Shown piece by piece: positions 1 to 51,016 of a DNA stretch of 51,016 nt; the first letter of the stretch is position 1; every line of letters starts with the position of its first letter. A model generated the notes under the pieces. That model saw nothing but the letters and a program-made list of their open reading frames with translations. It was not told the origin of the DNA and searched no databases. A program made the translations under genes and the position numbers. This DNA is from Lachnospiraceae bacterium (GTDB taxonomy: Bacteria > Bacillota > Clostridia > Lachnospirales > Lachnospiraceae): the NCBI GenBank assembly GCA_017561085.1, contig JAFZDQ010000084.1:1-51016 (forward strand), given 5' to 3'.

Positions 1-333
1 AGCCGGAGTTACAACTCCCCACATTTTACTGAACGTATTCATGTTAAAGGGCATATTGTATAATTCTGTCTTGTATCGGGCAACCGGCGAATTCGTATAG
101 CGGTTAAATTCAGCAAATTGTTGCACGTAATCCCACACCTTTTTATTTGATGTATGGAAAATATGCGCACCATATTGATGCACCTGAATCCCCTCAATAT
201 TTTCTGTATAAATATTTCCTGCAATGTTAGGACGCTTGTCTATTACAAGCACCTTCTTACCACATTTGTTCGCTTCATAGGCAAAAACGGCTCCAAAAAG
301 ACCAGCGCCTACTACTAAATAATCGTATTTCAT
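1..333 (-). CDS. glf: UDP-galactopyranose mutase, N-terminal 111 residues (cut by window edge)
   Basis: Converts UDP-galactopyranose to UDP-galactofuranose, the donor for galactofuranose (Galf) transfer, in the cytosol using FAD. Only the first 111 codons are inside the window. The N-terminus shows the Rossmann FAD motif GAGLFG (residues 9-14), the acidic end of the second strand (VLVIDKR) and the family hallmark around QYGAHIFHT. The ATG is preceded by TGAGGT at a good distance. It is the last gene seen of the long minus-strand glycan operon and pairs logically with the GlfT2-like transferase at 8113-10662. Identification is firm from the FAD motif plus the HQYGAHIFH segment; whether the rest of the gene is intact cannot be seen. 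Confidence 0.93.
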   Translation of the reverse strand, partial: MKYDYLVVGAGLFGAVFAYEANKCGKKVLVIDKRPNIAGNIYTENIEGIQVHQYGAHIFHTSNKKVWDYVQQFAEFNRYTNSPVARYKTELYNMPFNMNTFSKMWGVVTPA

Positions 334-358
334 ATTAATTACCTCATTTTGCTATTGA

Positions 359-3300
359 TTACACAAACATTACAATATACTTATCTAACAATGCATAAAT
401 CCAATCATCCAATTTGTTCACTTGATAACCGATATTCAAAGCCTTCGTTAAATCAAAACTATAACCAACATATCCAAAATTTTTAGCATTAAACGGATGC
501 TCATCACCGTCTTCTGAATAAATTGCCTTTATACCAGTTTGCGATTCAATATATTCAATAATTTCTCTTATTGTAATATTTCCCTCCGAAGAAAAATTAT
601 AGACACCTGTCACATTATTTTCTGCCAAATATATAAGAAAAGCGGCCTCTTCATTTGTTCTTACAAATGAGCATGAATAATCAAGATTATCTACTTTCAT
701 AGGACGTTTATTCATAATATGCTCTACATAAAAGAATAAACGCATATTCAACTCTTTGTTATCTAAATTCTCTGTTTCAACAACAAATGGTACTCTGACT
801 ATCGCAGCTGGTACCTCTTGAAATTGTTGTAAAGTAACACACTCTGCCGCTAATTTAGCCCTTCCATAATCTTTCTCATCATCAGATGATATATAAGGCA
901 TTTGAAATGTATTTAACTCGTCTTCTTTTAATTTCAAATGCTGTTTTCTATATGCCGCGACAGAAGATACTTGAACATAATTATTGCATTTCAAATGCGG
1001 TAATAATCTCTCTATATCTCTCCCGTTATAAGCAATATTGTCAAAAACATAATCAAAATAATTACCATCCAACGCATTAATGATAGACTGTTCATCCTTT
1101 CTATCTAACTTAATTCGTGTAACATTTTTACCAAACGAATCCGTGTGAATACCTCTAGTCGCCAGTGTAACAAACCAATTTCTCTCTATCATTTGTTCAA
1201 CCAAACGTATTCCCATAAAGCGTGTACCACCTAATACAAGCACCCGCTTACTATCTTTGTATTTATTGTATAAATAGTCATACGTGGTTATCGGAACAAT
1301 TTTTTTAATATCTTCAAATTGTTTTTTTTCTAAAAGAGCTCTTACTCTACTAGCTGAAATCACTTGCCCATCCCACTCTTTTCTTGGAATAACTTCAAAT
1401 TGAATTCCATATCTCGGCAAGATTCTCTGCATTGTATCATTATACTGCTGCGTCACATTATCTAAGGGTTCTTCACCTGCAAATCTTATGTTAATACCTA
1501 ATGTAGGCGCAATTCTTCTTGCAAAAATTTCAACATCAAGTGATGCATCTATCTTTGTATCTTGTAATTCTGCTTTATTACTATATGCTTCAAATGTGCG
1601 CTGTGAAATAATAAACTGCCCACTTGGCAAAACGACCACATTATCTAAATCAGCCGTTCCTTTCTTTACAAGTTCGAATCTATCCTCAAATGAGAAAAAC
1701 GATTTATCTTCCTCGACTACAAAAATATATAGTTGATCCACCTTCTTCGCAGATTCTTCAATTAAATATCTATGCCCTAATGTAAATGGATTACAATTCA
1801 TAACAATTGCGCCTATTTTTTTTCTATAGCCTTGTATTTGCTGTAAGTATGTAAATAATTCAGCATTTTCTTTTTCTGATAAAAAATTAGAATCTGATGC
1901 TACTTCACAGTACCCTTGTACGCGTACTTGCTCTTCCTCTTGTTCAAAATATCCGCCATTCTTTAATAAATCAAATAATACCTTTCCTTGAATACTGTAA
2001 CCTCTTCCCACCATATGTTTAATATCTGCAAATATTTCCCCATAATTATGTGGTCTGGCAAAATAACTACTCAAATCAATTATCTCAGAATATTTTTCTA
2101 ATAGCGCAATAGGAAATTCCATATTAAATACGCATATATCTCCATTTTCTATAGGAAGACTTTCTAAATATGGTGGGACAACTCCCACATCATTGCCTGA
2201 GTAATTCGATGCATTTACTACTGAATAATCAACATTTTCACCAAAATAACAATTTATTTCTTTTTGAAGTCCAGAAGCTATTGTATGCTCATCATCTGCA
2301 TAAAATCCTAATACAACACTAGAACCAAAAAGCCAAATTTTTTTATGTGCATTTACCGGGATATCCTTTGTTACTCTAAAACCATTTACAATATTAAAAT
2401 GCTCTGAACTAACATCTGTGTATTTGTAAACGCCCTGTTTCAGCTTAGTAGTTGCATTCGTATCCTCATACACCTCATCCATGTTCAACCCATATTCAGC
2501 TGACTCTGATACTACTCCATAGATTCCATTATTTGATAAATACTTCTCCAACTTTGATTGATTATTAATTCGATTAGCTTGGGGAAACTTTGTAAAAAGG
2601 CATTTTACTCCTATAGATTGTAAATAATTTCGGCATTTGATTAAAATAACATTTTTATATAAACTATAATCTGCCATTTCTATCAATGAAATATTAATAT
2701 AATTAAGCGATTCAATCTTTTTATATAACTGATAATTCCAATGACAAAAATTAATCATCGCCCTTTTATTCTCATTTTTCACTGCACTTGTAAGTGGCTT
2801 TACTGTGACTTTTTCTTTTCCACTTAATACCGCCTTAACTTCCACATTTCCCTCAATATTTGCATAAATATTTTCAGGAGTACGTCTAGCACAATTAAAA
2901 AGAACTGGTAAGAAAGAAATAGCTTCTTCCTCTACATACATATCAAATTCAGATATATTAAAATCATCTAAATAATCAAATAAACTTCCTCCATATTTTG
3001 TTGCCATTAAAAATCTATAAACGATTTCTCCCATGCTTGTTAGCAAATTATTAGTAGCATTATTATTGGACAATAAAATATTTTTATTAGGTACATTCTT
3101 ATAAGAAGATGCATACTTATCCAATACAGAAAATAACCAATCTTCTACATTATTAAACTCGAAACCCTTATCTCTAGCTTTGGTTGTATCAAGTGTATGC
3201 TCTGGAAAATCAACATGGAAACAATCATTTTTATCTCCCCAAACAATATTTGCCTTTTTCATCATTTTATTTTCCAGATAACTTACTAACATTTTATTTG

Positions 3301-4000
3301 TAACATAACCATTGCTAGCTATATTATATATTCCTGATATATCATGCTTTAGTGCATAAACTGCAAAACGCCCCGGCTCTCTTGTATTTGTTATTGCAAA
3401 TTTTCTTTCATATTTACATCTATCTAAATGAATCTCCTCTCCCAAAGCCACTGCTTTAGTTAATTGTCTTAACATAGGACTTGTCGCATCTTCGCCTGTA
3501 ACCATTGGAATACGAATTATCACTGCATTAGAATTACATTTTAAAGCGGCTTTTTCAGCTGCTTTTTTACCTAATTGGTATTTAGCATCTCCCATTGTAA
3601 AATTCTCTACAAATAAGGTAAATTTGTTAGTATCAAACTTAATAGGATTAAAATCTTCCTCACTTTGATTTATGTTTAACATTGTATAGACACTTATCGC
3701 CGAAAATTGTATATATTTCTTCGTTTGTACATATTTAAACATCATCTCAACTGCACTTCCGTTATAAGCAATCGTATCAATGATGGCATCAAACATAGCA
3801 TTTTCACCTTGAAATACTTTAGCAACACTTTTTTCGTCAAACCTGTCAAAAATTATTCTTTTAATTCTGTTTCCAAAGTTATCACCTGTTTTCCCACGAT
3901 TGGCTACTGTTACATCATAATTTTCACGTAACAACTCCTCTACCAAATGAACTCCCATTTGTTTTGTACCGCCAATTACAAGAACTTTTTTGTATAACAT
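359..4000 (-). CDS. Giant fusion: SDR epimerase / SGNH-like / CitC-like adenylyltransferase / SDR epimerase
   Basis: A 1213-residue protein with at least three enzyme units. Residues about 1-310 are an extended SDR (NAD-dependent epimerase/dehydratase) with the nucleotide loop GGTKQMG (10-16) and catalytic YQLGK (Y141, K145). Residues about 553-690 begin IWLFGSS and hold a DIKH (DxxH-like) motif, suggesting a degenerate SGNH-hydrolase fold; this is inference. Residues about 720-915 closely resemble the C-terminal nucleotidyltransferase half of citrate lyase ligase (CitC), with NPFTLGH and ISASRVR. Residues about 917-1213 are a second SDR with GGTRFMG and YGRAK. No internal ribosome site separates the parts. 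The gene starts one base after the stop of the upstream acyltransferase behind a GGAGG site, so it is translationally linked to the glycan operon. A role in making or activating an unusual sugar or acyl group is likely; substrates are unknown. Confidence 0.85.
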   Translation of the reverse strand: MLYKKVLVIGGTKQMGVHLVEELLRENYDVTVANRGKTGDNFGNRIKRIIFDRFDEKSVAKVFQGENAMFDAIIDTIAYNGSAVEMMFKYVQTKKYIQFSAISVYTMLNINQSEEDFNPIKFDTNKFTLFVENFTMGDAKYQLGKKAAEKAALKCNSNAVIIRIPMVTGEDATSPMLRQLTKAVALGEEIHLDRCKYERKFAITNTREPGRFAVYALKHDISGIYNIASNGYVTNKMLVSYLENKMMKKANIVWGDKNDCFHVDFPEHTLDTTKARDKGFEFNNVEDWLFSVLDKYASSYKNVPNKNILLSNNNATNNLLTSMGEIVYRFLMATKYGGSLFDYLDDFNISEFDMYVEEEAISFLPVLFNCARRTPENIYANIEGNVEVKAVLSGKEKVTVKPLTSAVKNENKRAMINFCHWNYQLYKKIESLNYINISLIEMADYSLYKNVILIKCRNYLQSIGVKCLFTKFPQANRINNQSKLEKYLSNNGIYGVVSESAEYGLNMDEVYEDTNATTKLKQGVYKYTDVSSEHFNIVNGFRVTKDIPVNAHKKIWLFGSSVVLGFYADDEHTIASGLQKEINCYFGENVDYSVVNASNYSGNDVGVVPPYLESLPIENGDICVFNMEFPIALLEKYSEIIDLSSYFARPHNYGEIFADIKHMVGRGYSIQGKVLFDLLKNGGYFEQEEEQVRVQGYCEVASDSNFLSEKENAELFTYLQQIQGYRKKIGAIVMNCNPFTLGHRYLIEESAKKVDQLYIFVVEEDKSFFSFEDRFELVKKGTADLDNVVVLPSGQFIISQRTFEAYSNKAELQDTKIDASLDVEIFARRIAPTLGINIRFAGEEPLDNVTQQYNDTMQRILPRYGIQFEVIPRKEWDGQVISASRVRALLEKKQFEDIKKIVPITTYDYLYNKYKDSKRVLVLGGTRFMGIRLVEQMIERNWFVTLATRGIHTDSFGKNVTRIKLDRKDEQSIINALDGNYFDYVFDNIAYNGRDIERLLPHLKCNNYVQVSSVAAYRKQHLKLKEDELNTFQMPYISSDDEKDYGRAKLAAECVTLQQFQEVPAAIVRVPFVVETENLDNKELNMRLFFYVEHIMNKRPMKVDNLDYSCSFVRTNEEAAFLIYLAENNVTGVYNFSSEGNITIREIIEYIESQTGIKAIYSEDGDEHPFNAKNFGYVGYSFDLTKALNIGYQVNKLDDWIYALLDKYIVMFV

Positions 4001-4001
4001 T

Positions 4002-4574
4002 TTAATTCCTCCATGTTACATTCGTTTCAATTAATTGTGCCGGATTTCCACCTACCGCACACATAGGCGGGACATCTTTTACAACAGTAGAATTTGCTCC
4101 TACTATAGCTCCATCTCCTATAGTAACGCCCTTTAATACAGCAGAACCAACACCTATCCATACATGTTTTCCGATTCTAACAGGTTTTGAACGTGGCATT
4201 TCTTTTCCGCCTTTTATCAGGGTATGTCCATCTGAATCATAAATCACGACATTTCGAGCTCCGAGAAATCCTTCATCAATTGCTATCTCATGTGCTGCTC
4301 CAATAATTGTTCCGCAATTTGCAAATCCGCTTTTTAACTTTAGGATTCCATTTTTAAAAACCTGAATTGTACTTCCGTAACTTAACAAAAACTTGCCGTC
4401 TACAATTAATTTAGCATTTTCCTGTAACTTAATAATACACTCCTGATTGGAACCTTGAGGTAAACCAAAATTAGCTACCAATTCTCCTCGAATAATAATT
4501 TGTGCCGTTTCATGCATGGAAATTACTACATTACCAATTCTGGTAAGTTTTCCTTGTATCTGATCATTCTTCAC
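4002..4574 (-). CDS. Left-handed beta-helix acyltransferase (hexapeptide repeat, WbbJ/LacA type)
   Basis: Probable O-acetyltransferase that decorates the glycan or a sugar precursor with acetyl-CoA as donor. The C-terminal half shows the hexapeptide pattern and typical family signature: RIGKHVWIGVGSAVLKGV followed by TIGDGAIVGANSTVV and the closing GNPAQLI. The N-terminal half has a longer stretch of degenerate turns (about residues 10-100). At 190 residues it fits the family. The start is GTG behind GGAGGAATATAC; no better ATG is nearby. It is followed after one base by the large SDR/CitC-like fusion. The acceptor sugar cannot be told from sequence. Confidence 0.9.
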   Translation of the reverse strand: MKNDQIQGKLTRIGNVVISMHETAQIIIRGELVANFGLPQGSNQECIIKLQENAKLIVDGKFLLSYGSTIQVFKNGILKLKSGFANCGTIIGAAHEIAIDEGFLGARNVVIYDSDGHTLIKGGKEMPRSKPVRIGKHVWIGVGSAVLKGVTIGDGAIVGANSTVVKDVPPMCAVGGNPAQLIETNVTWRN

Positions 4575-4612
4575 GTATATTCCTCCATTATTACCAATTC
4601 ATTATGTAGCCA

Positions 4613-6871
4613 TTAATTTTTATTCTTATTTTCTTCATTTAACTCTAAATTTTCAATAATTTGATGGAATGGGATTTTATCCAGGTGTTCAAAGAAATAA
4701 TCTCTATACAAACCGGGCTTTTGCGAGTTAATATATCCACCATTTCCTTTAATTGCATCTTCCAACGAATGTTCTTCCGTATACATATGATATTTTGTAT
4801 ACATATCAAATACATAACGTCCTTTAGGGCTATTTAAAATAATTAATGAAACTCCATTCTTCATATCTTCTTCTCCCAAAGTTTCATTTTTCCATTTTAA
4901 TCCCCAAAAATCAGCCAAAGTTATATCTGCAGCTCTATCTGCTCCTTTAAACTGACAGTTATGACAAGATGGTCTTGAACACACCCTGTATTTTAAGAAT
5001 GCTTCAAAGTAAGGATCCAACTTGCATGACCTGCGATAATATTCCTGCTTATCTTTAAAATCAATTCTCAAAGAAAAATTCTTCCATGTTGATTCCTTAT
5101 TTTTAAACCATACTCGTGAAATTGGTGCATCAAACTGTTCTTCAATATCCTTTAAATAGTATTGATACGCCTTAGGAGAACATATCGAATGACAAATAAA
5201 ATCTACCACAATAAGTTTGTTATATTCCTTACCAAGAAATGCCTTCAAACCTGAACACTGGCATGGTGTTCCACAAAACATTACATATAAGTCTCTTTCC
5301 AGGTCACGCTTCACATTTTTGTATGTATCTTTAATATTTGATTGTAAATACTTTGATTGCCTAATAATAGGAATCTGTTCTTCTGAATCAATTCTTACAT
5401 GATGTACATTATGCGCCTCATCATACGCAGCGCCATAACAAACTCCGGACATTTTCAATGCATATTTCGCAAATTCAGTAAATGCTCCTCCTGAAGTTGA
5501 CATATATCGTACTTCATCATTCAAACTGTACCCAGCCCACACACTATCCGGTTTTTTAGTATCATCTTTCTTTCTATTCAAAACAGGACAAACTTTTTTA
5601 CAAAGATTACAATTTATGCACTTATTTCTATCTATTACCGGATAAGCAAATCCTTCTGCATCTTCCTTCATCTCAATACAATTCACCGGACAAATATTCA
5701 TACAAGCAGCGCAACCTGTACATAAATCCTTTCTGCATACATCATATTCTTCTATATTTTTATTTTTGTATGATTCTATGGCATAATAAGGTTCTTTCGG
5801 TTCCATATCTTTATTCAAAGCTTCTATTAACCATTTTTCGGCTTTTGTATTTTGTTCTGAAATAAGTCGATTTATATAATCATAATTAATTTCTTCTTCT
5901 ATCAATTCATCTGTAATGCTTTTTGAATTACCAACCAAACGATTCATTACATCGAACATTTTTCCTAATGTTAAAAATCGCGGATATCCACGCATATAAT
6001 TCGCATACATAATAAAAGGCTTGTTCATAATAAGTCCCATAGATGCACCATGGAAACTATCTGTAAATACATATGAAGCATTACTCAAATAATAAATCCA
6101 TTCCCTGAAATCAAGTTCAGGTAATGTATCTTCCTTCATTCCCATAGCCTCATAATTCTTCTCATAGGTATATTTACGTCCATCTAGCGCAATTTTTATT
6201 TTCAAGTTTAACTTTGATGCGATTTTATTAATTGCTTCTTTTTTGTCTGGAGTAGGATCCAATATATATGCCAATAAATATGGTTCTTCATTTTCAGCCG
6301 GTGCAGCCAATTCTTTATACTGCTCTTTTGAAGTCAAAAAAATAGGATCAATAATAACATCAGCAAAAATACCGAACTTGTTTTTAATAATATCTACAGC
6401 AGAATATTCCCGAACTGATACCGAGGAAAATTTCCAAAGTAACTTCTTAGCGTAATCAACAATTGAAGCATCTGCATTAAGATTGTCTCCACCGCAAGAA
6501 GCTGATACTGCAATCTTTTTTTTATCTTTATTTGCAAACTCCATTAAAAAAAGTTTTCCAAATGCACGAATACTTGAACTGGTAAGCACCTGATCTGATC
6601 CTAAAACAAATGTATTGGCATAGTCATTTAACTCATGTAATTCATCTACTTTATAGCAACCGGTAACCCTTGCATTTATACTTTTATAAAAGTTTCTTGA
6701 AAAAGTATCTACGCCTTCCTTATCAGTTTCTAAATAGGGGGTTTCTACTAAGAATGGCATGTATCCTAATTGCTCAATTTTTCGATATAATGAGTAATAA
6801 CTTGCAACACCTCCATAATTTGTCGCAAACCAATAACCTACTATTCCAACTGATTTATCTTTATTATACAT
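4613..6871 (-). CDS. Polysaccharide pyruvyltransferase fused to ferredoxin and FrhB-type domain
   Basis: A 752-residue protein. Residues about 1-350 match the polysaccharide pyruvyl transferase family (IVGYWFATNYGGVASYYSLYR at the start, then a DSFHGASMGLIMNKPF segment), which adds ketal-linked pyruvate to sugars from phosphoenolpyruvate. Residues about 377-440 form a 2x[4Fe-4S] ferredoxin module (CTGCAACMNICP and CINCNLCKKVCP). Residues about 445-745 resemble the coenzyme F420 hydrogenase/dehydrogenase beta-subunit (FrhB) N and C domains, with MSTSGGAF, FCGTPCQCSGL and a cysteine pair near SCHNC. The two halves also occur as separate neighbouring genes in other glycan loci. The redox half's substrate is unknown. 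The ATG has AGGAGAGAATGGT upstream. Confidence 0.88.
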   Translation of the reverse strand: MYNKDKSVGIVGYWFATNYGGVASYYSLYRKIEQLGYMPFLVETPYLETDKEGVDTFSRNFYKSINARVTGCYKVDELHELNDYANTFVLGSDQVLTSSSIRAFGKLFLMEFANKDKKKIAVSASCGGDNLNADASIVDYAKKLLWKFSSVSVREYSAVDIIKNKFGIFADVIIDPIFLTSKEQYKELAAPAENEEPYLLAYILDPTPDKKEAINKIASKLNLKIKIALDGRKYTYEKNYEAMGMKEDTLPELDFREWIYYLSNASYVFTDSFHGASMGLIMNKPFIMYANYMRGYPRFLTLGKMFDVMNRLVGNSKSITDELIEEEINYDYINRLISEQNTKAEKWLIEALNKDMEPKEPYYAIESYKNKNIEEYDVCRKDLCTGCAACMNICPVNCIEMKEDAEGFAYPVIDRNKCINCNLCKKVCPVLNRKKDDTKKPDSVWAGYSLNDEVRYMSTSGGAFTEFAKYALKMSGVCYGAAYDEAHNVHHVRIDSEEQIPIIRQSKYLQSNIKDTYKNVKRDLERDLYVMFCGTPCQCSGLKAFLGKEYNKLIVVDFICHSICSPKAYQYYLKDIEEQFDAPISRVWFKNKESTWKNFSLRIDFKDKQEYYRRSCKLDPYFEAFLKYRVCSRPSCHNCQFKGADRAADITLADFWGLKWKNETLGEEDMKNGVSLIILNSPKGRYVFDMYTKYHMYTEEHSLEDAIKGNGGYINSQKPGLYRDYFFEHLDKIPFHQIIENLELNEENKNKN

Positions 6872-6886
6872 ACCATTCTCTCCTGC

Positions 6887-8071
6887 TTATAATTCTATTT
6901 GGTCAAATTTGGTCAAATCTAATCTCTTGGATTTTTTTGTTAATTTACGTCCCATATGAAATGCTCTTGATTTCAATGTTTCTAATATTTCGTATTTTTC
7001 ACACTCAATACTTTCTTTCAGATTGGCTAATTCTTCTTTACTACTTCCTGACCAATTTGCCCATTCCTTCATTGTCTCATAATTTCTCAATTCATAATCT
7101 GCAATTAAATATTCACAAACGCTATTTTCTTCCATTATTTTCAAAAACTGCAACGAATACTTTTTCTTAAATTCCATTGGTAAATTAACAATCGAATAAA
7201 AAATAAAATTGGTCATCCATGTAGCCAAATTGTCTACTTCTGTTTCATAGTATCCTTCAGCTTTCCATGCCTCGATAACTTTTTGGATTAATGTCATATG
7301 CATTTCTACCTTCTGTATCTTTCTGGCTGAATATAACTGCATAATAGACGCCTGTCTTACTACCCGATAGTTATATAACTTATCATCTATTACCATAACT
7401 TTTTTCGCTCTGGGTACATATTGAAACTGAAGTAATTGATCTTCAGCCAAATTCATTGTTTCATCAAATCTGATTTTCCACGGTCTTTCAAATAAATTTC
7501 TCTTAACAAAATGAAGCCATAAAAACGGAACACTTGCCTTCTCATGGAAGATTACATCACTGGGTTTTGTTTGCTCATATACTTTGTAACTAGTACTTAA
7601 CTTCTCCTTTATCCATGGCTCACCCTGTTCGTACGGAAATACATTTGCACCAAACATAATTAAATCTAAATCATTTTGTTCAGCAACAAGCGTCAAAATT
7701 TCATATGCATTCCATTGTAAATAATCATCTGAATCTACGAAACTTATATATTTTCCTGTAGCTACATCAAGTGCTCGATTTCTTGCAACTGAAGGCCCTT
7801 GATTTTTTTGCGTCAAAACTTTGATTCTGGAATCCTTCTTTTCATAAAATCTTAAAATATCAAGAGAGTGATCGGTTGAACCATCATCGACACAGATTAT
7901 CTCCAAATTAGTATATGTTTGCGTAATAACGCTATCGAGACACTGCTTTAAATACTTTTCTACATTATAAACGGGAATGATAACAGATACTTTTACATCA
8001 ATCTTCTTTTCTTTAGTTTCTTCTACAATTTCTTCTATAACGCTTTTTTCTTCCACTTCTACATTTTTCAT
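6887..8071 (-). CDS. Family 2 glycosyltransferase
   Basis: GT-A fold inverting glycosyltransferase that adds one sugar in the cytosol to the growing lipid-linked glycan. After a charged N-terminal lead of about 28 residues rich in Glu and Lys comes VSVIIPVYNVEKYL, then the nucleotide-binding IICVDDGSTD and the metal-binding FVDSDDYL. The remaining roughly 200 residues are the variable acceptor part, with no membrane segment obvious. The ATG follows AGGATAAATTAAT. It lies 15 bases upstream of the pyruvyltransferase fusion and 41 bases downstream of the double glycosyltransferase. Its N-terminal domain is very similar to the second domain of that neighbour, suggesting duplication. Donor and linkage are unknown. 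Confidence 0.9.
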   Translation of the reverse strand: MKNVEVEEKSVIEEIVEETKEKKIDVKVSVIIPVYNVEKYLKQCLDSVITQTYTNLEIICVDDGSTDHSLDILRFYEKKDSRIKVLTQKNQGPSVARNRALDVATGKYISFVDSDDYLQWNAYEILTLVAEQNDLDLIMFGANVFPYEQGEPWIKEKLSTSYKVYEQTKPSDVIFHEKASVPFLWLHFVKRNLFERPWKIRFDETMNLAEDQLLQFQYVPRAKKVMVIDDKLYNYRVVRQASIMQLYSARKIQKVEMHMTLIQKVIEAWKAEGYYETEVDNLATWMTNFIFYSIVNLPMEFKKKYSLQFLKIMEENSVCEYLIADYELRNYETMKEWANWSGSSKEELANLKESIECEKYEILETLKSRAFHMGRKLTKKSKRLDLTKFDQIEL

Positions 8072-8112
8072 ATTAATTTATCCTTTTCTGTATATAAATA
8101 TCTTCCTTTGTT

Positions 8113-10662
8113 CTACATTTTCATATGTAATAATCTTTTAATTTTCAATCCGGATTGAAACTCTTTAGAATTTCTAATATCCAATAACAATTGATGAACT
8201 CTATTTTTCTCTTCTCTTAACTTCCAAGTACTGTCTTCATAATAGAATAATTCCGGACTGTCAATAATACGATTCACCATTGACATTACCCATGTATTAA
8301 CTTTTTCTTTATCAATTGCGGGATTTTTTAAATCTAATGCAAACTCATCCGCTATTCTTCTTAAAAAATCTATCTTAAATTCATCTGCAGCTTTTTCATA
8401 AAAATGTAGATAATTAAAAACTTTTTTCGTAAAAAATTTCACGTATAGCTCACTTTTAACCTTTTCATTAGCCTCGACAAATTTTTGTATATAATTATAT
8501 TCTTCACAGATGCAAAATACTTTTTCTTTTCTGTTAATCGATGAATCTGGATTATCCTGCCTATAATAATAAAATGCTTCGTTAATAAAAACGATTTTTT
8601 CAGCCATTGCCATTGTCTGGAACCAGAAACCGTTATCCTGAAATGATGCACCGGGTGTTTCATTATGTACAATCTTATTCTTTCTAATGAATTCCGTTTT
8701 ATATATTCCGGTCCAATTCATCATACAGAAATTAAAAAGTTCCGAACAAGTATTTGCATTTACAATTTGATTATAAAATTGCTGGGGACATACTGCTTGA
8801 AATTGCTTTTGTTTTTTCCCTTCTTTAGTTGAAAAAATATAGTGATCAGACTTTACAATCTCAGCATCATACTCACAAGCAGTTGCATATAATCTTTCAA
8901 ACATATTTTCTTCTACATAATCATCTGATTCAACAATTCCAATATACTCTCCTGTAGCACTAGCAATACCCATATTCATCGTATTTCCATATCCGGAATT
9001 CTGCTTTGAAATAATTTTTACTCGTTCATCTGATTTAGCATACTCTTCCAGAATCTTTAATGATTGGTCTGTGGAGCCATCATTCACACAAATAATTTCA
9101 ATATTTTTTAGCGTTTGATTTACGACACTATCCAAACATTCTTTTAAGAACTTTTCTACGTTATAAATTGGAACAATAATTGATACATACGGTTTTTGTT
9201 TCATTTTTTCACCCTTTCTCCTTAGTTCATAAATATTTTTCTTTTTATCATTAAGTAGCAACTTAAAACATACTTCCAGCCATAACAATTTGTTTACTAA
9301 TTTATATGCTCTTTTGCTACATATTTTTTTATGTAATTTCTCTGAGTCAATGCTATATAACCACCTATTGCCTTTCAAATAATCCAGCATAGCTCTTATA
9401 TTCATATATTCCAATAAATAATCTTGCTTCTGACGAGCTTCTAAAACTGCATTTTTCCAGCGGACTCGCTTTATTAACATATAGCTGCTATCTTCATACA
9501 TCGAATTCACTATTAAACTATTTCGCATATCATAATATGAAATAATCGGTGAACACCTATATTCGTAAGTTTCGTGCCAAACTTGTACCCCATTTAGAAC
9601 TATTGGCGAACCACCTTTTCTCAATCCATATTCCACATCATCGCAATGCAAAAAAAACGGTATTGGTAAATTATTAACTGTAAAACGATATGGAAAAACT
9701 GCCATCCACCAGCCGGAGTATTCACCCCTCTGTTCATTTATCTTTTCTAAATTGCATAAATTCCTTACATCCAAACCACCGCCCACATGCCGTATATCAC
9801 CTTTATTCCAGATTTCACTTGCAGTATACTGAATACATCTGTCATCCAGTCTAAACATTCTACCGGCTATCATTTCATCCTTCATTTCATCTTTTATCAA
9901 TGATAAAATTGCATAAATTCGATAAAATGATTCAAGTAAAAATTCTACATCATCATCCATAAACATAATATGTGTTGATGAAAATTCCGCTTCAGCTTTC
10001 TGTGTTTCCGTTATTCCTTTAATGAAACCACCTGAACCACCTGTATTTTTATTATGATGAACTTGTAAATTTTCACTTTTTCCTAAATTAATTTTAGATG
10101 CATTATCTACGACTCTTATAAATAACTTATGATACAAATAACTATTTTCATCAAAAAATTGGCTCTGTAATAGTTTGCATATATTTTGTATCAAATGATG
10201 TTCTCGCTTATATGTACATATTATCAAAGTAAGTTTAATATCCTTTAATTTGCACTTTGTACTATAGTATGCTTCATACAATGTTGTAGTTCTATCCGCA
10301 CATATCACAAAGAACACCATACCGCCTTCTAATAAATTAATAGGTATTTTAATTTTTTCACTACCGGTGCAACAATATTTTCTGGAGTACTCTTTATTCC
10401 TTTTCCCTTCATTCCATCTCCATATTTCAATACATCCGCTTCCCTCTAAAGTAAGATACAATGAACATTCAGATAATCTTGTATTTTTCGTCCAAAAAGA
10501 AACATCAAGCAAATTCATATAGGTATCACTTGAAACTGAACTTCCCGAACTTAGTAAAAGCGACTCACTACTATTATTCAATTCCACATCACCGATATTG
10601 CGAAAATATATACTTTTTTCTGAACAAACTTCATTAGGCAAAACGAATGATTGTAATACCAT
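8113..10662 (-). CDS. GlfT2-like galactofuranosyltransferase fused to a second GT2 glycosyltransferase
   Basis: Two transferases in one 849-residue frame. Residues about 1-140 are a beta-rich domain and about 140-400 a GT-A domain like mycobacterial GlfT2: LTLIICTYKR, MFMDDDVEF (metal-binding triad), FFLHCDDVEYGLR and a VWHETYEYR histidine segment. This pairs with glf at the operon end, so Galf transfer is the natural reading (inference). Residues about 487-849 are a separate GT2 domain (KPYVSIIVPIYNVEKF, INDGSTD-like, VESDDYV). The first possible ATG is at 10674, but GGAG sits only 1-2 bases before it; ATG at 10662 has GGAGAGCCTG at proper spacing and is preferred. An internal start with its own ribosome site exists at 9204. 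Confidence 0.85.
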   Translation of the reverse strand: MVLQSFVLPNEVCSEKSIYFRNIGDVELNNSSESLLLSSGSSVSSDTYMNLLDVSFWTKNTRLSECSLYLTLEGSGCIEIWRWNEGKRNKEYSRKYCCTGSEKIKIPINLLEGGMVFFVICADRTTTLYEAYYSTKCKLKDIKLTLIICTYKREHHLIQNICKLLQSQFFDENSYLYHKLFIRVVDNASKINLGKSENLQVHHNKNTGGSGGFIKGITETQKAEAEFSSTHIMFMDDDVEFLLESFYRIYAILSLIKDEMKDEMIAGRMFRLDDRCIQYTASEIWNKGDIRHVGGGLDVRNLCNLEKINEQRGEYSGWWMAVFPYRFTVNNLPIPFFLHCDDVEYGLRKGGSPIVLNGVQVWHETYEYRCSPIISYYDMRNSLIVNSMYEDSSYMLIKRVRWKNAVLEARQKQDYLLEYMNIRAMLDYLKGNRWLYSIDSEKLHKKICSKRAYKLVNKLLWLEVCFKLLLNDKKKNIYELRRKGEKMKQKPYVSIIVPIYNVEKFLKECLDSVVNQTLKNIEIICVNDGSTDQSLKILEEYAKSDERVKIISKQNSGYGNTMNMGIASATGEYIGIVESDDYVEENMFERLYATACEYDAEIVKSDHYIFSTKEGKKQKQFQAVCPQQFYNQIVNANTCSELFNFCMMNWTGIYKTEFIRKNKIVHNETPGASFQDNGFWFQTMAMAEKIVFINEAFYYYRQDNPDSSINRKEKVFCICEEYNYIQKFVEANEKVKSELYVKFFTKKVFNYLHFYEKAADEFKIDFLRRIADEFALDLKNPAIDKEKVNTWVMSMVNRIIDSPELFYYEDSTWKLREEKNRVHQLLLDIRNSKEFQSGLKIKRLLHMKM
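9204..9223 (-). promoter_or_regulatory. Internal ribosome-binding site and in-frame ATG inside the double glycosyltransferase
   Basis: On the minus strand AAGGAGAAAGGGTGAAAAA runs directly into an in-frame ATG (first base 9204) exactly at the start of the second GT2 domain (MKQKPYVSII). The frame is shared with the upstream domain, so this would yield a separate protein of about 363 residues in addition to the fusion. It may be a relic of two once-separate genes or a working second start. Confidence 0.55.
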
Positions 10663-10692
10663 CAGGCTCTCCATTCTCCTATTGCATGTATC

Positions 10693-11508
10693 TTATTCTG
10701 AATCATCTTCTACAACTGTAACAATACATGTTGCATAGTACCCTTTTTCATTCATACATGTAATTGTTGCTGTGCCGGCTCCTACCGCTGTCAAATTTCC
10801 ATCTATGCACGTAGCTACTTCTTCATTATCACTACTCCATTCTAATTCTGAATTATTTACTTTTTCGTCATTTACATATGCCGCGAAACTTCCTGTCCAG
10901 CCTATTTGCCAATCTTCAAGTTTCTCTGTATTTAGTGTTACTTTGTCAACAACTGTCACAACACATTTTGCACTGTACCCTCTATCATTTATACATGTAA
11001 TGATTGCACTACCTTCTCCTACTGCTGTCAAATTTCCTCCCACACAAGTAGCTACATCTGTATTATCACTGATCCATTCCATTTCTGAATTGTTGACTTT
11101 TTTCCCATTTATAGATACTGTAAAACTTCCTTTCCAGCCAATTTGCCAATCTTCGAGTTTCTCTGTATTTAATGTAACTACATCCGGAAGAACAGTTACC
11201 AGACATGTGGTATACTCCCCTTTTTTCGTCATACAAGTCACAGTTGCCACACCTTCCCCAACTGCAGTTAATTTTCCATTTATGCATGTCGCTACATTCG
11301 TATTATCACTACTCCAAATCATCTCGTTATTATCCACTTTTTTTCCATTTACATACGCGGTATATGTTCCGGTCCATCCTATATGCCAATCCTCAATATT
11401 CATTGTATTTAGTGTAACTACATCCGGTTTAAACAAATTAATTATCCAAATTAAGATAGCGATTAATAAAATTGCAATAATAATAATTTTTTGTATATAG
11501 TTTTTCAT
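10693..11508 (-). CDS. Membrane-anchored protein with three Ig-like (Big2-type) repeats
   Basis: No enzyme motif. A single hydrophobic segment near residues 8-27 (IIIIAILLIAILIWIINLF) after a short basic start suggests an N-in signal anchor with the rest outside. It is followed by three tandem repeats of about 78-80 residues, each with the order VTLNT..EDW.IGW, W.SDN..VATC, LTAVG.G and VTC or ITC. This is the pattern of bacterial Ig-like group 2 domains. Each repeat has three conserved cysteines. Repeats are also visible in the DNA. The ATG follows AAGGAGACCAAT. Its place inside the glycan operon suggests a role in surface display or glycan contact, but that is inference. Confidence 0.8.
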   Translation of the reverse strand: MKNYIQKIIIIAILLIAILIWIINLFKPDVVTLNTMNIEDWHIGWTGTYTAYVNGKKVDNNEMIWSSDNTNVATCINGKLTAVGEGVATVTCMTKKGEYTTCLVTVLPDVVTLNTEKLEDWQIGWKGSFTVSINGKKVNNSEMEWISDNTDVATCVGGNLTAVGEGSAIITCINDRGYSAKCVVTVVDKVTLNTEKLEDWQIGWTGSFAAYVNDEKVNNSELEWSSDNEEVATCIDGNLTAVGAGTATITCMNEKGYYATCIVTVVEDDSE

Positions 11509-11546
11509 ATTGGTCTCCTTTCACCAATTACCGTATGTATCTACAT

Positions 11547-13649
11547 TTAAATGTTTATTTTAATTAAATTTACTAAATCATTTAATTGCCTTTTATTTTT
11601 TTCAATACAAAACGATAAGCAATTATATGCGTCCACACCAGCAACGTATTTAATACCATAAAGAAATAATCTTAACTCTCTTGTAAAATCTTTTATTCCA
11701 ATTTGAACTTCACTAATAATTTCACTATTAACATCAGGCGTACCCCATTCCAGTTTCACATCTTTCTTATCCTCATTGCTTCTATCAAAGTAAAATCCTT
11801 TAAAACTTCCTTGGGCTGAACTACATAATATTTCTATAACCATATTGTGATTCTTTGCAGCATCATGCCATTTCCATATATCCCTATTGTGTCCCTGGGA
11901 ATACATGTAGCTAACCAACTTTCCACTGTGCAACTGCGGTTCACTCATATTAGGTTCTGCGTTATGAATCGTGTTTGTTCCTGCCAACAGTCCAATCACT
12001 TCACAATCCAACTTCCACTCCTCATTTACGATGTAATTCAGTGCTACCGCTCCGCTACCGGCCCAACCAATATCTACCGCTACCACACGCTTACAATCCT
12101 TCAAAACCTTTTCATAGTACATTTTTCCGGCTATAAGCTGTTCCTCATAATGAGACAGTACTTCGTCCCAATGTGCAATTAAATACTCTTTAATCAGCCA
12201 TGCATTTTGGTCCGTCAATTTCGTATCAGTCGTTATTTTTGCTTCTTTTCTGACATCGCGAACCATCCTCTCATTCTTACCAAAAATATCTGCTGATGAA
12301 AGCAATGTTTCTGCATATTCAGGAAATGTTTCACACATCATCGGAAGCATATCCTCAAGTTCCATGCTCGTAAATATCTGCTCCAGGGTATACTTCTGAT
12401 TCACTTTATGATCGATAAATCTTCTGAAATAGTCGTATTTAAAATATCTTGCCGACATCTTGGTGGCTGCCAGCCTTGACCAATATACATATTCTGTCCG
12501 TCCGGCTTCTGCCTCTTCTGGATAGAGCATGGTGTATACCTGATTGATAATATCTCCGTCTCTGGAAAGGAAAAGTATCTTATCAATATCATGCCTTTCT
12601 ACGTAATCATGAATCCACTGACAGTATCCAAGCACGAATAGCCCGCCATAAATAAAGCCCAATTCATATTCCCTGCTATATTCTTTTAGCCCATTGTGAA
12701 TATGGGAATTTACGATTCCTCTGTACATGGAACCCGTGATAATGGACATATCTTCTGCCCGATATGGCATGCCTGCAATATTCACATTTTGATAAAATTC
12801 TGTATCAAAACCGCTTTTCTTCGCCCATGTAATGTCCGAAACAGGATGGTCTCCTACATGAATATAGGTTTTATCTTTCCCATAAAAATCTTTTACAATC
12901 TTAAATAATCCGCCGTCCCCTTTCACGGCATCATGCTCACAAGAAATAAAGAACGTATCGACTCCGTTAAATCCGCATTTTTCTACCATTCTTTTAATTA
13001 CAGATGCCGGAAGATACATATCGGACGTACAGATAATCTTTTTTCCACATCCTTTTAAACACTTAAAAACCTCCAGCATATAAGGATTACCAAAGCAGTA
13101 TTGAAGCTCTGTATCTATTTCTGTCTGCATCCCCTTTTCTTTGGGAATTCCGGCCTGTTTTTCAAGTTCATCATAAATTTCAGATAATGTAACTTCGTAG
13201 ATTCCCTTCTTTTCTTTGGCTTTCTGCCGTGCCCGCCACTCCATCACTTTTCGGATACGTTCAAAATCAAGGTAATTTAACTTTTCCCCTATCATGAAGA
13301 ATAAATCAGACGGTGCCGCAAAAGGACGAAAAACCAAAGTATCAAACACATCAAACGATATGACATCATACTTTTTAAGTCTCTCTGCCAGCTTTTCAGG
13401 TGCTTCCCGAAGTGACAAAGATGATTCACTGCAATCTGTCGGTATCTTTTTGCCCTTATCCGGGTAATAAAAGGCTTCTTCATACTTTTGGGGTGCGAAA
13501 TGATAAATAATATTCATACCAAGTAGTGCACACCAGGCATATACCCTGCCCCGTAATCCACGCTTTTGCTGGCGCAGACTATGATACTTCTTTTGTATGT
13601 AAGGCACACGATTAACCAACTTGTTATAAATTTTCAATTTAATACTCAT
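11547..13649 (-). CDS. HAD-superfamily hydrolase with C-terminal RDG-motif domain (COG5610-like)
   Basis: About 700 residues. The N-terminal half is a HAD phosphatase: FDVFDTLVFRP carries the DxDxT-like nucleophile motif, IICTSDMYLP the second motif and HVGDHPVSDI the acidic fourth motif. The C-terminal half (about 330-700) has ILFLSRDGD, YWSRLA, VDIGWAGSG and CSSAQG, all shared in order with the standalone protein at 16293-17672. Such proteins are common in glycan loci, but their reaction is not known to me. A GTG 18 bases further up (13667) overlaps the upstream stop; ATG at 13649 with AGGA at 8-base spacing is preferred. Confidence 0.75.
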   Translation of the reverse strand: MSIKLKIYNKLVNRVPYIQKKYHSLRQQKRGLRGRVYAWCALLGMNIIYHFAPQKYEEAFYYPDKGKKIPTDCSESSLSLREAPEKLAERLKKYDVISFDVFDTLVFRPFAAPSDLFFMIGEKLNYLDFERIRKVMEWRARQKAKEKKGIYEVTLSEIYDELEKQAGIPKEKGMQTEIDTELQYCFGNPYMLEVFKCLKGCGKKIICTSDMYLPASVIKRMVEKCGFNGVDTFFISCEHDAVKGDGGLFKIVKDFYGKDKTYIHVGDHPVSDITWAKKSGFDTEFYQNVNIAGMPYRAEDMSIITGSMYRGIVNSHIHNGLKEYSREYELGFIYGGLFVLGYCQWIHDYVERHDIDKILFLSRDGDIINQVYTMLYPEEAEAGRTEYVYWSRLAATKMSARYFKYDYFRRFIDHKVNQKYTLEQIFTSMELEDMLPMMCETFPEYAETLLSSADIFGKNERMVRDVRKEAKITTDTKLTDQNAWLIKEYLIAHWDEVLSHYEEQLIAGKMYYEKVLKDCKRVVAVDIGWAGSGAVALNYIVNEEWKLDCEVIGLLAGTNTIHNAEPNMSEPQLHSGKLVSYMYSQGHNRDIWKWHDAAKNHNMVIEILCSSAQGSFKGFYFDRSNEDKKDVKLEWGTPDVNSEIISEVQIGIKDFTRELRLFLYGIKYVAGVDAYNCLSFCIEKNKRQLNDLVNLIKINI

Positions 13650-13667
13650 GTGCCTCTTCCTTTCCAC

Positions 13668-15494
13668 TTATTTTTTTCCTGTTACTTCATAATTTTTATA
13701 AGCATCACAAACTTTTTTCGGGTCCCCGACCATTTGTAAAACGCCCTTTTCAATCCAAACTGCTACATTACAATTTTTGACGATTACATCAGGTGAATGA
13801 GAAACGATTAATACCGTAGAACCGCCATGAATCATTTCCCTGATACGCTGCATACTCTTTTCTCTAAAGAACATATCCCCAACGCTCAGAACCTCGTCCA
13901 GAATTAAAATATCCGGTGTATCACGCATCGTTGCTATTGCAAAACCAAGTCTGGAAACCATACCTGAAGAGAAATTCTTCATACGCTCATCCATGAATCC
14001 TTCCAGTTCTGCAAACGCTACGATATCATCATATTTTTCATCAATATATTCTCTGGTGTAACCGATAATGGCACCGTTTAGATAAACATTTTCCTTCGCA
14101 GTAAGTTCCATATCGAAACCGGTTCCCAGCGTCAACATCTGAACCTTACTTCTGTCCACTTCTACATGACCTTCCGTGGGCTGAAGTGCTCCTGAAACAA
14201 TCTTAAGCAAGGTACTCTTACCGGAACCGTTAGTACCGATGATTCCCACAACATCTCCTTGGCTGACACTAAAGCTGACATTATCAAGTGCTGTCAGATA
14301 ATGATAATGGTTTTGTCCCTTTACGGTTCTGATCATATATTCTTTTAAACTGGAGGATTCTTCCAGTGCTAAACGGAAACGCATGGTTACATTTTTAACC
14401 TTGATAATCTCCTGTTCCAGATTAATAATCTCAAAATCATCATCCTGTTTTTCTTCTATTTGTTGTTCTCTTAATTGCGCTCTTTCGTTTTTCCTATATT
14501 TTAAAAACCGAACAAAATATGCAATCATAAAAACAAATACCAGAAATGTCATAAGCCACAATAATGGACTTTTTCCTAAAAAAACAAAATCACGCTCGGT
14601 ACTGAAATTAAGTGCTTTATCCCATAATTCTTTAATCTTAACTACGAAAGATTCTTCCGTGCCCTCTTCTGAAACAGGTTCTTCTAAAGGTAAATCCGTT
14701 TCCTCCGGCAATGGTTCTTCTACCTCCTGTTGCACATCAGCAATCTCATTCTCCGGAGTTGCTGTTTCTTCCGGTTCATTTATAAGGGTCCTACGATCAA
14801 CATGAAGCGTATAGATACTTGTTTCACCGGTAGTTGCTTCTACCGTTACTGTTACTTCATTGGTCCCCATTTGAAGTGATGTATCCGATACACTGACCAC
14901 TGCATTTAAATCTACCGGTATATAAGATAATTCAATATTTTCTATATCCTCATCCACTTCTACTGAATATTCATATACATCCCGTGCAAAGTCTTCTACC
15001 TCTGTTCCGTCTATTTCAATCCGCTGTAATTCACTGCTTCCGGATTCAAAAATAGTAATAGGTGCAACTAACAACTCAGTAATATCTAAATCTTCCGGTA
15101 ATATATTTCCCGTCACGTCTCCAATAGACCTACACTGTGCTGAAATCACCTTAATGCTTGTACTTCCTGCTTTCAAAGGCTGGAAATGTAACATAATTTT
15201 ATTGGTTATATCAGTACCGGTTCCCTTGATACAAAGGCGGTTCCCTTCTTGCGAAGTGGCTCCGTTTAAGTAAAACAAAAGTTCTTCATCGTATTCCAAC
15301 CATACCTCGTATTCACCTACCGGAACCTCTCCATTGACATAAACACCAATCGGACACACTTTATCGGTATACCAGCGATAGCTTTCCGACCCAAACGTAA
15401 TACTTCCTTCCCGGGCATAAACAGTTTTTACCGGTATTAATATGCACACGAATAAAACCAGTGCGATATATTTCTTTATCTGCTTTATTTTCAT
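13668..15494 (-). CDS. Glycan-exporter ABC ATPase with extracytoplasmic N-terminal domains (Wzt/TagH-like)
   Basis: Energises export of the lipid-linked glycan with the permease just upstream. Unusually, only residues about 365-608 are the ATPase: GTNGSGKST (Walker A), FSSGMVSRLGFA (signature), DILILDEVL (Walker B) and VSHS (switch). Before it come a signal peptide (residues about 8-27, ending VYA), a beta-rich cohesin-like stretch (about 28-160), a cadherin-like beta-sandwich (about 162-235, LQRIEIDG...YSVEV...YTLHVDRR), an acidic linker (about 240-290) and one membrane helix (about 311-332) followed by RFLKYRK. The predicted layout is outside N-terminus, one crossing, cytosolic ATPase. The usual Wzt C-terminal glycan-binding domain is absent. 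The start has a weak AGGGATATTAAATT site. Domain names of the outer part are inferred. Confidence 0.88.
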   Translation of the reverse strand: MKIKQIKKYIALVLFVCILIPVKTVYAREGSITFGSESYRWYTDKVCPIGVYVNGEVPVGEYEVWLEYDEELLFYLNGATSQEGNRLCIKGTGTDITNKIMLHFQPLKAGSTSIKVISAQCRSIGDVTGNILPEDLDITELLVAPITIFESGSSELQRIEIDGTEVEDFARDVYEYSVEVDEDIENIELSYIPVDLNAVVSVSDTSLQMGTNEVTVTVEATTGETSIYTLHVDRRTLINEPEETATPENEIADVQQEVEEPLPEETDLPLEEPVSEEGTEESFVVKIKELWDKALNFSTERDFVFLGKSPLLWLMTFLVFVFMIAYFVRFLKYRKNERAQLREQQIEEKQDDDFEIINLEQEIIKVKNVTMRFRLALEESSSLKEYMIRTVKGQNHYHYLTALDNVSFSVSQGDVVGIIGTNGSGKSTLLKIVSGALQPTEGHVEVDRSKVQMLTLGTGFDMELTAKENVYLNGAIIGYTREYIDEKYDDIVAFAELEGFMDERMKNFSSGMVSRLGFAIATMRDTPDILILDEVLSVGDMFFREKSMQRIREMIHGGSTVLIVSHSPDVIVKNCNVAVWIEKGVLQMVGDPKKVCDAYKNYEVTGKK

Positions 15495-15508
15495 AATTTA
15501 ATATCCCT

Positions 15509-16282
15509 TTATACTTTTTGTAGCACCCTTGTTTTCATCTTATTGAAATATATTTTTCCGACTAAATAGATTCCGATGCTCCACACAAACAATCGTGCCC
15601 ATTCTTCGGCCGTAGGCAGTGCGCCGTCCAAGATACATTTCCTTGTACAAACGATATAGTTATATACAGGATTTCTAATGATTACTTCCTGCACCATTGG
15701 AGAAGTACTATCTACCGGATAGAAAATTGCACATAAGTACATCCATATCGTTAATAACACGGAATACAAATGCTTAATATCTCCAAACAATACATACAAA
15801 ACGGAAAGCATATATCCTATTCCCAAGGAGAACATAAATAACCCTGCGGTATAGATAAACAAAAGCAACATGTACAATGTGGGCTTAATTCCGAAAATCA
15901 CCAACATAATCACATATGCCACTAAGGAATATCCGTAATTCGCCAATGCAGTACAACTTCTTGATAAAGGGAATACCTGCATAGGTAATTTAACCTTAAT
16001 CAGCAAGTTTTTGTTGTCTACCAATGCTGTCATTGCAGAATTAGTTGCTCCCGTAAACAGTGACCACAAAATACTTCCCGTCAAATAATAAATGGGAAAA
16101 TTCTCAATACTTCTTTTAAAAATTGTTGAAAAAATCATAGACATTACTGCCATAGACAGAAGCGGATTTAATACGCTCCATAAAATCCCAAGATATGATC
16201 TTGCATATTTTCTCTTAATTTCTCTTGATACCAGTTCTTTAATTACAAAGATATATTGTTTTGCCCGTTCACCACGTTGCAA
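15509..16282 (-). CDS. ABC-2 type glycan export permease (Wzm/TagG-like)
   Basis: Membrane partner of the ATPase encoded 14 bases downstream; together they should flip and export the finished lipid-linked polysaccharide. About six hydrophobic segments are visible, and the N-terminus carries the family pattern LVSREIKRKYARSYLGILWSVLNPL. Length (about 258 residues) is normal. Start choice: GTG at 16291 lies directly on the Shine-Dalgarno-like bases, while TTG at 16282 sits 8 bases after GAGG in GAGGTGATTATT, an excellent match to the 16S tail; I take TTG. The upstream RDG protein's stop overlaps this ribosome site, so the two are probably coupled. Confidence 0.88.
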   Translation of the reverse strand: MQRGERAKQYIFVIKELVSREIKRKYARSYLGILWSVLNPLLSMAVMSMIFSTIFKRSIENFPIYYLTGSILWSLFTGATNSAMTALVDNKNLLIKVKLPMQVFPLSRSCTALANYGYSLVAYVIMLVIFGIKPTLYMLLLFIYTAGLFMFSLGIGYMLSVLYVLFGDIKHLYSVLLTIWMYLCAIFYPVDSTSPMVQEVIIRNPVYNYIVCTRKCILDGALPTAEEWARLFVWSIGIYLVGKIYFNKMKTRVLQKV

Positions 16283-16292
16283 AATAATCACC

Positions 16293-17672
16293 TCATTTCA
16301 TCTTCTTTCGCAAATACAAAACATACTTATAAAGGGCACAATGCACAAGTTCCCTTCTTCCTGCCTTATCTACCAGCATCACGCTCGCTTCCGGCCAGGC
16401 GCTTTCCCGTACGCTTTTTCCCTTTTTCAGATATATGTTTATAAACTTATTTATCAATCTGTTCGCTTTGATTTCTTTATATGTAAGATTTGTGGCAAGT
16501 TTTTGTGTCGTTTCACCTATAACATCATCACAAAATACATAATCCCCATAGTTAGATGCTTCCAGCCTCGTTGGTTTACCCATAAAATTCTTCAGAAGCT
16601 TTGTAGCTGTCGGTAAGAAATCATTTTTCGACCAAACTGCATTTTCTTCCTGCTTATTTAATCTTTCAGCTAACATTTCTGCATATTTAATTAAATATGC
16701 CGTACTTTTCTCTACTTTCTCGCAATTCGGATTTATATCCTTTTCCAAAACCGGCGTATATCCGTATGTCCCCCACTCAAAACCAACAGTCATTCCTTCA
16801 GGCGAACTAAATATACATTCAAATAAATTATTGTTAAAATATACTTTACGACGGAGCATATTTTCCGGTCTGAAATACCAAACATGATACGAATCTCGGT
16901 CTACATTCTTCGGATATTCATACATGCCGAAATAATAACCTTCTAATTTCCCCTGATATCCCATACTTCTCAGAATATGGAGAAAAGATTTTTGCATACT
17001 TCCGACCCAACCACTATCTACCAACGCATAAGGAACATCATTCAACATTCCTTCCTGCCTCAAATAGCCGCTTACATTCGGATATTTATCCCTTGAATGG
17101 GATACCATTGCGTCCATAAACACTGAACAATTTTTTAATATCGGAGCCAGGGTTTTCACCTCTTTATGTGACAAAACAGCTGTCATTTTATCAGCATATC
17201 CTGTCAATTCTCCTACTAACTTTGCTTCAGACTCACTAAGTCCTGCTCTATCCATAATTTTGGCAAAGGTTACATTCATTCCGCCAAGGCAAATATATTC
17301 CAAACTTTTTTCATATAATAAGCAATACTCTGCACTTCTCAATGCATATCTGGAACAATATAAATAGCAACATTCAATGGGCAGATTTAATCTGATACAA
17401 AATTCATTTGCAACCTGATACATGGAATATCCGTCTCTTGCCAAAAAATACAATCGTTTTTTTCCGTTTAAAACAGCATCCTTTAATACCCACAGCACGT
17501 AGTTACACATAATGGGGGCAATTACGAAAAATTCCGTCATATCCCTTTTTTCTTTCAAAAAAAGTGTTTCAGATATTTCCAACAGCATCGGTTCTTGACT
17601 CAAAATCTTCCGATACTTCCTGAGACGTTTTTCCTGCTCCGCTTGAATTTCCATTTTCATTTTGTACTTCAT
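16293..17672 (-). CDS. Uncharacterised RDG-motif protein, paralogue of the C-terminal half of the HAD protein
   Basis: About 459 residues, no signal peptide or membrane helix. It shares a run of motifs in the same order with the C-terminal half of the protein at 11547-13649: YFLARDGY, YCSRYA, VDSGWVGS, FSSPEG and EWGT. No HAD nucleophile motif is present, so this is the freestanding version of that domain. Function unknown; presence of two copies in one operon argues for a real step in glycan assembly. A TTG eight codons upstream (17696) is possible, but ATG at 17672 has GGTGAGAG at proper distance. Even so the gene overlaps the upstream glycosyltransferase by 104 bases. Confidence 0.75.
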   Translation of the reverse strand: MKYKMKMEIQAEQEKRLRKYRKILSQEPMLLEISETLFLKEKRDMTEFFVIAPIMCNYVLWVLKDAVLNGKKRLYFLARDGYSMYQVANEFCIRLNLPIECCYLYCSRYALRSAEYCLLYEKSLEYICLGGMNVTFAKIMDRAGLSESEAKLVGELTGYADKMTAVLSHKEVKTLAPILKNCSVFMDAMVSHSRDKYPNVSGYLRQEGMLNDVPYALVDSGWVGSMQKSFLHILRSMGYQGKLEGYYFGMYEYPKNVDRDSYHVWYFRPENMLRRKVYFNNNLFECIFSSPEGMTVGFEWGTYGYTPVLEKDINPNCEKVEKSTAYLIKYAEMLAERLNKQEENAVWSKNDFLPTATKLLKNFMGKPTRLEASNYGDYVFCDDVIGETTQKLATNLTYKEIKANRLINKFINIYLKKGKSVRESAWPEASVMLVDKAGRRELVHCALYKYVLYLRKKMK

Positions 17673-18513
17673 ATCTCTCACCAAAATGTTTTTCAAATGT
17701 GTGATACAACTTTTTTACCCCTAAAATAAGCAAAGACGGCGTCACCGCAGCCAAAAGTGGTCTTATTACGAACAACCAACCTACAGGGAATAAAATCCCT
17801 AATTCTTTAAAATTCCGATATCGCAAACGCATTTCGTCAATTCTGTATTTGAATTTTCTTTTTTTATATGAGTTATTATCTTCCCTGTAATAAATTAATT
17901 CCTGTTGGATGTTATATCCCCGATAATCACATTTGTACAAATGCATAAATAATTCATAGTCTTCACATCGTAAAACTTCCTTGGATGAACAATAAGTAAT
18001 CGTTCCGTCAAACACACTTCTTCGAATCATTACCGTGGGATGAATATACGGAGAAAACCGTAAAAAATTAAGTTCATCCGGTGTTTCCGGCATTTTCCTG
18101 ACGCCCCAACAGTTTCCGTTTTCGTCAACCAACTTGGCATTGCTTCCTACAAATGCCACTTCCGGATGTTCTTCCAGATACTTATATTGCACTTCCAATC
18201 TGTCCAAAGCACAAAAATCATCATCATCCATTCGAGCCAAATATTTTCCTCTGGCCACATCTATGCAAGAATTCAGCGAGTATGCCAATCCGTGATTAAC
18301 CGGATTGTTAATCAGAACAATCCGGTTATCCATAAGGGCATATTCCTGCAAAAATTCATATACCTCGCCATCAGAACCGTCATTATAAATAATAAATTCA
18401 AAGTCCTGAAATGTTTGATGTAAAATGGACTGTACCGCCTCATCCAGTTGTATCTTATTTTTTTGATTATAGATACTCATAATCACACTGATTTGAGGCC
18501 TATTCTCATACAT
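17569..18513 (-). CDS. Family 2 glycosyltransferase
   Basis: GT-A glycosyltransferase of 314 residues. ISVIMSIYNQKNK starts the fold, IIYNDGSDGE binds nucleotide and YLARMDDDDFC carries the DXD metal site; GKYLARMDDDD is typical of rhamnosyl- and galactosyl-type GT2 enzymes, but the donor cannot be fixed. A hydrophobic stretch near residues 250-275 could touch the membrane. The ATG follows GAAGGTGTAATT. The last 30 or so residues are polar, low in order and lie within the 104-base overlap with the next gene, so this tail may be a late extension. Confidence 0.88.
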   Translation of the reverse strand: MYENRPQISVIMSIYNQKNKIQLDEAVQSILHQTFQDFEFIIYNDGSDGEVYEFLQEYALMDNRIVLINNPVNHGLAYSLNSCIDVARGKYLARMDDDDFCALDRLEVQYKYLEEHPEVAFVGSNAKLVDENGNCWGVRKMPETPDELNFLRFSPYIHPTVMIRRSVFDGTITYCSSKEVLRCEDYELFMHLYKCDYRGYNIQQELIYYREDNNSYKKRKFKYRIDEMRLRYRNFKELGILFPVGWLFVIRPLLAAVTPSLLILGVKKLYHTFEKHFGERYEVQNENGNSSGAGKTSQEVSEDFESRTDAVGNI

Positions 18514-18561
18514 AATTACACCTTCTTCTTTCGTACCCTCATACTTTCTGATATAATAGTA

Positions 18562-19698
18562 TTAAGATAAGTTTCTATACACAGTTCTCATTATTTTATC
18601 TGTAACAGATACGTCAAATTCCTCTGCTGTTTTTAAACATTTTTGAGACATCTTTTTCCTCATATCTGCTTGCTCATACATCTTTTTAATTGCATTAGCA
18701 TACTCTTCCGCCGTACCGCTTTTACATACAAGACCGTTCATGCCGTGTTTCATATATTCTCTGGTCCCTCTACAGTCAGAAGTAATTAACGGAATTCCCG
18801 CCGCCATAGCTTCAAGTGCTGCAATCCCCAGCCCTTCACGCTTTGACGGAAACGCGAAACAATCCGCCGCAGCTAACATTCTCGGTATATCATTGCGGAA
18901 ACCAAACAAGGTTACCTGCTTAGCTATACATAGTTCATCCGCTATATCCTGTAGCTCCGCTTCCATTGGCCCTCTTCCGCAGATCCCGTAATAAATCTTC
19001 GGATTTTCTAACTTAGCAATTGCTTGCATAATCACTTTATGATTCTTATTTTTATTTAGTTCACCAACGGAAAGCACAAAAAAAACATCGTTAGGAATAT
19101 TTAACTCCCTACGAGCCTCATCTCTTCTACCATCCACCGGCGCAAAACGATTATTTAAAATTCCCACTCCCGGAATCCATTCAATCCGGTCTATGTTCTT
19201 AAAACGATACTTTGTAGCTACCGTATAATCTTCTTTATTAATCGTAATCAGCCAATCCGTTATTTTCGCCAACAACCATTCCACAGGGAAATAGATTAAC
19301 CAGTTTATAATTGGAGCCCCTTTGTAAAAATGAAATCCATGAGCGGTATATATGACAACTACCCTTTTTTTCAATCCCAATGTCACAAGTCGTCCGATTA
19401 CGCCTCCCATTGGATTATGGCAATGTATCATATCAATTTTTTCTTTCACAATTATTTTCCGCACCTGAAAAAAAGCTTTTAAATTCTTAAAAATCTGTTT
19501 GGGTGACTTCTGTATCCCCACCTGATGTAATATGATTCCTTTATTTCTCAGTTCCTCTTTATTTACTTCATATACAGGATTATGAAAATTAGATGCATAA
19601 TGAACTTCATATCCCATTTCCTGTAAAATTTTGACGTCATTCATTTCAAATTGTTGCAAAAAACCACTGATTGTAGTCAAAAATAAAGCTTTTTTCAT
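18562..19698 (-). CDS. Family 4 glycosyltransferase, first gene of the glycan operon
   Basis: Retaining GT-B glycosyltransferase of 378 residues. The C-terminal half shows the family pattern LSVGELNKNKNH, AADCFAFPSKREGLGIAALE (the EX7E motif) and the SDCRGTREY loop. The N-terminal half has MIHCHNPMGGVIGRL, common in enzymes near the first steps of capsule or O-antigen assembly (EpsD/PglA-like). The ribosome site is poor (GAAGAAGATGAA). It is the promoter-proximal gene, facing the XRE regulator across about 290 bases. Which sugar it moves is unknown. Confidence 0.9.
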   Translation of the reverse strand: MKKALFLTTISGFLQQFEMNDVKILQEMGYEVHYASNFHNPVYEVNKEELRNKGIILHQVGIQKSPKQIFKNLKAFFQVRKIIVKEKIDMIHCHNPMGGVIGRLVTLGLKKRVVVIYTAHGFHFYKGAPIINWLIYFPVEWLLAKITDWLITINKEDYTVATKYRFKNIDRIEWIPGVGILNNRFAPVDGRRDEARRELNIPNDVFFVLSVGELNKNKNHKVIMQAIAKLENPKIYYGICGRGPMEAELQDIADELCIAKQVTLFGFRNDIPRMLAAADCFAFPSKREGLGIAALEAMAAGIPLITSDCRGTREYMKHGMNGLVCKSGTAEEYANAIKKMYEQADMRKKMSQKCLKTAEEFDVSVTDKIMRTVYRNLS

Positions 19699-19750
19699 TT
19701 CATCTTCTTCTTTCGGTATCAGTAGGCATATATAACTTAAACGATTGCTT

Positions 19751-19779
19751 AACTAATAAATATATGACACTTATTAGTT
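19751..19779. promoter_or_regulatory. Inverted repeat, candidate operator upstream of the glycan operon
   Basis: AACTAATAA (19751-19759) and TTATTAGTT (19771-19779) are perfect 9-bp arms separated by 11 bases. The position, 53-81 bases before the first glycan gene and next to a TTGCCA hexamer on the minus strand, suits a regulator site. No T-run follows, so a terminator is unlikely. Confidence 0.4.
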
Positions 19780-19927
19780 GGCAAATACCTAATTTTTGTC
19801 ATATTAAGCCGCAAAAAACCTATAAATAAGGCTGTTTTATCCCTACATACAATCGCAAAATCATCAAATTTTTATCATGCCAAAATTCATTATATCCCCT
19901 TTAAGCAAATTTTGCAATGCTTTCAGC

Positions 19928-19970
19928 ATATTTTAGTTATCCTATAGCAATACTAAAAAAGCTAAAATAT
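19928..19970. promoter_or_regulatory. Inverted repeat in the XRE gene leader, candidate autoregulatory site
   Basis: ATATTTTAG (19928-19936) and CTAAAATAT (19962-19970) are perfect 9-bp arms with a 25-base spacer, ending just before the GGAGGT ribosome site of the regulator. Could be an operator or could fold in the mRNA leader. Its sequence differs from the repeat near the glycan operon. Confidence 0.35.
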
Positions 19971-19987
19971 AAATGGAGGTATTTACT

Positions 19988-20287
19988 ATGATTCATGGGT
20001 TGGGAGAACGTCTACAGTTACAAAGAATGAATATGAAGCTCACACAAAAAGAAGTCGCCATCACTATTGGTGTGTCGCCCTCCGTTTTATCAAACTATGA
20101 AAACGGAGAACGCGTACCTAGTATAGAAAATCTCATGGCTCTTGCAGGCTTATACCGGTGCTCTACCGATTATTTATTAGGTATAAGCAAAACTGAAAAT
20201 ATCCAGCTTGATACTTCTATGCTAGACACTGAGCAAAAACGGCTATTACAATATTTTTTGCACAGTTTGAAATCAGTCTCCAATTAG
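19988..20287 (+). CDS. XRE-family helix-turn-helix regulator
   Basis: A 99-residue DNA-binding protein. Residues about 5-60 are a classic HTH_3 domain: LGERLQLQRMNMKLTQKEVA, then IGVSPSVLSNYENGERVPS (recognition helix) and LAGLYRCSTDYLLG. The short C-terminal tail has no clear sensor domain. An ATG at 19973 is in frame, but the GGAGGT at 19975-19980 sits inside that version and seven bases before the ATG at 19988, which is therefore the start. It is divergent from the glycan operon and convergent with metA, so control of the glycan operon is the natural guess. Confidence 0.9.
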   Translation: MIHGLGERLQLQRMNMKLTQKEVAITIGVSPSVLSNYENGERVPSIENLMALAGLYRCSTDYLLGISKTENIQLDTSMLDTEQKRLLQYFLHSLKSVSN

Positions 20288-20318
20288 TTTATCGCGATAA
20301 TGTATTGGCTTTTCCAAA

Positions 20319-20362
20319 TAAAAAAGCACTGATTTCTTTTCAGAAACCAATGCTCATTTTTT
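20319..20362. terminator. Bidirectional terminator between XRE gene and metA
   Basis: Hairpin with arms at 20325-20337 and 20342-20354 (13 positions, two mismatches) and a 4-base loop. A T-run follows on the plus strand (20357-20362) and an A-run precedes it (20320-20325), so it can end transcripts of both convergent genes. Confidence 0.75.
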
Positions 20363-20432
20363 CTTGTGCTCAAATCAATCTTTTCTTTAATTTCCAGTAA
20401 GTAATTCCTTTACATCAATTAACCTTTTCCTA

Positions 20433-21338
20433 TTACAATTCGTACGGGGTCACCTGATATACGTAATAATTGAGCCAGTTAGAATACAGATTATTACTAT
20501 GAGAGCGCCACTGCAGAAGAGGTCTCTTGGTGTCATCATCATCCGGATAATAATTCTTGGGAATTTCGATGGGAAGTCCTTTGTTTTTGTCCCTCATATA
20601 CTCGTTATGTAAGGTAAATCTGTCATACTCCGGGTGACCCATCACGAAAATCTGCTTTCCTTCATCGGTCATACAAAGAAGGACGCCGGCTTCCTCTGAT
20701 TCTGCTAACACCATAAGCTGCTCACAGTTATAAATATCCTCTTTGGAGGTGGCGGTATGACGGCTGTGGGGAATCATAAATTCATCATCAAAGCCCCGTA
20801 CCAAGGGGATTTTACGGTTCATTACTTTATGCTTATATACACCGAAAAGTTTCTTATCAAGAAGGGTCTTTTCGATTCCGAAGTGATAATAAAGCCCCGC
20901 CTGGGCGCCCCAGCAAATATGAAGCGTACTGGTTACATGGTCCTTGGTCCAGTCCATAATTTCACAAAGTTCAGGCCAATAATCCACCTCATCAAAGCTA
21001 ATCTGCTCTACCGGTGCCCCTGTAATAATAAGTCCGTCAAACTTTCTGTGTTTCAGTTCATCAAAAGTATTGTAAAAACGGTTCAAATGCTGAATGGGCG
21101 TATTTAATGACACATGACTGTTCATCTTCATAAAAGTCACATCCACATGCAGAGGGGTATTGGAAAGTGCCCGAAGCAGCTGCAATTCGGTGTCCTGCTT
21201 AATGGGCATCAGATTAAGGATACAAATCTCAAGAGGACGGATGTCCTGATGAAGCATCCTGTACTCATCCATCACAAATATATTTTCATTTTCCAGTATT
21301 TCCTTTGCAGGTAACTGACTTTGTACTTTAATAGGCAT
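20433..21338 (-). CDS. metA: Homoserine O-acetyltransferase (MetA/MetAA type)
   Basis: First committed step of methionine synthesis: acylation of homoserine in the cytosol. 301 residues, full length. The catalytic cysteine is C142 in HICWGAQAG, and the His/Glu of the triad are in VMGHPEYD. Residue 111 is Glu (TGAPVEQ). In this family Glu at 111 goes with acetyl-CoA, Gly with succinyl-CoA, so acetyl transfer is predicted. The ATG follows TTGGAGAATCGTT. It lies 91 bases downstream of ligA with short repeats between, and ends at a shared terminator with the XRE gene. No SAM riboswitch could be recognised upstream. Confidence 0.95.
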
Positions 21339-21357
21339 AACGATTCTCCAATCAATA

Positions 21358-21445
21358 CTTTATTCCATTTCAAATACTTTCACACTTACGCTTTATTCCA
21401 TTCCGAACACGTCATTTCAAGCGTATGCTTTATTCCATGCCGAAC
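21358..21445. repeat. Three tandem copies of the ligA 3' end
   Basis: CTTTATTCCAT recurs at 21358, 21391 and 21428 on the plus strand (33- and 37-base steps). The rightmost copy is the true end of ligA (codons FGME and stop); the middle copy repeats CTTTATTCCATnCCGAAC and the left one is more decayed. This looks like slippage or duplication of the gene's last codons into the gap before metA. Confidence 0.65.
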
Positions 21446-23397
21446 TGCGCCACAAATTCTTCTTCCGTCAGAATCGGAATACCAAGTTCCTTGGCTTTTT
21501 TATTCTTGGAAGAGGTGGAGGCCGCATCATTGTTTACCAGATAATTGGTTTTGGAGGTAACGCTTCCTGTTACCTTACCGCCGTTTGCTTCCACATATTT
21601 CTTTAAGGCATCACGATTCTTAAACAGATGCACATCTCCCGTTACCACAAAGGTAAGGCCTGCGCAGGTTCCGCCGGAGGTGTCTTTCTTTTCTACTTTT
21701 TCAATTTCAACCTCAGAAAGAAGCTTCTCTAATACCTTACGGTTCTCTTCTTTCTGATACCAGGCAAGTACGGAATTTGACTTCTCGGGACCGATTCCTT
21801 CTATATCTTCAAAACCGATACCATTTAAAAGACGTTCCAAAAAGCCGTCAAATCCGCAGGACGCCACAATTTTCTTTCCGGCATCGGTTCCGATCATGGG
21901 AATACAAAGTGCATACAAAAATTGAACCGGATGCACCTTTCTGCTCTTTTCAATGGCACGTACCATATTATCAAAGGATTTCTCACCGAAGCCTTCCATC
22001 TGCTTAATGGTATCCCCATGCTCTGCCAGATGATAAATGTCGGCAAAATCCGTAATAAATCCCTCATTCATGAATTTTAACATGGTTTGGATAGATAGTC
22101 CATCAATATCCATACCGGATTTACTTACAAAACGGGTAAATTTCTTTCCATGCTTCGCGCTGCAGTTTTCGTTGGTACAATGCAGCGTCTTTGTTCCGCT
22201 GTTTTTACTGATTCTGATTTGGGTCTCGGCCTTACATACGGGACACATCTTGGGAATATCAAATTTCCCGTTTGACTCTGTCACCGCAATACACTTAGGA
22301 ATAATTTTATTCGCCTTAATCACTTCCAGTACGCAACCATCCCCGATTCCGAGACGCTCCATTTCACTGATATTGCATAAAGAAGCGCGGGAAACCGTGG
22401 TTCCTTCCAATAAAACAGGTTCAAATACAGCTACCGGTGATATGGTTGAAGCCGCACAGGACCATTCCACATACAAAAGCTTCGACTTAGCAGACACATC
22501 CTGCCACTTAAAAGCATAACCTGCTCTGGTAGCATGATGACCGGTTACCGAACCGGTAGATGCATACGCTACATCATCATAACAGATAACCAGACCGTCT
22601 ACCGGAATATCCATCTCTCCGCTTTCTACCTTTTCCGTAAAACGTGCAATGACTTCTTCCAATCTATCTGCCGTAAGTGCTTCTCTTTCAATTACACGAA
22701 AGCCCAGTTTTTCCAGGTAGTCCATGCGCTCTCCCCAGGAATTCATCTCTTCATCCAAATGCACCAGGGTAAAAGCATTGAAATATACATGCCGCTCTTT
22801 CACCTTCTCCGGGTCATCCAAACTTAATGTTCCGCTGGCTAAGTTTCTGGGGTTGGCATATTTCTCATCGTCATCTTCAATCATATCATTAATCAGGGCA
22901 AAGTCCGTATAGGAGATTGTGGCTTCTCCTCTTACAACCAAATGCCCTTTATATTCAATTTCCAAAGGGAAACCCTTAATTGCATTTTTTAAATAAGTAA
23001 TATTGGAACCGGTGGTGCCGTTTCCCCGGGTTAATATCTTCGTAAGGATACCATTGTCATAGGTAAGCACCAGGGTTAATCCGTCTAATTTCCAGGAAAG
23101 CCATATTTTTTTGTCATCTGCCCATTTTCTCAATTCGGAAATCTGCTTGGTCTTGGCAAGGGAAAGCGCCGGGTACTCATGTACCTCTCTCTCACCTGCC
23201 ACTTCTTCTGCTCCGGTATTACGCGTGGGACTTTCCGGCAGCACATAACCGGTTTCCTCTTCCAATTGGGTCAGTTCATCAAAAAGAGCATCCCATTCAT
23301 AGTTGGACATAATCTCTTCTTTGCCTCCATAGTAGCTTTCGGAGGCTTCATTTAATATTTTTACCAGTTCTTCACAACGTTTTTTCTTGTTTTCCAT
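21430..23397 (-). CDS. ligA: NAD+-dependent DNA ligase, divergent
   Basis: Seals nicks in duplex DNA using NAD+. 655 residues with the usual order: Ia domain, adenylation domain with the lysine in SWKLDGLTL (KxDG, about residue 100), OB-like region, four-cysteine zinc finger (CPVCKAE and CTNENC, about 390-415), helix-hairpin-helix repeats and a C-terminal BRCT domain (GLTFVVTGDVHLFKNRDAL, about 580-655). The conserved RGDGxxGE loop reads RGNGTTGSN, two changes from consensus, and other core segments are also atypical. It may be a second, specialised ligase; whether the genome has a standard copy cannot be seen here. The ATG follows GAAGGAAAACTTGC. Confidence 0.88.
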   Translation of the reverse strand: MENKKKRCEELVKILNEASESYYGGKEEIMSNYEWDALFDELTQLEEETGYVLPESPTRNTGAEEVAGEREVHEYPALSLAKTKQISELRKWADDKKIWLSWKLDGLTLVLTYDNGILTKILTRGNGTTGSNITYLKNAIKGFPLEIEYKGHLVVRGEATISYTDFALINDMIEDDDEKYANPRNLASGTLSLDDPEKVKERHVYFNAFTLVHLDEEMNSWGERMDYLEKLGFRVIEREALTADRLEEVIARFTEKVESGEMDIPVDGLVICYDDVAYASTGSVTGHHATRAGYAFKWQDVSAKSKLLYVEWSCAASTISPVAVFEPVLLEGTTVSRASLCNISEMERLGIGDGCVLEVIKANKIIPKCIAVTESNGKFDIPKMCPVCKAETQIRISKNSGTKTLHCTNENCSAKHGKKFTRFVSKSGMDIDGLSIQTMLKFMNEGFITDFADIYHLAEHGDTIKQMEGFGEKSFDNMVRAIEKSRKVHPVQFLYALCIPMIGTDAGKKIVASCGFDGFLERLLNGIGFEDIEGIGPEKSNSVLAWYQKEENRKVLEKLLSEVEIEKVEKKDTSGGTCAGLTFVVTGDVHLFKNRDALKKYVEANGGKVTGSVTSKTNYLVNNDAASTSSKNKKAKELGIPILTEEEFVAQFGME

Positions 23398-23615
23398 GCA
23401 AGTTTTCCTTCATCAACAACATTATTCCCGTCATTTATTCATTAAATAACACTTGTATTTATTACTTTCCGTTAGTAATTTGTTATTATTGCGTTATTTT
23501 GGCGTATTTTTGCAAGTTTTTGCCAAAAATCGTCATTTTCACGCTCTCCACAATATCTATAAATCCATCATACAACATTTTGTGTTTGGAATCAAATTCT
23601 TTCCTTTTTCCGGTC
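23398..23615. other. Non-coding gap between rluF end and ligA start
   Basis: 218 AT-rich bases. It must hold the ligA promoter and the end of the rluF message, but I could not read a clean promoter or terminator. A small dyad (ATTAC / GTAAT, 23461-23479) and GCAAGTTTTTGC are the only structures noted. Confidence 0.4.
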
Positions 23616-24323
23616 TTATTTTGCAGCGCACAGGCGATACAATTCTTCTAATTCTTCTCCCTGAATCTGTCTGTACTGTCCTACTTGCAATTTTTCCAGC
23701 TTGATATTTACAACACGGATTCGTTTAATGGCTGTTACCTTGTAATTTAATGTTTCCGCCATCCTTCTGATTTGTCTATTGACTCCCTGGGTTAATACAA
23801 TACGGAAGGTAAACTTCCCAATTTGCTCTACCAGGCAGGGTCTTGTCTGTATTTTCAGTTCTTCCAGGTAGATTCCTTGTGACATTTTTTCAATGAATTC
23901 ATCCGTAATCTCTTTATTCACCTTTACAAGGTATTCTTTTTCATGATGATTGCTTCCCCGCATCATGGCATCAATCAAATCCCCGTCATTGGTTAACAAA
24001 AGCAGTCCTTCCGAATCCTTATCCAATCTGCCTGCATAGGTGACACGCACCGGAAACTTAACCACATCCGTAATTTTCTTGTCCGCAAAGCGGTCTTTTT
24101 CCGTACAGGTTACGCCAACCGGCTTATAATAAGCCAATACTACTTTTTCATTCTTTCCGTGAACCGGTTTCCCGTTCACACAAATGGTCATGCTGTCATT
24201 TACCTGCATTCCCATATCGGCAACGCTGCCGTTTACGGTAACTCTCCCTTGGGAAATCAGCTTATCCGCTTCTCTTCTGGAGCAAATTCCGCAAGAAGCC
24301 AAATACTTATTTAAACGTTCCAT
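23616..24323 (-). CDS. rluF: 23S rRNA pseudouridine synthase, RluF-like (RsuA family)
   Basis: Isomerises a specific uridine in ribosomal RNA. 235 residues: an N-terminal S4 RNA-binding domain (ERLNKYLASCGICSRREADK) and the catalytic domain with the aspartate in AGRLDKDSEGLLLLTNDG. The stretch RGSNHHEKEYLVKVNKEIT matches RluF more than RsuA or RluB; the exact target uridine is inferred. Ends with LYRLCAAK. It starts six bases after the stop of hflX behind AGGATAATATCAG, so both are probably on one message. Confidence 0.85.
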   Translation of the reverse strand: MERLNKYLASCGICSRREADKLISQGRVTVNGSVADMGMQVNDSMTICVNGKPVHGKNEKVVLAYYKPVGVTCTEKDRFADKKITDVVKFPVRVTYAGRLDKDSEGLLLLTNDGDLIDAMMRGSNHHEKEYLVKVNKEITDEFIEKMSQGIYLEELKIQTRPCLVEQIGKFTFRIVLTQGVNRQIRRMAETLNYKVTAIKRIRVVNIKLEKLQVGQYRQIQGEELEELYRLCAAK

Positions 24324-24329
24324 CTGATA

Positions 24330-25643
24330 TTATCCTTCTTCCTCTACCACAAACATTTCATACTTATTTTTGTCAGCCTGGTGGCATTTTACAACCATTT
24401 TGGTCCCCTCTGCCTCATAATCCTGGCTGATAATCTGGGCATTTTCCCTAAAATAAGACACCACATTGCCGTTTTGATAGGGAATTAAAAAGGTTACCTT
24501 TACAAAATCATCATAAATCCTATCCAAAATCATATCTACAAGCATCTCTACCGATGCTTCTTCCTTAGCGGAAATGTAAATCTTGTCTTCTCCAACGATT
24601 TTAGGATAAGAAATCTCATCATCACTTCGGTCCACCTTATTATATACGGTAATCATAGGGATTTCAGAAGCATTTAATTCCCGAAGGGTTTCTAAAGTCG
24701 TCTGCATCTGCTCCCGGTAAAAAGGATCGGAATAATCCACTACCTGAAGCAGTAAATCCGCATTTTGTACCTCCTCTAAGGTAGAACGGAAGGCCTTCAC
24801 TAAGCTGTGAGGCAACTTATGAATGAATCCTACGGTATCAGAAAGCAAAAAGTCACGGTTATTGCCTGCATTAATCCTTCTGACGGTGGTATCCAGGGTG
24901 GCAAAAAGCATATCCTTTTCTAATACCTTCTTTTCTTCTTCCATTCGATACCTGTCAAGCAGGGCATTCATAATGGTAGACTTCCCTGCATTGGTATAGC
25001 CTACAAGTGCTACCAGGGGAATCCTGGCATTCATTCTCTTTTTACGCTGCACATCCCTCTCTAAAGTAACTTCATCCAATTCTTTACGCAGTTCAGAGAT
25101 TCTGTGTTCAATTCTTCTGCGGTCCAATTCCAGTTTCTTTTCACCGGCACCACGACTGCTCATGCTTCCGCTGGTCCCCCCCTGTCTGGTTAAGGCCTCA
25201 TGCATCCCTACCAGTCGGGGCAGTAAATATTGTAATCTGGCAGACTCAACCTGCAGCTTTGCCTCTCTGGTTTTCGCCCTGCTTTCGAAAATATCCAGTA
25301 TCAAATTAGTTCTATCCATAACAGGTGTTTTCAATTCATCCTGTAGGTTTCTGAGTTGGGAAGGTGTCAGGGAATCATCAAAAATCACCAAATCAGCTTC
25401 CAGGCGTTCTGCCAACTCTTTCACCTCTTCGACTTTGCCGGCACCGATATAAAGCCCTTTATTCAGGTATGCCATATTCTGTGTCACCACGGCAACCGGC
25501 TCCATAAAGCATGCTTCTGCAAGCTGTCCCAGTTCTTCCATACTTCTTACAAATTCTTCTTCTGCTTTTTTACTGTCGGCTACACAAGCTCCTACCAATA
25601 TGACTTTTTCACATTCTTCACGTTCTCTGATTATCTGTTCCAT
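24330..25643 (-). CDS. hflX: Ribosome-associated GTPase HflX
   Basis: Binds the 50S subunit and helps rescue or split stalled ribosomes. 437 residues: N-terminal HflX domain (YIGAGKVEEV, DLVIFDDSLTPSQLRNL, DRTNLILDIF), the Gly-rich loop region (TRQGGTSGSMSSRGAGEKKL), a helical linker, then the G domain from about residue 205 with GYTNAGKST (G1), DTTVRR (G2 region), DTVGFI (G3) and NKVD (G4), and a short C-terminal domain. The ATG follows AAGAGGATTTAG ten bases after the aroA stop, so it probably shares the aroA transcript. Confidence 0.95.
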   Translation of the reverse strand: MEQIIREREECEKVILVGACVADSKKAEEEFVRSMEELGQLAEACFMEPVAVVTQNMAYLNKGLYIGAGKVEEVKELAERLEADLVIFDDSLTPSQLRNLQDELKTPVMDRTNLILDIFESRAKTREAKLQVESARLQYLLPRLVGMHEALTRQGGTSGSMSSRGAGEKKLELDRRRIEHRISELRKELDEVTLERDVQRKKRMNARIPLVALVGYTNAGKSTIMNALLDRYRMEEEKKVLEKDMLFATLDTTVRRINAGNNRDFLLSDTVGFIHKLPHSLVKAFRSTLEEVQNADLLLQVVDYSDPFYREQMQTTLETLRELNASEIPMITVYNKVDRSDDEISYPKIVGEDKIYISAKEEASVEMLVDMILDRIYDDFVKVTFLIPYQNGNVVSYFRENAQIISQDYEAEGTKMVVKCHQADKNKYEMFVVEEEG

Positions 25644-25653
25644 CTAAATCCTC

Positions 25654-26943
25654 TTATTCTGTTACCGATTCTAAAACCTCAAAGAAATTTTCAAAGGTTT
25701 TTTTACAACATCCCGGGTTCAATATGGTAATCTTTCCGGTTTTTACACCGATTAAAGAAAATGCCATAGCCATGCGGTGATCCTCATAGGTTTCCACCTC
25801 TGTTTCCCGAACCGTCCCCGGTTCAATATAAATCCCTTCTGTTTCCGGCATTTCTCTGCAAACAATCCCCATCTTGTTAAGTTCTGTAATGATTGCACTG
25901 ATTCTGTCCGATTCCTGGAACCGGATATGTCCCACATTCTGAATGTAGGTGGGCGTCTTTGCAAAAGGCGCAATCGCTGCCATAGTCATGGTCTGGTCCG
26001 AGAAATCCTTCATGGATATCGTCAACCCTTCATAGTCTTCCAAATGTTTGCCGGAAACCAAAATTCCTTCCGGTGTTTCACTGACCTTACAACCCATTTT
26101 CTCTAAAGCATCGATAAACTTAATATCTCCCTGTAGGGATTCCTGATGCACATTCTTTACGATAACATCTGTTTTTAAAAGAGGTGCCATGGCATAAAAA
26201 TAACATGCACCTGAAACATCCGGCTCAACCTGATATGTTACGACTCCAAAATGCTTCTGCGCCGGCACATAGATTGCTCCATTTTCCTTTTGGAACCGAA
26301 GTCCGAACTGTTCCATCATTGCAAGGGTCATTCTGATATAAGAGCCTTCTGTCCGGTCTCCTGACATGGATATTCTAAGTCCGTTTTCCGAAAGGGCCGC
26401 ACTCATCAAAAGAGCACTTGCAAACTGACTGCTGACCTTTGTATCAATGGAAACCTCGTCCATATTCAGTTTATCAGCTTTCATCCGAAACGGGAAATGT
26501 CCTTCTTCTCCCAAAAATTCAAAGCAAACACCGGCTTCCTGTAACACCTGAAGTAACGGTTGCATGGGTCTTTTACACATCTGCTCAGATGCATTCATTT
26601 CATAATTGCCACCGGCAAAAGCCAGCATTACTGTTAAAAATCTTGCTGCAGTTCCTGCACTTCTTACATTTACAGAAGCCTGTCTATTGGGAATCCTGCC
26701 GCCGGTTCCCTGTATGGTTACTTCTTTTTCACATTCATTCACATCCACATCAAATCCCAGCTTTTGCAAACAATCCAAAAATGCCCTGGAATCATCACTG
26801 AATAAAATTCCCTTTACCCTGCACTTGCATTCTGAAATTGCCGCAAGAAGTAATGCCCTATTGGTAATGCTTTTTGAACCGGGTACTTCAACGAAAATTT
26901 CACTCTTTTCTTTTATCTGTTTTACGCAATACTTATTATCCAT
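25654..26943 (-). CDS. aroA: 3-phosphoshikimate 1-carboxyvinyltransferase (EPSP synthase)
   Basis: Joins phosphoenolpyruvate to shikimate-3-phosphate in chorismate synthesis. 429 residues, standard length. Seen: VPGSKSITNRALLLAA near the N-terminus (substrate-binding), NVRSAGTAARFLT (PEP loop), SGDRTEGSYIRM, VEPDVSGACYF, the catalytic aspartate in KDFSDQTMTMAA, FQESDRISA and YEDHRMAMAFSLIG. The loop GTAARFLT replaces the GTAMRP form of plant-like class I enzymes, fitting a class II-like enzyme (inference). The other shikimate genes in this window are 18 kb away (aroE-aroK-aroQ). The ATG follows GGAGATTTAATA. Confidence 0.95.
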   Translation of the reverse strand: MDNKYCVKQIKEKSEIFVEVPGSKSITNRALLLAAISECKCRVKGILFSDDSRAFLDCLQKLGFDVDVNECEKEVTIQGTGGRIPNRQASVNVRSAGTAARFLTVMLAFAGGNYEMNASEQMCKRPMQPLLQVLQEAGVCFEFLGEEGHFPFRMKADKLNMDEVSIDTKVSSQFASALLMSAALSENGLRISMSGDRTEGSYIRMTLAMMEQFGLRFQKENGAIYVPAQKHFGVVTYQVEPDVSGACYFYAMAPLLKTDVIVKNVHQESLQGDIKFIDALEKMGCKVSETPEGILVSGKHLEDYEGLTISMKDFSDQTMTMAAIAPFAKTPTYIQNVGHIRFQESDRISAIITELNKMGIVCREMPETEGIYIEPGTVRETEVETYEDHRMAMAFSLIGVKTGKITILNPGCCKKTFENFFEVLESVTE

Positions 26944-27004
26944 TATTAAATCTCCATTTAATTTTTAACAGATATTTCTTATGCAATTCCAACTCATCCA
27001 TTCA

Positions 27005-28366
27005 CTAATTCAATCTCTCGCGCACACGTTTTTGCACAATTAAGAAGCAAATCAGGTGTACCAATGATGTCAATGCCCATGACACCGGATAGGACAAATA
27101 TAACGTATCCAAAGTCCGATCCCACTGAAAGATGGTTGCTATCCAAACAATACGGAATACGCAGGCACCAATCAAAGATACGATCATCGGCATAATGGCA
27201 TAGCCAAGTCCTCTGATACTTCCCACCAGCACTTCCATCACACCACATAAAAAGTACAGCGTACATATGCCCTTTAATCGCTGTATGCCGTAAGCAATTA
27301 CCTCCGGATCCGTAGAGTACAAACCTACCAGGCTCTCTCCCATCCATATTACGCCATTGCCCATCAAAAGTCCGATTACGGTAACCAGTAAAAGGCATTC
27401 AATTAAAATCATCTTTATCCTGTCAAACCGCTTACCGCCCAAATTCTGTCCCGTAAAGCTGACCGCACTCTGGTGTACCGCGTTCATAGCTGTATAAACA
27501 AAGCCCTCTATATTACCTGCGGCCGTATTTCCCGCCATGGCAATAGCGCCAAAAGAATTGATGGAAGACTGAATTAATACATTCGATATGGAAAAAAGTG
27601 CACCCTGTATACCGGCCGGAAAACCGATTCTTGCAATTCTGCCAAACTTGTCCCAACTGATTTTTAATTCACTCACCTGTAACCGGTAGCATCCGTCACT
27701 CTGCATCAGACATCTTACAATAAGTGCTGCGGAAACAATCTGGGAAATCACCGTAGCCACTGCCACGCCGGCAACCCCCATATGAAAAACTATCACAAAC
27801 AATAAATTCAACAGCACATTAATAACACCCGCTATCATAAGATAGTACAGTGGACGTCTGGTATCACCGATGGCACGAAGCACTGCACTTCCGAAGTTAT
27901 ACAAAAGCATTACGGGCATTCCCATAAAATAAATCCGCATATATAAAACCGAGTGCCTGATAACACTCTCCGGTGTATCCATTAATGTCAAAAGCGGCTT
28001 CGATAAGACAATTCCCAAAAGTGCCAAAATCACACCGCCCAGTACACTGATGACAATTGATGTATGCACCGTCTCTCTGACTTCATCTTCCTGCTTCCCA
28101 CCGTAATATCTGGCCACCAGTACATTAACACCTACCGATAAGCCGATAAAAAGATTTACCAGAAGGTTGGTCAAAGAACCGGTAGAACCCACTGCCGCCA
28201 AGGCTTCATTCCCGGCAAAGCGGCCCACTACTACAATATCCGCCGCATTAAATAACAGCTGTAATATTCCCGATAATATCAGCGGAACCGTAAACAATAG
28301 TAACTTTCCAAGGAGCGGTCCGTTACACATATCTATTTCAAAAGACTGTTTTTCTTTTCTTTTCAT
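27005..28366 (-). CDS. MATE family multidrug/metabolite efflux transporter
   Basis: Sodium- or proton-driven exporter in the cytoplasmic membrane. 453 residues with about twelve hydrophobic helices in two similar halves, starting GPLLGKLLLFTVPLILSGILQ and DIVVVGRFAGNEALAAVG, the classic first MATE repeat, then GSAVLRAIGDTRRPLYYL ending the first half. The second half starts near IARIGFPAGIQGALFSISN. Substrate unknown. The ATG follows AAGGAAGGATACGG-type bases. It lies 61 bases upstream of aroA in the same direction and may be cotranscribed. Confidence 0.93.
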   Translation of the reverse strand: MKRKEKQSFEIDMCNGPLLGKLLLFTVPLILSGILQLLFNAADIVVVGRFAGNEALAAVGSTGSLTNLLVNLFIGLSVGVNVLVARYYGGKQEDEVRETVHTSIVISVLGGVILALLGIVLSKPLLTLMDTPESVIRHSVLYMRIYFMGMPVMLLYNFGSAVLRAIGDTRRPLYYLMIAGVINVLLNLLFVIVFHMGVAGVAVATVISQIVSAALIVRCLMQSDGCYRLQVSELKISWDKFGRIARIGFPAGIQGALFSISNVLIQSSINSFGAIAMAGNTAAGNIEGFVYTAMNAVHQSAVSFTGQNLGGKRFDRIKMILIECLLLVTVIGLLMGNGVIWMGESLVGLYSTDPEVIAYGIQRLKGICTLYFLCGVMEVLVGSIRGLGYAIMPMIVSLIGACVFRIVWIATIFQWDRTLDTLYLSYPVSWALTSLVHLICFLIVQKRVRERLN

Positions 28367-28448
28367 TTTTATCCGTATCCTTCCTTTCTTCGTAGCAAAA
28401 ATACTGTTTCTTCATATGATAAGGTAAGAACATCTTTATGAGGTACTT

Positions 28449-28973
28449 ATGGCTACTGTAGTTATAGATGCCGGTCATGGCGGTTCGGATTTCGGAGCCA
28501 CCTATATGGGCCGGCGCGAAAAAGATGATGCCCTGAATCTGGCCTTTTCCGTAGGCTATATCTTAGAACAAAACGGCGTGGACGTCATTTATACACGTGT
28601 GGATGATGTGTATGAAACGCCCACCGCCAAAGCACTGGAAGCAAATGCTGCCGGCGCAGATTATTTTCTCTCAATCCACCGCAATTCCAGCCCCATACCA
28701 AACCAATATACCGGCGTGGAATCCCTGGTCTATAACAGATATAGCAAAGCCGGAGAAATCGCCCGGAACATTAACCGGGAACTGGAAAAAGTAGGCTATG
28801 CCAACCAGGGCGTCAATGAGCGCACCAATTTAGCCGTCCTTAGGCGTACCAATATGCCTGCCGTTCTGGTAGAAGTCGGTTTCATTAATACAGACCGCGA
28901 CAATCTGCGATTAGATTCCCGCTTTAACGAAACAGCAGCTGCAATCGCAAACGGAATCCTGATGTCCATTTAA
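28449..28973 (+). CDS. N-acetylmuramoyl-L-alanine amidase (Amidase_3), no signal peptide
   Basis: Zinc amidase that cuts the lactyl-amide bond of peptidoglycan. 174 residues, just the catalytic domain: VVIDAGHGGSDFGA (zinc His), GRREKDDALNL (zinc Glu), FLSIHRNS (zinc His) and the catalytic Glu in AVLVEVGFINTDRDN. There is no signal peptide, membrane helix or cell-wall repeat, so export route is unclear. The ATG follows GAGGTACTT. Divergent from the MATE gene and convergent with the TPR/DUF4037 gene; no operon partner. Confidence 0.93.
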   Translation: MATVVIDAGHGGSDFGATYMGRREKDDALNLAFSVGYILEQNGVDVIYTRVDDVYETPTAKALEANAAGADYFLSIHRNSSPIPNQYTGVESLVYNRYSKAGEIARNINRELEKVGYANQGVNERTNLAVLRRTNMPAVLVEVGFINTDRDNLRLDSRFNETAAAIANGILMSI

Positions 28974-29029
28974 TTTCCCTTGCCTAATAACTGTGATAAA
29001 CACCCTAATAAATTCCCTGCACTAACGCT

Positions 29030-31363
29030 TTACAGTTTGCTTTCCAAATCCTCCAAGGATTCATAACCATACAATAATGCCGTATTATACATGGTCATTT
29101 CCGCCAGATTAAAACCTTCCTTACAAAGGCTGGCAATGAATCTGCCGTACAATTCCAGCGTATCGTCAGAATAGGTGCTGATTTCGCCTCTTAAATAGGT
29201 TTCATAAGAGGTATTAAAGGGCGTATCCTCATAAGTATGGATACTTCTTGCATTGGATGCCGCTTTCGGATATTCTGCGGCAAATTCTTCCATCCATGCC
29301 ACCTGAATCTTCACAATTTCTTCTATTATCTGCTTTTTCTCAGGGGAGATATCAGGAAATGATGCTTTGATTTCCTGGTATCTTTGGGGAGCGGTACTTT
29401 CCATCATTCTGCCGTACTTTTCCGTCACCAGATTCCAGCCTCTGTCAGAAGCTCTGTGGAAATCAATAATGTAGCTCTTTAACATCTCTTCCGTCCAGTT
29501 ATAATACTGGCTGGTACGCATGATGGTAAAGGTATTAAAGTCATCCTGACAATCTGCTCTTCCGCCTTCGTTTTGCACCTTATCAAAAGCCTCCCACTCC
29601 AGGCGTACAAGCTCGTCAATCAGCGCGGCTTTCAAGCCGTCGTCCTTTTTCCCCTGATCACTGATTCCGCGCAAAATACGGTCTGTATGGTGGTCTAAAT
29701 AGGTTTCCTCACCACTGGTAAGCCCCTGCTTTTTCATTTCTGCAATAATCATGGCAACAATCCATTCAATGGTCTGTAAAATCCGCTCATCGCCAAGGGG
29801 CAATTCCGTAAGGGAGGTCAGTACATCCTTCACTTCCTTCAGCACGTGCAATCTGTCCATTCCCTTGTGCATCCATTTATAAAAAGGCGCATAGGTTCTG
29901 TCTAAAAGATAAATCATCTCCATGGTATGCTTCATAAACTCCGAAAGTGCCAGCTGCGCGCTGACCTTTTCTCCGCGCATCAGCATCCGGTTGTAATTGT
30001 ACTGGCCGGACTGCGCCATCAGCGCTGCCTGTCTTGCAATTTTTTTCAGTCTTACTTCATCCGGATAATAAGCAAGGAGTCCTTTTCTGATTCTGGTGAA
30101 TTCTCCCAAGTCATCCCTAAAAACCTTACCGTTGGTAGCCGTAGCCAGCTGATAATCCTCTAAAAACAGCCATTCTCCCATACCGGCCGGTACATCCTTA
30201 ACTCCCAGCAAATAGTCATAAAAATCACCTATTTTGTGCACACCAAGACGCTTTTTGGCCTTGGAAGTGGTAATTCTGGTCACTCCCATATATGTGGTAG
30301 GCAGACTGTCATAAGCCTTCTGAAGTGCCTCACCGATTTCATCATATACCTGCTCTGTCAGCCACATGCAAAAGCCGGGGCCAAAATCATGGTCCTTCGA
30401 GATTTCATCATCAAAACCAAAGCAATCAGAGCCTTCACCGACAAGCCCCACTGCAATATCCTTCTCATAATCCGGAAACTGCTCCCTAATCATAGGAATT
30501 CCGTATTCTTCATAAAATGCCTCACAAAGCTCCAGACCGTTCCTAAAGCTGCGCATTGCAACCGGAGTCCCATTCATATGGGCTTTCACCGCCTGTAAAT
30601 TTCTGAGGGTAATTTCATAGGCCTTGTTTCTGCCTACATTCTTTTCAATTTCATCCAATGCTTTCTGATAATAAACTGCCGCCTCTTCAAAATTTCCGGC
30701 AAGATACTGGGCTTCTCCCATGGCAGAAAGGGCACCGCTGTAGTGATAATCCTTTTCCTCATCCGCTTCAAAAATCGTAAAAGCACGGTTCAAATTGGCA
30801 ATGGCCTCTTCGTAACGCTGAAGTTTTAACTGGGAAGCCGCCAGATTGGTATAAGTAATGGCAGTTTCAATTCTCGCACCGCTGTACTGGGTCGTAATGC
30901 CCAGTGCCCTCTCCAGACAGTCACAGGCACTTTCAAAGTCCCCCATTTCCTGGAATAACAGGCTCATATTATTATAAAGACTTGCATAACGGAAATCGTT
31001 ATACGCCAGATTTCCTTCGTAAATCATTTTGACATTCTGATAGACGCTCATGGATTCCCGCAAAAGGCCTGCAGCCCGGTAAGCATTTGCCACATTAAGA
31101 AGCGTGGTTGCATAGGGAATACTGCCTTCCATACCCATTTTCTGCATCAAAAGAAGCACCTGCTTACAATATTCCACAGATTTATCAAATTCACCGGTCT
31201 CCCTGAAATGACCGATAATTTCATTCATCAGCGTAATCACCGCACCTCTGTCACCTTCCGTAGCGGCCTCTTCAATCTTTTCCGTCAAAAAGGGCTCAAC
31301 CTCTGCAATTTTATGCTCCGCAAAAAGCCCGTCCAGTTGTTCCAATACATGATTTATATTCAT
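29030..31363 (-). CDS. TPR protein with DUF4037 nucleotidyltransferase-like and DUF4125 domains
   Basis: 777-residue soluble protein. Residues about 1-290 are tetratricopeptide-like helical repeats (ALLNVANAYRAAG, SLYNNMSLLFQEMGDFESA, GEAQYLAGNFEEAAVYYQKA). Residues about 295-500 match DUF4037, a nucleotidyltransferase-like fold, with VGEGSDCFGFDDEISKDHDFG holding the GS...D..D pattern. The last 200 residues (EWEAFDKVQNEGGRADCQDDF to the end) match DUF4125. Its substrate is unknown; peptide- or protein-modifying nucleotidyl transfer is a guess. A reading frame extends 28 codons upstream, but ATG at 31363 has AAAGGACGGAATTTTT in front and is the start. Confidence 0.82.
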   Translation of the reverse strand: MNINHVLEQLDGLFAEHKIAEVEPFLTEKIEEAATEGDRGAVITLMNEIIGHFRETGEFDKSVEYCKQVLLLMQKMGMEGSIPYATTLLNVANAYRAAGLLRESMSVYQNVKMIYEGNLAYNDFRYASLYNNMSLLFQEMGDFESACDCLERALGITTQYSGARIETAITYTNLAASQLKLQRYEEAIANLNRAFTIFEADEEKDYHYSGALSAMGEAQYLAGNFEEAAVYYQKALDEIEKNVGRNKAYEITLRNLQAVKAHMNGTPVAMRSFRNGLELCEAFYEEYGIPMIREQFPDYEKDIAVGLVGEGSDCFGFDDEISKDHDFGPGFCMWLTEQVYDEIGEALQKAYDSLPTTYMGVTRITTSKAKKRLGVHKIGDFYDYLLGVKDVPAGMGEWLFLEDYQLATATNGKVFRDDLGEFTRIRKGLLAYYPDEVRLKKIARQAALMAQSGQYNYNRMLMRGEKVSAQLALSEFMKHTMEMIYLLDRTYAPFYKWMHKGMDRLHVLKEVKDVLTSLTELPLGDERILQTIEWIVAMIIAEMKKQGLTSGEETYLDHHTDRILRGISDQGKKDDGLKAALIDELVRLEWEAFDKVQNEGGRADCQDDFNTFTIMRTSQYYNWTEEMLKSYIIDFHRASDRGWNLVTEKYGRMMESTAPQRYQEIKASFPDISPEKKQIIEEIVKIQVAWMEEFAAEYPKAASNARSIHTYEDTPFNTSYETYLRGEISTYSDDTLELYGRFIASLCKEGFNLAEMTMYNTALLYGYESLEDLESKL

Positions 31364-31412
31364 AAAAATTCCGTCCTTTATGTTTCTTTTATAAATGTAC
31401 ATACACCATATT

Positions 31413-31441
31413 ATTATACTGCTAATCATTCTATTTTTAAA
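31413..31441 (-). promoter_or_regulatory. Promoter of the TPR/DUF4037 gene
   Basis: Minus-strand TTTAAA (31436-31441), 17-base spacer, TATAAT (31413-31418). The -10 box is perfect; the -35 has four of six consensus bases. It sits about 50 bases before the preferred start. Confidence 0.5.
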
Positions 31442-31450
31442 TCCCAAAAT

Positions 31451-31489
31451 AAAAAAGATTGTACAAAGTTATCTGCTTCGTACAATCTT
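31451..31489 (-). terminator. Terminator of the five-gene unknown operon
   Basis: Perfect 10-bp arms AAGATTGTAC / GTACAATCTT (31455-31464 and 31480-31489) with a 15-base loop, followed on the minus strand by a T-run (AAAAAA at 31451-31456 on plus). It lies 64 bases past the stop of the last operon gene. Confidence 0.7.
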
Positions 31490-31552
31490 CAGCTTCTTTC
31501 ATTTTCATTGAATTATTATGCGGACACCGTATACACCTATGCCGTCTCCACC

Positions 31553-32149
31553 TTATTCCGTGGCCATGTCCGCTTGTGCCGTAGCCGCAGCCACGGTATC
31601 CGCTACATCCACGATATCAGGACCTTCCGCAAAGGCTTCCGCATTGTCTGCAACCTCCATGGGGTCTTCACTTACTTTTTCTTCTTCCTCTTGCCATAAT
31701 GTATCGTATTCTTCTTTTTCTTTTGCCATTACACCGATATTTTTTGCTGCCTGGTACATCTCCATACTGAATTCCATCAGTTTCTTTTCATCTGCAGCCG
31801 GTACAATACCACCTTTCATAATACGCCGCGCCACTTCCATGATTTTGCCCATATCTTCGGCATATTCTTTCATCGCATCGCCTTGTTGCTCGGCAGAAAC
31901 CATATTTGCGGTAGCTGACCACTGCTCCAACAGTTTTTCCATATACCCCTTATACTCATCCAATTTGGTATTTACTGCCTGGGAAGTAAGTTCTAAAGTG
32001 GCCGCTTCCTTTGCAAAAAGATTACTGCCATCCGGCGTCGTGTTTATCTTGTGCTCCAGTTCTTTTTTCTGCTTTGCAAGGGCAAGCTGTTTCTCATGAT
32101 ATGATTTAATCTGCAGATTATAAGTCCTTCTTGCTTCTTCGATTTTCAT
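31553..32149 (-). CDS. Unknown coiled-coil protein, last gene of LytTR-linked operon
   Basis: I do not recognise a family. 198 residues, no signal peptide or membrane segment. Residues 1-170 are strongly helical with heptad-like spacing (SYHEKQLALAKQKKELEHKI) and methionine-rich patches; the C-terminal 35 residues are acidic and Ala/Val-rich. The ATG follows GGGAGATGACGGA. It is 35 bases downstream of the 274-residue gene and ends before a clear terminator, so it closes the operon of five soluble, coil-rich proteins. Confidence 0.72.
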   Translation of the reverse strand: MKIEEARRTYNLQIKSYHEKQLALAKQKKELEHKINTTPDGSNLFAKEAATLELTSQAVNTKLDEYKGYMEKLLEQWSATANMVSAEQQGDAMKEYAEDMGKIMEVARRIMKGGIVPAADEKKLMEFSMEMYQAAKNIGVMAKEKEEYDTLWQEEEEKVSEDPMEVADNAEAFAEGPDIVDVADTVAAATAQADMATE

Positions 32150-32184
32150 TCCGTCATCTCCCTATGCTCTGTTCCAAAAACTAA

Positions 32185-33009
32185 TTAAAGCGATACGTCT
32201 ATTTTCACGGTTTTCTTCTCTTCTCCGGACTGTTTCTTCTCCAGTTTAATCATTTCCTCCAAAATCATTCTTTCTGCTTCCGCCGGATTACGTTTTGCCG
32301 GATTATGTTTTTCGTTCGCAGCTGCGCCTTCCTGATTATCCGCTTGTGCATTCGTTTCTGTATCCGTCTCTGTCACACTTTCTGCGATATTTTCCGCAGG
32401 CTCGGTTTCTGTGGCTACATTTTCTGCCGGCACACTTTCCTGTGATTTTGCCTCTGCTTTCTTTGCTTCTAAAAGTTCTTCTTCTCTGGGCATTTTTTTA
32501 TAATCTGCACTTTTCGTAAAAGCATGATAAATTTGCGTCGTCTTGGTTGCCTCTCCCAAAATCCGCTGTGCCTCTTTTAGTTTTTCACTTTTAGGTATAT
32601 TGGGATTATTAACAATCGACTTTAGTTCGGATAATTTCCCGTTCATCCTATTGATGTGAAGCCTCTCCGCTTCTTCCTTGGTTTTACAGTTCTTAAGCTT
32701 CTTTTCGTAAGCCTCCTGTTCTTGTTTATCCGCTTTGTACTCCATATATAACTTCGGATCTCTGGCCCGAAGCTTCTCTTCCTCTTCCGGACTTAAACTC
32801 TGACCACTTTGAATCTTTGCATAAATCGCACTATATTCATTTCCTTCACGCTCTTTTTCAAGCTGCTCCAGATAGATTTGGAGCTGCTTTTGTTCAGGAG
32901 ACAATTCTTTTACTTCCTTCTTAAAAAGATTACCTGATGCTTTCTTTTGCTCCCATTTCTGCGTCATTTGCATCATTTTCGTAGTATTGTATATGGTTCC
33001 TGAAATCAT
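32185..33009 (-). CDS. Unknown coiled-coil protein with C-terminal KIDVSL tail
   Basis: Unrecognised. 274 residues, no membrane segment. It begins MISGTIYNTTKMMQM, then a highly charged helical region (SPEQKQLQIYLEQLEKEREG, LSPEEEEKLRARDPKLYMEY, KTKEEAERLHINRMNGKL), a Thr/Ala/Glu-rich low-complexity stretch (about 195-245), another charged helix, and the ending TVKIDVSL. That ending resembles HVDVRL of the neighbour at 33167 and GFDFKV of the protein at 33963. LSPEEEEKLRARDPKLYMEY is a pattern seen in other Lachnospiraceae unknowns. Start has GGAGGTATACT. Confidence 0.75.
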   Translation of the reverse strand: MISGTIYNTTKMMQMTQKWEQKKASGNLFKKEVKELSPEQKQLQIYLEQLEKEREGNEYSAIYAKIQSGQSLSPEEEEKLRARDPKLYMEYKADKQEQEAYEKKLKNCKTKEEAERLHINRMNGKLSELKSIVNNPNIPKSEKLKEAQRILGEATKTTQIYHAFTKSADYKKMPREEELLEAKKAEAKSQESVPAENVATETEPAENIAESVTETDTETNAQADNQEGAAANEKHNPAKRNPAEAERMILEEMIKLEKKQSGEEKKTVKIDVSL

Positions 33010-33166
33010 AGTATACCTCCATGTATCTTCTATGATAAATCCGTTTATCTATACTCTGTCATATTGTATATCGGTCAGATAAATGAAAAAGTTAATTTCT
33101 TCCAGAACCAAGAATCAAATTTCGCGTTAGTTCCTCTACAGCACGAGGTTACACCAGAAACAGCAC
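33010..33166. other. Gap of 157 bases within the five-gene operon
   Basis: No gene and no copy of the TTGTTGTGAA operator. It holds a small perfect dyad GATAAA / TTTATC (33034-33049) and AT-rich bases that could include a secondary promoter, but none could be read with confidence. Confidence 0.35.
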
Positions 33167-33949
33167 TTATAAGCGAACATCCACATGTGTATATGTAACC
33201 GTATCCGACGTAGGTTCTTCTGCATTTTCTGTTATATCTGCAATCTTTGTTTGCTCAATATCCTCCACAACCTTATCCTCTTTTTCATTAGAAACAGCGG
33301 TCTTCTTATCGGTCTTTTTATCTTTATCATCTGTTTTTTCAGCCTGTCGGTCTGCTTTCGCCGCTTCTTCAAGTTTTTTATTCGCATCAGATAAAGTATT
33401 TAATTGTGCTGTTTCTGCCTCGGATGCCTTCTCCTGAACCTCTGCAAGTTCCTCTTTCTTCTTTTCTACATCTCCGCCTCGGGCTGAATCTAACTTAATT
33501 TCAGCCTCCAGTACACCTGCTTTTCCTTCCATTTGACCGGATACACTTCCTTGTATTTGTGCCTGTGCCATCGCAGAATCAGCTGAAATAATAGCAGTCA
33601 TGCTGGCCAGTGACAATCCGGAACTTTTCTTTCCTGCTTTAGGTGTTACATTTTTACTTCCCCCAAACAAATCTTCCATTGCGGAGCCCTTAGGCTGTTG
33701 TTTTTCTTTTCTTTGCTCCATTTGGTGCTGACGCAACTGATTATTCAAATCCGTAATCTGCTGCTGGATTTCCTGACGCTTTTTCATTTTTTCTTCCATG
33801 CTCATCTCTTTATTTGCTGAAAGTTCCTGTAACTGTTTTTGGGCATTTACAATCTGACTCTGTATATTTTTGCTGACCGCGTCATTTGCCTGCATCCCAT
33901 TCATTCTGCCAATTTGAGTATTGTTTCCATTCAATCCGTTTATTTTCAT
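33167..33949 (-). CDS. FlxA-like coiled-coil protein
   Basis: 260 residues with no signal peptide. The N-terminal third resembles FlxA-like proteins: after an Asn/Gly-rich start (MKINGLNGNNTQIGRMNGMQ) comes a long helix with SQIVNAQKQLQEL, KMKKRQEIQQQITDLNNQL. A serine/alanine patch follows (about 105-140), then two further charged helical stretches, and the tail VTYTHVDVRL. FlxA of enteric bacteria belongs to the flagellar regulon, but its role is not known and I do not claim one here. A start ten codons upstream is possible; ATG at 33949 has AAGAGGAATCGTAAT. It overlaps nothing and follows its upstream neighbour by 13 bases. Confidence 0.72.
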   Translation of the reverse strand: MKINGLNGNNTQIGRMNGMQANDAVSKNIQSQIVNAQKQLQELSANKEMSMEEKMKKRQEIQQQITDLNNQLRQHQMEQRKEKQQPKGSAMEDLFGGSKNVTPKAGKKSSGLSLASMTAIISADSAMAQAQIQGSVSGQMEGKAGVLEAEIKLDSARGGDVEKKKEELAEVQEKASEAETAQLNTLSDANKKLEEAAKADRQAEKTDDKDKKTDKKTAVSNEKEDKVVEDIEQTKIADITENAEEPTSDTVTYTHVDVRL

Positions 33950-33962
33950 ATTACGATTCCTC

Positions 33963-34634
33963 TTATACCTTAAAATCAAATCCTGATATCAACGATGTGG
34001 ATATATTACCGGCCATCATTCTCTGTGCCATTATTTGGGATATACTTTCTACGCTTGAAGCTGTAAATGTAACGGAATAATCATTAGATTGCATCAGATT
34101 CTCTATCCGTATTTCAGCCTGTTTTTTCTCGGCTCTCTTCTTCTCCTCCCGCCGCTTTATTGCCTTTTCTTCCTCTACATTCTTTTCCTCGGCTTTCCGT
34201 TTTGCATTCTCTCTGGCTATCTTTCCGTCCGGATCATTCGTACATCCGCTTATCATAGTAATATTGCCATTATCGTCAAACAAAACATTGCAATATGTCA
34301 TTACCGGATTCCCCGGCATTGTTTTCGTATATTCTACAGAACGTTTAATACACTCAGGAATAGCTACTAAATTTTCCTCTAAAAATGCTGCTTTTTCCGG
34401 GTTATCCATACATTTCTTTAAAAATGCACCCGAGACACTTACTGTTACCGGTACTCCTTGCATAGATGTTTTTCCAGTATTCATGTAACTGTATTTTTCC
34501 TGCAAATACTTAGAATAGTCATTGATATTTTTGAATCCGGTTTTAATGACTTCTTTTCTGGTTACTCCCGGTGTTGACGTCTTCAAATCCATAATCTGTG
34601 ATATCACACCACTATCTACATTATTTATTTCCAT
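33963..34634 (-). CDS. DUF6033-like protein (second of two)
   Basis: 223 residues, soluble. It seems a shorter cousin of the next upstream gene product: a start with SGVISQIMDL, a middle with VTVSVSGAFLKKC (equivalent to INFVVNPKFLEQL in the neighbour), a DDNGNITMISG segment (equivalent to DENGNWGGWTISK), and a Lys/Glu-rich helix. It ends ISGFDFKV. The name DUF6033 is from memory and not certain. Start choice: ATG at 34640 sits one base after AGGAGG; ATG at 34634 has seven bases and is preferred. Gap to the upstream gene is about 15 bases. Confidence 0.68.
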   Translation of the reverse strand: MEINNVDSGVISQIMDLKTSTPGVTRKEVIKTGFKNINDYSKYLQEKYSYMNTGKTSMQGVPVTVSVSGAFLKKCMDNPEKAAFLEENLVAIPECIKRSVEYTKTMPGNPVMTYCNVLFDDNGNITMISGCTNDPDGKIARENAKRKAEEKNVEEEKAIKRREEKKRAEKKQAEIRIENLMQSNDYSVTFTASSVESISQIMAQRMMAGNISTSLISGFDFKV

Positions 34635-34649
34635 TTTCATTCCTCCTAT

Positions 34650-35621
34650 CTACATCAGTGAAGCCAACGCAAACATGTTCTCCTCCTCCGGAGTGGCTTC
34701 TCTGTCTTCCACCTGACCCATTCTGTTCTGTGCCATTGCCATCAACATTTTCACTTTCTCCAGTTCTGTTTCGTCACAAAAACCTTTTGTAATGCCATCC
34801 TTTACCTCCTGCATATCGCTTTCTATTTCAGCAATCACTGCCTGAAGTTGCTCCCTTGTTTTGGCTGCAGAAATTTTTCTTGCAAGTTTGCCTGCATTTA
34901 CACCTATCTTGGTTGATATCGACTCACTTTCACTCTCTGATGCTTCTTCCGCCGTCTCCGTCCCTACCTTTTCTGCCTCCATTTGGTCTTCTTCCAACCA
35001 CTTTACTCGAAGGTCTTTAAATCTGTCTCCAAAGAATGCTTTCAATTCCTGATCCGCTTGCTTTTTCTCCTCTAATTTTTCCTGCCTTATTTTCTCTGCA
35101 TAATCTGTCATATCCTGCAATACAGAACCTTGATTAACAGGCTTACTAATTGTCCATCCTCCCCAATTGCCGTTTTCATCACAAAACCATCCCTGACTCA
35201 CAATCTCCCGTCCATTCGCAAGCTGCTGCTCTCTAAAGCGCCTGGAAAAGTCATTGAGAAAGTTAATATCTTCTTTGAATTGCTCTCTTGCTGTTTCATC
35301 AGTTCCTAATTGTTCTAAGAATTTAGGATTTACCACAAAATTAATATCTGATGAATTACCATAGGTTTGTCCGTAACTTGCCGTTCCTACAAAAAATTTA
35401 GTTCCACTGAACTGCTTTTCCATTTCCTGTATGTAAGAAAGTCCTTTTGATACGGAATCGGAAATGGATTTTTCATAGCTTACACCTTTCTTCTCCCTGT
35501 TTTTATCAATTAGTTTCCTGGCATTTCCGTCTGCTTCTTTGCGAATTTTTTCATTCACTTTTTCTTCTTTGCGGACGTATTCATTTATACCACTATTCAT
35601 TACTATAGATGAAATTGACAT
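34650..35621 (-). CDS. DUF6033-like protein, first gene of the LytTR-linked operon
   Basis: 323 residues, no signal peptide or membrane helix. The start MSISSIVMNSGINEYVRKEE leads a Lys/Glu-rich helix, then a globular stretch (GTKFFVGTASYGQTYGNSSD, INFVVNPKFLEQLG, WFCDENGNWGGWTISKP), a second charged helix, a Ser/Glu-rich linker (about 220-240) and a final helical segment. I associate it with DUF6033, a family known only by sequence in clostridia; that label is from memory. A very strong ribosome site (GGAGGAGGATAAGG) precedes the ATG. Upstream lie the LytTR-type direct repeats at 35725-35756, so it is the first gene of the controlled operon. Confidence 0.72.
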   Translation of the reverse strand: MSISSIVMNSGINEYVRKEEKVNEKIRKEADGNARKLIDKNREKKGVSYEKSISDSVSKGLSYIQEMEKQFSGTKFFVGTASYGQTYGNSSDINFVVNPKFLEQLGTDETAREQFKEDINFLNDFSRRFREQQLANGREIVSQGWFCDENGNWGGWTISKPVNQGSVLQDMTDYAEKIRQEKLEEKKQADQELKAFFGDRFKDLRVKWLEEDQMEAEKVGTETAEEASESESESISTKIGVNAGKLARKISAAKTREQLQAVIAEIESDMQEVKDGITKGFCDETELEKVKMLMAMAQNRMGQVEDREATPEEENMFALASLM

Positions 35622-35724
35622 CCTTATCCTCCTCCTTGAATTTATGTGTAGAACTCCGTTTCTATCTATCTCGATACTTCTGTTACTTCCTATTTCGGAA
35701 TCCTAAACTTCACCCTAAACCGAC

Positions 35725-35756
35725 TTGTTGTGAACCAACCTTTTTCTGTTGTGAAC
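35725..35756. promoter_or_regulatory. LytTR-type direct-repeat operator in front of the DUF6033-like operon
   Basis: TTGTTGTGAAC at 35725-35735 recurs as CTGTTGTGAAC at 35746-35756, exactly 21 bases later. Paired 9- to 10-base direct repeats with a two-turn spacing are the known layout for AgrA/LytTR regulators. The same repeat pair occurs before the response regulator gene (38008-38040). No good -10 box is visible at the matching distance, which fits a promoter that depends on an activator. Confidence 0.72.
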
Positions 35757-35771
35757 ATATACTTTGCAAAA

Positions 35772-35811
35772 TAAAACGGCCTAATCCATACCTTTTCGTA
35801 CGGCTCAGGCC
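35772..35811 (-). terminator. Terminator of the kinase/response regulator operon
   Basis: On the minus strand a 14-pair hairpin (one mismatch, a few GU pairs) starting GGCCTGAGCC with loop GAAAAG and ending AGGCC is followed by GTTTTATTTTG. It separates the two-component genes from the downstream operon, so the latter needs its own promoter. Confidence 0.7.
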
Positions 35812-35823
35812 TTTAATAAACTA

Positions 35824-37191
35824 TTATTCAATCATCAACATAACAGCTAAGGTAAAGTTGTTTTCATCCAAACTAATATCGATATCACCATAATATTTCT
35901 GTGCTACTTTTCGTATATTTGTAAGACCAAATCCATGGTTGCTTTTATCAGTCTTGGTCGTTTCCGGAAGTCCTGTTTCAGCATCTAACACAACCACTTT
36001 ACTGATATTGTTTTTTACCACCATAATATATACGTTTTTCTTACGATAAGCAGAAACAGATATATATGGATTTGAACATCCCTCTACTGCCTCAAAGGCA
36101 TTTTCGATTGCATTGTTCAAAATCACATTAATATCAAAAGCATTGATATTCGTATCAACGGGATAAATAAATGTACAATCAAAATCAATTCTTTTTTCCG
36201 CCGCTTCCTTCTGCTTCAGCGTCAGAATCACATCTGTTACCGGATTACCGGTCTTAATTCCTTCCGCACTCTCAACAAAAGCCGCCTTTAGCTTTGCCAA
36301 ATACTTCTCACATTCATCCGATTCCTTCTTTGCTAAAAGATTTTCCACCACGGAAATATGATTTCCCATATCGTGCTTTAATGCCCGAATGTCCCCATAC
36401 AATTTTTCCACTTCACCTATATGCTTTTGGGTATTTTCTATCTGCTCTGTTAATAGAATATTCTCTTGTTCTTCACGCTGCTTTTCCTTGATTTTCTGGT
36501 AAATCACAATTGCAATAAGTATCGTTGCAAAGGAAACCGTCTGATAGATTACCCGCAAAAATGTATAGCCCGGATGAACATCCCAAATATAAACCTGCAT
36601 ATCTTTTATATACACATTGGAAAAGAAATTGAATGTAAAATAACCTGTCATGACCGTCATCATCGTTGCAAACAATAACAGTAATTCTTTCCCTGAAATA
36701 TCTTCTTTTTTGTTCACATACACCTTGTGTATCATACGGATTACAAAATACATCACGCATATAGCGATTCCGTAATAGATCATTTCAACAAAAGCATATG
36801 TAACCACCTGGAAAATCGGATGATTAAGCATATAAGAAGAATTAATAAATACTGCAAACATAATATCCCGCAGCACAAGTGTTACGCCATAAACCATCCA
36901 CCTGAACAGGTACATGACAGTGGCCAAAAATGCTTTTTGCCTGATATTACGCTTTTCCAGTAAGCACATGCTAATCCATGCCACCAAAACACCTTGTAAA
37001 TTCGGATACGTAATCTCCTGAGGAATGCAAAAAAACAAAAGCATCACTACCGTATAGCATATACCTACATAGTGCGGTTTGTTTTTCATAAACGGCTTTA
37101 CAAATCTGTAAAACAACCAGCCTTCTAAAACGTAGTTTAAAATTACTGTCGAATGACTCACAATTCCCCAATACATATCGATGTATTCCAT
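35824..37191 (-). CDS. GHKL-type sensor histidine kinase (AgrC/VirS-like)
   Basis: Membrane sensor that phosphorylates the adjacent LytTR regulator. 455 residues. Residues about 1-240 hold six or seven hydrophobic segments with little outside loop, like peptide-sensing AgrC kinases. A coiled linker (about 240-265) leads to the H-box ALKHDMGNHISVVENLL, then the GHKL ATPase with N-box NVILNNAIENAFEAVEG and G-box HGFGLTNIRKVAQKYYG. The phospho-acceptor is the His of LKHDMGNH. Six bases separate it from the regulator. No AgrB or AgrD-like peptide gene is near, so its signal is unknown. Confidence 0.9.
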   Translation of the reverse strand: MEYIDMYWGIVSHSTVILNYVLEGWLFYRFVKPFMKNKPHYVGICYTVVMLLFFCIPQEITYPNLQGVLVAWISMCLLEKRNIRQKAFLATVMYLFRWMVYGVTLVLRDIMFAVFINSSYMLNHPIFQVVTYAFVEMIYYGIAICVMYFVIRMIHKVYVNKKEDISGKELLLLFATMMTVMTGYFTFNFFSNVYIKDMQVYIWDVHPGYTFLRVIYQTVSFATILIAIVIYQKIKEKQREEQENILLTEQIENTQKHIGEVEKLYGDIRALKHDMGNHISVVENLLAKKESDECEKYLAKLKAAFVESAEGIKTGNPVTDVILTLKQKEAAEKRIDFDCTFIYPVDTNINAFDINVILNNAIENAFEAVEGCSNPYISVSAYRKKNVYIMVVKNNISKVVVLDAETGLPETTKTDKSNHGFGLTNIRKVAQKYYGDIDISLDENNFTLAVMLMIE

Positions 37192-37197
37192 AAATTA

Positions 37198-37905
37198 TTA
37201 CCCTCTCTTCTGCATGAATTTCATATATTTTTTGACAAATTCAGGGTAATTCTGCTTTGCCATAATCACATTCCCTTTTTCCAGATATATCGTGGATGCA
37301 TCATATTTTTCCACATATTTCAAATTCACAAGATATGCCCTGTGGGGTCTGAAAAAATCATCTCCCGTAAGCGCCTCAAGATCTGACATTTTCCCGTAAT
37401 ACTCAATGTTTTCGTCCATTTTATGAATTACTATCTTACGGTTAAAAACTTCTGCATAAACAATATCTTCCAGCATTACTTTTATGTGTACACCACCACT
37501 GTTAATCATCAGATACTTGTCTTCATTTTTACAGGTCCCTACCCCCTTTGACCCCAATTCTTTCACTGCCTTATTAAGAATTTGTGCAAGCTTCTCATCA
37601 TTTACGGGCTTTACCAAATAATGAAAGGCCCCCACATCAAATGCTTGGAATACATACTCTTCCGCTGCAGTTACAAAAATGAGAATCATATTTTTATCCT
37701 TTTTACGCAGTTCTACTGCTGTTTCCATACCGTTTATCTCCGGCATCTGAATATCCAGCAATAATATATCTATGTGCTCTTCAAATAAAAGCAGTTCTTC
37801 TCCTGAAGAGAAACAAATAATCCTCGCATTCGGATATAGTTTTTTCACTTTATCTTCAAGCAGTTCTCTTATGTTTTTTTCATCATCACAAATTGCTACA
37901 CGCAT
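37198..37905 (-). CDS. LytTR-family response regulator (AgrA/VirR-like)
   Basis: 235 residues: receiver domain (about 1-120) with the acidic pair DDEKN, phospho-acceptor Asp in DILLLDIQMPE, the conserved Thr in ILIFVTAAEEY and Lys in HYLVKPVND; then the LytTR DNA-binding domain (about 135-235) with IVYAEVFNRKIVIH, FRPHRAYLVNLKYVEKY and the NYPEFVKKYM ending. LytTR proteins bind pairs of short direct repeats; such a pair lies upstream of this gene at 38008-38040 and before the downstream operon. First gene of its two-gene operon, so probably autoregulated. Confidence 0.93.
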   Translation of the reverse strand: MRVAICDDEKNIRELLEDKVKKLYPNARIICFSSGEELLLFEEHIDILLLDIQMPEINGMETAVELRKKDKNMILIFVTAAEEYVFQAFDVGAFHYLVKPVNDEKLAQILNKAVKELGSKGVGTCKNEDKYLMINSGGVHIKVMLEDIVYAEVFNRKIVIHKMDENIEYYGKMSDLEALTGDDFFRPHRAYLVNLKYVEKYDASTIYLEKGNVIMAKQNYPEFVKKYMKFMQKRG

Positions 37906-37971
37906 AGGGCACTTCCTTTATCTAAATTATCTTTTCGGACCTGTTGGTTACTTAATTCTCTTTTCGCGTAT

Positions 37972-38000
37972 ATTATATCGTACCCCATACTATGTTTCGA
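37972..38000 (-). promoter_or_regulatory. Promoter of the LytTR/GHKL operon
   Basis: Minus-strand TCGAAA (37995-38000), 17-base spacer, TATAAT (37972-37977). A perfect -10 with a poor -35 lies 7 bases downstream of the direct-repeat operator, the expected set-up for an activated promoter. The transcript would start about 60 bases before the gene. Confidence 0.68.
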
Positions 38001-38007
38001 TACTACC

Positions 38008-38040
38008 TTGTTGTGAAATGACCGTTTTTTGTTGTGAAAT
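38008..38040. promoter_or_regulatory. LytTR-type direct-repeat operator in front of the response regulator
   Basis: TTGTTGTGAAAT at 38008-38019 recurs as TTGTTGTGAAAT at 38029-38040, spacing 21 bases, same strand. The core GTTGTGAA is identical to the pair at 35725-35756. Situated just upstream of the weak -35 at 37995-38000. Confidence 0.75.
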
Positions 38041-38062
38041 ACACGTAACTTCTTTTGCATAC

Positions 38063-38099
38063 AAAAAACCCCGGAAACTTTCGTTTCCGAGGTTTTTAT
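38063..38099 (-). terminator. Terminator of gdhA
   Basis: Hairpin with 12-13 bp arms around AACCTCGGAAAC / GTTTCCGGGGTT on the minus strand, GAAA tetraloop, one GU pair, followed by TTTTTTG. It lies 31 bases past the gdhA stop. Confidence 0.85.
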
Positions 38100-38129
38100 T
38101 AACACAATTTTACTTATCAAGAATTTTAA

Positions 38130-39497
<1,368 letters not shown>

Positions 39498-39515
39498 TCA
39501 AAAAAATTACTTATT

Positions 39516-39531
39516 TGTATAATTGTATACA
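39516..39531. promoter_or_regulatory. Inverted repeat downstream of gdhA start point
   Basis: TGTATAATTGTATACA: 6-bp arms TGTATA / TATACA with a 4-base spacer, about 12 bases downstream of the -10 box in the transcribed leader. Possible third operator or leader hairpin. Confidence 0.4.
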
Positions 39532-39534
39532 TTT

Positions 39535-39580
39535 CACGTTAGTATTATATAACGTGTTTTTAAAAAGTGCAATACACTTT
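39535..39580 (-). promoter_or_regulatory. gdhA promoter with inverted repeats over the -10 and -35 boxes
   Basis: Minus-strand TTGCAC (39567-39572), 17-base spacer, TATAAT (39544-39549). The -10 box lies in the centre of a perfect 7-bp dyad CACGTTA / TAACGTG (39535-39541 and 39550-39556). The -35 box lies in another dyad AAAGTG / CACTTT (39564-39569 and 39575-39580). Both are well placed for repression. Confidence 0.75.
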
Positions 39581-39611
39581 AATAAATTAAATTGAAAAAG
39601 TTGATGTTTTT

Positions 39612-40958
39612 TTATTCCTGTTCTCCGGATGTTTCAGGCAAAGCTACCATTTCTTCAACAGATTCTTCCGTCACAGGGGCAACTTCCTCAGCCGGCATTT
39701 CCACCGCAGATATGACTTCTCCGGCTGCCTCTTCTGCCACAGATACAACTTCTTCAGCTGCCTCTTCTGCCACAGACACAACTTCTTCAGCTGCTTCTTC
39801 TGCCACAGACACAACTTCTCCGATTGCTTCTTTTGCCGCAGACACAGTATCTTCCGTCATCTCCGCTACCGCAACGACTTCCTCTGTAACGACTTCCTCT
39901 GTAACGACTTCTTCCGTAGCCACACTCCCGCCAGCCGGCACAGTTTCTTCTCTCTTCGGAATCGTAAACTGTGCGTCCGCATCATAAGGATAAACCACTC
40001 CCCATTCTTTTCGCAGTTCATCCATAAACTTCATAACACGGATGGATTCGTAATGAGGCATTTCCACACATTCCAGTTCACCCTTGGAAATAGCCTTCAT
40101 ACAGGCTTCCACCTCATATTCATACCCGCTGATTTGTTTCGGACATTTATATTCAGCCAGCTTTTTGTAAGAATTATCAAATACCGTAATACTCTGGAAA
40201 TTGTTAATATTCTCAACAACCGCAAAGCCCTTCGTTCCGTAAATCATACCTTTTCTGTCACTGACGGAGACCATGGTACTGTTCAGATGAGCCACTTTTC
40301 CGTCCGGATAATAAAGCGTAATGCTGTTTTGTTCATCGACTCCGGTAGCCGCATAAGAGCAGGAAGATTCCACTCTGTCATAATGGGTTCCCAGCATCAT
40401 AAATGCAAACGTAAGGGGATAAATTCCCAAATCCAAAAGCGCTCCGCCGCAAAGCTTCGGCTCCTGCATACGGGGCAAATGTCCTACCACATAACCTAAA
40501 TTCGCCGTAAGAGTCTTAATTTCACCGATTACGCCGCTTCCGATTACCTGCTGCATGGTGGCAACCATAGGCATATATCTTGTCCAAATTGCTTCTGCCA
40601 AAAATACATTTCTTTCCCTGGCCAGTTTCACAAGTTCCTCTGCCTGTGCTGCATTTGCGGTAAATGCCTTCTCACAAAGAACCGGTTTCCCGTGTAAAAT
40701 ACAAAGTTTGGCATTTTCAAAATGCTCTGAATGCGGTGTGGCGATATAAATCAAATCCACCTTTTTATCCTTTACCAGGTCCTCATAAGAACCGTATGCT
40801 TTTTTACATCCGTATTTGCCGGCAAACACATCTGCGCTCACCTGCTGTCTGGATGCTACCGCATAAAGCTTAACACCCTTCATTTTCTTAATTGTTTCCG
40901 CCATAACTCCGGCAATATTACCGGCTCCCATAATTCCGATATGAAACTTTTTAAACAT
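39612..40958 (-). CDS. Gfo/Idh/MocA family oxidoreductase with repetitive acidic C-terminal tail
   Basis: NAD(P)-dependent dehydrogenase acting on a sugar or polyol; substrate unknown. Residues about 1-125 are the Rossmann domain (IGIMGAGNIAGVMAETI), with the active lysine in HGKPVLCEKAFTANAAQAEEL; residues about 130-330 the C-terminal alpha/beta domain with GGALLDLGIYPL. The family usually ends near residue 330. Here some 110 more residues follow: three 5-residue VTEEV repeats, then three to four 11-residue AEEAAEEVVSV repeats, ending in a Pro/Glu tail. The DNA shows matching 15- and 33-base repeats. The tail is unlike the rest of the protein and may be a flexible helix. Confidence 0.88.
   Translation of the reverse strand: MFKKFHIGIMGAGNIAGVMAETIKKMKGVKLYAVASRQQVSADVFAGKYGCKKAYGSYEDLVKDKKVDLIYIATPHSEHFENAKLCILHGKPVLCEKAFTANAAQAEELVKLARERNVFLAEAIWTRYMPMVATMQQVIGSGVIGEIKTLTANLGYVVGHLPRMQEPKLCGGALLDLGIYPLTFAFMMLGTHYDRVESSCSYAATGVDEQNSITLYYPDGKVAHLNSTMVSVSDRKGMIYGTKGFAVVENINNFQSITVFDNSYKKLAEYKCPKQISGYEYEVEACMKAISKGELECVEMPHYESIRVMKFMDELRKEWGVVYPYDADAQFTIPKREETVPAGGSVATEEVVTEEVVTEEVVAVAEMTEDTVSAAKEAIGEVVSVAEEAAEEVVSVAEEAAEEVVSVAEEAAGEVISAVEMPAEEVAPVTEESVEEMVALPETSGEQE
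39735..39915. repeat. In-frame tandem repeats (33-bp and 15-bp units) in oxidoreductase tail
   Basis: Units like GCTGCCTCTTCTGCCACAGA repeat every 33 bases three to four times from about 39725 to 39850, coding for an 11-residue Ala/Glu/Val repeat. GTAACGACTTCCTCT repeats every 15 bases three times near 39886-39925. Length is a multiple of three in both cases, so copy-number change would keep the frame. Confidence 0.7.
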
Positions 40959-41036
40959 CTTACTCCTCCTGTAATCCCATGTGATTGCTTAGCGCCGCAA
41001 ACTCTCTGCGCACGGGCAATATCATAAAATATTATA

Positions 41037-41089
41037 AAAGCATTTCACCCTATAAGTATAATCGATTATCTTATAAAATGAAATGCTTT
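41037..41089 (-). terminator. Long hairpin terminator of the SH3b protein gene
   Basis: Nested dyads: AAAGCATTTCA / TGAAATGCTTT (41037-41047, 41079-41089), TATAAG / CTTATA, and a central palindrome ATAATCGATTAT. On the minus strand it ends with a T-rich stretch (TTTTATAATATTTT). It lies only four bases past the gene's stop. Confidence 0.7.
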
Positions 41090-41092
41090 CTT

Positions 41093-42406
41093 TTATTCTA
41101 CATATTCAGATTTCACATACGCTGTATGTCCTTTATATTTCACCTTCGTCCAACCACTGGAAAGTTTCTCAACGAATTCCAGTTTCTCGCCGGTATAGGC
41201 TGTTCCCAAAGATTCTGAATCGGTGTTTGCTTCGGTTCGGATTCTGACATTTTCAAGCACTTTAACGCTCTCTCCTGCCACAACATTTGATACCTCAACC
41301 TCTACGGTTTCCTCTGAAATAATCTCCAGATAATCACTCTTGATATATGCGTCACGTCCTTCAAATTTCACCTTACTCCAGCCGTTACCCTTTTGTTCAA
41401 GAACCGTAAATTCCTGGCCGATTTGAGCCTTGTCAAGCTTATCTGCAGTTTCGCTGTCACTGCTTCTGATATTTACTACATCTGTAGCCTTCGCCTTACG
41501 GATTACCTGGGTTTCTGTCTGAGGTGCATCCCCGCTCTCCGCATCCTGCGCCTCATCTGCTCCTTCTTCTGAGGAAGCTACCATAGGATTTTCTCCTGCG
41601 TCTTCTGCAGGAGTCTCTTCCTGAGGCTGCTCTGCATCAGCAAGAATTTCACCTACATCTTCATTAATTTTTTCTTTCAGATAAGCAATAAATTCACCTG
41701 TCTCTTCATCCTCGGCAAGCAATTCATTGTACTTAACTACAACCTTGTTGTTTAAGTCCACTACATCATCCTGAAGGGTTACTTCTTTGATATATGACCA
41801 CACCTCATCATCATAGGTACCGTCATTGATAAAGTAGTCTCCTGCTTCATTCTGTCCGATATAATAGGTCTGCATACCCGGCATATTCTTTTCAACATCA
41901 GAAAACTTTACTTCCGAATATACATAAGCAATATAGGTATTCTCTGTAAGTCCCGGCTTGGTATAAACGTCAAGCACCGGATAGGAATCAATATATTTGC
42001 TTAATTCTTCCACCCTTATCTTTTCTATATCATTCAGATAAGTATTTAATCCGGAAATCGTTTCGATATCTCCTGATGCCTGGGCATCATAATAGGTCTT
42101 AATTACATTGTTAATGTCCTGGTGGGCATTTTCTTCCAGCGGAACTTCCTTAGTGGTAACTTCTTCTACCGCTTCGGGTGTTTCCTGCACCTGTTCTACT
42201 GCTGTTGCAGCAGCGAGCCGGGCTTCATCTTCCAACGTGCTTTTCTTGTTGGCATTTACTGCCAGCAGCACGGTGATGAGTACGCAAACAACAAGAACAA
42301 GGGGCATGATAATCTTTGAGTGATCCAGAATCCATTCTCTAACAGCCAGGAACGTTTTTGTAAGCATCTGCTTCGCGTTCTTTTCGTTTTGATTCATTTG
42401 ATTCAT
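41093..42406 (-). CDS. Membrane-anchored protein with two bacterial SH3 (SH3b) domains
   Basis: 437 residues. A basic N-terminus and one helix at about residues 34-51 (IIMPLVLVVCVLITVLLAV) give an N-in, C-out anchor. A globular region (about 95-240, start DINNVIKTYYDAQASGDIET) resembles SnoaL/NTF2-like stretches, followed by an acidic low-complexity linker (about 250-300) and two SH3b domains: about 305-365 (VVNIRSSDSETADKL, GNGWSKVKFEGRDAYIKSDYLE) and 372-437 (VRIRTEANTDSESLG, GWTKVKYKGHTAYVKSEYVE). SH3b domains often bind peptidoglycan. No catalytic motif. A sensor or scaffold at the cell wall is a guess. Confidence 0.85.
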   Translation of the reverse strand: MNQMNQNEKNAKQMLTKTFLAVREWILDHSKIIMPLVLVVCVLITVLLAVNANKKSTLEDEARLAAATAVEQVQETPEAVEEVTTKEVPLEENAHQDINNVIKTYYDAQASGDIETISGLNTYLNDIEKIRVEELSKYIDSYPVLDVYTKPGLTENTYIAYVYSEVKFSDVEKNMPGMQTYYIGQNEAGDYFINDGTYDDEVWSYIKEVTLQDDVVDLNNKVVVKYNELLAEDEETGEFIAYLKEKINEDVGEILADAEQPQEETPAEDAGENPMVASSEEGADEAQDAESGDAPQTETQVIRKAKATDVVNIRSSDSETADKLDKAQIGQEFTVLEQKGNGWSKVKFEGRDAYIKSDYLEIISEETVEVEVSNVVAGESVKVLENVRIRTEANTDSESLGTAYTGEKLEFVEKLSSGWTKVKYKGHTAYVKSEYVE

Positions 42407-42427
42407 AGCTTACCTTTCTTTTTGTTT

Positions 42428-42551
42428 TATTCAAGGTGATGTTAGTGCACCCGACAGGAATCGAACCTGCATTAAAGGCGTCGGAGGCCTTCGTTCTATC
42501 CGTTAGACTACGGGTGCAAATTATTACGATTTTGTTACATCACCTTGAATA
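42428..42551. repeat. Perfect 15-bp inverted repeat flanking the tRNA-Arg gene
   Basis: TATTCAAGGTGATGT at 42428-42442 and its exact reverse complement ACATCACCTTGAATA at 42537-42551 bracket the tRNA. The distal arm overlaps the -10 box by one base, so only the proximal eight or so bases of that arm should be in the transcript. Confidence 0.8.
42446..42517 (-). tRNA. tRNA-Arg (anticodon CCG)
   Basis: Full cloverleaf can be drawn: acceptor GCACCCG / CGGGTGC, anticodon stem AAGGC / GCCTT with loop CTCCGAC (anticodon CCG, reads CGG), T arm CAGG-TTCGATT-CCTG. 72 bases with discriminator A; the CCA end is not encoded. Confidence 0.95.
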
Positions 42552-42579
42552 TCATACCATATGACGCACCGAATGTCTA
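42551..42579 (-). promoter_or_regulatory. Promoter of tRNA-Arg
   Basis: Minus-strand TAGACA (42574-42579), 17-base spacer, TATGAT (42551-42556): five of six consensus bases in each box. Initiation would fall about 27 bases before the mature tRNA. Confidence 0.7.
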
Positions 42580-42618
42580 GTAAAAGGGGTATAAAAACTG
42601 TGAAACCTTTGTGTCTGC

Positions 42619-43554
42619 CTAACAGATTCTGGATAAGTGGTCCCTTACTTTATCATAAAAATATACCGCATCAGACAGCACTTCCATCTCATCCACCTGG
42701 GTCCTGTTTATCTCACATACCATCTGATACAGCTCCTCCTTGGGTGTACGGTCCGAGTCTGTCAGTAAAATCAATTCATGCACTGAACTTGGCAAAATCG
42801 TCAGGTTACTTTTTAATTTTTCTGCCAGTTTCGGTAACAGCCCGGGATAAAAAAGGCAGGCAGCACCATGCACATTTTTCTTGTTAGTAAGGACATACAT
42901 AGGAATCTGTCCCGGCCGAACGGAAAGCTCCTCTTGCGCCGGTGTTTTCTCCCTGCCGCCAACTTCCCCGGCCAGTTTATCCACCATTTCTTCAATGTTC
43001 ATTAATTTGGCAGGCAACAAAAGAGGCGTACTAATCATGGCATTTTGATAAAGATATTCCGTGGTAATCTTCCATGCCCTGATATGGGAGTTACGTATCA
43101 AAACCGATGCGCTGCCGAAAAAAGGACTTTCCGTCACCACATAATAAAAGACCATCGCCAGATTCATGAATATTTTGTAGGGCACATCGGTAAGCAGTTC
43201 CCTGTTTTTTTCAAAATCAATTAACTTAAAGGCTATTTTCCGCTTGGCCGTTTCATAATTGATAAATTCCGACATATCAACCTGATTCCCTATGTCGTTA
43301 CTCCTAAACACTTCGCAAATCCTGTCCGCGATTTGATTTAATGCCATTCCCTCCTGATAGAATCCGAAAAAATCATTCATGTAAATGGTGGGGGACAAAT
43401 TGCTGTCTTTTTCCTTAATAATCACCCCTGTCAGTTCTACCCCGTTATTCTTTTTGACTTTGGTGGATGAGACATGATAGGCCTCCCCCATCCTTTTTTG
43501 CAATTTTAAGATAATTTCCTCTGTAAATAAAGATAAGTTCATAGATGTGTTCAT
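42619..43554 (-). CDS. DUF5688-like protein of unknown function
   Basis: 311 residues, soluble. The overall pattern (FTEEIILKLQKRMGEAYHVSST, KNNGVELTGVII, PTIYMNDFFGFYQEGMALNQI, PYKIFMNLAMVFYYVV, NSHIRAWKITTEYLYQNA, and C-terminal PGLLPKLAEKL, SVHELILLTDSD) is one I associate with DUF5688, common in Lachnospiraceae and of unknown role; the label is from memory. The ATG follows GAGAGGTATTT. It lies between a repeat-rich gap and the tRNA gene, with no operon partner. Confidence 0.8.
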   Translation of the reverse strand: MNTSMNLSLFTEEIILKLQKRMGEAYHVSSTKVKKNNGVELTGVIIKEKDSNLSPTIYMNDFFGFYQEGMALNQIADRICEVFRSNDIGNQVDMSEFINYETAKRKIAFKLIDFEKNRELLTDVPYKIFMNLAMVFYYVVTESPFFGSASVLIRNSHIRAWKITTEYLYQNAMISTPLLLPAKLMNIEEMVDKLAGEVGGREKTPAQEELSVRPGQIPMYVLTNKKNVHGAACLFYPGLLPKLAEKLKSNLTILPSSVHELILLTDSDRTPKEELYQMVCEINRTQVDEMEVLSDAVYFYDKVRDHLSRIC

Positions 43555-43603
43555 AAATACCTCTCTCAGAAATGTGTTTATAGAAATAAGATTGTAGTGC
43601 GTG

Positions 43604-43649
43604 CTGCCGCGAGCTGCTTTTTATGAGAATTCTGCCCGGCAGAATTCTC
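43604..43649. repeat. Partial repeat unit and perfect 12-bp palindrome
   Basis: CTGCCGCGAGCTGC (43604-43617) copies the right end of the 50-base interspersed unit. A 25-base near-perfect palindrome follows (43625-43649, arms GAGAATTCTGCC / GGCAGAATTCTC around one C). The complete unit at 43652 comes right after it, as the palindrome at 44483 comes before unit 3. Confidence 0.7.
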
Positions 43650-43651
43650 TG

Positions 43652-43701
43652 CGCGTAAGCGGTGCCGTTTACGGCTAATTTCCTTACCGCGAGCTGCGCA
43701 T
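43652..43701. repeat. Interspersed structured repeat, copy 1
   Basis: About 50 bases: CGCGTAAGCGGT, internal hairpin GCCG-TTTA-CGGC, TAATTTCCTTA, then CCGCGAGCTGCGCAT. GCGGT pairs with ACCGC and the outer GCGC arms can pair, giving a multi-stem fold. Shares consensus CGCGYRAGCGGT...GAGCTGCGCAT with copies 2 and 3. Confidence 0.75.
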
Positions 43702-43734
43702 AAAAAAAGACAATGAAATAAATTCATTGTCTTT
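43702..43734 (-). terminator. Terminator of efp
   Basis: Perfect 12-bp stem AAAGACAATGAA / TTCATTGTCTTT with a 5-base loop and a T-run on the minus strand, 23 bases past the efp stop. Confidence 0.88.
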
Positions 43735-43756
43735 CAGGCTATTAGATGTGAACCAA

Positions 43757-44314
43757 TTAAACTCTGGATAAATATTCTCCGGTTCTGGTATCGATTTTAA
43801 TCTTGTCGTTCATTTCAACGAATAAAGGTACATAAACAACAGCGCCGGTTTCAACAGTTGCGGGCTTGGTAGCACCTGTAGCTGTATCTCCCTTAAAGCC
43901 GGGTTCTGTATCAATGATTTCAAGTTCTACGAACAACGGAGGTTCAATTGCGAATACGCCACCGTTATGAGAACATACTTTAACCATTTCGTTTTCTTTA
44001 ACGAACTTGAGAGCATCACCTACTGATTCAGCATTTAATGCAATCTGATCATATGTTTCAACATCCATAAAGTTATACAGTTCTCCGTCTGAATATAAGT
44101 ACTGCATATCTTTTCTATCAATTCGTGCCTGTGGACATTTTTCAGTAGGTCTGAAAGTCTTTTCCACTACGCCGCCGCTCTTGATGTTTTTCAGTTTCGT
44201 TCTTACAAACGCAGCTCCTTTACCGGGTTTTACGTGCTGGAACTCAATAATCTGGTAAACGTTATTATCTAACTCAATAGTAATACCATTTCTGAAATCA
44301 CCTGCAGAAATCAT
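43757..44314 (-). CDS. efp: Translation elongation factor P
   Basis: Binds the ribosome near the P site and relieves stalling at polyproline. 185 residues: N-terminal KOW-like domain with the loop [15 protein letters not shown] (lysine at the tip, about residue 32), a central OB domain and a C-terminal OB domain ending [10 protein letters not shown]. The Lys tip leaves open which modification is used. It has its own promoter and terminator, so it is read alone, although it follows aroQ in the same direction. The ATG is preceded by AGGAGGAATATTTTT. Confidence 0.97.
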
Positions 44315-44356
44315 AAAAATATTCCTCCTAAATTTTTCACGTTATAATTCTTTTAC

Positions 44357-44385
44357 AGTGTAATATAAATACCGATATTTTTCAA
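44357..44385 (-). promoter_or_regulatory. Promoter of efp
   Basis: Minus-strand TTGAAA (44380-44385), 17-base spacer, TACACT (44357-44362), about 43 bases before the ATG. Confidence 0.65.
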
Positions 44386-44413
44386 CCATTTTTTTCATCT
44401 TTATGTTTTTAAA

Positions 44414-44463
44414 CGCGCAAGCGGTGCCGTCTTCGGCTGATTTCCTTTCTGCCAGCTGCGCAT
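44414..44463. repeat. Interspersed structured repeat, copy 2
   Basis: CGCGCAAGCGGT, internal hairpin GCCG-TCTT-CGGC, TGATTTCCTT, then CTGCCAGCTGCGCAT. The right part has lost bases against copies 1 and 3. It lies between efp and aroQ. Confidence 0.72.
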
Positions 44464-44482
44464 AAAAATGTTACTCCAATAT

Positions 44483-44557
44483 AAGAGTCCGCTTGCGGAC
44501 TCTTCGCGCGCGAGCGGTATTGCGCAGCAATTAATTTCCCTGCCGCGAGCTGCGCAT
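44483..44557. repeat. Palindrome plus interspersed structured repeat, copy 3
   Basis: A perfect 10-bp hairpin AAGAGTCCGC-TT-GCGGACTCTT (44483-44504) precedes the unit at 44507-44557: CGCGCGAGCGGT, internal hairpin ATTGC-GCA-GCAAT, TAATTTCCCTG, CCGCGAGCTGCGCAT. The internal hairpin sequence differs completely from copies 1 and 2, yet still pairs. It ends 10 bases from the aroQ stop and may also end the aro transcript. Confidence 0.75.
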
Positions 44558-44566
44558 CGGATATTC

Positions 44567-44995
44567 TTACATCGTAAGAATATAATCCACTGCTTCCAGG
44601 TATCCCTCAAGACCGTGTCCGTAAATCTGTTTGTCACAAGCCGGCGCTGTTACGGAAATCTTGCGGAACTCTTCTCTCTTCGTAATGTCAGAGATATGTA
44701 CCTCCACCTTGGGCATCGTCACACTGGCCAGGGCATCATGGATGGCATAGCTGTAATGGGTATACGCTCCGGGATTGATGATAATCCCTTCCGTTCCGTC
44801 AAAATACGCGTCCTGGATCCGGTCAATGATTGCCCCTTCATGATTACTCTGGAATACTTCGATTCTGCAGCCGCAGGACTTCCCCTTTTCGGCAATCATA
44901 TTCAGTAAATAATCATAGTCCCTGTTTCCGTAAACTTCCTTTTCCCGAATCCCCAAAAAATTCAAGTTGGGACCGTTAATAATTAAGATATTCAT
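44567..44995 (-). CDS. aroQ: Type II 3-dehydroquinate dehydratase
   Basis: Third step of the shikimate pathway: 3-dehydroquinate to 3-dehydroshikimate, in the cytosol as a dodecamer. 142 residues. Seen: INGPNLNFLGIREKEVYG (with the catalytic tyrosine at its end), FQSNHEGAIIDRIQ, IINPGAYTHYSYAI and EVHISDITKREEFRK (loop and catalytic His region). The start codon overlaps the aroK stop by four bases (ATGA), so the two are coupled. Confidence 0.97.
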   Translation of the reverse strand: MNILIINGPNLNFLGIREKEVYGNRDYDYLLNMIAEKGKSCGCRIEVFQSNHEGAIIDRIQDAYFDGTEGIIINPGAYTHYSYAIHDALASVTMPKVEVHISDITKREEFRKISVTAPACDKQIYGHGLEGYLEAVDYILTM

Positions 44996-45510
44996 ACTCC
45001 CATCTCCTTTTCTGCAATTTCTTCCAGAATTTCCTCGAAACTCTTGCCGTCCACATCAATAATCACATCCGCACAGGCCTCGTAAAGCGGTGTTCTTTGA
45101 GCTAACAGGCTCTCTATTTTGGCCATGGGATTCTCTCCCGCAAGAAGAGGTCTGGAGGTATCATTCTTCAGCCTTTCATACACCGTTTCCGGTGTTACCC
45201 GCAGGTAATATACCTTTCCCAGCTTCTTAAGCAGCTCGCAATTTCCTTCCTGTACGGGCAATCCGCCGCCGGTAGAAATGATTTTGTTATTTTCCCTTTC
45301 AATGAACCCGCGAATGCAGTCCTTTTCCATTTGTCTGAAAGCCGCTTCTCCCTCAGAAGCAAAAATATCAGATATGGCCTTCTTTTGTTTCTGCTCAATC
45401 CATTTATCCGTATCTAAAAATGCCCTTCGCAGTTTATAGGATAACCGGATGCCCACACTGGTCTTTCCGCATCCCATGAACCCGATTAAGATAATATTGT
45501 TCTTTTTCAT
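44992..45510 (-). CDS. aroK: Shikimate kinase
   Basis: Phosphorylates shikimate with ATP. 172 residues from ATG 45510: Walker A GFMGCGKTSVG (about 10-20), shikimate-binding DTDKWIEQ, STGGGLPV (about 78-85) and the lid region RPLLAG. A frame runs 25 codons further up with no ribosome site; the chosen ATG overlaps the aroE stop (ATGA) and has AAGGAAAAGG upstream. Middle gene of aroE-aroK-aroQ. Confidence 0.95.
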   Translation of the reverse strand: MKKNNIILIGFMGCGKTSVGIRLSYKLRRAFLDTDKWIEQKQKKAISDIFASEGEAAFRQMEKDCIRGFIERENNKIISTGGGLPVQEGNCELLKKLGKVYYLRVTPETVYERLKNDTSRPLLAGENPMAKIESLLAQRTPLYEACADVIIDVDGKSFEEILEEIAEKEMGV

Positions 45511-46373
45511 GAAACCGAAACCTTTTCCTTCAGTAAATCTAAAATCTCCGATGCCGCTTCTTCGCTGACCGCCACACCGTTCCATAATTCATAGGCGATA
45601 ATTCCCTGATAAAGCAGCATCTTAAGACCGTTATAGGCTGCACCGCCGGCCTTTTTCACCAACTTCATGAAGCGGGTCTCTTCCGGTCTGTAAATCAAAT
45701 CATATCCTGTATGAATCATTTCATAAAACGCTTCATCCTCTATCACCGCCGCATCCGCATTGGGATAAAGCCCCACACTGGTACATTGAATGGCAAGATA
45801 CCGCCATTTGGGAAGTTCCCGGAACCGGTTCAGTTCCATAGCACAAACCTTATCCCCATACAGCGCATTTACTTCTGCCGCCACCTCATTTGCCTTTTCA
45901 ATTGAGCGGTTCAAAAGAAAGATTTCCTTTGCTCCCTTAGAGGCGCACAAAAACGCCACTGCACGGGCTGCGCCGCCTGCTCCCAAAATAATCACACTTT
46001 CGCCGTCGATTTTGACACCGTCACTTTGCATTGCCCGAAACAGCCCCGGCATATCCGTATTAAAGCCGGCATATCCTTCTTCACTTCTTACCAGTGTATT
46101 TACCGCACCGATTTCATCGGCAAGCTTATCTATCTCTGTAAGATACGGCATTACCGCGCTTTTGTACGGGACTGTCACATTCAAGCCTAAAATATTCAGT
46201 CCGAAGGCCCCCGCCACAGCATCCTCAAGATGCTTTTCTTCTACAGGAAAAGGCAGATAAACCAGATTGTTCCCCATTTTCTCTGCCAGTGTATTATGTA
46301 TCAAGGGGGAAAGGGTATGTTCTACCGGATTCCCTATGAGACCGCATAGCCTCGTTTTACCGTTAATCTCCAT
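45507..46373 (-). CDS. aroE: Shikimate dehydrogenase
   Basis: Reduces 3-dehydroshikimate to shikimate with NADPH. 288 residues: LIGNPVEHTLSPLIHN (substrate Ser/Thr), NVTVPYKSAVMPYL with the catalytic lysine, NTDMPGLFRAM with the catalytic Asp, and the Rossmann loop ILGAGGAARAV with NRS in the following strand (NADP-binding NRT-type). First gene of the aroE-aroK-aroQ operon; the last base pair triplet overlaps aroK. Confidence 0.96.
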   Translation of the reverse strand: MEINGKTRLCGLIGNPVEHTLSPLIHNTLAEKMGNNLVYLPFPVEEKHLEDAVAGAFGLNILGLNVTVPYKSAVMPYLTEIDKLADEIGAVNTLVRSEEGYAGFNTDMPGLFRAMQSDGVKIDGESVIILGAGGAARAVAFLCASKGAKEIFLLNRSIEKANEVAAEVNALYGDKVCAMELNRFRELPKWRYLAIQCTSVGLYPNADAAVIEDEAFYEMIHTGYDLIYRPEETRFMKLVKKAGGAAYNGLKMLLYQGIIAYELWNGVAVSEEAASEILDLLKEKVSVS

Positions 46374-46446
46374 CGTTTAACCTTTCTGTCGGAATCTGCT
46401 CCCGACGCTTATCAAAAAGTATTGCCCAAAAGAATTGCCAAAGAAT

Positions 46447-46968
46447 TTATTGTAAAAAGACTTTTCCTTCTTTCTTACATGCCCTTTTGTAGGAAGCAAG
46501 CACAATCTTCTCCAGATAACGCTTTAAAATAATCTGAATTTCTTCCTTCTTGTCAATGGGCTGTACCAATACGGAAAAAATACCGCAACGCTTAGCGCCC
46601 CAAACATCCGTAAAAAGCTGGTCTCCCACAAACAAGGTATTCTCTCTTACTGTGCCCATCCGTTCCATGGCCTTTTGGTAACCGGCCTTCCCCGGCTTAC
46701 CTGCCTTGAAAATATAAGGAATCCCTACCGCGTCATGAAACATTTTGACACGGGGCTCCTTGTTATTGGAAAGCAGCATCATGGAAAATCCCATATTTCT
46801 CAACTTCTCTGCCAGTTCCACGCAACGTGCATCTGCAGGGTCCCCATGGGTTGTAAGGGTATTATCAATATCAAAAATAATGCCTCTGTATCCGGCATCA
46901 TAATAGGCCTGAAAATCGATTTCATAAGTAGAACGCATGTAAATATCCGGATAAAAACATTTCAGCAT
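46447..46968 (-). CDS. YqeG-family HAD-IIIA phosphatase
   Basis: 173 residues, matches the YqeG family (class III HAD phosphatases): FDIDNTLTTHG (nucleophile Asp), MLLSNNKEPR (second motif) and FVGDQLFTDVWGAKRCG (acidic motif), with the lysine in AGKPGKAGY. In other Firmicutes it usually sits upstream of aroE or yqeH; here aroE follows 73 bases downstream. The physiological substrate is unclear. The frame extends 31 codons upstream, but ATG at 46968 has AAGGAGAGAAGTGCC and matches the family start (MLKCFYPDIY). Confidence 0.92.
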   Translation of the reverse strand: MLKCFYPDIYMRSTYEIDFQAYYDAGYRGIIFDIDNTLTTHGDPADARCVELAEKLRNMGFSMMLLSNNKEPRVKMFHDAVGIPYIFKAGKPGKAGYQKAMERMGTVRENTLFVGDQLFTDVWGAKRCGIFSVLVQPIDKKEEIQIILKRYLEKIVLASYKRACKKEGKVFLQ

Positions 46969-47022
46969 GGCACTTCTCTCCTTTAAATCCTTCCGTATTT
47001 TTTCACATATCATATCATAACA

Positions 47023-47050
47023 AAACACCCTGCATACTTGCAAGGTGTTT
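47023..47050 (-). terminator. Probable terminator of the 138-residue unknown gene
   Basis: AAACACCTTGCA / TGCAGGGTGTTT on the minus strand with AGTA loop and one GU pair, then TTTTGTT. 28 bases past the gene stop; short T-run makes it moderate. Confidence 0.55.
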
Positions 47051-47077
47051 CTTTCTGTCACTTTTCAGTTCTCATAA

Positions 47078-47494
47078 CTATTTTAATATTACGGTTCCGT
47101 CTGCAGAACTCATAAAACTCTGGGAACTGCCAACAAAGTACTGGTATTCCTGCAATACGGAATCCTTCTTCATATCGGAAATAGCCTGCTGCATATCAAG
47201 CGTCGCAAGTCCGCTGCGGCTTCCGATGTAATCATATGTATCTTCTTTATGAAATGTAAGGGAGATATTCTCAAGGTCCGCATTTTTGCTACGCAAATCC
47301 GGCTCTGCAAGAATCTCTTCCGGTTCTGATACTGCCAACGCAGATGCAGCAATATCCGCTTCTGCACTCTGCTGTGCGCTCTGTAATGCTTCCTGTTCAC
47401 CTGTCTTTACTTCCTCCGGAGTGACCCTGGGAATATCATAAGACTTGTAATAGGATTGCATTTGCTGAAAGCCGGTCCATACCTGAACGCCCAT
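47078..47494 (-). CDS. Unknown 138-residue protein
   Basis: I do not recognise a named family. No signal peptide or membrane segment. It begins MGVQVWTGFQQMQSYYKSYD, has an Ala/Glu/Gln-rich helical middle (about 30-60) and a more conserved-looking C-terminal part (about 75-138) with LENISLTFHKEDTYDYIGS, LATLDMQQAISDMKKDSVL and QEYQYFVGSSQSF. The ATG has AGGAGTGGGGTT. Alone between a terminator-like hairpin upstream and the yqeG gene. The short polar start is similar in style to those of the LytTR-linked operon, but no homology was seen. Confidence 0.68.
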   Translation of the reverse strand: MGVQVWTGFQQMQSYYKSYDIPRVTPEEVKTGEQEALQSAQQSAEADIAASALAVSEPEEILAEPDLRSKNADLENISLTFHKEDTYDYIGSRSGLATLDMQQAISDMKKDSVLQEYQYFVGSSQSFMSSADGTVILK

Positions 47495-47522
47495 AACCCC
47501 ACTCCTTTCAGAAAATAATAAA

Positions 47523-47584
47523 AAAGAACATTACCCCTCTAGATATATTATCGTAAAAAAATACATATTTTTACATAGTTCTTT
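47523..47584 (-). terminator. Probable terminator of the peptide transporter operon
   Basis: Outer arms AAAGAAC / GTTCTTT (47523-47529, 47578-47584) enclose GTAAAAA / TTTTTAC; on the minus strand the outer stem is followed by TTTATTATTTT. Plausible but imperfect. The same gap must carry the promoter of the next gene. Confidence 0.45.
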
Positions 47585-47620
47585 CTTCCTAATTTTGAAT
47601 GAAATGATGCCGGATTATCC

Positions 47621-48367
47621 CTACACTTCGCCAATTCCTGCCGCTTTTAACAATTCTCCGGTATAAGGATGTTTGTGATTAAAATACACCTCATCAACAG
47701 GTCCCATTTCCACCAGACGTCCGTCCTTCATAATCATCACCCTGTCACAGGTATGGTATACCACACGAAGGTCGTGGGAAATAAATAAAATGGAAAGTCC
47801 CATCTCTTCATGAATTTTCTCGAACAGCTCCAGAATCTGGGCTTGTATGGTCACATCAAGGGCCGATACCGGTTCATCGGTAATCAGCAGCGAAGGTTCC
47901 AGCATCAGTGCACTGGCAATACAGACTCTCTGCCTTTGTCCTCCGGATAACTGGCTGGGATACCGGTCAATAAACTTTTCATCAAGCCCCACCATCTTCA
48001 GCATGGCAAGAACCTTCTCCTGTCTTTCTTCCGGTGTATAGCCGCCCTTTAACCTAAGGGGTTCCTCTAAAATCCAGCCCAATTTCTTGGAGGGATTCAA
48101 AGAACCGTAAGGGTCCTGGAAAACCATCTGGAAGTTGGAATCCAGTCGGTTGATGGTTCCTTCATAAGGAATCATATTTAAAATTGCGCGGGCAAGGGTA
48201 CTTTTCCCACTGCCGCTTTCTCCCACAAGGCCCAGGATTTCTCCCTTTTCCATGGTAAAAGAAACATCCTTTAATACCTGGGTTTTCGTTTTCTTTTCAA
48301 ACGGTGTCTTTCTGCTGTTTTCATAAGAAACATACAGATTTGAAACCTCTAATATATTCGTAAGCAT
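47621..48367 (-). CDS. Oligopeptide-type ABC importer, ATP-binding subunit F
   Basis: Second ATPase of a peptide/nickel-family importer. About 248 residues: GLVGESGSGKSTLARAI (Walker A), PSQLSGGQRQRVCIASAL (signature), LLITDEPVSALDV (Walker B) and LFISHDLRVV (switch). Like OppF/DppF, but shorter than most, with only a short C-terminal tail (YTGELLKAAGIGEV). ATG at 48373 is too close to AAGGA; ATG at 48367 has nine bases and is preferred. It follows the D subunit directly. Peptide versus metal specificity not decided by sequence. Confidence 0.92.
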   Translation of the reverse strand: MLTNILEVSNLYVSYENSRKTPFEKKTKTQVLKDVSFTMEKGEILGLVGESGSGKSTLARAILNMIPYEGTINRLDSNFQMVFQDPYGSLNPSKKLGWILEEPLRLKGGYTPEERQEKVLAMLKMVGLDEKFIDRYPSQLSGGQRQRVCIASALMLEPSLLITDEPVSALDVTIQAQILELFEKIHEEMGLSILFISHDLRVVYHTCDRVMIMKDGRLVEMGPVDEVYFNHKHPYTGELLKAAGIGEV

Positions 48368-48373
48368 ATGCAT

Positions 48374-49195
48374 TTATCCTTTTTTACGGAATTTGGCTCC
48401 CGGCTCTACCTTAGGTATCGCCGAAATTAATTTCTTTGTATACTCTTCCTTTGGATGATTAAAAATCTGTTCCGTTGGTCCGCTTTCCACAATATATCCG
48501 CCCTTCATAACCAGCACTCTCTGACAAATCTGACGAATCAGACTAAGGTCATGGGAGATAAACAAAATAGAGGTTTTCTTCTCTTTGTTCAGCCGCTTAA
48601 GAAGGTCAACAATCTGTGCCTGTATGGTCACATCAAGGGCCGTGGTAGGCTCATCCGCAATCAGAATCTTGGGAGCACAAATCATGGCCGCCGCAATCAT
48701 CACTCTCTGGCGCATACCACCGGATAACTCGTGGGGATACTGGTTATAAACCTTTTCGGGATTATCCAGTTCCACATCCTCTAACATGGCTATGGCCTTT
48801 GCATAGCGCTCTTCTTTCGTTAAATTTGTGTGGATTCTGAGGGATTCCTCTACCTGCCAGCCCACCTTCATAACCGGATTTAAGCTGGTCATGGGCTCCT
48901 GAAAAATCACACTGATGTCATTGCCCTGTATCTTACGCAGCTCGCTTCGTTCGCAGGTTAAAAGGTCTTTGCCTTCAAAGAGAATCTCTCCTCTTTTTTT
49001 CATATCCTTACGGCTTAAAAGGCCTGCTATGGCAAGGGCACTCATACTTTTACCTGAACCGGACTCACCTACAAGCCCCACAATTTCGCCTTCGTCCAAG
49101 ATAAGGTCAAAATCAAACACTACCGTTTCCGGTATCAGATGATCATGAAATTCTATATTCAAATCCGTTACTTCTAAAAGATGTTTTTCTTCCAT
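48374..49195 (-). CDS. Oligopeptide-type ABC importer, ATP-binding subunit D
   Basis: First ATPase of the importer, 273 residues: GLVGESGSGKSMSALAI (Walker A), PHELSGGMRQRVMIAAAM (signature), ILIADEPTTALDVTIQAQ (Walker B) and LFISHDLSLI (switch); IFQEPMTSLNPVMKV is the usual Q-loop of OppD/DppD. The cysteine cluster found at the end of many family members is absent. Six bases after the C-subunit stop and immediately before the F subunit. Confidence 0.94.
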   Translation of the reverse strand: MEEKHLLEVTDLNIEFHDHLIPETVVFDFDLILDEGEIVGLVGESGSGKSMSALAIAGLLSRKDMKKRGEILFEGKDLLTCERSELRKIQGNDISVIFQEPMTSLNPVMKVGWQVEESLRIHTNLTKEERYAKAIAMLEDVELDNPEKVYNQYPHELSGGMRQRVMIAAAMICAPKILIADEPTTALDVTIQAQIVDLLKRLNKEKKTSILFISHDLSLIRQICQRVLVMKGGYIVESGPTEQIFNHPKEEYTKKLISAIPKVEPGAKFRKKG

Positions 49196-49201
49196 TTACC
49201 T

Positions 49202-50005
49202 TTATTCCTCACTCTTTATTCCATCTCCTAAGAGACTGAATCCAAGTACCATCAGAATAATCACAACGCCGGGGAAAATCGCATACGCCGGTGCCCTGAA
49301 AAGGTACGCCTGTGCTTCCGATAACATTCTGCCAAGGCTTGCATCCGGAGGCTGTACACCGATTCCCAAAAAGCTCATGCCCGCCTCTGCCAAAACAGCA
49401 TTGTTAAAACCAATCATAATGGCGGAAAGAAGTACAGTCACTGTATTGGGCAGGATATGCACAAACATAATCCTGAAATCACTGGCTCCCTGGAGCCTTG
49501 CGTTTTTGACATAATCCATATTTTTGTATTTAATGAACTCACTTCTTACGATTCGTGCAAAACTGGGCACAAAGGCAATTCCAAGTGCTAAAATAACCTG
49601 ATACTTTCCGCTTCCGAACAAACTGATAAATACCAGTGCCAGTAAAATACTGGGGAATGCAAAAATCGCATCAATCACACGCATCAGCACCTCATCTACC
49701 ACACCGCCGTAGTAGCCGGTCAGCGCTCCGATAATCACACCGAAAAAGGTGCCGATAAATACCGTGCCTGCCGCCACGAAAAAGGTGGTTCTGCTTCCCT
49801 CTAAAACTCTGGAAAAGACATCCCTTCCGAAGTTATCACAGCCCATCAGGTGCTTGAAGGAAACCCCTGCAAATTTGTTGCTCGCGTCCATGGCATTGGG
49901 ATCATGGGGGGTATAAAAAATACCTACCAGAATCATCAGTAAAATAATTCCCGTAATTGCGCCGCCGACTATTAAATTAAAATTTTTCTTCTTCGCATTA
50001 TTCAC
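49202..50005 (-). CDS. Oligopeptide-type ABC importer, permease C
   Basis: Inner-membrane subunit, 267 residues with about six helices. N-terminal helix GAITGIILLMILVGIFY, then HLMGCDNFGRDVFSRVLEGSRTTF, a hallmark of DppC/OppC, and the EAA loop near EAGMSFLGIGVQPPDASLGRML. Pairs with permease B 11 bases upstream. Forms the pore with it; both ATPases bind at their EAA loops. Confidence 0.94.
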   Translation of the reverse strand: MNNAKKKNFNLIVGGAITGIILLMILVGIFYTPHDPNAMDASNKFAGVSFKHLMGCDNFGRDVFSRVLEGSRTTFFVAAGTVFIGTFFGVIIGALTGYYGGVVDEVLMRVIDAIFAFPSILLALVFISLFGSGKYQVILALGIAFVPSFARIVRSEFIKYKNMDYVKNARLQGASDFRIMFVHILPNTVTVLLSAIMIGFNNAVLAEAGMSFLGIGVQPPDASLGRMLSEAQAYLFRAPAYAIFPGVVIILMVLGFSLLGDGIKSEE

Positions 50006-50016
50006 GTCTTTATCCT

Positions 50017-50958
50017 CTATTCAACGGAAATTCTGGGGTCTACCAGTCCATAAATAATATCCACCACGGTGTTGATGACAAGCACCAGCATCGCAATACA
50101 CACAATGACTGCCATTACCACCGGATAATCACGGTTAAAGATGGAGGTTAATAAGATTCTTCCAAGTCCCGGTATACTGAATACCTGTTCAATGATGATA
50201 CTGCCCGCTATCATATCCGCAAGCGTCATGCCCAGAAACGTTATCACGGGAATTAAGGCGTTTTTCAGTACATGCTTATATAAAACCGCTTTGGTCGCAT
50301 TTCCCCTGCTGTATGCGGTTCTTACGTAGTCTAATTTGGACTCGCTGATAACGGAGCTTCTAAGAAGCTTCACTGCCATGGCTGCTTTAGGCAGGGCAAT
50401 GGCAAATGCCGGGAAAAACATATAACCCACAAAGCCCCAAAAATCCTTATCATAGGAAACATATCCGCCGGGTGTAAAAAACTTCAGGATCCGGCCAAAC
50501 ACCAGGGTTATCAGAATACCCGCAAAGAAAGGCGGGAACGCCATAATTACCTGGTTGATGATATAAATCGTCCTGTCAATGATTCCGCCTGCGTGCTTGG
50601 CTGTATAAATACCAAGGGGCACGGATATCAGAATCATCATGAAAAAGGCAAGTACCGTAAGTGTCAGGGTTACGGGAATTTTGTCCGTTACCATTTCTGC
50701 CACGGGAATTTTATAACTGTAAGAGGTACCCATATCGCCTTTTAAAAAGCCAAATGCCCATCTGCCGTACTGCACCAAAACGGGATCGTTTAATCCCATT
50801 TCCTCCCGCAGGGCCTCTATTCTCTCAGGGGTACCCTGGGTTCCTAAAATGGAGGTCGCCGGATCTCCTGAAATGAAGTGAAACGCAAAGAAGACAAAGA
50901 GAGTCACTGCGAATAAGGTTATTAACATGGTCAGTACCTTTTTGCCCGCATATTTCAT
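50017..50958 (-). CDS. Oligopeptide-type ABC importer, permease B
   Basis: 313 residues, about six membrane helices: VLTMLITLFAVTLFVFFAF first, then GDPATSILG and EEMGLNDPVLVQYGRW, the standard DppB/OppB periplasm-side pattern, and the EAA loop near LDYVRTAYSRGNATKAVLYKH. It ends DIIYGLVDPRISVE as most family members do. A very strong site AGGAGGACAAAGAG precedes the ATG. The gene before it seems to be the binding protein (50987-51016). Confidence 0.95.
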   Translation of the reverse strand: MKYAGKKVLTMLITLFAVTLFVFFAFHFISGDPATSILGTQGTPERIEALREEMGLNDPVLVQYGRWAFGFLKGDMGTSYSYKIPVAEMVTDKIPVTLTLTVLAFFMMILISVPLGIYTAKHAGGIIDRTIYIINQVIMAFPPFFAGILITLVFGRILKFFTPGGYVSYDKDFWGFVGYMFFPAFAIALPKAAMAVKLLRSSVISESKLDYVRTAYSRGNATKAVLYKHVLKNALIPVITFLGMTLADMIAGSIIIEQVFSIPGLGRILLTSIFNRDYPVVMAVIVCIAMLVLVINTVVDIIYGLVDPRISVE

Positions 50959-50986
50959 CTCTTTGTCCTCCTGAAATGCTTACTAT

Positions 50987-51016
50987 TTATTCTACTATTT
51001 TTAATTTGGCTACATC
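50987..51016 (-). CDS. C-terminal end of a gene before the permease, probably the solute-binding protein
   Basis: Only nine codons and a stop are inside the window (DVAKLKIVE then TAA), 28 bases before the permease B start. The short ending resembles that of extracellular peptide-binding proteins, which normally come first in such operons. Too short for certainty. Confidence 0.4.
   Translation of the reverse strand, partial: DVAKLKIVE

Follow-up and report, generated by a model that had tools for sequence, protein, structure and literature searches.

A direct-repeat operator shared by a LytTR/GHKL two-component system and a five-gene operon points to a putative sigma-28-linked accessory flagellar regulon in a Lachnospiraceae bacterium

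The window analysed here is the whole stretch of 51,016 nucleotides of contig JAFZDQ010000084.1 from a Lachnospiraceae bacterium. Its minus strand carries a two-component system followed by a five-gene operon, with these features:

38009..38038, minus strand: operator 1, the direct repeat TTCACAACA-n12-TTCACAACA before the regulator gene, predicted to be autoregulatory and kept in relatives
37972..37981, minus strand: -10 element of the regulator promoter, ACGATATAAT, a sigma-28-like CGATAT overlapping a TATAAT
37198..37905, minus strand: LytTR response regulator, 235 aa (Pfam PF00072 72.1 bits, PF04397 55.8 bits)
35824..37191, minus strand: GHKL sensor histidine kinase, 455 aa (Pfam PF14501 86.6 bits)
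35772..35811, minus strand: intrinsic terminator at the boundary of kinase gene and operon (35762-35820 folded, then a T-run)
35726..35755, minus strand: operator 2, the direct repeat before the five-gene operon, in relatives kept after the kinase gene
35693..35721, minus strand: operon promoter, a GTTTA element and a sigma-28-like -10, TCCGAAA
34650..35621, minus strand: gene 5, DUF6033 protein, 323 aa (PF19498 36.4 bits), C-terminus ALASLM, without the tail described below
33963..34640, minus strand: gene 4, DUF6033 protein, 225 aa (PF19498 27.5 bits), C-terminus GFDFKV, a tail
33167..33949, minus strand: gene 3, FlxA-like protein, 260 aa (PF14282 59.4 bits), C-terminus HVDVRL, a tail
32185..33009, minus strand: gene 2, coil-rich protein, 274 aa, no family, C-terminus KIDVSL, a tail
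31553..32149, minus strand: gene 1, coil-rich protein, 198 aa, no family, C-terminus ADMATE, without a tail
31440..31505, minus strand: terminator closing the operon (fold z -5.2)

The regulator combines Response_reg and LytTR domains and the adjacent kinase is of the GHKL type, all above curated cut-offs; the N-terminal half of the kinase looks hydrophobic by eye. Gene 3 exceeds the FlxA cut-off of 26.3 bits and genes 4 and 5 exceed the DUF6033 cut-off of 25, while genes 1 and 2 (31553-32149 and 32185-33009) gave no family match above cut-off. Profile comparison gave no support for placing genes 1 and 2 as diverged relatives in either the FliD_C family or a ~200-aa family (F4). The terminator that the sequence-only reading had put between the two-component unit and the operon is real: on the minus strand, 35762-35820 folds at -21.2 kcal/mol, compared with -9.85 in shuffles (z -4.8), and a T-run comes next.

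The operator is a 30-bp direct repeat, TTCACAACA-n12-TTCACAACA, with a period of 21, which reads TTCACAACAGAAAAAGGTTGGTTCACAACA on the operon side (35726-35755, minus strand) and TTCACAACAAAAAACGGTCATTTCACAACA on the regulator side (38009-38038, minus strand). Both repeat pairs had been recognised earlier, and both are present on the minus strand with a period of exactly 21 bases; the 10-base core then proposed, TTGTTGTGAA, matches three of the four half-sites, but the exact core common to all is TGTTGTGAA. When the pattern was searched across the 2,955,146 bases of the genome, allowing at most two mismatches in 18 fixed positions, just these two sites were returned, in agreement with the initial impression that the pair occurs only twice, and a reversed-pattern control gave no match in the same 2,955,146 bases.

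To follow the repeat into related genomes, 60 fetched loci were examined and 50 homologous regulator-kinase pairs were kept, providing 100 flanks. This set includes a near-duplicate (L066) and low-similarity loci (L071, L073); loci were left out where the fetched stretch had a kinase homologue but no regulator homologue next to it (e.g. L230, L231). In a motif-free repeat search of the 100 flanks, period 21 gave 17 flanks with 9/9 agreement and 52 with at least 8/9, whereas the other periods from 12 to 40 gave 0-2 and 2-14, respectively. A degenerate motif (at most two mismatches in 12 positions), counted with L066 removed and the window added, was found in 72 of 100 flanks versus 0.8 expected from shuffles. 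Moreover, in this same set the site ahead of the regulator and the one following the kinase co-vary, with 71 of 108 variable bases equal versus 46.6 (0/10,000 permutations), and they continued to do so after the regulators were thinned to less than 65% identity (n = 15; 42/60 versus 27.6, 0/20,000 permutations). In 23 of the 50 pairs both sites did not reach threshold, at least one being unmatched; 14 of these have kinase scores below 240 bits, and one of the nine higher-scoring pairs is cut by a contig end. On this sequence evidence the repeat is a conserved operator, a paired direct repeat about two helical turns apart that accompanies the LytTR/GHKL pair. The original proposal of a single regulator acting on both promoters by way of this repeat is supported by the conservation, the co-variation of the sites and the conserved gene order. 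Chance or another factor's site was rejected on genome uniqueness and site co-variation, and with conservation at both positions as well it is extremely improbable that the repeats are unrelated to the regulator.

An operator scan using no protein information, for which 80 of 117 stretches were listed and examined, shares some contigs (e.g. L160, L191) with a 299-genome family pattern search and is not fully independent of it. It nevertheless arrived at LytTR systems: among these 80, 16 of the 23 Bacillota-type loci were located at a homologue of the regulator gene or of the kinase gene. Among the matches listed, 30 of the 57 other loci sit between two conserved families, with a gene of the regulator family on the upstream side and one of the kinase family on the downstream side, and at least one of the two adjoins 36; one example of each family was identified, as a LytTR regulator and a TPR histidine kinase. 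A conserved coding sequence was rejected as an explanation for the abundant Flavobacteriaceae matches, only 4 of the 57 listed sites falling within ORFs of 100 aa or longer. Many single matches in the 299-genome sample fell within unrelated genes or next to them, and these were not taken as modules. Large proteins adjoin single sites in L124, L077 and L071.

Downstream of the operator, at a fixed distance, lies a sigma-28-type -10 element (CCGATAT/CCGAAA). Among 40 regulator promoters, 24 have CCGA 27-29 nt past the second half-site, as do 24 of the 32 operon promoters, the shuffle expectation for positions 25-31 being 0.33 and 0.21, respectively, and the elements of the window, ACGATATAAT and TCCGAAA, are each one step from the sigma-28 consensus. 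The sigma-28 -35 element TAAA, expected ~15 nt upstream, was absent from both promoter sets; in the -35 region the operon promoters have GTTTA and the regulator promoters no consensus. The same genome encodes the FliA sigma factor and has a flagellin promoter that reads TAAAGTA-N12-TCCGATATATAT. At a threshold of at least 10/12, the sigma-28 pattern was found in 16 of 30 flagellin upstream regions versus 2.1 in shuffles, some of the flagellin starts probably being wrong. The sequence-only reading had overlooked the sigma-28-type nature of the promoters.

The flagellar connection extends to genome content. In family samples of 397 genomes for the kinase and 150 for DUF6033, FlhB was present in 52/52 kinase genomes (212/397 overall) and in 45/45 DUF6033 genomes (81/150 overall), with P values of 2e-16 and 3e-16 that overstate independence because the genomes are related; for AgrB, used as a control, FlhB was found in 44 of 65 genomes. 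Within the sample, the module is confined to flagellated genomes. The operator and regulon could be real and yet the promoters be used by the housekeeping sigma factor, with CCGA having nothing to do with sigma-28 and common lineage alone accounting for the flagellar link. The absence of TAAA and the TATAAT within the regulator promoter consensus, CCGATATAAT, fit such a reading, and because ACGATATAAT also contains a perfect sigma-A -10, TATAAT, sigma-A may serve the regulator promoter. We nevertheless consider the reading as a whole unlikely, since TCCGAAA of the operon is not a sigma-A -10, the position of CCGA is equally fixed in operon and regulator promoters, TCCGATAT stands in this genome's own flagellin promoter and every sampled kinase genome has FlhB.

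Similar pairings of membrane kinase, LytTR regulator and paired direct repeat are found in YpdA/YpdB and BtsS/BtsR of E. coli. YpdB is described in PMC4847170 as binding a direct repeat of GGCATTTCAT, and BtsR, in PMC10653868, as activating a pyruvate transporter gene, whereas here the operator bases differ, the targets are flagellum-linked proteins at sigma-28-type promoters, and the regulator scored 86.7 bits against the BtsR equivalog cut-off of 246 (PRK11697). The GHKL kinase, LytTR regulator and predicted autoregulation also recall the AgrC/AgrA architecture, and an AgrA of C. difficile affects flagellar genes according to PMC3754575, so that the locus might be imagined as an Agr-like peptide quorum-sensing module with the operon proteins as incidental output. 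We find this very unlikely. Unlike AgrC/AgrA, the locus has no AgrB beside it: AgrB had no match in the window, the single match of the genome being on another contig (C118), and the regulator scored 51.9 against the AgrA equivalog cut-off of 400. On these two grounds an Agr system is not supported.

Several unrelated families of the operons have in common with FliK a C-terminal tail, [VILFM]-D-[VILFMYT]-x-[VILAMGF]-COOH. In the window it is present on three of the five proteins (genes 2, 3 and 4), and outside the window most members of DUF6033, the ~200-aa family and the FlxA-like family, the last being the family present in the most target operons, end in it. Across six families, 111 of 155 members have the tail, versus 6 of 957 other complete ORFs, and those six ORFs include gene 2 of the window, a second Flg_hook protein and an ORF in a flagellar gene cluster. 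The FliK of the source genome ends VDFTA and that of E. coli GVDIFA. The strict tail was present in 14 of 29 FliK cluster members, a tail with D or N allowed at the second place in 21 of 30, and at the phylum level 12 of 30 had the strict and 25 of 30 the relaxed form. The window proteins resemble FliK in this last-five-residue pattern, but none of the five has its Flg_hook domain (PF02120). FlxA-family proteins above cut-off elsewhere in the phylum have the tail in 6 of 12 cases, two of them from the source genome. E. coli FlxA (PF14282) is like gene 3 in family, tail (TIDIYV) and sigma-28 link, flxA being FliA-dependent and without obvious function in motility in the account given in PMC4183435; unlike the present locus, flxA belongs to the cryptic prophage Qin, with no LytTR gene annotated within the surrounding 7 kb.

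Among the operon proteins, the FliD_C family is the most evident flagellar homologue: of five members scanned in one operon family of the relatives, three had PF07195 above cut-off, and one of those three comes from the second module of the source genome. Those proteins share the FliD_C domain with FliD but are ~250 aa long, cover only part of the profile and lack the strict tail (0/17 in the family, with eight ending VDKEV-like), and no FliD_C-family protein is recognisable in the window operon.

As to what the tail does, the last five residues of FliK are reported in PMC10965912 to be important for the export switch and proposed in PMC13344023 to act on FlhB. The shared tail might instead be a general sorting or stability signal whose reader is not FlhB but, for instance, a protease or cell-surface receptor, with FliK cleared or sorted likewise. 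The tail occurs on several unrelated families and at other loci, and therefore fits a portable signal, but nearly all carriers belong to flagellum-linked families, with only the 6 of 957 other ORFs noted above, and the residues of FliK are tied to the switch in those two sources; we regard a general signal as somewhat unlikely. The role of the operon products, left blank by the sequence-only reading, which had missed the flagellar link, can be narrowed to flagellum-linked proteins, probably of the export apparatus.

We propose that the locus is probably a signal-gated, sigma-28-linked accessory flagellar regulon, the products of which would reach the export gate by means of the tail. The proposal builds on features established at the level of sequence, namely the shared operator, its co-variation, the -10 elements, the terminators, the restriction to flagellated genomes in the sample and the common tail. 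The GHKL kinase would sense a signal and activate, presumably by phosphorylation, the LytTR regulator, which would bind the 30-bp direct repeat at its own promoter and at that of the operon. Because the sigma-28-type -10 that closely follows each operator has no TAAA -35, the regulator, once bound, probably takes the place of the -35 contact and helps what may be sigma-28 RNA polymerase to start. Expression would then require both the signal and free sigma-28. Free sigma-28 signifies that the flagellum is past the hook stage. The operon products would be accessory flagellum-linked proteins, which the tail may dock at the export gate (the FlhB C-terminal domain) for their own export or for tuning of the export switch. 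We thus predict a LytTR regulator that acts at sigma-28-type promoters.

No published description of the module was found in the open-licence literature on DUF6033, FlxA-like proteins, Lachnospiraceae LytTR repeats, or FlxA with LytTR, and the locus offers a first functional context for FlxA-like and DUF6033 proteins. A further suggestion is that FliK is not alone in its final residues, which would be a code common to many flagellum-linked proteins. More tentatively, and with real doubt, the tail of FliK, FlxA, DUF6033 and several unnamed families might be a portable export-gate code, and LytTR/sigma-28 modules of flagellated Lachnospiraceae, each with its own operator variant, might release FliK-tailed proteins to retune or reuse flagellar secretion, such that an outside signal changes flagellar export; on this view E. 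coli FlxA would be an isolated representative of the same kind. Modules are present in gut bacteria, among them Roseburia faecis and R. inulinivorans.

The LytTR regulator gene and the five-gene operon downstream of it are each preceded by a 30-bp direct repeat, the putative operator, whose two half-sites recur with a period of 21:

35726-35755, minus strand: operator before the five-gene operon, TTCACAACAGAAAAAGGTTGGTTCACAACA
38009-38038, minus strand: operator before the LytTR regulator gene, after which comes the GHKL kinase gene, TTCACAACAAAAAACGGTCATTTCACAACA

The sequence-only reading had placed such repeats at these two points only, and a search of 2,955,146 bases of the genome bore this out, returning the same two places and no others with up to two mismatches over 18 fixed positions, while the reversed pattern, a control, had no match in the same bases. 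The terminator claimed to part the regulator-kinase unit from the operon was likewise confirmed, after the kinase gene and ahead of the operon's operator (-21.2 kcal/mol, z -4.8), and a second terminator lies at the end of the operon (z -5.2).

With up to one mismatch, the core pattern has at least one match in 48 of 299 genomes of the same family, and five genomes, the window's among them, have matches paired 2.2-2.3 kb apart. Recurrence of the repeat pair at related loci, which that reading had suggested looking for, was found at five places in the other four genomes, every one a regulator-kinase pair with a site on both flanks; a FlxA-like gene is the first or second gene downstream at four of them, and the fifth stops at a contig end. 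Kinase homologues (E <= 1e-40) were found in 52 of 397 genomes and their surroundings were fetched. A motif-free search of 100 flanks from 50 pairs gave, for 9-base direct repeats at period 21, 17 exact cases and 52 at 8/9 or better, as against 0-2 and 2-14, respectively, at other periods from 12 to 40 in the same flanks. The degenerate motif TTCACnnC at period 21 matches 72 of the 100 flanks with up to two mismatches over 12 positions (0.8 expected in shuffles), and both flanking sites are present in 27 of the 50 pairs. From locus to locus the half-sites vary at their non-fixed bases, yet the two sites of one locus agree in them (71 of 108 versus 46.6 by permutation, with none of 10,000 permutations reaching 71), also after thinning to 15 loci with regulators below 65% identity (42 of 60 versus 27.6; none of 20,000 reaching 42). 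The simplest cause of this within-locus agreement would be a single regulator reading both sites.

When promoters were aligned on the operator, CCGA was located 27-29 nt past the second half-site in 24 of 40 regulator promoters and 24 of 32 operon promoters (shuffles, 0.33 and 0.21), and, with A or C as the first base and positions 25-31 admitted, in 30 of 40 and 29 of 32. In this alignment the regulator promoters have the consensus TCCGATATAATA and the operon promoters gTTTA...TCCGAAA. The consensus for Bacillus sigma-D is TAAA-N14-16-GCCGATAT, which 16 of 30 flagellin upstream regions of the family match at 10/12 or better (2.1 in shuffles); TAAAGTA stands in seven flagellin upstream regions, the window's genome included (TAAAGTA-N12-TCCGATATATAT), and this genome encodes a FliA sigma factor (TIGR02479, 266.7 bits, cut-off 189.6). 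The sigma-28 -35 element is absent from both operator-aligned promoter sets. The CCGA alignment and the flagellin promoters thus argue that the predicted -10 elements are of sigma-28 type, with no -35 element and with a predicted activator site just upstream. In the window these elements are:

37972-37981, minus strand: predicted -10 element of the regulator promoter, ACGATATAAT
35693-35699, minus strand: predicted -10 element of the operon promoter, TCCGAAA

The regulator promoter contains TATAAT, so the housekeeping sigma factor could use it as well.

A flagellar association is seen at the level of genomes as well. Of 397 genomes, 212 have FlhB (PF01312) above cut-off, among them all 52 that bear the kinase (hypergeometric P 2e-16, kinship ignored). 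FlhB is also present in all 45 genomes with a DUF6033 match, the overall figure there being 81 of 150 (hypergeometric P 3e-16, kinship again ignored). AgrB, which goes with the GHKL kinases of Agr systems, served as a control: among those 150 genomes 65 have AgrB, and only 44 of the 65 have FlhB. On the features tested, an Agr system was rejected for the module, there being no AgrB match in the window and an AgrA score below cut-off; a BtsR equivalog was rejected with the equivalog model. One study reports that an AgrA affects flagellar genes in C. difficile (PMC3754575). Families that recur in the operons are FlxA-like, DUF6033, a ~250-aa and a ~200-aa family; the ~250-aa family has a FliD C-terminal domain above cut-off in three of five scanned members, including one from a second module of the window's genome, and just below it in the other two.

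Several unrelated operon families end alike (VDVRL, IDIRV, FDVKA, VDVSI), the exception being the FliD_C family (strict tail in 0 of 17, VDKEV-like ends in 8). The strict tail, [VILFM]D[VILFMYT]x[VILAMGF], ends 117 of the 1112 complete ORFs in the fetched loci (minimum length 100 aa), namely 50 of 67 DUF6033, 27 of 33 FlxA and 14 of 29 FliK-cluster ORFs, 10 of 11, 6 of 6 and 4 of 9 in three further families, and 6 of the 957 remaining ORFs, window gene 2 among the six; since some of the families counted supplied the pattern, their counts are descriptive and not a test, and FliK and E. coli were examined only later. FliK, the hook-length control protein, was examined because its last residues are known to matter. 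In the window's genome it ends GNTVDFTA, 21 of 30 FliK loci of the family match the tail with D or N in second place, and across the phylum 12 of 30 loci have the strict and 25 of 30 the loose tail. FlxA-family proteins across the phylum carry the tail in 6 of 12 cases above cut-off (two from the window's genome) and 1 of 15 below; in E. coli, FlxA ends TIDIYV and FliK GVDIFA. The last five residues of Salmonella FliK are reportedly important for the export switch (PMC10965912), and the FlhB C-terminal domain is their target in a 2026 proposal (PMC13344023). In the window operon the tail is present on genes 2, 3 and 4 and absent from genes 1 and 5; identity of these proteins with FliK was rejected, as they hold no Flg_hook domain. 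The shared tail may be a larger discovery than the module.

Besides FliK, Flg_hook matches in the window's genome lie at L303:1979-3766 (contig C42), in a protein ending FDVRA, and, weakly, at L304:379-3420 (contig C44), in one that has no tail and directly precedes a flagellin gene. Within the flagellar gene cluster, downstream of fliA, lies an ORF of 108 aa that belongs to no known family (L306:7357-7683, contig C70); its tail is FDIKI. In loci L033-L062, taken irrespective of LytTR linkage, most DUF6033 genes end in the tail, and some adjoin unrelated genes that also do.

We propose that a signal would pass through the kinase and the regulator to the two operators and so to sigma-28-type promoters. 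The output would be accessory proteins linked to the flagellum; many have a FliK-like tail, and this tail probably directs them to the export gate, for export or for action there. The module is of the LytTR two-component kind, and titles and abstract openings of the open-licence literature on DUF6033, FlxA and LytTR-flagellar links hold no description of such a module.

A scan of a named genome collection with the operator only, no protein being used, gave at least 117 stretches, 80 of which were examined; it has some contigs in common with the 299-genome scan, so the samples overlap. Among the matches listed, 23 loci come from Bacillota or from gut MAGs without an assignment. Sixteen of these, including Roseburia faecis M72, R. 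inulinivorans DSM 16841, Eubacterium sp. AF22-9 and a Butyrivibrio MAG, have the site at a homologue of the regulator gene, the kinase gene or both; the other seven do not. At the other 57 loci, mostly Flavobacteriaceae, the sites fall inside an ORF in four and between two conserved families in 30, again among the matches listed; one example of each family was scanned, and these are a LytTR response regulator and a TPR histidine kinase. From its position beside such genes in both sets of loci, the operator appears to be LytTR-linked in two phyla. These 30 are locus L113 (2649-2677) and 29 similar Flavobacteriaceae loci, among the matches listed, with the operator between regulator-family and TPR histidine-kinase-family genes.

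The window's genome also carries a paralogous second module on contig C56, with another operator variant before its regulator (TTCACTTCA...TTCACTCCA), and this difference could keep the two modules apart. The second module lies at 13872-17973 of locus L080 (G000:C56:5000-24900) and also includes one FlxA-like and one FliD_C gene. Locus L151 (1-8000) holds a tandem pair of modules with four tailed DUF6033-type genes in between. In the window itself, an oxidoreductase-like protein is encoded at 39612-40958; its C-terminal end carries a degenerate EEVVSVAEEA repeat.
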